Assembly (NCBI GenBank): GCA_011772755.1
Contig: WVYX01000082.1
Location: 56,420 to 99,259, forward strand
DNA length: 42,840 nucleotides
Direction: 5' to 3'
Source of the DNA: Gemmatimonadales bacterium
GTDB taxonomy: Bacteria; Gemmatimonadota; Gemmatimonadetes; Gemmatimonadales; GWC2-71-9
The notes under the pieces were generated by a model that made no database searches, was not told the origin of the DNA, and saw nothing but the letters and a program-made list of their open reading frames with translations. Position 1 is the first letter of the stretch. Each line of letters opens with the position of its first letter. This document shows positions 1 to 42,840 of the stretch, one piece after another. The position numbers and the translations under genes were made by a program.

Positions 1-1113
1 CAGCCGGTCATACTCGGCAGCCGCGGCATTGCGGATCGAGTCCGCCACGGCCTGCTGCGCAGCCAGCTGCTGCTGCTGCCGCTCGAACCGCTGATCGAGC
101 TGATCCTTGTAGTAGTAGAACCCGCCCGCCGCCCCAGCCACCACCACCACGGAGGACCACACCACGATGCGCACTCGGCGGGCGCTCTTGCGGGACGTCT
201 CTGCGAACATCTCGCTGAAGAACACCGTCGCGCCCTTCCCGCCGAAGCTGCGCCGCGCGACGCCGAGCTTCTCCACGGCCCGGGCGGCGGCGGACGACAG
301 CCGCTTCTTCCGTCGTTCCTTCTTCTCTTCGGCGGGGCGCTCACCCGGCATGGTGAGGTGGGCTACCAGAAGCTCGGGCCCCGCGGCCCCCAACTTGAGG
401 CGGTCACCCTGCCTGATCTCCCTCTCGGTCGTGAGCAGCTCATTGCCCAGGTAGGTGCCGTTGCGGCTCTGGGCATCGCGCACGACCACCTTGCCGTCAG
501 GCTTGAGAACGATCTCGGCGTGAACCCTGGAGACGGACGTATCATCCGGACCCACAGGCCGCAGCTCGCATTCCTTTCCCCTACCGATGCGGAGCCGACC
601 GCCCGACGCCCGGTGCTGCTCCCCGGTGCGGGCTTCCATCAAGACCACGCGCAATTCCTGCGGCGGTGGCGGCGGCGCAGAGGGCTTTGCCTGCGCCACG
701 GGGGCCGCCGGTGCGGTCGCGTCAATCCCTTCCATCGGCACCGTCGCCGCCGACGGCCGAACTGCGGTCGGTCCCTCGACCAGGGTGTCGGCAATGCGCC
801 GCTTGGCAACGGCTTCCACTCGAAACCGGGGCCCCCGCTCGCCAAAGCCGACGACGGCACCGGCGGTGAGCTGCTCCGCCGCGCCGGGCTTCAGCCGTCG
901 GTTGTTCAGGAAGGTCCCGTTACGGCTCCCCGAATCCTCCAGCCACCAGCCGCCACCCCGCTCGAACACGCGAGCGTGCCGTCCGGATACAACCCCGCTC
1001 CCCTCACCCGAGAGCACGAGCTCCGAATCAGGCTCTCTCCCAATCCGGATCTCGGGAGTCTCAAACTCGAGCGTCTCGCCGCTCGCCAGGTTGCGGAGCT
1101 TGAGGTAGGCCAT
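1..1113 (-). CDS. Twin-FHA membrane protein, C-terminus beyond window
   Basis: The ATG at 1113 opens a frame of 371 codons that runs off the left edge without a stop. Residues about 20-85 form one FHA domain (IGREPDSELVL, then SGRHARV and NGTFLNN). Residues about 170-225 form a second (LRIGRGKECEL, SRVHAEI, NGTYLGNE). Both keep the Gly-Arg, Ser-Arg-x-His and Asn-Gly residues that bind phosphothreonine peptides. A proline/alanine linker joins them. A basic stretch is followed by one membrane helix at about 314-333 and then a Gln-rich, probably coiled segment. Inference: a cytoplasmic phospho-peptide reader tied to the membrane. In related architectures the missing part is often a trypsin-like protease, but it lies outside this window. 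The kinase at 2610 is a plausible partner by proximity only. Confidence 0.9.
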   Translation of the reverse strand, partial: MAYLKLRNLASGETLEFETPEIRIGREPDSELVLSGEGSGVVSGRHARVFERGGGWWLEDSGSRNGTFLNNRRLKPGAAEQLTAGAVVGFGERGPRFRVEAVAKRRIADTLVEGPTAVRPSAATVPMEGIDATAPAAPVAQAKPSAPPPPPQELRVVLMEARTGEQHRASGGRLRIGRGKECELRPVGPDDTSVSRVHAEIVLKPDGKVVVRDAQSRNGTYLGNELLTTEREIRQGDRLKLGAAGPELLVAHLTMPGERPAEEKKERRKKRLSSAAARAVEKLGVARRSFGGKGATVFFSEMFAETSRKSARRVRIVVWSSVVVVAGAAGGFYYYKDQLDQRFERQQQQLAAQQAVADSIRNAAAAEYDRL

Positions 1114-1184
1114 GTCGCAGAAAACTTATGTCGTTCGTTGAAGCTTCACCACACCGGAGGCAGTTCCCCCGGCCTACACCACCC

Positions 1185-1290
1185 CATCGGCGGCAGAGGC
1201 GGCAGCCACCCAGCCTGCACCGCTCCACCCCGGCGGCAGAAGCGGCAGCCGGTGTGCTGCCGCCGCCTGTCGGCGGTTTCCTGCCACCCA
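1185..1290. repeat. GC-rich intergenic low-complexity repeat
   Basis: This 229-bp gap between the quinone oxidoreductase stop and the FHA start is filled with GGCGGCAG-type units. It contains GCGGCAGAAGCGGCAGC at 1233-1249, the exact reverse complement of 2371-2387 and one base away from the complement of 20591-20607. No coding potential is evident. Confidence 0.6.
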
Positions 1291-1342
1291 CCTGCTCATC
1301 ATCTACCCCCTCTCCCGCCTCTCCCCCATCTCCCCCGGGCCG

Positions 1343-2314
1343 TCAGGCCCAGCTCAACACCACCGACCCGAAGTTGCGATTCGCCTCCACGTAGCGGTGC
1401 GCCTCGGAAGCATCAGCCATGGGAAACACCCGGTCGAGGACCGCACGGAGGGCTCCGTCCTCGAACTGTGATAACGCCCCATCTACGAAGGAGCGTACCA
1501 CGGTGGCCTTCTCGTCCGCACTGCGGCCGCGCAGCGTGGTCCCTACGAGCACCACCCGCTTACGCAATAGGCTGCCCAAGTCGATATCGGCGGAGCGTCC
1601 TCCGGTGAGGCCGATCACCACGATCCGCCCGCGAGGCGCAACCGCCGCCAGATTGCCCGCCAGGTAGGGCCCGCCCACGAGATCGCAGATCACGTCCGCC
1701 CAACTCTGGAGGTCAACCTCCGGATCGAACACGTCACGGACCAGGACAGGCCGGTCGAGGCCCAGCGCCTCCGCCCGCGTCAGCTTATCACTGGTTCGCG
1801 AGGTTCCTGCCACCGAGCAGCCAGCAGCCTTCGCCAACTGGAGCAGCGCAAGACCGACACTGCTTCCCACCGCGTGTATCAGGATCCGCTCACCGGCCCG
1901 CAGCCCCACGGCACGATGGAGCGCGTCATGGGCGGTCAGGAACGCCTCGGGCACGGCCGCAGCTTGCTCGAATGTCCAGGCGCCCGGGATCCGCATGGGA
2001 TGCCGTGGGTCAGTGGTCACGAATTCGGCATACGCGCCCCCCGCCACGATCCCCATCACACGGTCGCCCGACCGCCACGGCGCCGCCCCTCTGCCTACCT
2101 CCTGCACCACTCCGGCGTACTCCAGCCCTGGGATGTCGGCGGGCACACCGGGGGGCGCGGGATACCGTCCTAGCCGCTGGAGTATGTCGGCACGGTTTAC
2201 GCCCGCTGCCTTGACCCGCACCAGAAGTTCTCCCGGGGCGGGAGCCGGTCGCTCCACCTCTGCCAACTCGAGCACATCGGGACCGCCGGATTCGCGGATT
2301 CGAATGGCCTGCAT
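1343..2314 (-). CDS. PIG3-type NAD(P)H quinone oxidoreductase
   Basis: A 323-residue zinc-independent member of the medium-chain dehydrogenase/reductase superfamily. The start MQAIRIRESGGPDVLEL matches the family N-terminus. The same frame stays open upstream to 2698, but that stretch is repeat-rich and unlike the family. The VNRADILQRLGRYPAPPG segment is typical of the PIG3/TP53I3 group. The nucleotide-binding Rossmann motif is AVGSSVGLALLQLAK. No zinc-binding cysteine cluster is present. Family members reduce quinones with NADPH by one-electron or hydride transfer in the cytoplasm. The gene lies upstream of the FHA gene on the same strand and diverges from the kinase gene at 2610. The Shine-Dalgarno sequence is weak. 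Physiological substrate unknown. Confidence 0.9.
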   Translation of the reverse strand: MQAIRIRESGGPDVLELAEVERPAPAPGELLVRVKAAGVNRADILQRLGRYPAPPGVPADIPGLEYAGVVQEVGRGAAPWRSGDRVMGIVAGGAYAEFVTTDPRHPMRIPGAWTFEQAAAVPEAFLTAHDALHRAVGLRAGERILIHAVGSSVGLALLQLAKAAGCSVAGTSRTSDKLTRAEALGLDRPVLVRDVFDPEVDLQSWADVICDLVGGPYLAGNLAAVAPRGRIVVIGLTGGRSADIDLGSLLRKRVVLVGTTLRGRSADEKATVVRSFVDGALSQFEDGALRAVLDRVFPMADASEAHRYVEANRNFGSVVLSWA

Positions 2315-2408
2315 GGGGATAAACTTTGGCGGCAGCGCTGCCCTGCCGCCACCCCGGTTGGCGGGGGGCTGCTGCCGCTTCTGCCGCTCCTGCGGCTGTG
2401 GGAGTGGT

Positions 2409-2437
2409 GCGCGGCGGCGGGGCTGCCGCCGCCGCGC
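2409..2437. repeat. Perfect 12-bp GC hairpin in divergent intergenic region
   Basis: GCGCGGCGGCGG and its exact complement flank the loop GGCTG. It sits between two divergently transcribed genes, so a terminator role for either is unlikely. It belongs to the repeat-rich gap 2315-2609, which also holds the GCTGCCGCTTCTGCCGC copy at 2371-2387. Confidence 0.6.
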
Positions 2438-2477
2438 GGTTCCTGGTTCTGTAGTTGGTGGTGGTGGCTGTGTAGTT

Positions 2478-2553
2478 AGTGGTTCTGTGGTCGGTGGCTC
2501 ATTGCTGGATGCCTGAGGTCCTCCGACAACATGACCACCGACTACAGAGCACT
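2478..2553. repeat. GT/CA-rich imperfect inverted repeat
   Basis: AGTGGTTCTGTGGTCGGTGG (2478-2497) pairs imperfectly with CCACCGACTACAGAGCACT (2535-2553) across a 37-nt loop. It lies 57 bp upstream of the kinase start. It resembles the GT-rich dyad at 38300-38374, suggesting a shared intergenic repeat type. It could equally affect transcription of the two divergent genes; nothing here decides that. Confidence 0.5.
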
Positions 2554-2609
2554 CGACCGCGGACCGCCGCCCGCAAGGGTTATCTTTGACCTGCGCTCCG
2601 CACACTACG

Positions 2610-4370
2610 ATGATGGACCGGGACCACACCCCCCAGCACACCGATCCCGTCGCGCTATTCCAGCGCGCCGAGGAGCTGTTCGGGGACTCCCTCGACATCC
2701 TTCAGCTCGTCGCCTCCTCGCCGATTCGGGCGCTGTTCGTGGCGTGGGACAGAGTCCTCAAGCGACGCGTGGCGCTGCGAGCTCATCTGGAGCCGGGCAC
2801 GCGCCTCCGCACCTGGTTCGAGCGCGAGACGGAACTCATGGCGGCCCTCGACCACCCAGTGCTGCGGCCGGTCTATTCGGCGGGCCACCGCCGGGAATGG
2901 GCCTACCGCATCGTCAAGTGGATCGAAGGGGAGAGTCTCGCTGCCGCTGTCGCACGGGGCCCGCGTCCGATACCGGCGGTGCTGCAGCTGAGTCGCAATG
3001 TGACGAACGCGCTGGAGTATGCGCATTCCCGACGTATCGTGATTCGGCGGATCGTGCCGGCGACGGTGATGATCGAGACGACCGAGCGGACCTACGTGAC
3101 CGACCTTCGGTACTGCAACGCATGCCTCGATGTCGCACCGCCGGACGAGGATACGTCGGCGTCCCCCTATCTCGCCCCGGAGGTCCGTGACGGCAGCGCC
3201 GGCGAGCCGTGGAGTGACGTCTACGGGGCCGGCGCCTTGCTGTATTTCGCCACGACCGGAACGCCGCCCGCGGCAGATCCGGCATCGATCGTTCCCCCAC
3301 GGGAGTTGAGAGACGCCTGTCCGCAGGCTCTGCAACGCGTGATCATGCGGGCCCTCTCGCCCGAACCCACGGACCGTTACCTCACGGCCGGCGAGATGGG
3401 CGAGGACCTCGTGTCCGACCTGGGAGAGTACCAGGCGCCCGTTGCATTCGCTCCCGAGCTTGCGTCGACGAGCCAAGACTCCCAGGTGTGGGAGAAACGG
3501 CTGCGTCGTGCACTGGGTGACGAATACGAGCTCCTGGAGGAACTCGGCTCGGGTGGGTTCGGGCGGGTGTACCGGGTGCGCGATCTCGCCCTGGAGCGCG
3601 AGGTTGCGCTCAAGGTGCTTCACCCCCACCTCACCGCCGACTCGGCTGTGGTCGATCGCTTCCGGCGCGAGGCGCGGGTGGCGGCCCAGGTCATGCATCC
3701 GCACATAGCCAACACGTACGACATCGGCGGCCGCGCCGGGCTGCTGTGGTACACCATGGAGTACGTGCGGGGCAAGAACCTGGCACGCCTGGTGGAAACC
3801 GAAGGACCGCAACCGGTGCAGCGGGTGTTACGCCTGCTTGAGGAAGCGCTGACGGCGCTAAAGCACGCACACGAGCGGGGATTGGTACACCGCGACCTCA
3901 AACCTGAGAACCTCCTCATCGAGGACGCCACCGGCAGCCTGCGCATCGCCGACTTCGGGCTAGCAGTGGCGCTGCAGCCGACCGAGGGGATCGGTGGAGT
4001 CATCTCGCACTCCGGCACGCCTGCATTCGCCGCACCAGAGCAGCTTCTTGGCGAAGCGGTGGACGGCCGCACCGACCTCTACTCCATATCACTGGCCGCC
4101 TACTTTGGGATCACGGGAAACGTGCCCTTCGGAGGCGGTACGGTGGAATCCATCATCGCACGTCAGGCGGCGGGGCAGCTGCCCTTGGTCACCACCGTTC
4201 GGTCCGATGTTCCGGAGCGCCTCCTCCGGGTACTGCAGAAGGGAGCTGCGCATCGTCCGGATGATCGGTTCGAGTCCGCCGACGCGTTCGCGGGCGCTCT
4301 GCGCGACGCCCAACATCCCTGGCAGGCCAGGGTACGCCGCGCCTTCATACGACTGGTCCAGCGCGCCTAG
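2610..4370 (+). CDS. Ser/Thr protein kinase with N-terminal pseudokinase
   Basis: 586 residues from the first of two adjacent ATGs (2610, 2613). Residues about 35-285 have a kinase layout but lack catalytic residues: the VAxK lysine is Arg (RVALRAHL), the HRD position reads IRR, and DFG reads DLR. APE is kept as APEV. Residues about 306-575 form a second, intact Hanks-type kinase: GSGGFGRV glycine loop, VALK lysine at 335, HRDLKPEN with Asp429, DFG with Asp448, and APEQ. No membrane segment or sensor domain is visible. Inference: the pseudokinase half regulates or scaffolds the active half. The gene heads a plus-strand run; the glycosyltransferase begins 10 bp after its stop. Confidence 0.93.
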   Translation: MMDRDHTPQHTDPVALFQRAEELFGDSLDILQLVASSPIRALFVAWDRVLKRRVALRAHLEPGTRLRTWFERETELMAALDHPVLRPVYSAGHRREWAYRIVKWIEGESLAAAVARGPRPIPAVLQLSRNVTNALEYAHSRRIVIRRIVPATVMIETTERTYVTDLRYCNACLDVAPPDEDTSASPYLAPEVRDGSAGEPWSDVYGAGALLYFATTGTPPAADPASIVPPRELRDACPQALQRVIMRALSPEPTDRYLTAGEMGEDLVSDLGEYQAPVAFAPELASTSQDSQVWEKRLRRALGDEYELLEELGSGGFGRVYRVRDLALEREVALKVLHPHLTADSAVVDRFRREARVAAQVMHPHIANTYDIGGRAGLLWYTMEYVRGKNLARLVETEGPQPVQRVLRLLEEALTALKHAHERGLVHRDLKPENLLIEDATGSLRIADFGLAVALQPTEGIGGVISHSGTPAFAAPEQLLGEAVDGRTDLYSISLAAYFGITGNVPFGGGTVESIIARQAAGQLPLVTTVRSDVPERLLRVLQKGAAHRPDDRFESADAFAGALRDAQHPWQARVRRAFIRLVQRA

Positions 4371-4380
4371 CTCCCCCGCC

Positions 4381-5475
4381 ATGCGGATCACGCTGATCAC
4401 CGCCACACCGCAGACCGCGCGGCAAGGGACTGGCACGTACGTCGCCGCCACGACGTTGCGGCAGGGTCTCGAGAGCTTGGGACACCGGGTGCGTGTGGTC
4501 CAGCCGTCGGGATACGACGGCTGGCTCCCCGACACGGTGCAGCGGTTCCGTTTCAACCTGGGTCTCACGCCGGCGATGGCCGAATCCGCCGACATGGTGG
4601 TGGGGTTCGACATGGACGGCTACCGGTTGGCCGGTCGGCTGCGGTCGCCGTTCATAACCTACGTGCTGGGACAACTCGCCGACGAGGCGAGATTCGAGAA
4701 GGGGCTCGTCGCCGCCTCGATGCGACTCCAGGCCCGGGCGGAGCGCCGTGCTGCGCGCCGAGCGGATTTGGTCGTGACGCTGAGCGAATATAGTCGGCGG
4801 CGGATTGCCGACGTGTACGGCATCGCATCGGACCGTATCGCCGTCGTACCGCCGGCGTTCGACTATGATCGGTGGCACCGAGCGCTACGACATGCGGAGC
4901 CGATGCCGGCGGCGGACCGCCCTCCCATGGTACTCTGTGTCGCGCGGATGTATCCCAGGAAGAACATCGCTGCGCTGGTGCGGGCAGCCTCCGCTCTCAG
5001 GGAGCGCATCCCGGGTCTGCAAGTGCGAATTGTGGGCGACGGGCCGCGGCGGCGGAGTCTCGACAGGCTGGCGCGAGCCCTCAACCTCCATGGCTGTGTC
5101 TATTTCGCGGGCCAGGTAAGTTACGACGACCTGGTGCGGGCTTACGCGATGTGCGATGTGTTCTGCCTTCCCAGCCTCCAAGAAGGATTCGGTCTGGTGT
5201 ACCTCGAGGCCATGGCAGCCGGGAAGCCGGTGGTGTGCTGCCGCGACACCGCCGTCGCGGAGCTGGTCGAGGACCGCGTGAACGGCCGAGTCGTTCCCCG
5301 GCGGGACGACGCAGCCCTGGCCCGTGCGCTGGAGGGACTTCTCATTGATCCTGCTGAGCGCCGCCAAATGGGAGAGACCAACCAGAGGAAGGCCGCGAGC
5401 TTTGGGGCGCCGTCGGGAGCTGAGCGCTTCCTAGGTGCCGTCTCCAACGTAGCAACCGGACCAGAGCAGACGTGA
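4381..5475 (+). CDS. GT4-family glycosyltransferase
   Basis: 364 residues. The start MRITLITATPQTARQGTGTY provides the N-terminal Rossmann strand and a Gly-rich acceptor loop typical of GT-B enzymes. The second domain carries VARMYPRKNI, VGDGPRR and the nucleotide-sugar E-x7-E motif in QEGFGLVYLEAMAAGKPVV. These are hallmarks of family GT4 retaining transferases, which move a sugar from an NDP or GDP donor to a lipid, sugar or small-molecule acceptor. No membrane helix is seen, so it is cytoplasmic or peripheral. It starts 10 bp after the kinase stop without a clear Shine-Dalgarno sequence. It overlaps the methyltransferase by GTGA, which suggests translational coupling. Donor and acceptor unknown. 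Confidence 0.92.
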   Translation: MRITLITATPQTARQGTGTYVAATTLRQGLESLGHRVRVVQPSGYDGWLPDTVQRFRFNLGLTPAMAESADMVVGFDMDGYRLAGRLRSPFITYVLGQLADEARFEKGLVAASMRLQARAERRAARRADLVVTLSEYSRRRIADVYGIASDRIAVVPPAFDYDRWHRALRHAEPMPAADRPPMVLCVARMYPRKNIAALVRAASALRERIPGLQVRIVGDGPRRRSLDRLARALNLHGCVYFAGQVSYDDLVRAYAMCDVFCLPSLQEGFGLVYLEAMAAGKPVVCCRDTAVAELVEDRVNGRVVPRRDDAALARALEGLLIDPAERRQMGETNQRKAASFGAPSGAERFLGAVSNVATGPEQT

Positions 5476-6137
5476 CACCCATCCACCGGGCCCGACTCAC
5501 CCAGGTTCGATACCTGTTTGACTCCTGGGCCCGGGACGGTCGAGCAGACGAAATGGAGCAGAGCCATGCTCCGTTTGTCAGACGCGTGTTCCAGGAGCTG
5601 GATCTCCCACGAGACGCCTGGTATCTCGACATCGGTTGCGGAAACGGATACACGGTGCGCTGGGCGGCTGGTGCGGCCCCCCAGGGGAAAGCCGTGGGCC
5701 TCGACTTGTCGGCAGAAATGGTTGCGCGGGCCCGGACGGCGTCCGCCGGCCTACCGAACGTGGAGTACCTGCAGGCTGCCTTTCCATCACACAACCTGCC
5801 CCACGGACGCTTCGACGTCGTGTTCTCGATGGAAGTTCTCTACTACCTGCCGGACCTGAACGGGGCAGTCCAGGAAGTCCAGCGGCTCCTCAAGCCCGGA
5901 GGCCTATTTGCCTGCATGGTGGACTACTACCAGGAGAACGCCGCCAGCCATGGCTGGCCAACCGATGTGGGGCTCGACATGACGCTACTCGACGAGGCCG
6001 GCTGGCGGCGGATGCTGGAGGACAGCGGCCTCGGCGTGATCGAGCAACGGCGGGTGAGGCTCCCGCCGGAGGAGGCGTCAGAATCGTGGAACACGACAGA
6101 GGGATCACTACTGACCCTGGCAAGACGTCCAGATTGA
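5472..6137 (+). CDS. Class I SAM-dependent methyltransferase
   Basis: 221 residues starting at a GTG that overlaps the preceding stop by four bases. The SAM-binding motif I is YLDIGCGNGYTVRWAA (near residue 55). It is followed by the acidic residue of motif II in AVGLDLSAEMV and post-motif VVFSMEVLYYLPDL. This is a Methyltransf_11/25-type fold, as used on small molecules and quinone or lipid intermediates. FSMEVLYYLPD with LLKPGGLF is typical. The coupling to a GT4 transferase suggests both act on the same product, which is inference. The target atom (O, N or C) cannot be read from sequence. Confidence 0.9.
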   Translation: MTPIHRARLTQVRYLFDSWARDGRADEMEQSHAPFVRRVFQELDLPRDAWYLDIGCGNGYTVRWAAGAAPQGKAVGLDLSAEMVARARTASAGLPNVEYLQAAFPSHNLPHGRFDVVFSMEVLYYLPDLNGAVQEVQRLLKPGGLFACMVDYYQENAASHGWPTDVGLDMTLLDEAGWRRMLEDSGLGVIEQRRVRLPPEEASESWNTTEGSLLTLARRPD

Positions 6138-6156
6138 GCAGCTCGTAGAGGATGCC

Positions 6157-6981
6157 ATGACCGTTCGCATCGCCCTGGCCCAGATGCCTGTTACGACGGA
6201 CGCCCCCGAGAACCTGCAGCGCGTGCTCGGGGCAATGGAATCCGCAAACAGCCGTGGTGCGCGGCTCATCGCATTCCCGGAGCTGGCGCTCTACCCCTTT
6301 TTTCCTCAGTACGAGCAGTACCCCACGGCCCGTGAGCTGGCGGAGCCAATACCGGGGCCGACTACTGAGGCCGTCGCTGAGAAGGCCCGCGAGCTCGAGC
6401 TAGTCACGGTGCTCAACATGTACGAAGCGGCTGACGGGCGGTACTTCGACAGCTCGCCGGTGTTCGACGCGGACGGAGCCTTCCTCGGTACCACGCGGAT
6501 GGTCCACATCACCGACTATGCTTGTTTTCACGAGCGAGCGTACTACGCGCCAGGGGACCGTGGCGCCCCGGTGTACGCTACACGGGTGGGGCGGGTCGGT
6601 GTCGCCATCTGCTACGATCGGCACTACCCCGAGTACATGCGTGCCCTAGGGGTAGGTGGTGCAGAGCTCGTGGTGATCCCGCAGGCGGGAGCGCTGGACG
6701 AGTGGCCCGAGGGAATGTTCGAGGCGGAGGTGCGAGCGGCGGCGTTTCAGAACGGGTATTTCGCCGCCCTGTGCAACCGGGTGGGACGCGAGGAGCGACT
6801 GACCTTTGCTGGCGAGTCCTTCGTGGTGGATCCCACTGGGCACGTGCTTGCGCGGGGGAACCGGCTCGAGGAGGACCTGGTCATCGTGGACCTCGATCTC
6901 AGCCGATGCGCGTCATCCCCCGCGCGCACTCTCTTCTGGAACGATCGCCGGCCCGAGCTATACCGTGACTGGCTCGCCTGA
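6157..6981 (+). CDS. Nitrilase-superfamily protein lacking catalytic Lys
   Basis: 274 residues with a good Shine-Dalgarno (GAGG, 6 nt before ATG). The nitrilase fold is clear: FPELAL supplies catalytic Glu42, and GVAICYDRHYPEYMR supplies nucleophile Cys152. The second conserved Glu lies in HERAYYAPGD. The C-terminal part resembles N-carbamoylputrescine amidase and beta-ureidopropionase. At the invariant lysine position (RK-x-H in characterised amidases) the sequence reads TRMVHI, so Met115 replaces Lys. Either the protein is a non-hydrolysing relative, another residue substitutes, or this is a subfamily trait. It is the last gene of the kinase-led run. Its final 24 bases overlap the convergent RND gene. 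Confidence 0.9.
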   Translation: MTVRIALAQMPVTTDAPENLQRVLGAMESANSRGARLIAFPELALYPFFPQYEQYPTARELAEPIPGPTTEAVAEKARELELVTVLNMYEAADGRYFDSSPVFDADGAFLGTTRMVHITDYACFHERAYYAPGDRGAPVYATRVGRVGVAICYDRHYPEYMRALGVGGAELVVIPQAGALDEWPEGMFEAEVRAAAFQNGYFAALCNRVGREERLTFAGESFVVDPTGHVLARGNRLEEDLVIVDLDLSRCASSPARTLFWNDRRPELYRDWLA

Positions 6982-9900
6982 TGGCGTCGCGCTGGACCTG
7001 CCAGGCCGGTCAGCAGCCTTACCGGTGGTCGCCTGCTCCTCGTGGCTGCGCGTCAAATAGCGCTTCGCGAACTCATCGAAGTCGTCGAACAGCGAGTACA
7101 TCACCGGTACCAGCACCAACGTGAGGAAGGTTGCGAACGCCAGCCCCGCGATGATCGCGATGGCCATGGGCCCCCAGAATGCTGCTTGCTCGCCCCCCCA
7201 GTAGAGCTCCGGCTGGAGCCGGCTGTACAAGCCTTGGAAGTCGAAGTTCAGACCCACCGACAACGGCAGCAGGCCCAGGATCGTGGTCACAGCCGTGAGC
7301 ATGACCGGCCGGAAACGGGTCATCCCACCCCGCACGATGGCTTCTAGACGCTCCAGCCTGTCTCGCGTCCGCAGGATGTCGATGTAGTCAATCAGCACGA
7401 TGGCGTTGTTGACCACCACACCCGCCAGGCTGATGACCCCCACTCCGGTCGCGATGATGCCGAACGGCATCCGGAAGATCATCAAAGCGATGAGCACACC
7501 GATCGTGGAGAGAACGACCGAGCTGAGGATGATCAGCGGCTTGGTCACGGAGTCGAACTGTGAGATCAGGATGAACGCGATCAGAAAGAGCGCGAGGATG
7601 AAGGCTCCTGTCAGGAACGCCTCCGACTCCTGCTGCTCTTCCTGCTGTCCCGTGTAGCGCAGGCTGTACCCCGTCGGCAGCGAGGCCGCGAACGGCTCCA
7701 GCTCCTGTTGCACCTCGGCGAGCACCGCGTTGGCGTTGTACCCAGGCCGCACCTCGGACGAGACCGTCACGACCCGATCCAGGTCCTTGCGGTTGACGTC
7801 GCCGTAGCCCTTGTCCACGCGCCATGTCGCAACAGACGAGAGCGGGATCTGGGCGCCGTCGTCCGACGTCACCGTGAGGTCCGCCAGTGAGTTCAAGTCT
7901 TCGCGATACGGCTTGGCCAGCCGCACAGTGATGTCGTACTCGTCGTTGCCGTCACGGTAGGTCGACGCCTCAGTCCCGTTGATGGCACTGCGGATGGTCG
8001 TCCCGATGTCGGTGGTATTCAGTCCGTGGAGCGCCGCCTTCTCCCGATCCACGTCCACCACCAACTCGGGCCGGCCTTCCGCCATGTCGCTCTCGAGACC
8101 ATCGAGCTTGGAAAAGATCGGCGAATTCTCGAGGAGAGACACGACCTCGTCTCCCAAGCGCTTGAGGGTTGGCGGATCGTCCCCGGTGATCTCGACGTTG
8201 ATCGGGAGGCCGGTGGGCGGCCCCATATCCGGCTCTTCCACCGAGATGTCGGCGCCGGCGATGTCCGCTCCCACGGACTCGCGAATGCCGGCCAGCGTCT
8301 CGAAGGCGTCATGCTGCCGGTCTTGGTAGTCCAACAAGTTGATGGCCACCGTGCCCAGGTGAGTCCCGCTGCCACCGTCGAAGCCCGCTGATACCCTGGA
8401 ACCCACCGTGGCCACCACCGATTCGACATCCTCACGCCCGGGAAGCCCAGCAAGCTGCCGTTCGATGTCCCGAACGATCCGGTCCGTCTGCTCGACCCGG
8501 GTACCCAACGGCCCTTCCACCTGCACGTATGCGGTGCGCGGCGGGATGTCCTCAGGGAAGAACTCGACGCCGGCGTTAAGGAAGCCGAAGACGGCAACCG
8601 CGAGTATGAGGGCTGCAGCCGCACCGGCCACCATGCGGAGGCGATGCGCCAGGGCCCACCGCAGCACCACTTCGTACCGCCGTATGACCCGCGGCAGGCC
8701 GCTGGTCATGACCCAGTGCCCCGCTGGGTGACCCAAGTAGTGATGGAACCCGTAGACCAGCGCCCCGGTGAGCAGGAGGAGCACTGCCGTGAGCCAGTTG
8801 CTTACCAGCATGATCAAGACGGCAATGGCTCCCCCGGCAATGAGTACGTTGCGCATCCCCGGCGTCATGCCAACCGGCGCGTCCTCGGTATCGAGCATTC
8901 GGGAGCCCAGAGTCGGCAGGATCACCAGAGCCACGAACAGCGACGAGCTGAGCGTGATGATCAGCGTGAGCGGCAGGTACTTCATGAACTCGCCCACGAT
9001 GCCCGGCCAGAAAGCCATGGGCAGGAACGCGGCCAGCGTTGTGGCAGTGGACGCGATGATGGGAACCGCCACCTCCGCCGTCGCATACTTGGCCGCTCTC
9101 ACCCGGTCGAAGCGCCGCTCTCGGAAGCGGTAGATGTTCTCCACCACCACGATGGCGTTGTCCACCAGCATCCCCAGCGCCAGGATCAGGCTGAACAGCA
9201 CCACCATGTTCATCGAGAAGCCCGCCAGCTGCATCACGCTGAACGACAGGAGCATGGAGAGCGGAATCGCTAGCCCCACGAAGGGTGCAGTGCGCACACC
9301 GAGCACGAAGAGCAGCACGGCCACCACCAGGATGAGGCCCGAGATGATGTTGTTCTCGAGGCTGCTCACCATGTCGCGGATGTCCTCGGACTGATCCGAG
9401 GTCAGCTTCACGACGGTCCCGGGCGGGAAGGTCGGCTCGGCTTCGTCAATGACGGCCCGCACGGCGTCGGCCGTTTCGATGATGTTCCTGCCGCTGCGCT
9501 TCACGACGGAGAGAGAGATCACCGAGTTGCCGTCCAGCCGCGCGAAGCTATCCCGCTCCTTGAACCCGAAATCCACCGTCGCTACGTCCCGGATGTAGAT
9601 GGGGCGCCCGCGGCGCGTGATGATCACGATGTCGGCAATGGGCTCGGTGGTCTCGAACTCGCCGGGGACACGCACGAGATACTTCAGATCACCTACATCG
9701 ATCGACCCACCGGGCACCGTGACGTTCTCGAAGCGGACCGCGTCGATGACGTCGTCGAAGGTGAGGTCGTAGAACTTGAGCTTGGCGAGATCGACGTCGA
9801 CCTGAACTTCCCGCTCCAGGCCCCCGGCCAGACGAACCTCCAGCACGCTGGGGATCTGCTCCAGGCGATCCTGAAGGTCCTCGGCGACATCGCGCAACCG

Positions 9901-10527
9901 CACCAGGTTGTACGGCCCCGCGATATTGACCTGCATGATGGGGAACTCAGACAGGTTGATCTCGAAGATCTGGGGCTCCTCCGCGGCCAGCGGTAGCTCG
10001 GGCTTGGCGATGTCCACCTTCTCGCGCACCCGCTGCAGCGCCTCGTTCATGTCCATGCCGGCTTCGAACTCGACGTTTATGCTCGAGAAGCCCTCCACTG
10101 AACTGGACGTGATGGTCTCCACGTCCGCGATCGTGTTCAGCTCATCTTCGAGGGGCTGGGTGATGAGCGTCTCGATGTCCCCCGGGGCAACGCCGGGGTA
10201 GATCGTGTTCACGATGATGTCGGGGATGACGATCTCCGGCATCGACTCCTTGGGGACCCGGAGGTACGACCCAATCCCCATGAAGATGACGATCACGGTC
10301 AGGACGACCACGCTCGTCGGATGATCGATGGCGAAGGAGGTGAGCCAGAACTCCTTGAACTTGCGCATGTGCCGGGGATCGGCGCCCCCCGGCAACCGGT
10401 GGGATCCGCTGACCCTCCCGGGCTCCTTGGCCGATTTAGGCGAGCGGGACGTCCCGGAGTCTTCCGACCGACGCCCCTCCGAGCCAGGCACCCGGAACGA
10501 GCCGGTATCCCCTTCGCGGTCGCTCAT
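6958..10527 (-). CDS. RND efflux transporter, inner-membrane pump
   Basis: 1189 residues of the HAE-type AcrB/MdtB superfamily, which exports drugs, lipids or toxic organics using the proton gradient. From about residue 54 the layout is canonical: first membrane helix (FAIDHPTSVVVLTVIVIFMG), periplasmic porter domain, then TM2-6 including the proton-relay helix GMLVDNAIVVVENIYRF with one Asp. The second half repeats the plan (LIAFILISQFD, GVVVNNAIVLIDYID). Residues 1-53 are a hydrophilic Ser/Gly/Arg-rich extension not typical of the family. The ATG at 10527 overlaps the adaptor stop by ATGA, but Met54 (10368) would give a conventional N-terminus. It is the last gene of the TetR-led operon. 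Confidence 0.95.
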   Translation of the reverse strand: MSDREGDTGSFRVPGSEGRRSEDSGTSRSPKSAKEPGRVSGSHRLPGGADPRHMRKFKEFWLTSFAIDHPTSVVVLTVIVIFMGIGSYLRVPKESMPEIVIPDIIVNTIYPGVAPGDIETLITQPLEDELNTIADVETITSSSVEGFSSINVEFEAGMDMNEALQRVREKVDIAKPELPLAAEEPQIFEINLSEFPIMQVNIAGPYNLVRLRDVAEDLQDRLEQIPSVLEVRLAGGLEREVQVDVDLAKLKFYDLTFDDVIDAVRFENVTVPGGSIDVGDLKYLVRVPGEFETTEPIADIVIITRRGRPIYIRDVATVDFGFKERDSFARLDGNSVISLSVVKRSGRNIIETADAVRAVIDEAEPTFPPGTVVKLTSDQSEDIRDMVSSLENNIISGLILVVAVLLFVLGVRTAPFVGLAIPLSMLLSFSVMQLAGFSMNMVVLFSLILALGMLVDNAIVVVENIYRFRERRFDRVRAAKYATAEVAVPIIASTATTLAAFLPMAFWPGIVGEFMKYLPLTLIITLSSSLFVALVILPTLGSRMLDTEDAPVGMTPGMRNVLIAGGAIAVLIMLVSNWLTAVLLLLTGALVYGFHHYLGHPAGHWVMTSGLPRVIRRYEVVLRWALAHRLRMVAGAAAALILAVAVFGFLNAGVEFFPEDIPPRTAYVQVEGPLGTRVEQTDRIVRDIERQLAGLPGREDVESVVATVGSRVSAGFDGGSGTHLGTVAINLLDYQDRQHDAFETLAGIRESVGADIAGADISVEEPDMGPPTGLPINVEITGDDPPTLKRLGDEVVSLLENSPIFSKLDGLESDMAEGRPELVVDVDREKAALHGLNTTDIGTTIRSAINGTEASTYRDGNDEYDITVRLAKPYREDLNSLADLTVTSDDGAQIPLSSVATWRVDKGYGDVNRKDLDRVVTVSSEVRPGYNANAVLAEVQQELEPFAASLPTGYSLRYTGQQEEQQESEAFLTGAFILALFLIAFILISQFDSVTKPLIILSSVVLSTIGVLIALMIFRMPFGIIATGVGVISLAGVVVNNAIVLIDYIDILRTRDRLERLEAIVRGGMTRFRPVMLTAVTTILGLLPLSVGLNFDFQGLYSRLQPELYWGGEQAAFWGPMAIAIIAGLAFATFLTLVLVPVMYSLFDDFDEFAKRYLTRSHEEQATTGKAADRPGRSSATPSGEPVTV

Positions 10528-11660
10528 CGCTCGGCCCCCTGGGTCCCGATCACCCGAACCAGGCTGCCGTCATCCACCAGGCGGTGGCCGGCAGTGATCA
10601 GCCGGTCCCCCGCGGTCAGCCCCGACTCGATGACCACCTGGTTGGCGTGGGAGGGCCCGAGGGTGACGCTCCGGGCCAGCGCCGAATGCCCACCCTCATG
10701 GTTCTGCACCACGAACACCTGATACCCGTCTTCCGTCCGCTGTACTACTTCCTGCGGCACCACCACCACGCTGTCGAGGCGGGCCCGCTCGACTTGCACG
10801 TTGGCCAGCATCCGCGGCTTCACCAGGCCGGTAGGGTTGTCCAGCACGATCTCGATGGGAAACTCGCGGTTCCGGGGATCCACGCTCGTTCCCACGAACT
10901 GGATGGTGCCGACGAACTCCCGGCCTGCAAGCACGTCCAGCGTGATCCGGGCGCTGTCTCCTGGGTTCACCGTGAGGGCGTACCTCTCAGGCACTCCGCC
11001 CACGATCTTCACCTGCCGCGTCGCCACCACCCGGGCCACCGGCGCGCCGGGCGCCACCATTTCACCAGCCTCCACGGACTTCTCATCGAAGATGCCCGCG
11101 ACTGGGGCACGGATCTCAGTTCGCGCCAGTCGAGCCTGCAACATCTCCAGTCGTGCCGCTGCCGCCTCGGCACTCGACTTCAATTGGAGATAGGCTATCT
11201 CGCTCCCGATCTTCTCTTCCTCCCACAGCCTCCGCTGGCGCTCGTACTGTTCCCGGGCCAGTTCGGCAAGAGCGCGCGCCTCATCAACCTGCGCCTTGAG
11301 CACGGCATCATCGATCTTCGCGATGCGCTGCCCCTGGCGCAGCCGGGCTCCTTTCTCCACGAAGAACCGTGCGATCGTCCCCGATTCCTCCGCGGATATA
11401 GTGACGTCGTGCACCGCTTCCACCTCGCCGACGATGCGGATGTAGTCAACGAAGCTCGTGAGCTCCACCGGAGTGACCCCCACGTTGACCACGCGCGCAC
11501 CGGTCGGGTCCTCATCAGGTACAACCTGGTCAGAGCCAGCCTCCGAGCCCTCCGACCGCGAGCATCCGACCACCGCCGTGGCGATCCCCAGCACGCCCAC
11601 CAGGAGCCCCAGCGAGCCCCAGCGGGACTCCGTGCGCCGCCACCTCGAGTCTCTGGCCAT
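10524..11660 (-). CDS. RND periplasmic adaptor lipoprotein (HlyD/AcrA family)
   Basis: 378 residues. The start at 11660 is chosen because GAGGAG lies 7 nt upstream and the protein then begins with a lipoprotein signal: basic MARDSRWRRTESR, a hydrophobic core and lipobox VVGC. Barrel-sandwich halves (VHDVTISAEESGTIARFFVEKGARLRQGQ and TEIRAPVAGIFDEKSVEAGEMVAPG) flank a short coiled-coil hairpin at about residues 110-165. Beta-barrel and membrane-proximal domains follow. It should bridge the RND pump and the outer-membrane channel in the periplasm. It begins 13 bp after the channel gene and overlaps the pump gene by four bases, so all three are one translational unit. Confidence 0.94.
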   Translation of the reverse strand: MARDSRWRRTESRWGSLGLLVGVLGIATAVVGCSRSEGSEAGSDQVVPDEDPTGARVVNVGVTPVELTSFVDYIRIVGEVEAVHDVTISAEESGTIARFFVEKGARLRQGQRIAKIDDAVLKAQVDEARALAELAREQYERQRRLWEEEKIGSEIAYLQLKSSAEAAAARLEMLQARLARTEIRAPVAGIFDEKSVEAGEMVAPGAPVARVVATRQVKIVGGVPERYALTVNPGDSARITLDVLAGREFVGTIQFVGTSVDPRNREFPIEIVLDNPTGLVKPRMLANVQVERARLDSVVVVPQEVVQRTEDGYQVFVVQNHEGGHSALARSVTLGPSHANQVVIESGLTAGDRLITAGHRLVDDGSLVRVIGTQGAER

Positions 11661-11673
11661 TCTCGTTATCTCC

Positions 11674-13155
11674 TCACATGCCGCCCTGCGTGGGGAACCC
11701 ACCGGCAGCATCCGGCACCATTCCGATTGCCATTTCCAGTTGGGCCCGGGCGGTGAGGTAGTCATACACCGCCTGGGCGTAATTGAATTCGGACTCCCGC
11801 AGAGCCACCTCGGCGTCCGTGATCTGCAGTTGGGACCCTACTCCCTCTCGATACTGGGCCGAGGCGATCTCGAACCCCCGCCCCGCCTGGTCAACGGCCC
11901 GCCGCTGGCTCGCAGCGCGTTGCCGGGCCTCCTGTACCGCGTCGAGCAGGGTTCGGACCTGGTTTGCCGCATCCTGCTCCGCCCGCTCCAGGCGTGTTTC
12001 GTTCTGCCGCACCGTCCACCGAGCCTGCCGCACCCGGGCAAAGCGGCTGAAGCCCGAGAAGATCGGGAGCTCGATGCGAACGCCAGCCGCCGCAGTCGAG
12101 GTACGCTGATTGGGACTCTCGCCGAAGAAACTCGGCGCTCCGTTCTCCTGAGCCATGATATTGTAGTTGGAGAACACCGAGATCCGCGGGTAGAACTCGG
12201 CCTTCTCGACAGCCAGCCGGGCCTCTTCCAGCAAGATGGTGGAGCGGAGCTGCCGCAGATCGGTGCGCCGCCGCAGTGCCGTCTGCAGCAGCTCATCGTA
12301 CGGCGCGGCGACCTCCTCCACTCCTGCCAGGTAGAGCAGCTCTGCGTTCACGGGATCGTTCCGCTCGGGGACCTCCAGGTCGATCTCGTTGAGCCGACCC
12401 TCGAGATCGATGGGCCTACCAGGATCGAGACCCATCTCGACCAGCAAGCTCCGCTTGGCCGCGGCAACTGCGTTCTGCGACCGGCGCAGATTCGCCTGGA
12501 TATTCGAGTACTGCACCTCGAGGCGTAACACATCGTAGTCGCTGGCGAGACCCACCCGATTCATGGCCCGGGTCTCATCGAGCGTCTGCCTCACCCGGGC
12601 AATGCTCTGTTCGGTCAAGCGCTGCGACTCGAGGGCGAGGAGGGCATCGAAATACGCTTGCCGAACCGCCGACACGACCTGCTGGGCCGTGCCGCGGACC
12701 CGCTCCCCTTGGAGGGCACGAAACCGAGACGCCGCTCCCACCCCGATGAACACGCCGTACTCGAAGAGTGGCTGGCTCACCGACAACCCCGCCTGCCAGT
12801 TGTTGTCCGAACCCACCCGGACCGGCCGCACCGCATCAGGCGGGGCGGTGGGGTCGAAGAAGAACTCGGGTAGGAAGATCTCTTGGACCTTGAGGTTGCG
12901 GGAATACGACATGTTAGCAGAGATGTCTGGCAAGACACTCGCCCACGCTTCCCTCACCTGCTGGCCAGCCACTTCCAGACCCTGCTCCGCATCTTCCAGC
13001 GTTCGACTATTGGCCAAGGCGATCTGAATGGCGCGCCGCAACGAATAGGTGTCGGCGGCGGACGCCTGCGCCTGCAGCTGGGGCACCACCACTAGAGTCC
13101 ACAACACCACCCCGGCGGCAGCTCCCGGACCGGTCCACCAGAATCTCCGTGCCAT
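11674..13155 (-). CDS. TolC-like outer-membrane efflux protein
   Basis: 493 residues. The start at 13155 gives a Sec signal (MARRFWWTGPGAAAGVVLWTL, cleavage near LQAQA). The mature part has two outer-membrane-efflux-protein repeats rich in long Ala/Arg/Glu/Gln helices. Typical signatures are SLRRAIQIALANSRTLEDAEQGLEVAG at the start, and ALAVSAGL-like helices are replaced by LTEQSIARVRQTLDETRAMNRVGLASDYDVLRLEVQ (quoted in part: VGLASDYDVLRLEVQ). The second half contains REGVGSQLQITDAEVALRES. It forms the trimeric exit duct for the pump. Five bases separate it from the TetR stop, placing the whole set under the operator at 13897. Family assignment is firm; the exported substrate is unknown. Confidence 0.93.
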   Translation of the reverse strand: MARRFWWTGPGAAAGVVLWTLVVVPQLQAQASAADTYSLRRAIQIALANSRTLEDAEQGLEVAGQQVREAWASVLPDISANMSYSRNLKVQEIFLPEFFFDPTAPPDAVRPVRVGSDNNWQAGLSVSQPLFEYGVFIGVGAASRFRALQGERVRGTAQQVVSAVRQAYFDALLALESQRLTEQSIARVRQTLDETRAMNRVGLASDYDVLRLEVQYSNIQANLRRSQNAVAAAKRSLLVEMGLDPGRPIDLEGRLNEIDLEVPERNDPVNAELLYLAGVEEVAAPYDELLQTALRRRTDLRQLRSTILLEEARLAVEKAEFYPRISVFSNYNIMAQENGAPSFFGESPNQRTSTAAAGVRIELPIFSGFSRFARVRQARWTVRQNETRLERAEQDAANQVRTLLDAVQEARQRAASQRRAVDQAGRGFEIASAQYREGVGSQLQITDAEVALRESEFNYAQAVYDYLTARAQLEMAIGMVPDAAGGFPTQGGM

Positions 13156-13159
13156 ACCC

Positions 13160-13837
13160 TCAGTCCCCCTGCAAGACAATCCGGTCACCCTGCGAGGCCC
13201 GTTCGCCGGCGGGCGCAGCAATGCCATCCCGCACCAACAGCTCGAATGCCCGAAACAGCTCCACCGGCGTTCGCCTCCTGCTCCCAGGGCCAAACTCGGG
13301 GCACCTCTCGAGGTCGCACGCCATCGTGAGCGTCAACAGGCCGTGGGCGATGCTCCAGAGGTACATAACCACCACGTCCGGATCGGCCTCACGCATGGTG
13401 CCGGCGCTGACGGCGTCCACCACCGCCTGCCTCAACAGCCCGTAGCCGCCGCCTTCCGGCAGTTCGTCGAGTGACGCGGGGGCGGGATGCTGGATGCTGA
13501 ACAGCACGCGAAAATACGTCTGGTTCTCGAGGGCAAACTGGAGGTAGGCTTCCCCCAGCGCCCGTACCCGCTCAAGCGAACCTCGGGGATGGGTTTCAGC
13601 GGCCTCCTTCAGGTACTCCCCAAACTGATGGAAGCCAAGCTGCACCACCCGTCTGACCAACTCGTCTTTGTTCTCGAAGTAGTGGTAGATGGCCGTTGCG
13701 CTGACTCCCACCAGATCTGCGACCTGCCGCATCGACAGCCCCTGCAGCCCCTTCTCCGCCAGAAGATCCCGCGCCGCCTCGAGGATGGCGCTTTCCACCT
13801 CCGTCGCGTGGACCGTGGTCACTTCTCGTGTAGCCAT
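13160..13837 (-). CDS. TetR/AcrR-family repressor of the efflux operon
   Basis: 225 residues from the ATG at 13837, which has GAGGAG a few bases upstream; an in-frame extension to 13903 runs into the operator region. The N-terminal helix-turn-helix is standard: ILEAARDLLAEKGLQGLSMRQV, then VGVSATAIYHYFENKDEL, the recognition helix region. The C-terminal ligand domain contains MYLWSIAHGLLTL, the Trp-x-x-x-His-Gly pattern of the WHG-type TetR C-terminal domain. It is the first gene of the efflux operon, with a palindrome 60 bp upstream of its start. Inference: autorepression of the whole pump, relieved by a pump substrate. Confidence 0.93.
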   Translation of the reverse strand: MATREVTTVHATEVESAILEAARDLLAEKGLQGLSMRQVADLVGVSATAIYHYFENKDELVRRVVQLGFHQFGEYLKEAAETHPRGSLERVRALGEAYLQFALENQTYFRVLFSIQHPAPASLDELPEGGGYGLLRQAVVDAVSAGTMREADPDVVVMYLWSIAHGLLTLTMACDLERCPEFGPGSRRRTPVELFRAFELLVRDGIAAPAGERASQGDRIVLQGD

Positions 13838-13896
13838 TTGCTCCTCTGCGGCCTCCAGACGCTTCCGACCCCGACCCAGTGAAGGGCCAAACGAGG

Positions 13897-13923
13897 TTAA
13901 CACCGTTAAGTTAACGGCGTTAA
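13897..13923. promoter_or_regulatory. Palindromic TetR operator
   Basis: TTAACACCGTTAA, a central G, then TTAACGGCGTTAA: two 13-bp half-sites that are inverted copies with a single mismatch. AT-rich in a GC-rich region, 60 bp upstream of the TetR start. Size and symmetry fit a TetR-family dimer pair. GTTAA/TTAAC words recur four times inside it. Expected to overlap the operon promoter. Confidence 0.8.
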
Positions 13924-13986
13924 GCCTAACCAGTGATGCCCTACGGAGTCAACGGGTGTGGGGTTTCAATGGTGGACGGGCGGTCA

Positions 13987-14021
13987 GGCGGTCGGGCGGG
14001 CTGGCGGTCCGCCCGACCGCC
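13987..14021 (-). terminator. Strong GC hairpin after kinase gene
   Basis: A perfect 13-bp stem (core CGGTCGGGCGG / CCGCCCGACCG) with a 9-nt loop, about 10 bases beyond the zinc-ribbon kinase stop. No long U-tract follows. It lies between the kinase and the efflux operon promoter, so it probably insulates the two. Confidence 0.6.
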
Positions 14022-14030
14022 CCTCCGACC

Positions 14031-14969
14031 TCAGATCGCCGCCCCAGCTGCGCGGGCTGCCTCCCGGGGATTGGGCCAGCGATCCGCCGGCTCCTTTGCC
14101 ATGCACTGGAGCAGGGCCATCGCGAACGCCGCCGGCACGTCGGGCCGCTTGTCCCGGACGTCGGGGAGCGGGGCACTCTGATGCTTGGCCAGGGTGTCAT
14201 GAACGCTATCTCCGACAAACGGCACCTCAGCCGTCAGCATTTCGAACCCCACGACACCGAGGCTGTAGATGTCGCACCGCTCGTCAATGTCAGTCTGGCC
14301 ACGGGCCTGCTCGGGACTCATGTACTCCGCGGTTCCGATGACTTCTCCCGTGATGGAGATGCTGCCACCCTTCACCGCCAGGGCCTTCGCGATTCCAAAA
14401 TCCACGATCAGCGCCCGACCGCTCCTGTCGAGCATGATGTTCCCCGGTTTGATGTCCCGATGCACCACACCTCGCTCATGGGCGTGGGCCAGGCCGGCGG
14501 CGATCTCCCCGAATACGCGCACGGCTTCCTGGAGCGAGAGGGGGCCCTCGTGATCCAGCTGTTCCCGGAGCGACCGGCCGCGAACCCGGGGCATGGCGTA
14601 ATACACCAAGCCGGACCCCTTGCCGGTGAACAGCACGGGCAGAATGTTGGGGTGATCGAGCCTGGAGACGAGCTCCGCCTCCCGCCGGAAGCGCTCTTTC
14701 AAGGTGCGGGCGGCGACGAGGCTGGGCCTCATCACCTTGACGGCGAGATACCGGTTGCGTCGCAGGTCACGGACCGAATACACCACGGCGAACCCGCCGC
14801 GACCGAGCTCGCCGATGAGGCTGTAGCCGGGGCCGAGGGCGGCGGTGAGCCGCTCTCCGACCGTCGCGTCCCAGCCGGGCTCGGCTTCCACCCGCGCCCC
14901 GCACTTGAAGCAAAAGTTCGAACCGGGCGGGAGATCAGCACCGCACTGGGGGCACACTCGAAGGTTCAT
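14031..14969 (-). CDS. Zinc-ribbon Ser/Thr protein kinase
   Basis: 312 residues. The ATG at 14969 places a zinc ribbon at the extreme N-terminus (CPQCGADLPPGSNFCFKCG; two Cys-x2-Cys pairs). The kinase domain spans about residues 50-305: GRGGFAVVYSV glycine loop, AVKV with Lys78, HRDIKPGN with Asp172, VDFGIAKA and SPEQ. All catalytic residues are present. It ends just after the C-lobe, with no membrane helix or extracellular sensor, so it is a soluble kinase. The frame extends upstream to 15041, but that would cover the hydrolase start region. It diverges from the alpha/beta hydrolase with 45 bp between starts. Substrate unknown. Confidence 0.93.
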   Translation of the reverse strand: MNLRVCPQCGADLPPGSNFCFKCGARVEAEPGWDATVGERLTAALGPGYSLIGELGRGGFAVVYSVRDLRRNRYLAVKVMRPSLVAARTLKERFRREAELVSRLDHPNILPVLFTGKGSGLVYYAMPRVRGRSLREQLDHEGPLSLQEAVRVFGEIAAGLAHAHERGVVHRDIKPGNIMLDRSGRALIVDFGIAKALAVKGGSISITGEVIGTAEYMSPEQARGQTDIDERCDIYSLGVVGFEMLTAEVPFVGDSVHDTLAKHQSAPLPDVRDKRPDVPAAFAMALLQCMAKEPADRWPNPREAARAAGAAI

Positions 14970-15014
14970 GGTGTGCTCCCCGAGCAACTCACGGGATTGC
15001 TCTCGCGAGCATCC

Positions 15015-15836
15015 ATGGATGCGAAACATATGCCTGAGCATGAAGAACGCGAGGTCGCCCTGCTGCTTCCCGGGATGAGCTTCAACGCGTCTATCTTCCC
15101 CAACCTCCCCCTTGCGACCATCGCCGTAGACTTCAACGAGCTTGCGCTGGGCAAGAACGGCGGCGAGGTCGCCGACGGCAAGATGGCCATCTACAGCCGC
15201 ATGCTGGACGACTTCTTGAGCGGTGTGGACTCATGGAAGCAGAAGCGCCGCATCGTCGTGGCCCACAGCTTCGGCGGCATGCTAGCCCTTTGGTGGCTCC
15301 TGTCCCACCGGAACGAGGGGGTCGCCCGCATCGCCGGGATGGTGCTGATCGCGACGACTGCCGGACCCATGTTCGACGTGGCGTGCTTGCGAGTGGGCTT
15401 CCTCGGCCGCAACTGGCGCGTGTGCATCAAGCACCTGTTGCCGTGGTGGAACGCACCGTGGGTGACGCGCGGCGTGAAGCGGTTGCTCTCCCACGGTCGG
15501 CTCAGCGCGGACCGCGTCGATTTCCGAACCATTGAACGCCCGTCGGACCTGTCACTGGATCTTGCCGGATGGCGCAATACCGACTGGCGCGCAATGCGGT
15601 CCTATCGCATCGCCATGAGCGGGTTCGACGTGCGGCACCGACTCGCCGAAGTCGCGATCCCCACCATCGTGCTGCACGGGACCGAGGACACGCTCTTCCC
15701 GCTGGAGGTCGCCGAGGATCTCGTGGCGCGCCTCCCTAATGCCGAGTTGCGGGTCATTACGGGGGCGGGACATGGATTGCCGCTGACACACGGGGAGGCA
15801 GTGGTGGCAGCGGTGAAGAACGTCTTGGAGACCTAG
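15015..15836 (+). CDS. Alpha/beta hydrolase
   Basis: 273 residues. The fold is seen from LLLPGMSFNASIFPN (oxyanion region), VVAHSFGGMLALWW (nucleophile elbow, Ser85), HGTEDTLFP (acid Asp) and GAGHGLPLTHG (His). A lid insertion rich in Trp and Arg lies between residues about 120 and 190. No signal peptide, so probably cytoplasmic. Such enzymes are esterases, lipases or thioesterases; specificity cannot be assigned. The start is ATG 15015 with only a weak Shine-Dalgarno; ATG 15030 is an alternative. It diverges from the kinase at 14969 and converges on the small gene at 15861, sharing a hairpin with it. Confidence 0.88.
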   Translation: MDAKHMPEHEEREVALLLPGMSFNASIFPNLPLATIAVDFNELALGKNGGEVADGKMAIYSRMLDDFLSGVDSWKQKRRIVVAHSFGGMLALWWLLSHRNEGVARIAGMVLIATTAGPMFDVACLRVGFLGRNWRVCIKHLLPWWNAPWVTRGVKRLLSHGRLSADRVDFRTIERPSDLSLDLAGWRNTDWRAMRSYRIAMSGFDVRHRLAEVAIPTIVLHGTEDTLFPLEVAEDLVARLPNAELRVITGAGHGLPLTHGEAVVAAVKNVLET

Positions 15837-15864
15837 CCGCCTGGCACAACGGCCGGCCGGCTAG
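15833..15864. terminator. Shared hairpin over two convergent stop codons
   Basis: CTAGCCG at 15833-15839 and CGGCTAG at 15858-15864 pair perfectly. The TAG stop of the plus-strand hydrolase and the TAG stop of the minus-strand gene both lie inside the stem. Possibly a compact bidirectional terminator; the stem is only 7 bp, so confidence is moderate. Confidence 0.45.
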
Positions 15865-16268
15865 CCTTCCGACTCTTCCTGCTCTCCGCTGTGCACCGTC
15901 TTCTCGGCCCGCTCGATGCGCGACCGCACCCCGGCGACCATGTCCCGTAGTGTGCCCAGCTGCCCCATCTGCGATGCTCCAATTCGCCGCGCCAGCAGGG
16001 CCACCTGATTGGCGTCCTCAGCCAGCCTGCCGAGCCCGCCGCCCAGCAACACCTGGCCAACATCTCTGGCCGCCCGGCTGAGCCGTCCCTTGAGCGCCTG
16101 GATGTCAGACTGAATGCCGGACCCGCCCTTCTGGCCTGGCGCCTGGAACTGACCGCTACTCTTGGAAGCGAACTGTTCGGTGAGGGAGTACACGTGGTCC
16201 CACTTCCGCTTCGCCTCCTTGAGAGCATCGAGCTTGCGCATGGTTTCCGGACTGGGTCTTGAGGTCAT
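15861..16268 (-). CDS. Small helical protein of unknown function
   Basis: 135 residues from ATG 16268, which has GAGG about 8 nt upstream and follows the permease stop by 17 bp. The sequence is charged and mostly helical: MTSRPSPETMRKLDALKEAKRKW, then a Gly/Gln/Ser linker near residue 45. A long Ala/Arg/Leu-rich helix follows (ALKGRLSRAARDVGQVLLGG, RLAEDANQVALLARRIG), with an acidic end. No signal peptide, membrane helix or recognised motif. I do not recognise the family. The position at the end of an ABC-2 exporter operon suggests an accessory role, which is inference only. Confidence 0.75.
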   Translation of the reverse strand: MTSRPSPETMRKLDALKEAKRKWDHVYSLTEQFASKSSGQFQAPGQKGGSGIQSDIQALKGRLSRAARDVGQVLLGGGLGRLAEDANQVALLARRIGASQMGQLGTLRDMVAGVRSRIERAEKTVHSGEQEESEG

Positions 16269-16285
16269 GCGTAGGAACCTCGCGC

Positions 16286-17326
16286 CTAATGCCACCGAAA
16301 GATACCCAACGCTAGCCCGAAGCTCCCAACCCCCCACAACGCCAACACCCCCAGGAAGCCGGCGGTGGCCAGCAGCGGCGCGCCGTCGAGCAGCACCATA
16401 CGGAGCGCGTCGTTCAGTGCCGTCAGCGGGAGCGCCCGGATAAAGGGCTGCACGGCATCCGGGAAATGGGAGTAGGCGAAGAAGACGCCCGAACAGATCC
16501 ACATTGGCACCATGACCACGTTCAACAGACCCGAGATTCCCTCGATGGTCTTCGATCGGCTGGCGGTGAGCAGGCCTAGGCCAGAAAACGTCATTGCGCC
16601 GAGCAGCACGATGGCCGCGATCGCCAAGATCGATCCACGGACAGGCACGCCGAAGACGAAGTACCCGAACGCCAGGACGGCAGCGACTTCGACACCCAGG
16701 AAAGCCAACCGGGCCAGCATGAAGGCGAGCATGAAATCGCTCTTCCGCATCGGCGAGGCAAGAAACCGCTTCAGAAGCTTGTGGGTGCGGCTCTTCACGA
16801 TGCCGAAGCCCACACCCCACATCCCAGTCCCCATGATGTTGAGGCCAAGCAGGCCCGGGATCAGGAAGTCGATGTACCTGGCGCCGGGTTCGGTGACCCG
16901 TACGTCCCGGATCTCCAGCACGTCGCGCCGCCCTGCAGCTTCCTGCAACGCATCACCAATGACCATCCGCGCCGAGTTTCCCTCGCTGCGGGTGGAGTCG
17001 TACTGCAAGACCACGGGTTCACCCGGCTTCACAACGAGGGCGACGCGTCCCGTCCGCAGCCGACTGTACGCCTCCTGGGGCTCGAGTAGGACCGCCTCAA
17101 TCCGCTCACCGCTACTCAGGGCCTCCACCAGCTCCACCGCGCCACTCCCCTGCTCGACGGCGATCCGCACCACCTCGGGACCGCGGCTCTTGAATGCGAG
17201 GCCGAGAGCGAATGCCAGGAGGATAGGGAATGCGAAGACCCAGAACAGTGCTTCCCCCTCACGGGTGAACTCGCGCACACGCCAGAGCGTGAGCTGGACT
17301 AGCGGGTTCGTCGCGAGCCTACTCAT
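16286..17326 (-). CDS. ABC-2 type exporter permease
   Basis: 346 residues. The start at 17326 overlaps the ATPase stop by 8 bases. One membrane helix lies at about 25-45 (ALFWVFAFPILLAFALGLAF). A soluble extracytoplasmic region follows (about 50-165). Five hydrophobic helices then form the ABC-2 membrane core, including YIDFLIPGLLGLNIMGTGMWG, LAIAAIVLLGAMTFSGLGLL and the final LATAGFLGVLALWGVGSFGL. LKRFLASPMRKSDFMLAF matches the cytoplasmic coupling loop of this family. With the ATPase it should form a two-gene drug, lipid or polymer exporter (DrrAB or NatAB type). Substrate unknown. Confidence 0.92.
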   Translation of the reverse strand: MSRLATNPLVQLTLWRVREFTREGEALFWVFAFPILLAFALGLAFKSRGPEVVRIAVEQGSGAVELVEALSSGERIEAVLLEPQEAYSRLRTGRVALVVKPGEPVVLQYDSTRSEGNSARMVIGDALQEAAGRRDVLEIRDVRVTEPGARYIDFLIPGLLGLNIMGTGMWGVGFGIVKSRTHKLLKRFLASPMRKSDFMLAFMLARLAFLGVEVAAVLAFGYFVFGVPVRGSILAIAAIVLLGAMTFSGLGLLTASRSKTIEGISGLLNVVMVPMWICSGVFFAYSHFPDAVQPFIRALPLTALNDALRMVLLDGAPLLATAGFLGVLALWGVGSFGLALGIFRWH

Positions 17327-18248
17327 CCCGTAGACGTCTCCCGGTGAGGGAGAGAAACACGTCCTCCAGAGTCGCGTGATGCGTGGTGAGTTCGCTGAGC
17401 GAAGCGCCGCGATCCGCGAGGAGCCGCATGAGGGCCGGCACCACCTGATGAACTCGACTCGCAGTGAGCCGGGTCTTGCCGTCGTCATGGGCGACATGTT
17501 CGACCCCTGGCAGCCCAACCAGCGCTTCGTCCGGTACCGGCACACCGTCCTCGAGGGCGAACTCGACGACGTGATCAGCTCCAAGGGATCTGATCAGCTC
17601 CCGGGGAGATCCAAGAGCAATGATCTGCCCGTGATCGATCACGGCCACGCGATCACACAGGCGTTCGGCTTCCTCCATGTAGTGGGTAGTGATCAACACG
17701 GTGCCGCCGCTCTCGCGAAAGCCTCCGATGACGTTCCACACCTGGCGACGTGACTGGGGATCCAGCCCGGTGGTGGGCTCGTCCAGGAACAGGATGTCGG
17801 GATCACTCACCAGGGCGCACGCCACTGACAGCCGCTGCCGCTGTCCTCCAGAGAGCTTGGCCACCCAGGCCCGCCGCTTCTCCTCGAGCTGAACCGTCTG
17901 CAACACATCGTCCACTGCCTTGCTGCGGTGGTAGAAGCTCCGGAACAGCCTGATGGTCTCCTCTACAGTGAGCTTCTCAGGCAGTTTGGTCTCCTGGAGC
18001 TGTGAGCCCAGACGCTGGCGTAGGTCCGACTCGTGGCCTTCCCATGTCAGCCCTAACACTTCCACCGTGCCGGCATCGGGGTCCAGCAGCCCCTGGATGA
18101 TCTCGATGGTGGTCGTCTTCCCGGCGCCGTTGGGGCCGAGCATGCCGAAGCACTCTCCCCTCCTCACTTGCAGGTCGATCCCAGCAACGGCGGTGACGTC
18201 ACCGTACCGTTTCACCAGGCCTCGGCACGAGATTGCTGCATCAGGCAT
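17319..18248 (-). CDS. ABC-2 exporter ATP-binding protein
   Basis: 309 residues from ATG 18248. Walker A is GPNGAGKTT, the signature LSGGQRQRLSVA, Walker B ILFLDEPTTGLDP and the switch His is in LITTHYMEE. The C-terminal extension (about 225-309) is typical of DrrA/CcmA-like exporter ATPases. It powers the permease encoded immediately downstream, with which it overlaps. It diverges from the membrane-HhH gene starting near 18334. An in-frame extension to 18410 is rejected because it lacks family similarity and would cross the divergent gene's start. Confidence 0.94.
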   Translation of the reverse strand: MPDAAISCRGLVKRYGDVTAVAGIDLQVRRGECFGMLGPNGAGKTTTIEIIQGLLDPDAGTVEVLGLTWEGHESDLRQRLGSQLQETKLPEKLTVEETIRLFRSFYHRSKAVDDVLQTVQLEEKRRAWVAKLSGGQRQRLSVACALVSDPDILFLDEPTTGLDPQSRRQVWNVIGGFRESGGTVLITTHYMEEAERLCDRVAVIDHGQIIALGSPRELIRSLGADHVVEFALEDGVPVPDEALVGLPGVEHVAHDDGKTRLTASRVHQVVPALMRLLADRGASLSELTTHHATLEDVFLSLTGRRLRDE

Positions 18249-18333
18249 AAAGCCAATCAACCCGGTGCCAGCGAAAGAAGCAAGCGGTGCGGACGGCTGG
18301 CATTCCCCGCTTCTGCTAGCCAGCTTGATAGCC

Positions 18334-19653
18334 ATGGTGATCGTTCTGTCGGCAGCTGCAATGGCACTCGCGTGGGTTCTGCTGCTCCTCCAGGTTGATC
18401 CGGTTCCCACGTGGTTCTACGTGTTCGTCTGGTACCCCACGCTCATCCTCCTCGATGCGGTTGCCGGTCGCCTGATAGGCGAGGGTCCGGTCCTGCGACG
18501 TAGCCGGCTGGTGATCTCGCTGCTCGGCTGGTCGGCGGTGATCTGGCTGCTGTTCGAGCTGGCCAACTTCAGGCTGCGGAACTGGTACTACGTGTTCCTG
18601 CCGCACGTTCGTGTCGAGCGGTGGGCTGGGATCGTGCTGTCGTTCGCCACCGTGGTGCCTGCCATCCTCCTGACGGCGCGTCTGCTCGACAGCCTTGGTA
18701 TCGGGCGCAATTGGCGCTCAAGGTCGATCGCCGCCCGCCCGTGGGAGTTCCACGCGGCGACAGCGCTGGGACTCACCGCAACAGCCCTCGCGCTCGCGGT
18801 CCCCCACCTCTTCTTCCCGCTGATCTGGGGCGCGGTGTGGCTGCTGCTCGAACCATACGTGTACCGGCGTCACCCGGAGTGGTCTCTCCTCCACGACATC
18901 ACGCGTGGCGAGTGGGGCCGTGTGGGCCGGCTGATGATGGGGGGACTGCTGGTGGGGCTCCTGTGGGAGTTCTACAACTTCTGGGCGCGTGGGAAGTGGA
19001 TCTACACCGTTCCCTGGCTGGAGCAGACCAAGCTGTTCGAGATGCCTCCGCTGGGCTTCCTCGGTTTCCCGTTCTTCGCGCTGGAAGCGTGGATCCTGTA
19101 TCACACGCTGTGCGTGCTAGGAGTGGCGGTGCCGATCAGGGGCGGCAGGGTGCCCTCGCCCAGACGGCTGGTCGCCGCGGCGTGCGGCGGCGCCATATTT
19201 GCGGCGGCGACCCTCGCGGGCATGGAACGGTGGACAGTCAGCTCGACGGTCCCCCGAGTAGGCGAGATCCCCGGCGTCACCGAGTCGCACATCACGAGGG
19301 CCGCCCGCGCCGGCATCGATTCCCCGTTCACGCTCGCGCGGATGACCCCAGATTCCCTGGCTCAGCACGCAGAAATCGCGCTGGACGACGCCCGCTTGAT
19401 GGTAGAGGCAGCCCGGCTCACTACCCTCCGAGGCATCGGCTCTCGGCACGCGGCGGTGCTCCGGACAACGGGCATCAACACCGTCTGCGGCCTGGCCCGG
19501 CAGGAACCCGCCAGTCTGTGGCGCGCGCTAGCAGATTCGCGGGCCGCGGTCCGCGCCACCCAAACCGTCCGTCCGCCCCCGCGTCCCACCAAGGCGGAGG
19601 TCCGGGTGTGGGTGGGTGCGGCGCGAAGGAACTGCTCGGGCGCTGACGGGTGA
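18334..19653 (+). CDS. Multi-pass membrane protein with C-terminal HhH repeats
   Basis: 439 residues from ATG 18334; a GTG at 18265 would add 23 residues and neither has a good Shine-Dalgarno. Residues 1-300 hold about eight hydrophobic helices (VIVLSAAAMALAWVLLLLQ; LVISLLGWSAVIWLLFELA; GIVLSFATVVPAILLTARLL; a GGLLVGLLWEFYNFWARGKW segment). Residues about 313-405 form two helix-hairpin-helix-like units: IPGVTESHITRAARAGIDSP and LRGIGSRHAAVLRTTGINTV. These resemble DUF4332, a domain related to DNA-binding HhH modules. A Pro/Arg-rich tail ends the protein. Function unknown. The anchored hydrolase follows 9 bp after the stop. Confidence 0.82.
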   Translation: MVIVLSAAAMALAWVLLLLQVDPVPTWFYVFVWYPTLILLDAVAGRLIGEGPVLRRSRLVISLLGWSAVIWLLFELANFRLRNWYYVFLPHVRVERWAGIVLSFATVVPAILLTARLLDSLGIGRNWRSRSIAARPWEFHAATALGLTATALALAVPHLFFPLIWGAVWLLLEPYVYRRHPEWSLLHDITRGEWGRVGRLMMGGLLVGLLWEFYNFWARGKWIYTVPWLEQTKLFEMPPLGFLGFPFFALEAWILYHTLCVLGVAVPIRGGRVPSPRRLVAAACGGAIFAAATLAGMERWTVSSTVPRVGEIPGVTESHITRAARAGIDSPFTLARMTPDSLAQHAEIALDDARLMVEAARLTTLRGIGSRHAAVLRTTGINTVCGLARQEPASLWRALADSRAAVRATQTVRPPPRPTKAEVRVWVGAARRNCSGADG

Positions 19654-19662
19654 GAACCAGGA

Positions 19663-20514
19663 GTGATTACCTTTCCCCGGATGTTGTCGGTCGCTCTCCG
19701 AGTATTGGCGGTTCTGGTGGTCGCCTACGCCGCCATCGTGCTCCTAGCCTGGGCGTTTCAGGAACGTCTGGCGTTTCCCGCCCCAGCGGGCCCCCTGCCG
19801 ACGCCGGTTGAGGCCGGCATCCCCGACGGGCAGCTGGTTGCGGTGACCGCTGCCGACAGCGTGCGGCTCAAGGGTTGGTATCTGCCGCCGAACCCTGTCC
19901 CGCAGGCCTCCTCGGCGCCGGGGCTCATCTGGTTCTACGGCAACATGGAAACGATCGGCGGCATCGCCCCGATACTGCGGGAGTTCCGACCGCCTGGCAC
20001 CGGGCTGCTGGTACTGGACTACCGCGGGTATGGGCAGAGCGAAGGAAAACCAACCGAAAAGGGGCTCTACCGCGACGCCGACGCAGCATGGCAGTTCCTG
20101 ACCCAGCGGCCGGAGATCGACAGCACACGCATCGCAGTATACGGCCGCTCGGTAGGATCCGCGGTAGCGCTCTATCTCGCGACCGAGAATCCAGTGCGGG
20201 CTGTCATTCTCGAGTCAGCCTTCACATCCGGGCGCGAGATGGCCCAAGAACATTACTCGATGATCCCAATCGGGCTACTGCACCTTCGGCTGAACAACGT
20301 GGAGCGTGCAGCGCGCCTCACCGCTCCACTGCTGGTGTTTCACGGAACCGACGACTGGATTGCTCCGTTGCCCATGGGACGCGCCGTTGCCGAGGCCGGC
20401 CGCGCGGAAGAGTTCGTAGCTATCGAGGGCGCCGGCCACAATGACACTTATGACGTGGGCGGCGCTATGTATCGAGACAGGCTACACGCGTTCCTCAAGA
20501 AGCATCTGAACTGA
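19663..20514 (+). CDS. Membrane-anchored alpha/beta hydrolase
   Basis: 283 residues from GTG 19663; ATG 19681 is an alternative start. An N-terminal hydrophobic helix (LRVLAVLVVAYAAIVLLAWAF) anchors the enzyme. The catalytic fold shows DYRGYGQSEGKPTEKGLY, the nucleophile elbow VYGRSVGSAVAL (Ser163), HGTDDWIAP (Asp) and GAGHNDTYD (His). The pattern is close to the BEM46/ABHD13 group of serine hydrolases with a single membrane anchor. Substrate unknown. It follows the HhH membrane gene closely and is probably co-transcribed with it. Confidence 0.9.
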   Translation: MITFPRMLSVALRVLAVLVVAYAAIVLLAWAFQERLAFPAPAGPLPTPVEAGIPDGQLVAVTAADSVRLKGWYLPPNPVPQASSAPGLIWFYGNMETIGGIAPILREFRPPGTGLLVLDYRGYGQSEGKPTEKGLYRDADAAWQFLTQRPEIDSTRIAVYGRSVGSAVALYLATENPVRAVILESAFTSGREMAQEHYSMIPIGLLHLRLNNVERAARLTAPLLVFHGTDDWIAPLPMGRAVAEAGRAEEFVAIEGAGHNDTYDVGGAMYRDRLHAFLKKHLN

Positions 20515-20679
20515 GCCGTCGGCCTTCAGCGAACTGACCGCAGCAATCAGCAGTTGGCAAATAGCCGGGGGGCATGGCATTCCTGCCGCCGCTGCCGCTC
20601 CTGCCGCTCTCTCCCGCGACTTCTTGATACCCCCATGACGCCGAGTCTCAGCTGACAGCCAGTCGCCCCGTACATGACT
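20515..20679. other. Non-coding gap with CTGCCG repeat copy
   Basis: No gene is visible between the hydrolase stop and the transposon end. It holds GCTGCCGCTCCTGCCGC at 20591-20607, a one-mismatch copy of 2371-2387 in the same orientation. Confidence 0.5.
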
Positions 20680-20730
20680 CCCGCGTTGAAACGCGGGCTC
20701 GGCGCTGACGCGACGCGCCTTGAAAGGCGC
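20680..20730 (+). repeat. Left two-hairpin REP end
   Basis: Outer hairpin CCCGCGTTGAAACGCGGG (20680-20697), then CTCGGC, an 11-nt spacer, then inner hairpin GCGCCTTGAAAGGCGC (20715-20730). Both share the TTGAAA apex. It lies 22 bp beyond the transposase stop. Confidence 0.85.
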
Positions 20731-20752
20731 TAGCGACAGCGACGGGGATCAG

Positions 20753-21142
20753 TCAGCGGACTGGGATGGCGTGATCAGGATGGTGCGACCTTTGCCCAAG
20801 CACGTACCGGACCGCAGGACGCAGGTTCCGCGGACTCACTGATCGCACGACGTAGCCCTTCGCCCACCGGAGCCCGCTTCGAGAGATCTGTTCGTCCTTG
20901 TTCGCCAACCGCGCACTCACCCCCTTCAGAGACTTCACCAACGCGGGGACGTCGAACGCCAGCGGGAGCCGGAGAAGAAGGTGGAGATGATCGGAGACAA
21001 TACCCAGTGCTATGACTTCCGCACTGTGGCGTCGGGCCTCAGCAGGCAGGAACTCACGCAAGAAGCTGCTCTCCGACACACCAATCATCGGACGCTGGTC
21101 TCGCGTGGTCCAGCCTACGTGGACGAACAGTTGTCGGGCCAT
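20753..21142 (-). CDS. Y1/HUH transposase, REP-associated (RAYT-like)
   Basis: 129 residues. The metal-binding HUH motif is SDHLHLLLRLP (His-Leu-His). The nucleophile Tyr lies in AVRYVLGQRSHH, matching the Y-x-x-x-Q helix of the Y1 transposase family. The length fits IS200-type and REP-associated proteins. Family members nick and rejoin single-stranded DNA at hairpins through a 5'-phosphotyrosine link. The gene sits between inverted two-hairpin ends, leaving about 90 bp on its upstream side. No strong Shine-Dalgarno is seen, so expression may be low. Catalytic residues are intact. Whether it moves itself or only REP sequences is not decidable here. Confidence 0.9.
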   Translation of the reverse strand: MARQLFVHVGWTTRDQRPMIGVSESSFLREFLPAEARRHSAEVIALGIVSDHLHLLLRLPLAFDVPALVKSLKGVSARLANKDEQISRSGLRWAKGYVVRSVSPRNLRPAVRYVLGQRSHHPDHAIPVR

Positions 21143-21233
21143 TGCGCTAACAGGGACAAGGAGAGGTTAGCGGCGATCGGTGACGCGGACCGCACCGAAT
21201 GCATGCACTGAGGTACGGAATGCTGCATGCTCA

Positions 21234-21279
21234 GCATCTTTCAAGATGCGTCTGAGCCGAGCCCGCGTTTCAACGCGGG
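21234..21279 (-). repeat. Right two-hairpin REP end
   Basis: Inverted counterpart of the left end: inner hairpin GCATCTTTCAAGATGC (21234-21249), a 6-nt spacer, GCCGAG, then CCCGCGTTTCAACGCGGG (21262-21279). The outer 24 bp match the left end exactly. The inner stem differs at two paired positions. Confidence 0.85.
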
Positions 21280-21379
21280 GATACTGCGGGGGGGGACCGG
21301 ACCTCGACCAGAACCGGCCCTCCCGCCCACGGCGCACCCACACTAGCTTCGGCAAAGCACTCCCTGCTGGAAGGCCCAG

Positions 21380-22663
21380 ATGCGTGCTCCCAATGCCATC
21401 CTGATTCTGCTTGCGGCGAGCTGCGGTCTTCAGGACCTGCCCGCTCAAGAGCCGTCCTACCCCACCAGGTTCTCTCCCGAACTGGCGGCTCACCCGGCGG
21501 TGCGTGATGCACTCGCCTACATTGACGACCATTTCGAGTCGCAGGTCGCGGAATGGATTCGGATCACGCAGATCTCCGCTCCCTCGCGGCATGAGGGAGA
21601 GCGCGCCGCATACGTCCGCCGGCAACTCGAAGCCCTCGACCTTCAGGTCCACATCGATTCCATCGGCAATGTGATCGCGCGGCGCCGGGGCATGGGAGGA
21701 GGACCGACCCTCGTCTTCGCCGCCCATCTCGATACGGTGCATCCGATGGAGACCGACGTGACGGTCACACGACGCAACGGCCGACTCTACGCCCCTGGAG
21801 TCTTCGACAACAGCGCCTCGGTCACCAACATGCTGGCGGCAGCCCGCGCCATGCACGCTTCTGGCTTGCAGACGCGTGGCGACGTGTTCTTCATCGGCAC
21901 CGTGCAGGAAGAGCTCGGCCTCGGGGGAATGGACTACTGGCTCAAGTACAATCCCGAGGTCGCTGACATGTTGGTGGCCCTCGATGGTGGACTGGGATCG
22001 GTGAACTACGGGGCTCTGGGCATCTACTGGTCCAGCATGGTGTTCACGGGCGCTGGCTCCCACACGCTGTCGTCTCGGGGAAGGCCACACCCCGCGCGCG
22101 CTGCGGCCCGGTGCATCCTCGACATCTACGAGATCCCTGTTCCGCCACGGGGCGGGGGCGCGCCGGTCGGTGCAGTCTACAACGTGGGCATGCTCCGAGG
22201 CGGACATGTGGTGAACGCGATCCCCCAGGAAGTGTCGTTCACCGTCGATCTCCGTACGGTGGACCCAGCGTTGCTCGCTCGGCTCGATAGCGCGATCGTG
22301 GCGACGTGCGACGCGACCGCGAGGCAGGAGGGTGTCGAATTCCGGAGAGATTGGATCCAGCGCAGCGAGGCCGGCGGGACACCGGAGCAGCTAGCAGACC
22401 GCCGAGCCCACCCTCTCGTGCAGACCGCGGTGGACGTGCTACGCTATCTCGGACACGACTTCGGCAACCGCACGCCGGCGGTGCCAACCGGATCCACCGA
22501 CGCCAATGCGGGTGTCCTCCGTGGCGTTCCCTCAGTCTCCGTGGGCCGCGCCCGGGGCGGGAGTCAGCATACCCTGAGCGAATGGGCGGACATCGAGACG
22601 GCGAAGACCGGCACGAAGCAGATCATCCTGCTGGCGGCGGCGCTGGCAGAGATCGTTGGGTGA
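21380..22663 (+). CDS. Secreted M20-family metallopeptidase
   Basis: 427 residues with GGAAGG 5 nt before the ATG. It has an N-terminal export signal (APNAILILLAASCGL); AASC could be a weak lipobox. The M20 metal centre is visible: AAHLDTVHP (His116, Asp118), GVFDNSAS (bridging Asp), VQEELGLGG (Glu-Glu), ALDGG and the final SQHTLSEW His. A dimerisation domain lies between about 215 and 330. Family members are di-zinc aminopeptidases, dipeptidases or tripeptidase-T-like enzymes. It probably digests peptides in the periplasm. It begins 100 bp after the right end of the transposon, so its promoter lies close to or inside that end. Confidence 0.92.
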   Translation: MRAPNAILILLAASCGLQDLPAQEPSYPTRFSPELAAHPAVRDALAYIDDHFESQVAEWIRITQISAPSRHEGERAAYVRRQLEALDLQVHIDSIGNVIARRRGMGGGPTLVFAAHLDTVHPMETDVTVTRRNGRLYAPGVFDNSASVTNMLAAARAMHASGLQTRGDVFFIGTVQEELGLGGMDYWLKYNPEVADMLVALDGGLGSVNYGALGIYWSSMVFTGAGSHTLSSRGRPHPARAAARCILDIYEIPVPPRGGGAPVGAVYNVGMLRGGHVVNAIPQEVSFTVDLRTVDPALLARLDSAIVATCDATARQEGVEFRRDWIQRSEAGGTPEQLADRRAHPLVQTAVDVLRYLGHDFGNRTPAVPTGSTDANAGVLRGVPSVSVGRARGGSQHTLSEWADIETAKTGTKQIILLAAALAEIVG

Positions 22664-22673
22664 ACTTCCGCTC

Positions 22674-23870
22674 TCACGTCGCCTCCACCGGCACTCGCTG
22701 CGACACCCGGAACGCCAGCAGTGTCACCAGCCCGACGACAGCGCCGGAAATGTAGAACGGGACCGACACGCCGAGACCCTGGAACGCGGCGGTGGCCCAG
22801 ATGGGGGCGACTACCCGGGCCATCCCACCGACCGCCTGCTGCACACTCAGGGTTTGCCCCATCTCGTGCTTGGACGCCCGGTGCGTCACCAAGGCCGACG
22901 TCGCCGGGAACAAGCAGGCAGTGCCAATCGGCACAATGGCGATCACCAGACCCAGGGGAACGACCGAGTCGGGGAGCGGAATGGCGGCCAGCCCGAGGGC
23001 GAGCAGTGCCGCGCCCACGCGCATCAGTCTCACTTCCCCGAGCCAGTCCACCAGCTTGCCGAGCATCACCGCCCGCATGAACACTCCGATGGCCCCCACG
23101 TAAACGAAGAAGATGAAGATCGTCTCCTCGGTGATCCCGAAATCGCTGTGCAAGTAGAGCGCCAGGACAGCGGTCATCGACATGAAGCCCAGCATACCGA
23201 CGGCGTAGATCCAGATGAGCTGCGCCACTTGGCCGCCGGGCGCCCGGAGTACCTCGGTAATCATCTCCCTCACCGAACGCACCGGTCTCGCTATCACAGG
23301 ATCCTCGAGGGGGGTGTCCCGTTTACGCCCGGGATAGGATTCCTGCAGCATGCGCCACGCGAAGATGATGTTCACGAAGCACAGCGCCGCTGCCACGATC
23401 CCCGGCGCTTCGGGGCCCAGCTTGAACGCCAGGGAGCCAATCGCCGGCCCGATCATCACCCCCGCCCCCGTAGCCGACGACAGCCAGCCCAGCGCCTTCA
23501 CCCGGTCCTTCGGCTCGGTCACATCAGCCACGTAAGCCTGTAGCACGCCAGTGGTGCCCCCACCCAACCCCTGAATGACGCGGGACAGGAACAGCATCCA
23601 GATGTTGACCGCGAATCCGAACACCACGAACGCCGCCGCCGACAGCCCGAGGCCGAAGAGGATGGTAGTGCGGCGCCCAATATGATCTGACATGCGGCCC
23701 CACCAGGGTGACGAGGCAAGCTGGGCGATGGAGAAGGAGGCGATCATCCAGCCGATCATCCACTCGTCGGCCTGGAGGCGGAGGGCGTAGTAGGGGAGCA
23801 AGGGGAACACTATCGCGTACCCGATCATGTCCACGAAAGCGGCAGCCATGAGGACGATGAGCCGCTTCAT
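22674..23870 (-). CDS. MFS transporter, TetA/TCR-like (DHA1) group
   Basis: 398 residues with about 12 membrane helices. Helix 1 carries the drug-antiporter motif AFVDMIGYAIVFPLLPYY. The loop 2-3 motif A is WWGRMSDHIGRRTTILFG. Motif C appears in GVMIGPAIGSLA. The pattern is that of proton-coupled TetA-like exporters. The ATG at 23870 overlaps the preceding permease stop by ATGA, so it is translated with an ABC importer operon, an unusual partner. It converges on the M20 peptidase with 10 bp between stops. Substrate unknown; tetracycline export should not be assumed. Confidence 0.92.
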   Translation of the reverse strand: MKRLIVLMAAAFVDMIGYAIVFPLLPYYALRLQADEWMIGWMIASFSIAQLASSPWWGRMSDHIGRRTTILFGLGLSAAAFVVFGFAVNIWMLFLSRVIQGLGGGTTGVLQAYVADVTEPKDRVKALGWLSSATGAGVMIGPAIGSLAFKLGPEAPGIVAAALCFVNIIFAWRMLQESYPGRKRDTPLEDPVIARPVRSVREMITEVLRAPGGQVAQLIWIYAVGMLGFMSMTAVLALYLHSDFGITEETIFIFFVYVGAIGVFMRAVMLGKLVDWLGEVRLMRVGAALLALGLAAIPLPDSVVPLGLVIAIVPIGTACLFPATSALVTHRASKHEMGQTLSVQQAVGGMARVVAPIWATAAFQGLGVSVPFYISGAVVGLVTLLAFRVSQRVPVEAT

Positions 23871-25495
23871 CGCCTGGTCCCCACCACCATGGCCCCTGCA
23901 GAGATGAGCATCAGGACCACTCCGTACGCCGCCGCGGTCCCGACGTCAAACGCCCGCAGCGCGGCCAAGATCTCGATCGAGATAGGACGCGTCTCAAACG
24001 TGTAGAGCACGATGGAGGTGACGAAGTCGCCCAACGCCGTGGCGAACGCCAGAGCGCCACCAGCCAGGATCGCCGGCCGCAGCAGCGGGATCGTCACCAG
24101 GCGCAACGTTCGCCACCGACTGGCACCCAGCGACGCAGCAGCTTCATCGAGTGATGGATCCAGCTGCCGGAACCCGGCCAAGACAGACCCCGCAGCGATG
24201 GGGATGTTCCGCACCAGGTACGCCAACGGCAGAATGAGGGCGGTTCCGAGGAACACCCAGCGGCCTACCCACGGCGCGTTGACGCTGAACGCCGTCGCCA
24301 AGGCGATGGCCAGAACAGTCCCCGGCACGGCCCAGGGAACCGACACCAGCGTCTCGATGGCGCTGCGGAGTGAGGCCCGACGCTGCACCACGAGACGACC
24401 GGCCCACAGCGCAGTGGCAAGCGCTCCGAGGGTCGCGGCCGCCGCCATCCACAGCGAATTGACCAGCGGGCGCAGTCGCTCCGGCTCGGTGAGCAAGGCT
24501 CCGAAATTCGCCAGCGTGTAGCTGGGCGGCACGAGCTGCGTCGTCCAAGTTCCCAAGGGCACGAGCGACATCACCACGAGCGTCAGATGCGGTAGCAGCA
24601 GCACAATGCCAAACACCCACCCCAGAACTGCCGCTCCCCACCGCGCTACTGGCTGCGACAGCGTTCGAGCGCTGGGCGCGGTTCCCTTCCCCAGGGCCAC
24701 TACGGAACGCGCCCCCGCCCTGCCTTTCAACAACATCAGGCCAGCCAGGGCCACGACAGCCAGAGCCGTGGTCTCGACGACCGCCATCTGCATGTTGCCG
24801 AACAGCTTGGTCGTCACGATCTGAACAGACATCGTGCGGAAGTTGTAGATGTACGGTGCGCTGAACGACCCGAGCGCCGTCATGAACGTGAGCAGCGCGG
24901 CAGCGGCCAGTTGAGGTCTGAGAAGCGGCAGGGTAACACGTCGGAACGTGGCCAACGTCCCACAACCCAGCGAGTGGGCCGCTTCGATCATCGAGCTGTC
25001 GATCTTCGCGAGCCCCGCACGAGTGAACAGATAGAAGTACACGTACATCGAGTACGCATGGACCAGCAGGACCGCCCCCGCGCCCTGCAACCGCCACGGG
25101 GACTCGTCGAGTCGGAACACGGTGACGATCGCGCGAGGAACAAAGCCGCTCTCGCCGTAGAGGAACAGGAACGCGATGACGCCGACCAGCGGAGGAAGAA
25201 CGGCGGGAAGTGCCACGAGGGCGCCGAGGATGCGCCGACCGGGAAAACGCAAACGCTCGAACAGGAAGCCGAGCGGCACGCCGACGATCCCGGCCAATAC
25301 CACGCTGGCAACCGCGATCCACACGCTGTTCCACAGCGCGATCCACTCCGTTGGCTCCCGCACGAACGCCTGGAGATGCTGCAAAGTCCAGCCAGCGCGC
25401 CCGTGCACGCTGTCCAACATCACCAGCGAGACTGGATAGACGACTGCCCAGACGAGGAGTAGCGTCAGGAGGACGCCCCGGGGCCGCTTCGTCAC
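23867..25495 (-). CDS. Fused ABC importer permease, Fe(III)-type
   Basis: 542 residues starting at a GTG that overlaps the ATPase stop (GTGA). It is two binding-protein-dependent permease domains in one chain, about 12 helices in total. Each half has its own EAA coupling loop: EAAHSLGCGTLATFRRVTLP and EAAASLGASRWRTLRLVTIP. This duplicated layout is that of FbpB/SfuB-like ferric permeases and some thiamine or phosphonate permeases. It forms the membrane channel for the binding protein and ATPase encoded upstream. Substrate assignment to iron rests on architecture only. Confidence 0.92.
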   Translation of the reverse strand: MTKRPRGVLLTLLLVWAVVYPVSLVMLDSVHGRAGWTLQHLQAFVREPTEWIALWNSVWIAVASVVLAGIVGVPLGFLFERLRFPGRRILGALVALPAVLPPLVGVIAFLFLYGESGFVPRAIVTVFRLDESPWRLQGAGAVLLVHAYSMYVYFYLFTRAGLAKIDSSMIEAAHSLGCGTLATFRRVTLPLLRPQLAAAALLTFMTALGSFSAPYIYNFRTMSVQIVTTKLFGNMQMAVVETTALAVVALAGLMLLKGRAGARSVVALGKGTAPSARTLSQPVARWGAAVLGWVFGIVLLLPHLTLVVMSLVPLGTWTTQLVPPSYTLANFGALLTEPERLRPLVNSLWMAAAATLGALATALWAGRLVVQRRASLRSAIETLVSVPWAVPGTVLAIALATAFSVNAPWVGRWVFLGTALILPLAYLVRNIPIAAGSVLAGFRQLDPSLDEAAASLGASRWRTLRLVTIPLLRPAILAGGALAFATALGDFVTSIVLYTFETRPISIEILAALRAFDVGTAAAYGVVLMLISAGAMVVGTRR

Positions 25496-26526
25496 TCGGC
25501 TTCCTCGGCAAAAGCCAGGGCCCGCTCCGCCGCTACGTGGACCACATCCCCGACGTGCGCCGCCCGCACGGATGCCTCGACCTCAACTGTGCCGGAGGCC
25601 ACATCGACCGCGAACAGGGCCCTCGCTCCCACGTAGCGGCATCCTACCACCGTTCCGGCCACACCGGTTTCCGCAAACCGCACGGCCTCCGGCCGCACGA
25701 CCACGGCGACCGGCGTTCCGGCAGCCACGCGATCGCCGGTTTCAACGGCCCATTCCACACCGCCCTCCAGCCGCGCTCGATTATCAGCCGTCATCACGCC
25801 CCGCAGCACACTCGCCCGCCCGACGAACCTCGCCACGAACAGCGTCTCAGGTCGCTCATACAGATCCGGAGCGGTCCCCACCTGCTGCAACCGCCCGTCC
25901 CTGAGTACCGCAACTCGGTCCCCCAGGGCGAACGCTTCCTCCTGCTCGTGGGTCACGAGAACAGTGGTGATGCCGACTTTCTCCAGCGCGGCCCGAAGCT
26001 CCCGCCGCGTGCGCTCCCGCAGACTGGGATCCAGGTTTGACAACGGCTCGTCGAGCAACAACACCCGGGGTTCCGGCGCCAGGGCCCGAGCAACGGCGAC
26101 CCGCTGCTGTTGGCCACCGGAGAGCTCGCTCACCTGACGATCAGCAAAGCCTTCCAGATCAACCAGCGACAACATTCCTTCCACCCGGCGACGCCGCTCT
26201 TCTGCGGTGCCCCGTCGGGCCAGGCCGAACGCCACGTTCTCGCCTACCGTCAAATGGGGAAACAAGGCGTAGTGTTGAAACACCATCCCGAAGCGGCGCG
26301 CAGCTGGCGACTGTGCGGTGACATCCTGGCCATCCACCGTCACCGTGCCCCGATCGGGCTTATCGAAGCCGGCAAGTAGGCGCAGTGTGGTCGTCTTGCC
26401 ACTGCCACTGGGTCCAAGCAGCGCCAGTACGGACGCCCGCGGTACCGACAACGTGAGGCCCTCGACCGCCACGTGCTCGCCGAACCGTTTTGTGAGGTTG
26501 CTGAGCTGCAGGAACGGTTCCGCCAT
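25492..26526 (-). CDS. ABC importer ATPase, FbpC/PotA-like
   Basis: 344 residues from ATG 26526, which shares TGATG with the binding-protein stop. Walker A is GPSGSGKTT, Q-loop VFQHYALFPHLTV, signature LSGGQQQRVAVARAL, Walker B VLLLDEPLSNLDP and switch His LVTHEQEEA. A C-terminal TOBE-like regulatory domain (about 240-344) contains VVVRPEAVRF. This is the CUT1/Fe(III)/polyamine importer ATPase group. It drives the fused permease encoded next. All junctions overlap, so stoichiometric translation is likely. Confidence 0.94.
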   Translation of the reverse strand: MAEPFLQLSNLTKRFGEHVAVEGLTLSVPRASVLALLGPSGSGKTTTLRLLAGFDKPDRGTVTVDGQDVTAQSPAARRFGMVFQHYALFPHLTVGENVAFGLARRGTAEERRRRVEGMLSLVDLEGFADRQVSELSGGQQQRVAVARALAPEPRVLLLDEPLSNLDPSLRERTRRELRAALEKVGITTVLVTHEQEEAFALGDRVAVLRDGRLQQVGTAPDLYERPETLFVARFVGRASVLRGVMTADNRARLEGGVEWAVETGDRVAAGTPVAVVVRPEAVRFAETGVAGTVVGCRYVGARALFAVDVASGTVEVEASVRAAHVGDVVHVAAERALAFAEEAE

Positions 26527-27674
26527 CAGCGGCCGGTCGCCGCTCGCCCGCGGCCGCGCACGTTGCGATCCCAATACGCCATCCAGTGCGACCCGCGTTC
26601 ACTCAGCAGCTCCCAGTCCATCTCGGCCACCACCAAGCCTGCCCTTACGTCCCGCGCCCACTTGGGCAGCGAATCCTCTGGGAGATCCACGCGGGCCGGC
26701 AGACGAAACGCCTGCCGCGCCGCCATGAGCTGCGCCTCCGCCGTTCCCACCCACTCCACGAACCACCGCGCAGCTTCTTGATGCTCGGTGCCACGAACGA
26801 TGGCAATGGCATCCTCGATGACCGGTGTGCCGCTCTTGGGCAGCACAAAGTCGAAGGGAGCGCCCTTCCCCTGCTCCACCAGAATGTCAGGCAGATCCCA
26901 CAGCGTCACCCAGCCCTCTTGCCGCAGCAGCTTCTGGTGCAGCAGAGCCGGATTGAACACGTACTCTCTGGTCTGGGCGTCGAGGCGGCGTAGCCAGCCA
27001 AACCCCGCCGCAGTATCACCGGTCGCGGCGAGCCCCCGCTGGACGAGCATCCCGAAGATGGTGCGCATGGTGCCGGAGGCCAGAGGATCGCGAATGATCA
27101 CCTTCCCGGTCCACCTCGGCTCCAATACGTCATCCCAATCTGCCGGCGCAGTTTCCGCGGTTACCGCGTCGGAGTTGTAGGCGATCACCGCCGGCGTCTC
27201 GTACACAGCAAAGTAGAGCTCACCGGCGCCGTGCCCTCTGAGCGGGATCGCATCGGCCCAACTTGGCCGGTACGCTGCGAGGAGCGACTCCGCAGCGGCC
27301 CGGCGGAACAGCGCCGAAGGACCCCCGAACCAGACATCTGCTTGGGGATTGGCTCGCTCCGACCGGACCCGATCCAGGGCGTCCTGAGAGCCCATGTCCA
27401 GCCACCGCACGTCCACTTGCGGATTCGCCGCCTCGAACTGCTGCTCGGCGAGGGACAGTAGCTCGCGCCCGTGCGGCGAGTAAATCACGAGCGGCGTCCG
27501 GCCGTCGGAGCAAGCACTGGAGGCCGCCGCTGCTGCCGCAACCACCACCAGCGCCCAGCGACGGATCGGCAGATCGGCGGGTTGGCGGACGGAACGAGGG
27601 AACGACGGAAGGAGGGACAGCTCATGCCGCCGATCGTTCACCGCAATCGCAGCACCGGAAGCGAGCGTTGGCAC
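26526..27674 (-). CDS. Periplasmic solute-binding lipoprotein, Fe(III)-type
   Basis: Up to 382 residues from a GTG at 27674, right after the PIG-L stop. The binding fold is clear: LVIYSPHGRELLSLAEQQFE, DVWFGGPSALFRRAAAESLL, VIAYNSDAV, ADWDDVLEPRWTGKVIIRDP and GTEHQEAARWFVEWV, as in extracellular solute-binding family 1 (ferric and polyamine types). A lipoprotein signal sits late, at about residues 37-55 (RRWALVVVAAAAAASSAC). The 36 residues before it are encoded by a low-complexity stretch (27563-27620), so the true start may be a later GTG (27641) or a non-standard codon. Ligand not provable from sequence. Confidence 0.85.
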   Translation of the reverse strand: MPTLASGAAIAVNDRRHELSLLPSFPRSVRQPADLPIRRWALVVVAAAAAASSACSDGRTPLVIYSPHGRELLSLAEQQFEAANPQVDVRWLDMGSQDALDRVRSERANPQADVWFGGPSALFRRAAAESLLAAYRPSWADAIPLRGHGAGELYFAVYETPAVIAYNSDAVTAETAPADWDDVLEPRWTGKVIIRDPLASGTMRTIFGMLVQRGLAATGDTAAGFGWLRRLDAQTREYVFNPALLHQKLLRQEGWVTLWDLPDILVEQGKGAPFDFVLPKSGTPVIEDAIAIVRGTEHQEAARWFVEWVGTAEAQLMAARQAFRLPARVDLPEDSLPKWARDVRAGLVVAEMDWELLSERGSHWMAYWDRNVRGRGRAATGR

Positions 27675-27675
27675 C

Positions 27676-30225
27676 CTACCGTCGTCCCGCCGGTCGGCCG
27701 TTCCGCGGTTCCGCCGACCCCAGCGCGAGCAGATTCAGGAACAGCCGATACGCTCCGGGAACGCCCGCTGGGAGGGCTCGGAAGAAACTCAACCCGGTGT
27801 ACACGTAGGTACCGGCTCCGTACCGGGCTACCAGCAGGCTGCCCCGATTTGGGGACATACCCGGATCCGCCATCTCCAGCAGAGCCGTGTACGCACCATG
27901 CCAGGTGCGGGCGAAATACAGGCCGCGCTCTTGCGGCCAGCCATCCCAATCCGCCTCCCTAATCCGGTTCGGGCCAAGGAACGCCGGGTGCTGCGGCTCG
28001 AGGATCGTCACTGCTGCCGTTTGGTCTGTCACGCGGTCGTGAGGGAAGCCGATCGACAAGGAATACGGTGCATATTCACCGCGCACGAATTGATACTGCT
28101 GATACTGAACCAGCAGCAGTCCCCCTGCCTCGACGTAATCCAGCAAGCGATGATTGTGGCGAACGAGTGCCGAGTCAGTCTCATAGGCACGGCTTCCCAC
28201 CACAACGGCGTCGAACCGGGAGAGGTCAGTTCGGGCAAGCGCGTTGGCATCGAGCAGCTCCACGGGCAGCCCGATTTGCCCCAGCGCCTCCGGCACCCGA
28301 TCGGCCGCGCCCCGAATGTATCCTACCGCTCGCAGCTGAGGCACGGAGATGGGCGCCACTCGCACTTGGCTCGCCGCCAGCTGAACCCACGGCGTCGGCC
28401 GGATGTGAGGATACGCAACACGTCGAATTGCGCGATCGAACTCAGCGCCCTCGTCTGTCCGAGCCACGGCGCGGAGCGTCACATCGGACCGCCGGACGCC
28501 GACTGGCCGTGCCAGTGTGAAGACGAGGCTCTGTGACTCGCCAGCGCCCGTGAACCCGAACCGCTGGCCAGCGGGCACGCTCCACCCATCTACCTCTATC
28601 CCGACCTCGCCAGCGGTTGGCTCACTCGCGTTGTGCAGCAACGTGACGGTGAAGCCTCGTTCCCGTGGTCCCTCGGAGGACCAAACCAAGCGATCGGGCT
28701 CGAGCCGGACTTCGATCCTGGGAACCACCTCCACCGGTCGGCGCAGCTCGCCAACGGCTTGATCCCGGTAGCGATAGCTCACCTCCCGCGTGAGAGTGAG
28801 TGACGTGCCAAACAAGCTGACCCTCACCGCCACCTGGAGGAGCGGGGGTTGGAACGGCTCCCCCTTTACCTCAGCTGGCGTGCGGCTCCAATCGTACAGT
28901 GACTCCACCAGCTCCCGCTGCAGAAAGTACGGCTGGGTGGGTACTGCATCCTGCGGTACAGCAAGTGTGAGCCGTTGCCACACTTCTGTCCCCGGCTCCA
29001 ACGACGTCGCCGGCCGATGGAGGGGGGGAGCCCCCCATCCCGACGGGGCTGACACCGAGATCTGCTCGATCGTCACCGGGTGAGGTCCTCCGTTGTAGAA
29101 CTGCACGGTGACTTCCAGCTCCGATCCCGCCACGACTCCTGCGCGGTCGGCGGTTCCGTCGACCACGAGCCCCGCAGAGACCGCCAGGGCCTGCTCCAGC
29201 AGCGCCTGGCGCTCCTCGCTCACCCCCAGCGCCTTGGCCCGACGGAGCGCACCGGCTAGCAGGGGGGCCGCCTCGGCGATCCGCGACACTGAAACCTGGC
29301 CCCGCAGGGAGTCAGCGAACACAGCGATCCAGGAAGTATCGGCCGGTATTCCATCGAAGATGTCCCGTTCACGCCCGGGCCCCTCGCCATCCTCGGAACG
29401 GTCTTCCACCAACTGCATCCTGGTACTAGCCGGACCGGTCCTCTGGAGCTGGCCCATGTCCTGGGAGCGGTGCTGGCTGCGGCTGGCCATCGCGATCTGA
29501 TGGTACGAGCGCCCCGTGCGCGGATCGAGGCGTCCAGTGGCGAGCTCGAGCGTGGTGGCCGCCGTGTCAAACCGCGTCGACCGATAGAGCTTGAGCGGAC
29601 GCCATGGCACGAGGCCCTCCTGGCCTAGTTCAGGAAACACGGCGGCATCGTCGGCCGCGTCGAACGCTTGCCGTGCCACCACGCCTGCCATCTGGTGTTG
29701 TCCGTGACGGTCCCCTCGCGTGCCCGACCAGACCGACAGGATGACGTGCGGTCGAAACCGGCGGACCACACGCACGACGTCCTTGAGGATTGAGTCGGGC
29801 GGCCAGAACCGCGCCGTCTCGTCCAGCGAGCGGGAATAGCCAAAGTCGTAGGCTCGCGTGAAGAACTGCCGTGCGCCATCGACGGTCCGGGCAGCCACGA
29901 GTTCCTGGGAGCGCAACAGGCCCAGGGTCACTCCCAACTCGTCGCCAATGAGATTCTGCCCGCCCTCTCCCCGGGATAGGGAGAGATAGGCCGCTTCGGC
30001 CCCGTATCCCCGGGACAAGAGAGCCAGCAACCGGGTGTCTTCGTCGTCGGGGTGAGCAGCGATCACTAGCACTCGACGCTGCTCTGCAAGGCGCTGGAGC
30101 AACTGGTCAAGTCTGGCGATCCCGCCGCTAGCTGGCGGGGTGAGCTGAGCCGCTAGGGTACTGCCGCTCAGCACCCAGCACGCGGCCAGTGCCGTTCCAA
30201 CTCGCCTCGTCAAGGAAGAGAGCAC
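27676..30225 (-). CDS. Secreted PIG-L deacetylase fusion protein
   Basis: 849 residues from GTG 30225, giving a Sec-like signal (SLTRRVGTALAACWVLSGSTLAAQ). Residues about 50-330 form a PIG-L/LmbE zinc deacetylase: VIAAHPDDEDTRLLALLSRG (His58, Asp61), SRGEGGQN and GDRHGQHQMAGVV. The middle region (about 400-620) holds beta-sandwich segments such as LEVTVQFYNGGPHPVTIEQI, resembling NEW3/CARDB adhesion modules. The last ~200 residues resemble a ThuA or class I amidotransferase-like fold (FDAVVVGSRAYETD, YVEAGGLLLVQYQ). PIG-L proteins remove acetyl groups from N-acetylglucosaminyl substrates. The multi-domain secreted form suggests a polymer or glycoconjugate substrate. The start is uncertain (GTG 30237 also possible). 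Confidence 0.88.
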   Translation of the reverse strand: MLSSLTRRVGTALAACWVLSGSTLAAQLTPPASGGIARLDQLLQRLAEQRRVLVIAAHPDDEDTRLLALLSRGYGAEAAYLSLSRGEGGQNLIGDELGVTLGLLRSQELVAARTVDGARQFFTRAYDFGYSRSLDETARFWPPDSILKDVVRVVRRFRPHVILSVWSGTRGDRHGQHQMAGVVARQAFDAADDAAVFPELGQEGLVPWRPLKLYRSTRFDTAATTLELATGRLDPRTGRSYHQIAMASRSQHRSQDMGQLQRTGPASTRMQLVEDRSEDGEGPGRERDIFDGIPADTSWIAVFADSLRGQVSVSRIAEAAPLLAGALRRAKALGVSEERQALLEQALAVSAGLVVDGTADRAGVVAGSELEVTVQFYNGGPHPVTIEQISVSAPSGWGAPPLHRPATSLEPGTEVWQRLTLAVPQDAVPTQPYFLQRELVESLYDWSRTPAEVKGEPFQPPLLQVAVRVSLFGTSLTLTREVSYRYRDQAVGELRRPVEVVPRIEVRLEPDRLVWSSEGPRERGFTVTLLHNASEPTAGEVGIEVDGWSVPAGQRFGFTGAGESQSLVFTLARPVGVRRSDVTLRAVARTDEGAEFDRAIRRVAYPHIRPTPWVQLAASQVRVAPISVPQLRAVGYIRGAADRVPEALGQIGLPVELLDANALARTDLSRFDAVVVGSRAYETDSALVRHNHRLLDYVEAGGLLLVQYQQYQFVRGEYAPYSLSIGFPHDRVTDQTAAVTILEPQHPAFLGPNRIREADWDGWPQERGLYFARTWHGAYTALLEMADPGMSPNRGSLLVARYGAGTYVYTGLSFFRALPAGVPGAYRLFLNLLALGSAEPRNGRPAGRR

Positions 30226-30304
30226 GGTATCCCGCACGACGCTTTGCTGCCTGGGACCTCGGAAGCTCGGAGAATCGACTTGGAACGGCACCACTGCGCC
30301 GAGG

Positions 30305-30955
30305 CTACGCCGCCTCGCGCGCGACAACGATGCTGCGGAGCCGTTCGGCGCTGGGATCCTGCGGGTCACCAAAGGGGCGCGGGTGACCAGCGGGGTCCAT
30401 GATAATGGAGGGGCAGACAAACTCGAGGCGACGGGCTCGTAGGCGATCCTGTACCGGCTTGGTGCTGATGGGCGCGGCGACGACCACGCGGGCTGGGTGC
30501 AGTTGCTGCACCGCCTGAGTGGCGGCCAGGACTTTCCAGGGGCTGACCAGGTGGCCGTCCACCACGACGACATTGAAGCCCTCCACTGGCCGCAGGGGTC
30601 GAGGTCCCCGAAACAGCAGTCGCTCGGTCTTGACCGCCCGCCGTGCCTTGTCGATCGCCGCGCTGAGCACGTCCATGACGCCGAAGCGTGGCTGATACTC
30701 CGTGTCCAGCACCGCATCCGCATCCTCCGCCACCGCTCCTACGATACCCAGACCGTCCACGCGCACGTGCGCCGCCACGATCACGTCGAACGAGCACCCC
30801 ATGGCCTTGGATGCATGCGCCGCAACTTCCACCCCGGTCGGCGTGACGCCGAGGACCAGCGCGGGCGCCGCTACGCGCCTATACACCTGGCGACCGAGCA
30901 TCGCGCCGGCACCGGAGCGCGAGGGGTAGAGCGCCTCCTGCGTCCCTGTCGTCAT
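30305..30955 (-). CDS. Degenerate phosphoribosyltransferase-fold protein
   Basis: 216 residues from ATG 30955. The type I phosphoribosyltransferase layout is recognisable: PALVLGVTPTGVEVAAHASKAMG (hood and first strand), DVIVAAHVRVDGLGIVGAVAED, then the strand FNVVVVDGHLVSPWKVLAAT. It ends with RVVVAAPISTKPVQDRLR. In active enzymes the PRPP loop reads VDDGxxTGxT; here Asp133 is followed by GHLVSPWK, so the second acidic residue and the Thr-Gly are missing. Similar stand-alone proteins occur beside hydrolases in many genomes. It may be a binding or regulatory relative rather than a transferase. No signal peptide. Confidence 0.8.
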   Translation of the reverse strand: MTTGTQEALYPSRSGAGAMLGRQVYRRVAAPALVLGVTPTGVEVAAHASKAMGCSFDVIVAAHVRVDGLGIVGAVAEDADAVLDTEYQPRFGVMDVLSAAIDKARRAVKTERLLFRGPRPLRPVEGFNVVVVDGHLVSPWKVLAATQAVQQLHPARVVVAAPISTKPVQDRLRARRLEFVCPSIIMDPAGHPRPFGDPQDPSAERLRSIVVAREAA

Positions 30956-31010
30956 CGTCCCAGCGAATATAGGCGGATGACGTGGTGAGCCAACAGCGCT
31001 GGCGGCGGCA

Positions 31011-33065
31011 TCACGGAGTCGCTCCGGGACTGAGGTACCGGGCCAGCCACGTATGCACCTCAGTCCACCACACCTGCTGATTCCGGGGCTTCCCGATCCA
31101 ATGCCCCTCGTCCGGGAAGTACAGGAGGCGTGCTGGGATGCCCTGCCGCCGCAGCGCAGTGAACGCCTCAAGCCCCTGGGTGTCAGGGACGCGGAAATCG
31201 AGCGCCCCATGAATAACCAGGGTAGGGGTCCGAAAGTTCTGGGCGAAGCGGTGAGGCGACCACTGTTCGTAGAACGTCCGATTCCGCCACGGCGGGCCGG
31301 CGAACTCCCACTCGGGGAACCACAACTCCTCGGTCGCACCGTAGAACGACTCCAGGTTGTAGATGCCCGCATGCGTGATGAGCGCGTCGAACCGGTCGGA
31401 GTGCCCGTTGATCCAGTTGATCATGTACCCGCCATACGACCCGCCAGCCGCGGCGATGCGAGTCGAGTCCACGAAACGGAACCGGGCGGCATGCTCCACG
31501 CCGGACATGATGTCGATGTAGACCCGTCCACCCCAGTCTTGGGAGATCTGATCGACGAACCGCTGGCCGAAGCCCGTCGACCCGCGGGGGTTGAGGAGCA
31601 CCGTCACGTACCCGCCAGCAGCAAACAGCTGGGCGTTCCACCGGGAGTGGAAGTTGTCGCGCCATGCCCCCTGCGGCCCGCCGTGGATCAGCACGAGGAG
31701 TGGATATCGCAGCCCCCGCCTGAACTGAGGCGGCCTCACCAGCATCCCCAACACGGTGTTCCCGTCCGCGCCGACCCAGCTGATCTCCTGAGCCGGATGC
31801 ATCACCACTTCGCCCAACACCGCGGCATTGAGGTCGGTCAGGCGCCGGGGACTGCCGCTGGCACCGATAGTCCAGAGATACACCTGTGGCGGGCGGTGGA
31901 CGGCATCGTTCACGAACGCAAGTATGGTACTGTCGCCGCCGACGGAGAGTTGCGAGCTGTTGCCCCATCGCAGCAGCTCTCGTACGCGCCCGCTCAGGTC
32001 GGTTCGGTAGATCACGTTGCGGTGCCGGTCTTCGGCTGTGAACACAATCTCCCGGGAGTTGCGTAGCCACTGATAGTCAGCAACCCAGCGATCGAAGTCC
32101 TGGGTCAGTTCCCGAACCCGCCCCGTCGCCAAGTCGAGCACCATGAGCCGCCAGCGGTCTGATTCGAAGCCAGGCCGCTCTTGCGACAGGAACGCCAGCG
32201 TGCTCCCATCTGGTGAGGGCGCCGGATGTTGCTCGGCGCCCAGATACCCGGCCGTGAGATTGCGTGGCTCGCCACCGTCGAGGGCCACCTGGTAGATGTC
32301 GCTGTTGGTGTGCCATGCCTCGTCAGTGCCTTGCTTCGTGGCAAACACGAGCGCCTGACCATCCGCGAGGAAAGCGTAGTCCGAGGAGCCTCCGAACGGC
32401 GGTACCGGCACGTCGTAGTCCTTCCCAGCAGTGACGTCCACCGGATCACCTCCCGATGCCGGCACCACGAAGAGATGGCTCCGCCGTCCATCTTCCCAGA
32501 CGGTCCAGTGCCGGTACAGCAGGTGCTCATAGACCCGCGCCTCACTGGCACGCTGCGCCACTTCCTCCAGGCGGCGGGCGTTACACTGGTCATCAGGACA
32601 ATCGGGATAGACCCTGGAGACGAACGCGAGGTGCGTGCCCGTGGGAGACCAAATCACACCGCTCGCTCCCGTGGACAGTGAGGTCAGCGGTCGGGTTCGG
32701 CGCCTGGCCGCGGTGTAGAGCCGGACCTGCGGTGTGCCACCCCGCGTGGTTACGTAGGCCACGGTCTCGCCATCAGGTGACCAGCGTGCCTGTGCTCCAC
32801 CTCGCCGGTCATCGCTGATGCGACGCGGTTCCCCCCCATCGACCGACTGCAGCCAGATGTCGCTGCTCCGGGAGTTCGCATCGAGATCGGTGGTCGTGAC
32901 GGTGTAGAGCACCCAGCGACCATCCGGCGAGATCTGCGGATCCGACACACGGTCCAGGGTCAGGAACTCGTCGACCTGTAAGGGACGCCCGGCGGCTTGC
33001 GCGGATGCACGCGATGGCAACAGTACGACCGCAGGTGCGAGGACCGCGAACGACAGCATCTTCAT
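31011..33065 (-). CDS. Secreted S9 prolyl-oligopeptidase-family peptidase
   Basis: 684 residues from ATG 33065 (AGGA about 8 nt upstream). It begins with a Sec signal (MKMLSFAVLAPAVVLLPSRASAQA). Residues about 30-420 are a beta-propeller with WD40-like PD40 repeats (SPDGRWVLYTV, RWSPDGETVAYVT, SPDGSTLAFLSQ). The C-terminal peptidase domain carries the triad: GGSYGGYM (Ser543), HGALDFRVP (Asp623) and DEGHWIGKP (His655), with VLIHGGPQGAW as the oxyanion region. It probably trims peptides in the periplasm or outside the cell. It diverges from the acyl-CoA dehydrogenase. Confidence 0.95.
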   Translation of the reverse strand: MKMLSFAVLAPAVVLLPSRASAQAAGRPLQVDEFLTLDRVSDPQISPDGRWVLYTVTTTDLDANSRSSDIWLQSVDGGEPRRISDDRRGGAQARWSPDGETVAYVTTRGGTPQVRLYTAARRRTRPLTSLSTGASGVIWSPTGTHLAFVSRVYPDCPDDQCNARRLEEVAQRASEARVYEHLLYRHWTVWEDGRRSHLFVVPASGGDPVDVTAGKDYDVPVPPFGGSSDYAFLADGQALVFATKQGTDEAWHTNSDIYQVALDGGEPRNLTAGYLGAEQHPAPSPDGSTLAFLSQERPGFESDRWRLMVLDLATGRVRELTQDFDRWVADYQWLRNSREIVFTAEDRHRNVIYRTDLSGRVRELLRWGNSSQLSVGGDSTILAFVNDAVHRPPQVYLWTIGASGSPRRLTDLNAAVLGEVVMHPAQEISWVGADGNTVLGMLVRPPQFRRGLRYPLLVLIHGGPQGAWRDNFHSRWNAQLFAAGGYVTVLLNPRGSTGFGQRFVDQISQDWGGRVYIDIMSGVEHAARFRFVDSTRIAAAGGSYGGYMINWINGHSDRFDALITHAGIYNLESFYGATEELWFPEWEFAGPPWRNRTFYEQWSPHRFAQNFRTPTLVIHGALDFRVPDTQGLEAFTALRRQGIPARLLYFPDEGHWIGKPRNQQVWWTEVHTWLARYLSPGATP

Positions 33066-33237
33066 GGTTGGATTCCTGCGATTAGGCGCCGCCGAATGTT
33101 GTGCCGCTACGCCCCACCGCGCAACTCTCACGCGGTGGCGCCGCCGGGAAACCATGGCGATATTGCCGAGGTTCTAACATATGAGTGGTGGACAGCATCC
33201 ACCGTGATCCAGATAACACGAGAGAAACGGACTACGC
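33066..33237. promoter_or_regulatory. Divergent intergenic region with small dyad
   Basis: This 172-bp gap must hold promoters for the S9 peptidase and acyl-CoA dehydrogenase genes. GGTGGA-cagca-TCCACC at 33187-33203 is a small perfect dyad in the dehydrogenase leader and a possible regulator site. No -35/-10 pair is convincing. Confidence 0.35.
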
Positions 33238-35118
33238 ATGAGTACCGCCGCCACTGAGAAGCAGCGGAGCGCCGAAGGGGCTGGGGGGCACGTCAGTGAG
33301 CGCGAGGCTCGCAAGGTTGCCGAAGCGGCGCGCGAAAAGGAATGGAAGGCGCCGAGCTTCCTCAAGGAGCTGTTCAATGGCCGCGTACAGCTTGCACTAA
33401 TCCATCCCTTCCCCGAGGTCCCTCAAGAGGAGCTGGAACGCGCCACGCCGTGGCTTGAGAAGCTGGACAAGTTTCTCAAGGAGAACGTCGACGCCGAGGC
33501 CATCGACCGGGATTACAAGATTCCCGAGAAGATCGTCAAGGGCCTGGCTGAGCTGGGGTGCATGGGGATCAAGATCCCGCAGGAGTACGGCGGCCTGGGG
33601 TTTTCGCAGACGATCTACAACCGGGCGATCGCCCTGGCAGCCAGCTATGAGGGCTCGATCGCCGTGCTCCTCTCAGCCCACCAGTCGATCGGAGTTCCTC
33701 AGCCGCTCAAGCTGTTCGGCACTCCGGAACAGAAGAAGAAGTATTTCCCCCGCTTCGCCAAGGGGGAGATCAGCGCATTCGCACTGACGGAACCGGACGT
33801 GGGCAGTGATCCGGCCCGCATGCAGACGTCAGCCACGCCGACGGAGGACGGTGAGGCGTACCTCCTCAACGGCGACAAGCTCTGGTGCACCAACGGCACC
33901 ATTGCCGACATCATCGTGGTGATGGCCCGCACGCCGGACAACCGGATCACAGCGTTCATCGTGGAGTCCGATTGGCCCGGAGTCGAAGTAGTGCACCGGT
34001 GTCATTTCATGGGACTGCACGGGATCGAGAATGGCTTGCTCCGGTTCACCAACGTGCGCGTCCCGAAGGAGAACATGCTCTGGGACCAGGGCAAAGGTCT
34101 CAAGCTCGCCCTCATCACCCTCAACACCGGACGGCTCACGATTCCTGCGACCTGCTCGGTTGCCGCGAAGGCATGTGTCGGCATCGCGCGCCGGTTCAGC
34201 CAGGAGCGGGTTCAGTGGGGCCGCCCCATCGGCAAGCACGACGCCGTCGCGCAAATGCTCGGCCGCATGGCCGCCACGGCATTCGCGATGGAGGCCGTTT
34301 CTGAGCTGTCAGCCTTGATGTCCGATCAGGCAAGGTTCGACATTCGACTCGAGGCGGCCATGGCCAAGTTGTGGAACACGGAGCGCGGATGGGAGATCAT
34401 CGACGATACGCTCCAGATCCGCAGTGGGCGCGGCTACGAGTCGGCTACGAGTCTAAAGGCGCGCGGCGATCGGCCCGAGCCGGTGGAGCGGATGATGCGC
34501 GACTTCCGCATCAACATGATCTTCGAGGGCTCCAGCGAGATCATGCGGCTCTTCATCGCCCGTGAGGTGGTAGACACGCACCTCAGGGTCGCAGGAGCCA
34601 TCGCCGACCCGGAGGCGACCTTCGGCGCCAAGCTCGCTGCCTTCATCAAGGCCGGATTCTACTACGCGGCCTGGTATCCGGCCCGCTGGCTCGGGTGGGG
34701 GCGCTGGCCGCGCTATGGCGAGTTCGGCCCACTGGCCAAGCACCTGCGCTACGTGAATAGGGCCTCACGGCGCCTCGCTCGGAAGCTGTTCTACGCCATC
34801 GTACGCTTCGGCCCCAAACTCGAGAAGCGCCAGGCGATTCTGTTCCGCTTCGTCGAGATCGGCGCCGAGTTGTTCGCCATGTGCGCCGCTTGCACCCGGG
34901 CTCAGGCGCTACGGAACAGCAAGTCGCCCGAGGACCGGGCGCAGGCTGACATGGCGACCCATTTAGCAGATACGTTCTGCCGTGTGGGCCGTCGACGGAT
35001 CGAAGATCGTTTCGGCCGGGTGTTTCGCAACGACGACGTCACAGTCTATCACACCGCGCAGCGCGTCATGGCGAACGAGGCCCTCTGGATGGAGGAAGGC
35101 ATACCGGTCCCCGAGTAG
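33238..35118 (+). CDS. Acyl-CoA dehydrogenase, VLCAD/ACAD9-like
   Basis: 626 residues, longer than the ~380 of short and medium-chain enzymes. Residues about 75-460 are the classic fold: GIKIPQEYGGLGFSQ, FALTEPDVGSDPARM and WCTNGTIADIIVVMA. The catalytic base is Glu430 in MIFEGSSEIMRLF. The extra C-terminal ~150 residues resemble the membrane-associated extension of very-long-chain enzymes. The N-terminus is charged and probably disordered. It catalyses FAD-dependent alpha-beta oxidation of long-chain acyl-CoA, the first step of beta-oxidation, passing electrons to ETF. It stands alone, ending at a strong bidirectional hairpin. Confidence 0.94.
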   Translation: MSTAATEKQRSAEGAGGHVSEREARKVAEAAREKEWKAPSFLKELFNGRVQLALIHPFPEVPQEELERATPWLEKLDKFLKENVDAEAIDRDYKIPEKIVKGLAELGCMGIKIPQEYGGLGFSQTIYNRAIALAASYEGSIAVLLSAHQSIGVPQPLKLFGTPEQKKKYFPRFAKGEISAFALTEPDVGSDPARMQTSATPTEDGEAYLLNGDKLWCTNGTIADIIVVMARTPDNRITAFIVESDWPGVEVVHRCHFMGLHGIENGLLRFTNVRVPKENMLWDQGKGLKLALITLNTGRLTIPATCSVAAKACVGIARRFSQERVQWGRPIGKHDAVAQMLGRMAATAFAMEAVSELSALMSDQARFDIRLEAAMAKLWNTERGWEIIDDTLQIRSGRGYESATSLKARGDRPEPVERMMRDFRINMIFEGSSEIMRLFIAREVVDTHLRVAGAIADPEATFGAKLAAFIKAGFYYAAWYPARWLGWGRWPRYGEFGPLAKHLRYVNRASRRLARKLFYAIVRFGPKLEKRQAILFRFVEIGAELFAMCAACTRAQALRNSKSPEDRAQADMATHLADTFCRVGRRRIEDRFGRVFRNDDVTVYHTAQRVMANEALWMEEGIPVPE

Positions 35119-35142
35119 GGCGGAAGAACGGAACGGCGGAAA

Positions 35143-35177
35143 GAAGGAACCCCGAGTGCCCAACTCGGGCTTCCTTC
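35143..35177. terminator. Bidirectional terminator hairpin
   Basis: GAAGGAACCCCGAGT and ACTCGGGCTTCCTTC form a 15-bp stem with one C-C mismatch and a 5-nt loop. It lies between the convergent stops at 35118 and 35212. Purine tract on one side and pyrimidine tract on the other suit both directions. Confidence 0.75.
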
Positions 35178-35211
35178 TCATGCGCTCGTGTGGCCTCGTC
35201 GTCCCAGCCCG

Positions 35212-36582
35212 CTAGCGCGTGGCCTTCGCTCTGGCTGGTTGGGCCTCGGCCCTGGCCTTTCCCGCTCCCCCTCCCGATCTCACAGCCTCGAGTGCTTGCT
35301 CCACGTCGGCGATCAGGTCTTCGAAGTGCTCCACGCCGACGGACATGCGTATCAGACCAGGCGTGATACCCATGCGCTCCTGATCCTCGGGCTCCACGTC
35401 CGAGTGCGTCATCGAGGTGGGGTGCTCCGCCAGGGACTCGGTCCCGCCGAGACTCACCGCCAATGTGACGAGCTGAAGGGCATTCAAGAACCGGAATGCC
35501 GCTTCTTCTCCTCCTTCGATCTCGAACGATATCAATGAACCAGGACCCACACACTGCTTCCGGTACACGGGAAACATCGGGTCATCCTCGGACATCAATC
35601 CAAGGTAGTTCACGTGCTTCACCAGGGGATGATCGGCGAGGAAGTCCGCCACGTACCGGGCATTCTTCATTTGAGCCGTCATCCGCATCTTCAGCGTCTC
35701 GAGACTGCGGAGCAAGAGCCATCCGGTCCAGGGACCTGCCGCAGTGCCGATGAAGGTGCGGAGCGTGCGGACACGCTCGACGACGTCGGCATGGCCGACA
35801 CAGGCACCTGCCACAACATCGCTATGGCCACCGATGAACTTGGTGGCGGAGTAGAGCACCAGATCGGCACCGTGCTTGAGGGGATGCTGGAAGACCGGTC
35901 CGAGGAAGGTGTTGTCCACCATCACCACCGGCCGGGGGTCGCCGGCCCCCAACGAGCGAGCGAGCGTGGCCACCCCCTCAATGTCAACGATGCTGTTGGT
36001 TGGGTTCGCCGGCGTCTCGATCAAGACGACCGGCACGCGCTTGCCAGCAGCCCGGTCGCGGACGGAATCCGCCAGCTGGGCGAGCGGCACGCCGGCCGGG
36101 AAGCCCACCAAGCCGATGCCGAACTCTGGCAGGTAATGGTTGATCAGGTACTCGGTTCCACCGTAGAGCGGCTCGCTAAAGACGATGACGTCGCCGGGAC
36201 GCAGATAGGCAAGCAATGCAGTGGCGATCGCAGCCATCCCGCTTTGAAAAACTGACGCGGCATCAGCACCGTCCCAGAGGCAGAGGCGATCTTCCAGGAT
36301 TTCCAGATCGGGATTGTTGAGTCGGCTGTAGATGAGACCGAGCTCCTCGGTCGGCCCCTTCTCCCGGAGCCCGAGTGCAATCTCGAAGAACGCCTTGCCG
36401 TCTTCGGCGGATTTGAAGGAGAATGTCGAAGTCTGGAAAATCGGACACTTGAGCGCACCTTCCGAGAGCGTCGGGTCGTACCCGTAGCTCATCATCATGC
36501 TCTCGGGCTTCAGTGTCTTCTTCCCGACGCGGACCTCTCGCGGCTTCTTCTTGGTTTTCCCTTCCTTGTAGTACTTGGGCAC
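35212..36582 (-). CDS. Cys/Met-metabolism PLP enzyme (cystathionine gamma-synthase family)
   Basis: 456 residues from a GTG with GGGAG 8 nt upstream. The fold-type I PLP enzyme motifs are clear: IYSRLNNPDLEILEDRL (phosphate-binding Tyr-x-Arg), SVFQSGMAAIATALLA, ETPANPTNSIVDI and VVMVDNTFLGP. Lys248 in YSATKFIGGHSD holds PLP. SLGGTESLAEHPTSMTH closes the site. Compared with ~400-residue relatives it has a Lys-rich N-terminus and an insertion (LREKGPTEELG). Methionine gamma-lyase, cystathionine gamma-lyase and gamma-synthase share these motifs, so the reaction is not decided. No SAM riboswitch is visible upstream. Confidence 0.9.
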   Translation of the reverse strand: MPKYYKEGKTKKKPREVRVGKKTLKPESMMMSYGYDPTLSEGALKCPIFQTSTFSFKSAEDGKAFFEIALGLREKGPTEELGLIYSRLNNPDLEILEDRLCLWDGADAASVFQSGMAAIATALLAYLRPGDVIVFSEPLYGGTEYLINHYLPEFGIGLVGFPAGVPLAQLADSVRDRAAGKRVPVVLIETPANPTNSIVDIEGVATLARSLGAGDPRPVVMVDNTFLGPVFQHPLKHGADLVLYSATKFIGGHSDVVAGACVGHADVVERVRTLRTFIGTAAGPWTGWLLLRSLETLKMRMTAQMKNARYVADFLADHPLVKHVNYLGLMSEDDPMFPVYRKQCVGPGSLISFEIEGGEEAAFRFLNALQLVTLAVSLGGTESLAEHPTSMTHSDVEPEDQERMGITPGLIRMSVGVEHFEDLIADVEQALEAVRSGGGAGKARAEAQPARAKATR

Positions 36583-36691
36583 GGGTCAACTCCCGTTACA
36601 TGGCCACACTCGCACATTGGTGGGGTTCGTTTGGGGGGTCAAGTGAAAAAGCCTACTTGAAGAATCGTTCATCGCAGCCTTCATGATCTGG

Positions 36692-36750
36692 GCGGCGCTG
36701 CATGAAACTCAACCAGGGACGCAGTTAGTTTCTCCACTATGCAGCGCCGC
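36692..36750 (+). promoter_or_regulatory. Leader hairpin burying a start codon
   Basis: GCGGCGCTGCAT (36692-36703) is the exact reverse complement of ATGCAGCGCCGC (36739-36750), which is the start codon plus codons 2-4 of the next gene. Inside, GAAACT (36704-36709) pairs with AGTTTC (36727-36732). In mRNA this would hide the ATG. No Shine-Dalgarno is seen in the loop or stem. Confidence 0.55.
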
Positions 36751-37794
36751 ACCTTTCTGACCACCGTCGCGGCCCTTGTCGCCGGCTGCAGGGACCGAGG
36801 GCGCGCGTTCCCGACCCCAGGACGCCAACGTGGGGTTGGCTTCGACGCCTTCCGCACACGGCCCACGGCGAGGGATTTCGTGGAGCTGAGGGAACTCGGG
36901 GTCACCCACGTGGCGCTGTTTCCCTTCGGCTACATGCGCGCGCACACCGAACCGGTGGTACGGCGATTTCAGGGCAAGCGCACCGACTGGTCCCTCACCG
37001 ACGAGGGGCTCCTCACCACGGGACTGTTGGCCCGCCGGGCGTACCTCAGAGTGATCTTGATCCCGACCCTCGCCGATTTCGTCGACGGCCATTGGCGTGG
37101 CGAAGTGCGGATGGCTGACGACCGGGAGTGGGCCATGTGGTTCACGTCGTACCGGGCGTTCCTGCTGCACTACGCCGGACTTGCAGGTAAGATGCGTGCT
37201 GTCGGCCTCAGTGTCGGCACGGAGCTGCGAGAAACCGTCCAGCGAGAGGGCGAGTGGCGGGAGACCATCACCATGGTGCGCGAGCGCTTCCCCGGCTGGC
37301 TCACCTACGCCGGCAACTGGGATGACTATGACCGCGTCCCGTGGTGGGATGCCCTCGACCTGATCGGCATCCAGGCCTACTTCGAGTTGGGCGACCCCGG
37401 CGCCGCTTCCTCAGCCACTGACCCGCGTGCGCACCTGATCGGGGCCTGGGCACCCATCAAGGAGCGAATGGCTGAGCTGAGCTCCTCCACCGGTAAGCGG
37501 GTTGCTTTCACCGAGATTGGGTACAAGTCGCATGCTGGTGCAACGGCATTCCCCTGGAGATGGGAGATTGAGGGACCGCCGGATCTGGAGTTGCAACGCG
37601 CCGCATACGAGGCGGCATTCGAGGCGTTCTGGCGGGAGCCCTGGTTCGCCGGCTTCTACTGGTGGAAGTGGCGGCCCAATGCTCAGTCCGACGAGGACTA
37701 CGAGCGAGACTTCACCCCCCAAGGCAAGCCAGCGGAGGAGGTGTTGCGGAGGTACTATTCCGGCGAGGATGGAGGTTCGGGGTTCGAGGTGTGA
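36739..37794 (+). CDS. Tat/lipoprotein-exported TIM-barrel protein, GH113-like
   Basis: 351 residues. The N-terminus MQRRTFLTTVAALVAGC combines a twin-arginine pattern with a lipobox (Cys17). The rest resembles a TIM-barrel glycoside hydrolase of the GH113 (beta-mannanase-like) group: GVTHVALFPFGYM, then VGLSVGTELRE (putative acid/base Glu) and VAFTEIGYKSHAG (putative nucleophile Glu). WFAGFYWWKWRPN lies near the end. Active-site assignment is by analogy. It probably acts on a saccharide at the cell surface. The final codons lie in an inverted repeat at 37783-37831, so the tail GGSGFEV may be repeat-derived. Confidence 0.82.
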   Translation: MQRRTFLTTVAALVAGCRDRGRAFPTPGRQRGVGFDAFRTRPTARDFVELRELGVTHVALFPFGYMRAHTEPVVRRFQGKRTDWSLTDEGLLTTGLLARRAYLRVILIPTLADFVDGHWRGEVRMADDREWAMWFTSYRAFLLHYAGLAGKMRAVGLSVGTELRETVQREGEWRETITMVRERFPGWLTYAGNWDDYDRVPWWDALDLIGIQAYFELGDPGAASSATDPRAHLIGAWAPIKERMAELSSSTGKRVAFTEIGYKSHAGATAFPWRWEIEGPPDLELQRAAYEAAFEAFWREPWFAGFYWWKWRPNAQSDEDYERDFTPQGKPAEEVLRRYYSGEDGGSGFEV

Positions 37795-37831
37795 GGTGTT
37801 AGGTTGTCATTCTGATTCCTCGCACCTCGGA
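37783..37831. repeat. Inverted repeat spanning a stop codon
   Basis: TTCGAGGTGTGAGG (37783-37796) pairs with CCTCGCACCTCGGA (37818-37831) as a 14-bp stem with two G-U pairs. The left arm includes the TGA stop of the GH113-like gene. Weaker pairing extends outward (GGAGGTTCGG with ACCTCAACCC). Confidence 0.6.
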
Positions 37832-37870
37832 CCTCAACCCTCAGACGCGGGACGTCACGGAGATCGACTC

Positions 37871-38293
37871 GTGCCCAACGTCAACCTCGCCTGCCAGTTC
37901 TGCGGCCAGATCAACAAGGTGGACCTGAGCCGGCACGATCAGCGCCCCAAGTGTGCTGCGTGTGGTAAGCCGTTCCTGCTGGATCGACCGGTCAAGGTCA
38001 GTGAGGAACATTTCGACACCACCGTCCTCAGAGCCGATGTACCGGTACTGGTGGACTTCTACGCGGATTGGTGTGGCCCGTGCCACATGATGGCACCGCT
38101 GCTCGATGAGATCGCGAGCCAGAAGGCCGGCGAGCTCCTGGTCGCCAAGGTGGACACCGACCGCTCACCGGCGGTCAGCGGCCGGTACGGCATTCGCTCT
38201 GTTCCGTTCTTCGGCCGGTTCGAGGGCGGACAGATGGTCAAGACGGCAGTGGGTGCCGTCGGACGAGAGGGCCTAGCGGAGCTCATGAAGTGA
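37871..38293 (+). CDS. trxC: Thioredoxin 2 with zinc ribbon
   Basis: 140 residues, the usual size of thioredoxin 2. The GTG start at 37871 is supported by GGAG 8 nt upstream. The N-terminal zinc ribbon is CQFCGQINK and CAACGKPF. The redox centre is DWCGPCHMMAP (Cys68, Cys71). The cis-Pro loop reads RSVPFFGRF. It reduces cytoplasmic disulfides and, in characterised homologues, responds to oxidative stress through its zinc centre. It follows the GH113-like gene by 76 bp, separated by an inverted repeat, so co-transcription is uncertain. Confidence 0.94.
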   Translation: MPNVNLACQFCGQINKVDLSRHDQRPKCAACGKPFLLDRPVKVSEEHFDTTVLRADVPVLVDFYADWCGPCHMMAPLLDEIASQKAGELLVAKVDTDRSPAVSGRYGIRSVPFFGRFEGGQMVKTAVGAVGREGLAELMK

Positions 38294-38299
38294 GCGGTT

Positions 38300-38374
38300 G
38301 TGTGGTCTGTGGTGTGTGGTTCAGCCGTTGGTGGCTGCCCACTAGCCACTGAAACCACAAACCACCCACCACAC
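38300..38374. terminator. GT/CA-rich dyad between convergent genes
   Basis: A GT-rich arm (38300-38324, ending GTGTGGTTCAG) faces a CA-rich arm (38349-38374, beginning CTGAAACCACAAACC). Pairing is imperfect but extensive; GTGGCT/AGCCAC forms an inner stem. It fills the gap between trxC and the aminotransferase stops and could end transcription both ways. Composition resembles 2478-2553. Confidence 0.5.
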
Positions 38375-38385
38375 CCACCGCATTC

Positions 38386-39681
38386 TCAGGCCGGCAATCC
38401 CTTCAGAATCACCTCCTCCATCGCCTCCGCAAACCGATCGATCTCCGCCAGAGTCGTATAGACATTCGGCGTGACACGAATGCCGGTGCACGCCGGATGG
38501 CCGATGGACGTGACGATGATCCGTCGCGTCTTCCACAAATGCTGGGTGAGTGCACCAGGCTCCACGCCCTCGATCCCCACGTTCGCGAGCCCGCAGGACA
38601 TGGCGGGATCGTAACTGGTATAGAGCTTCACCCCCCGCTGCCCATCGAGACGCTTCATCCACCGGTCCCGGAGATAGCGCAGGCGCGCTGCCTTGCGCTC
38701 AGGCCCGATTCCATTGTGGAAGGTCAGCGCCTCCGCGATGGCGTTGTGATTGGCCGCCGGATGCGTGCCGATCTCCTCGAACTTTCTGATGTTCGCGTTC
38801 ATCCCCTCCGGCGCCGCCATGAGGGGCCATATCTTCTCGATCTTGTCCCTCCGCGCATAGAGGAAACCGGTGCCATGTGGGGCGAGCAGCCACTTGTGCA
38901 GCGACGTCCCGTAGTAGTCACACTCCAAGTCGTCCCGCTTGAACGGGAAGTGCGCGAACGCGTGGGCGCCGTCCACGATCGTGTCGATGCCGCGAGACCG
39001 CGCCAGTCGACAGATCTCCCGCACCGGGAAGATCTGCCCCGAGAGGTTGGTGATATGGCAGAAGTGAATGACCCTTGTCCGGGGCGTTATCGCGCCCTCA
39101 AACATATCAACCAGGAATTGCATGCTCGGAGGTGGATCGGGGAACGAGACCTTCTTGACGACGATGCCGTCCCGCCGAGCACGCTGGTCCCAGGTCGTCA
39201 GCATGCGCGGGTAGTCCTGGTCAGTCGTGAGCACCTCGTCGCCGGGCTTTAGATCGAGCCCAAACTGGGCAATCTCGAGTGCCTCACTCGCATTGCGGGT
39301 GATCGCCATCTCCTCCGGATCACATCCGAAGGCGCGAGCGAGCCGCTGCCGCACACTCTCGATCTGGGGCTCCAGTACCCGCCACATGGTGTAGACCGGC
39401 GCTTCGTTGGAATACTCCAGGTACCGACGCATTGCATCCTGGACGATCTTCGGACTGGGGCAGACACCACCGTTGTTCAGGTTGACGAGGCTCCGGTCAA
39501 CAGTGAACGCCTGCTGGATGCCGAGCCAGAAATCCTCATCCGCCGCTACGTCCTCCGGGCTGCGGCCTGCACTGGTGGCGGTCGTGGAGAAGATCCGCTC
39601 CAGACCGTCGTTCTTCAGCGTAGGCAGCGTGACCGCGGCCGTGCCGAACATGGAACGCAGGAAATCACGACGAGTGAACAC
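38386..39681 (-). CDS. Tat-exported class V aminotransferase-fold protein
   Basis: 431 residues. The GTG at 39681 is preferred over an upstream ATG (39720): AAGGAG lies 6-7 nt upstream, and the protein then begins with a twin-arginine signal (FTRRDFLRSMFGTAAVTLP). The body is class V PLP fold, closest in pattern to isopenicillin-N epimerase (CefD)-like proteins: LNNGGVCPSPKIVQDAM, ITRNASEALEIAQFGL, TIVDGAHAFAHFPF and SLHKWLLAPHGTGFLY with PLP-binding Lys263. Tat export fits a protein folded with its cofactor before leaving the cytoplasm. A periplasmic amino-acid or peptide-linked substrate is likely but not identified. Confidence 0.9.
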   Translation of the reverse strand: MFTRRDFLRSMFGTAAVTLPTLKNDGLERIFSTTATSAGRSPEDVAADEDFWLGIQQAFTVDRSLVNLNNGGVCPSPKIVQDAMRRYLEYSNEAPVYTMWRVLEPQIESVRQRLARAFGCDPEEMAITRNASEALEIAQFGLDLKPGDEVLTTDQDYPRMLTTWDQRARRDGIVVKKVSFPDPPPSMQFLVDMFEGAITPRTRVIHFCHITNLSGQIFPVREICRLARSRGIDTIVDGAHAFAHFPFKRDDLECDYYGTSLHKWLLAPHGTGFLYARRDKIEKIWPLMAAPEGMNANIRKFEEIGTHPAANHNAIAEALTFHNGIGPERKAARLRYLRDRWMKRLDGQRGVKLYTSYDPAMSCGLANVGIEGVEPGALTQHLWKTRRIIVTSIGHPACTGIRVTPNVYTTLAEIDRFAEAMEEVILKGLPA

Positions 39682-39829
39682 GGGATTTCTCCTTCTGCTG
39701 CGAGATACGGACTGGATCAAGGCCAGTGTGCCGCGCTACACGAGGAAAGTCAATACAGTGCTGGTGACTTACGGCGGGGTGGTGAGCGCAAGACGATCAG
39801 AGCCACGACGGCAGAACGGCATGACGGCA

Positions 39830-40537
39830 TCAGCCCGCGTCGCGAGCCGACTTGCGATACAGCGCCACCGAGCCCGCGACGGCAATCACGGCGAAGGCGA
39901 ACCACTGGATCGCGTAGGCCAAGTGCGGACCGCTGGTGAGCGGCGAGAGCGACACGGGCCTCAGCGTCGCCGGTGCATCTCCGGGGGCTTCAGTTCGGCG
40001 GAGGAGCACGCCGTGAAGTGGGTACGGATAGGCGGCCTGAAGCGCCGCAGGGCGCGCGACTCGAACGTACCTTGGCCACGCGGCGCCCGCCGAATCCACG
40101 GCGACTCTCTGGGACGGCCACATCAGCACGCCCTCGACCAACGCCGAATCGGGTTCCTGCAGCGGGGGAAGGTCCACCGTCCTTCCATCGGGGGCTGGTA
40201 CCCAACCCCGCTCCACCAGGATCGCAGCCCCGCCCGCCAGACGAAGCGGGGTCACCACGTGTACGCCGGGGGTCGCCTGCTGACTCCGGGCCAGCACCAC
40301 CACCTGCCGCTCGAAGTCGAAGACGCCGCGGGCTACCGCCCGGCGGAAGTGGAGGGAGTCGGACTCCAGAATGGCTGGCTCGGTCACTGATAGGTCGAGG
40401 GGCGGAACAGCAAGTCTGGCAGCCAAGCCGTCATTTCGAGTACTGCGCTCTTCCAGGCGCCGCAGCTGCCAGATGCCCAGCCGGACGCACACTGCCGCGG
40501 CAATGAAGGCTACGACGAGGACGGCATATCGCTTCAC
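39830..40537 (-). CDS. SURF1-family cytochrome oxidase assembly protein
   Basis: 235 residues with the family's two-helix layout: an N-terminal membrane helix followed by LGIWQLRRLEER, and a C-terminal GPHLAYAIQWFAFAVIAVAGSVAL helix. The periplasmic middle holds FERQVVVLARSQQATPGVHVVTPL and ILVERGWVPAP. SURF1 (Shy1) proteins help insert heme a into cytochrome c oxidase. The ATG overlaps the rpiA stop by ATGA. No oxidase subunit genes are in view, so the link to its complex is by family knowledge. Confidence 0.93.
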   Translation of the reverse strand: MKRYAVLVVAFIAAAVCVRLGIWQLRRLEERSTRNDGLAARLAVPPLDLSVTEPAILESDSLHFRRAVARGVFDFERQVVVLARSQQATPGVHVVTPLRLAGGAAILVERGWVPAPDGRTVDLPPLQEPDSALVEGVLMWPSQRVAVDSAGAAWPRYVRVARPAALQAAYPYPLHGVLLRRTEAPGDAPATLRPVSLSPLTSGPHLAYAIQWFAFAVIAVAGSVALYRKSARDAG

Positions 40538-41211
40538 GCCCGCACAGCCCGCCCCACAATGACCTCCGGCGACATGCCGATGAACAGTCCTGTCTCCACC
40601 ACACCCGGTCGCTTACGGAGCTCCCGGTCAACCTGCACCGGATCGGATAGCCCTCCAGAGAATCGACAATCCAGGATGTAGTGACCCCCATCCGTCACCC
40701 AGGGTTTCCCCTCCGCATCGGTCCGAAGGTTCGGCTCGCCGCCCAACTCCCGCACTGCATGCAAGTGCGTCGTCCATCCAAACGGCATCACTTCCACCGG
40801 CACGGCACAACCAGAACCCAACCGGTCGACCAACTTGGATTTGTCAACGATGATGATGTAGCGGCGGGAGGCGGCGGCCACGATTTTCTCCCAGAGGAGC
40901 GCTCCTCCCCCACCCTTTACGAGGTTCCCGGCTGGATCAACCTCGTCCGCCCCGTCGATCGTGAGATCCACAATCGGGCGCTCTTCAAGAGTCGTGAGGG
41001 GAATGCCGTGAGATTGGGCGAGATCCCTGGTCTGGTTCGAGGTCGGGATGCCGGCGATGTTCTCGATCTCACCGGTCCGGAGCTTGTACCCGATGAGACC
41101 CACCGCGACGGCAGCGGTGGAACCGCTGCCCAGCCCCAGGATCATCCCGGACGAGACGCGCGCAACAGCCTGCTCGGCGGCCAGGCGCTTCTGTTCTTGT
41201 TGATCAGCCAT
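40534..41211 (-). CDS. rpiA: Ribose-5-phosphate isomerase A
   Basis: 225 residues, the standard RpiA length. Diagnostic motifs: GLGSGSTAAVAVGLIG (phosphate loop), GIPTSNQTRDLA, DLTIDGADEVDPAGNLVKGGGGALLWEKIV (catalytic Asp and Glu region, quoted: TIDGADEVDPAGNLVKGGG), IIIVDKSKLVDRLG and VTDGGHYILDC. It interconverts ribose-5-phosphate and ribulose-5-phosphate in the cytoplasm. Transketolase, a partner in the same pathway, lies upstream on the same strand. It is translationally coupled to the SURF1 gene. Confidence 0.97.
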   Translation of the reverse strand: MADQQEQKRLAAEQAVARVSSGMILGLGSGSTAAVAVGLIGYKLRTGEIENIAGIPTSNQTRDLAQSHGIPLTTLEERPIVDLTIDGADEVDPAGNLVKGGGGALLWEKIVAAASRRYIIIVDKSKLVDRLGSGCAVPVEVMPFGWTTHLHAVRELGGEPNLRTDAEGKPWVTDGGHYILDCRFSGGLSDPVQVDRELRKRPGVVETGLFIGMSPEVIVGRAVRA

Positions 41212-41354
41212 CTGCCGGCCGCAAGATACCTGGCCAATCGTGCGTTGCCAACGAAAGCCCTACCGAAGGCGAACGGCGCCCGAGCGCCTCGCACCTGGGC
41301 GTCCTCTACCCGCACCACTCGTTCTCGCCTCCGTCGCCCTGTTCTTCAGCACCC

Positions 41355-41455
41355 CGCTAGTGTCCTGAGTCAGAGATTCGCTGCATAGCACACGCGCCGA
41401 GCAGTCCCCTCCGCGCGTGGTTCCAGTCACAGACTTCTGACTCGCTACACTAGCG
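41355..41455. repeat. MITE-like 101-bp inverted-repeat element
   Basis: CGCTAGTGTCCTGAGTCAGA (41355-41374) and TCTGACTCGCTACACTAGCG (41436-41455) are inverted with 17 of 20 positions matching. An inner stem CACGCGC (41391-41397) / GCGCGTG (41413-41419) is nested within. No gene inside. The right arm covers the transketolase TAG stop. It could act as terminator or be a non-autonomous mobile element. Confidence 0.6.
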
Positions 41456-42840
41456 CTCACCGGCGACCAGCTCGCGCACTCGGGCGACGATGTTCTCGGT
41501 GCTGAACCCATACTCTTCAAGGAGACGCTTGTACGGCGCCGACGCGCCGAACTTCTCGATCCCCAGCACGCCGCCACCATCGCCCACCCACTGGTACCAC
41601 GACATTGGCTGGGCAGCCTCCACCGCCAGCCGGACCCGTACCCCCGGGGGCAGCACCTCATCCCGGTAGGCTGCCGGCTGCGCGGCGAACAGATCGAGGC
41701 TCGGCATGCTCACCACCCGCGTTGGCACCGCCTCCTTCTCGAGCTGCTCCTTGGCCTCCAAGATGAGGCTGAGCTCCGACCCGGAGGCCATCAGGATGAC
41801 TTGCGGCGTTCCACCCGCCGCTTCGGACAGTACGTACCCCCCTCGAGCGAGCGCTTCCGCCGATGCCAACTCGGTCCGATCGAGTGATGGAACTTTCTGT
41901 CGGGTCAGGACCAGCGCCACCGGCCCGCCCTGGTGCTTGATGGCGACACGCCAGGCCTCGGCCGTCTCTGCCGCATCACCCGGCCGAATGACCGTGAAGT
42001 TCGGTATCGCCCGGAGCGCCGGCAGCATCTCGATGGGTTGGTGGGTTGGCCCGTCTTCCCCCAGGCCTATGGAATCATGAGTGAAGACATAGATCACTTT
42101 GAGGCCCATCATTGAGGCGAGCCGGATGGGCGGTCGCATGTAGTCCGAGAAGACAAGGAACGTGCCTCCGAACGGGATTATGCCACCGTGCAGCGCCATC
42201 CCGGTCAACACGGCCCCCATCCCGTGCTCCCGTATACCGAAGTGCATGTTCCGGCCTCCAGGCGCAGCCGCAGAAAGGTCGGCGGCGCCGCGGACTAGCG
42301 TGTTGTTCGAGGGCGTGAGATCCGCCGAGCCGCCCAGCAGCTCGGGCACCTTGGGCACGACGGCGTTGAGCACCTTGCCTGAGGCCACCCTGGTGGCCAT
42401 CGGGCCGTCAGCCGACGTGAACCGGGGGATCGCATCCTCCCAACCCTTAGCCAGCACCCCCCTGAGCCTACGGTCCAGCTCCTCCGCCAGATTTGGGTGC
42501 GTGGCCGCGTACGCCTGGTGCCGGAGCTCCCACTCCGCCTCGAATTCGGTGCCACGATCAATGCAGCGGCGCCACTCCGCCAGTGCGGTCTCCGGCACGG
42601 TGAAGGGCTCTTCGTACGGCCACCCCAGGTTCTCCTTGGTTAGCTTCACTTCCTCCTCGCCCAAGGGCGCGCCGTGGGCTTCAGCGGTGTCCTGCTTGTT
42701 GGGGCTGCCGTAAGCGATGTGTGTTCGCACGATGACGAGGGACGGGCGCTCCGCTTCCTGCTTCGCCGCCGTGGTGGCACGGTCGAGGGCGGCGAGATCG
42801 TTCCCGTCCTCCACCCGCTGCACCTGCCAGCCGTAAGCTT
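41450..42840 (-). CDS. tkt: Transketolase, N-terminal part beyond window
   Basis: 463 codons are in view; the frame continues past the right edge ([19 protein letters not shown]), so about 200 N-terminal residues including part of the thiamine diphosphate site are missing. Visible parts: [23 protein letters not shown], then the central pyrimidine-binding domain with [32 protein letters not shown] and [20 protein letters not shown]. The C-terminal domain has [15 protein letters not shown] and [17 protein letters not shown]. It transfers two-carbon units in the pentose phosphate pathway with ThDP and a divalent metal. The TAG stop sits in an inverted-repeat arm. Confidence 0.97.

Follow-up and report, generated by a model that had tools for sequence, protein, structure and literature searches.

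We propose that the inverted unit of about 600 bp at positions 20680-21279 of the window (the whole analysed stretch of 42,840 nucleotides from a Gemmatimonadales genome) is probably a REPtron, in which a single-copy Y1/HUH transposase lies between inverted REP units, REPINs are dispersed over the genome, and mobilisation goes via folded single strands. According to our analysis the element ends are REP units and the transposase-less inverted pairs found elsewhere in the genome are REPINs. The element is thus REPtron-like in organisation, with a single-copy transposase flanked by REPs and with REPs dispersed intergenically, many of them as inverted pairs; it is IS200-like in protein sequence and not in copy pattern. 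The folded shape of the units is what is conserved, because changes in their stems come in matched pairs, with loops and CTCGGC tag constant.

Anatomy of the inverted unit and its transposase

The transposase gene is placed between two-hairpin ends, and each end reads, from the outside inwards, outer hairpin, CTCGGC tag, spacer and inner hairpin (Table 1). At both ends the outer hairpin has a 7-bp stem and the inner one a 6-bp stem, each with a TGAA loop; the apex of the inner hairpin is written TTGAAA, and its outer T-A can pair, which gives 6 bp with a TGAA loop. Folding of the ends as single-stranded DNA gives both hairpins at each of them (z = -3.0 and -3.4), and the left unit lies 22 bp beyond the transposase stop. 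The hairpins are more than a chance feature, since the two-hairpin unit repeats about 40 times in the genome. An Rfam search gave no match at or above the gathering threshold.

Table 1. Features of the inverted unit (positions in the window)
Feature	Position	Strand	Basis or remark
Left outer hairpin CCCGCGT-TGAA-ACGCGGG, 7 bp, TGAA loop	20680..20697	+	ssDNA folding; same hairpin position in dispersed copies
CTCGGC tag, left	20698..20703	+	reads GCCGAG on the opposite strand, where it is 5' of the outer hairpin; kept between both hairpins across genomes
Left spacer GCTGACGCGAC, 11 nt, long-spacer arm type	20704..20714	+	read from sequence; compared with dispersed copies
Left inner hairpin GCGCCT-TGAA-AGGCGC (GCGCCTTGAAAGGCGC)	20715..20730	+	sequence, folding, covariation
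Y1/HUH transposase, 129 aa, H52-x-H54, candidate catalytic Tyr113, motif YVLGQRSHHP	20753..21142	-	Pfam Y1_Tnp 7.5e-16, profile match to ISDra2 TnpA, AlphaFold, Foldseek
Right inner hairpin, read inverted GCATCT-TGAA-AGATGC (GCATCTTGAAAGATGC)	21234..21249	-	sequence, folding, covariation
Right spacer, read inverted TCAGAC, 6 nt, short-spacer arm type	21250..21255	-	read from sequence; compared with dispersed copies
Right tag, CTCGGC read inverted	21256..21261	-	GCCGAG on the + strand; kept across genomes
Right outer hairpin, read inverted CCCGCGT-TGAA-ACGCGGG	21262..21279	-	sequence, ssDNA folding

A first-pass annotation had drawn attention to the two inner hairpins, and they are read directly as it described, with GCGCC-TTGAAA-GGCGC on the left and GCATC-TTGAAA-GATGC on the right (minus strand, 21249-21234), a common TTGAAA apex and equal stem length. 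The two stem positions said to differ are the neighbouring positions 3 and 4, GC versus AT, with perfect pairing on both arms. The GAC which it noted before the inner hairpins is present at both ends of the element but is weakly kept elsewhere (5 of 17 units).

The transposase has the features of the Y1/HUH family, namely an HuH motif, one catalytic tyrosine and the Y1 fold, and its catalytic motifs, DHLH and Y---Q, are intact. The signature YVLGQ (Y---Q) stands in place of Y---NP, which reads YIYINP in the E. coli RAYT, and its Q is invariant in the clade. A profile built from the relatives of the transposase found ISDra2 TnpA as its best match (3.5e-18), and Tyr113 aligns with the phenylalanine that replaces Y132 in the ISDra2 mutant structure 2xo6 (Y132F). 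The AlphaFold model (mean pLDDT 94) has 2xqc as its best Foldseek match, with ISDra2 TnpA, IS608 TnpA and the E. coli TnpA-REP 4er8 among the matches. In NCBIfam the protein is intermediate between two models, scoring 49.1 bits with NF033573 for IS200 (cut-off 55) and 30.7 bits with NF047646 for REP transposases (cut-off 80). It is the sole Y1_Tnp detected in this genome, which is incomplete (351 contigs, about 85% complete). Three close relatives were found by name in a scan with a four-sequence alignment, all of them Gemmatimonadota MAGs; same-family genomes carry the same clade of transposase, and no relative was found in the plasmid records searched. A tree including the E. coli RAYT was dropped as a means of placing the clade, its very long branch making it unreliable.

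Dispersed units and covariation of their stems

Short matches to the element ends occur at many places in the host genome, which holds about 40 REP units; the covariance model R1 gave 53 matches at E <= 0.1. Of the 41 units taken into account, 30 are arranged in 15 pairs lying no more than 200 bp apart, with a median span of 114 bp, and all 15 have the same orientation (+ then -) with the outer hairpins outside. Two pairs are identical in sequence and flanks on two contigs, so that 14 are distinct. The inverted pairs are without transposase and usually without any ORF; in 10 of the 12 REPINs checked no coding-like ORF is overlapped, and several lie between converging genes. A third small hairpin is often observed in the spacer that separates the tag from the inner hairpin (GCCTTCGGC, GCGCTATCGCGC, ACGCTATCGCGT), with apparently paired changes, at L132-L138 (genome G018) and in several own-genome units.

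These copies change the meaning of the left/right comparison in the window. The difference between the two inner hairpins had been presented as covariation within one element, which does not hold, both ends being members of a dispersed REP/REPIN family. Setting these two hairpins side by side would not by itself have made a strong case, as neither end has to descend from the other through point changes. Moreover, several dispersed REPINs have one arm with an 8-bp outer stem and a long spacer and the other with a 7-bp stem and a short spacer, and the left and right ends of the window's element repeat this spacer difference; the difference of their stems is therefore at least partly an old divergence of arm types, and change inside this one element is not required.

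The evidence for covariation comes from the copies taken together. Across 15 own-genome units, 11 of 13 stem pairs changed on both sides, and the cells changed on both sides numbered 25 versus 7.6 in shuffled alignments, with none of 500 shuffles as high and slid controls at 6 or below. This 15-unit alignment was partly picked for its hairpins, so the test was repeated on units picked by the tag and TGAA loops alone, where Watson-Crick pairing reached 81.1% in the own-genome inner stem (58.8% shuffled, maximum 68.9%), 92.6% in the relatives' outer stem (51.5% shuffled, maximum 60.4%) and 79.8% in the relatives' inner stem (47.1% shuffled, maximum 56.1%). When all column pairs were ranked by background-corrected G, the inner-stem pairs took ranks 1-5 of 120 in the own genome, with the sixth at 26, and ranks 1-6 of 120 in relatives, where the outer-stem pairs took ranks 1-6 of 153 with a nearly invariant seventh at 18. 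The own-genome outer stem gave a weaker ranking (1, 9, 14, 16, 28, 41 and 104), partly because the 8-bp form with a 3-nt loop is out of register.

Stem sequences are wholly different between genomes (CCCGCGT, CGCGGGC, CCCGGCT, CGAGGGC, CCCACGC and others), and tag, loop and stem length are constant across them. The outer loop is TGAA in 52 of 70 units, and a T stands just outside the outer hairpin at -1 in 83% and at -2 in 59%. The first-pass annotation had proposed a test of stem covariation over all genomic copies, which these copies pass, and its suggestion of selection on structure is supported by covariation that is strong and general across copies. Stem changes lacking a compensating partner, which it had named as evidence to the contrary, are present chiefly at the two basal inner pairs and were seen solely in a smaller share of the copies, most of which are weak.

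Association with one transposase clade, rival readings and a proposed mechanism

We defined the clade as same-family Y1 genes at least 40% identical to the window's transposase and scanned 700 bp of flank. A hairpin directly adjoining CTCGGC was found at 11 of 17 clade genes versus 0 of 20 other Y1 genes of the same family (Fisher 1.4e-5); the six clade genes failing this strict tag-plus-hairpin test include several with a variant arrangement by eye. Of the same-family genomes, 11 of 12 that carry the clade and 3 of 21 that lack it have strong units (Fisher 2e-5); phylum-wide, strong units are present in 20 of 200 genomes, and 19 of these 20 belong to that family. The Y1 genes of genome G021 are of another type, without the tag. 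In two genomes from a neighbouring family, G042 and G050 (loci L145-L155), CTCGGC two-hairpin units are present and a Y1 gene was not detected, G042 being estimated as 98% complete; transposase loss or missing sequence could explain this.

At L043 (genome G026) a clade transposase has a flanking tag that is CCCGAT-like instead of CTCGGC, possibly a tag shift. The same family also has a second type of Y1 transposase, about 30% identical, with other palindromes, of CCCCGGGG type, on its flanks (L054, ~1860-2200; L053, ~1430-1480), and at L054 GCGGCCCGGGGTTA-like units follow the second-type gene in a tandem array.

The most serious competitor, which we nevertheless regard as unlikely, is an insertion sequence of IS200/IS605 type moving as a unit, the scattered ends being its short palindrome-associated, MITE-like derivatives and the hairpins its subterminal recognition hairpins. 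The protein speaks for it, with its Y---Q motif, with ISDra2 and IS608 TnpA as nearest solved relatives and with the IS200 model outscoring the REP transposase model (49 vs 31 bits), but that score is below the IS200 equivalog cut-off, there is one transposase copy here and few, divergent copies in other carriers, and ends that are mutually inverted repeats, together with many divergent transposase-less inverted pairs, make a REPIN pattern.

It is much less probable that an RNA role keeps the hairpins, be it transcription termination, protection of mRNA 3' ends or regulation of transposase translation, and that the link to the transposase is secondary. The largely intergenic location of the units, several of them between converging genes, and the left unit lying just after the transposase stop would fit such a role; terminators and mRNA hairpins, however, can do without a fixed CTCGGC tag, a TGAA loop or an outer-edge T, and would not be expected to go with a single transposase clade. 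We give very little credence to the suggestion that the paired stem changes are mutational and not selected. Quasipalindrome correction is an established mutational process, and template switching during replication can perfect an imperfect palindrome in one step, changing both arms at once, yet it does not account for the constancy of stem length (7 and 6 bp), of the TGAA loops and of the tag distance among genomes with completely different stem sequences.

For the REPtron reading the following cycle seems most likely. In a single-stranded state, for instance in the lagging-strand template, the unit would fold; the transposase may recognise and bind the hairpins by their folded shape, by the TGAA loops and by the GCCGAG/CTCGGC tag, after which Tyr113 would cut near the outer hairpin, beside the conserved T or TT, and rejoin the strands, and short inverted pairs could be copied or moved by the transposase in trans. 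If the transposase reads loop, tag and shape, as we propose, stem bases would be free to change in pairs. Recognition by the transposase, which the first-pass annotation considered probable, is plausible from the gene association and the HUH/Y1 fold; we infer from these, and from the TnpA-REP and IS200/IS605 enzymes discussed below, that this transposase binds the folded unit, cuts it near the outer hairpin and mobilises it.

Some observations count against the REPtron model, namely copies with unpaired stem positions, the six clade genes failing the strict scan and the units of G042 and G050 without a Y1 gene. Nor was an empty site or new insertion found: in same-genus genomes the neighbouring hydrolase is kept at 72% identity and an M20 peptidase is absent within 1.5 kb; the locus arrangement is therefore not kept, and an empty site is not demonstrable there.

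Relation to known systems

TnpA-REP is known to recognise its hairpins in folded form and strand-specifically, a tag and certain positions of the loop being key to this, and both TnpA-REP and the ISDra2/IS608 enzymes bind folded single strands strand-specifically, reading bases of the loop, the shape of the stem and a tag on the 5' side (PMC8266576). The element shares with the RAYT/TnpA-REP systems of Escherichia, Pseudomonas and Stenotrophomonas (classes 2.2 and 2.5, Quentin et al. 2018) a single-copy, palindrome-flanked Y1/HUH transposase, dispersed inverted palindrome pairs, a tag beside the hairpin and a constant loop with a variable stem. Unlike class 2, it has Y---Q--[HR]HP instead of Y---NP and GCCGAG/CTCGGC instead of GT[AG]G 5' of the hairpin, and there are two hairpins per REP, sometimes with a small third one in the spacer.

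Class 3 TnpA-Y1, a rare class of Planctomycetes, Acidobacteria and Proteobacteria with about 600 hairpin copies in Solibacter, has been called intermediate between IS and REPtron; it has a CnGA foot 5' of atypical hairpins, NHVH and Y----Q motifs and a median length of 178 aa (Quentin et al. 2018, PMC6006769). Our element resembles it in its dispersed copies and in a CnGA foot (CCGA within GCCGAG, one base from the outer hairpin) and differs in DHLH, Y---Q and 129 aa, by comparison with the class description. With IS200/IS605 (ISDra2, IS608) it has in common the core fold, HUH, catalytic tyrosine, Y---Q motif and subterminal hairpins, whereas the unit is without TnpB, has inverted-repeat ends and coexists with many transposase-less inverted pairs; the near-identical full-length multiple copies typical of that family were not found, the genome at its estimated completeness having one copy.

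The combination of an IS200-like Y---Q transposase, a two-hairpin REP and a GCCGAG tag is unusual for a REPtron and occurs in one Gemmatimonadota family. We may tentatively suggest, as a possibility somewhat short of even, that a lineage of IS200 type (Y---Q) turned REP-associated in an origin separate from that of the Y---NP RAYTs, having a composite REP of its own with two TGAA hairpins around the CTCGGC/GCCGAG tag, and that the REPtron lifestyle arose more than once. This bears on one versus several origins of domesticated REP transposases from IS200-like ancestors. REP/RAYT biology is extended here to Gemmatimonadota, a phylum for which the literature searched held no description, and units with fixed loops and tag and with almost unconstrained stems offer a natural mutagenesis experiment on single-strand reading by a transposase.

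A class 2 RAYT was not found in the host genome. Another palindromic repeat, GTAGGGGCGTAGCATGCTACGCCCCTAC, whose two ends carry GTAG and CTAC ('double foot' REP-like), occurs there at 24 places with up to 3 mismatches, and at L202 (G000:C180:33866-33893) and at G000:C139:23409-23436 it lies between both arms of a CTCGGC REPIN.
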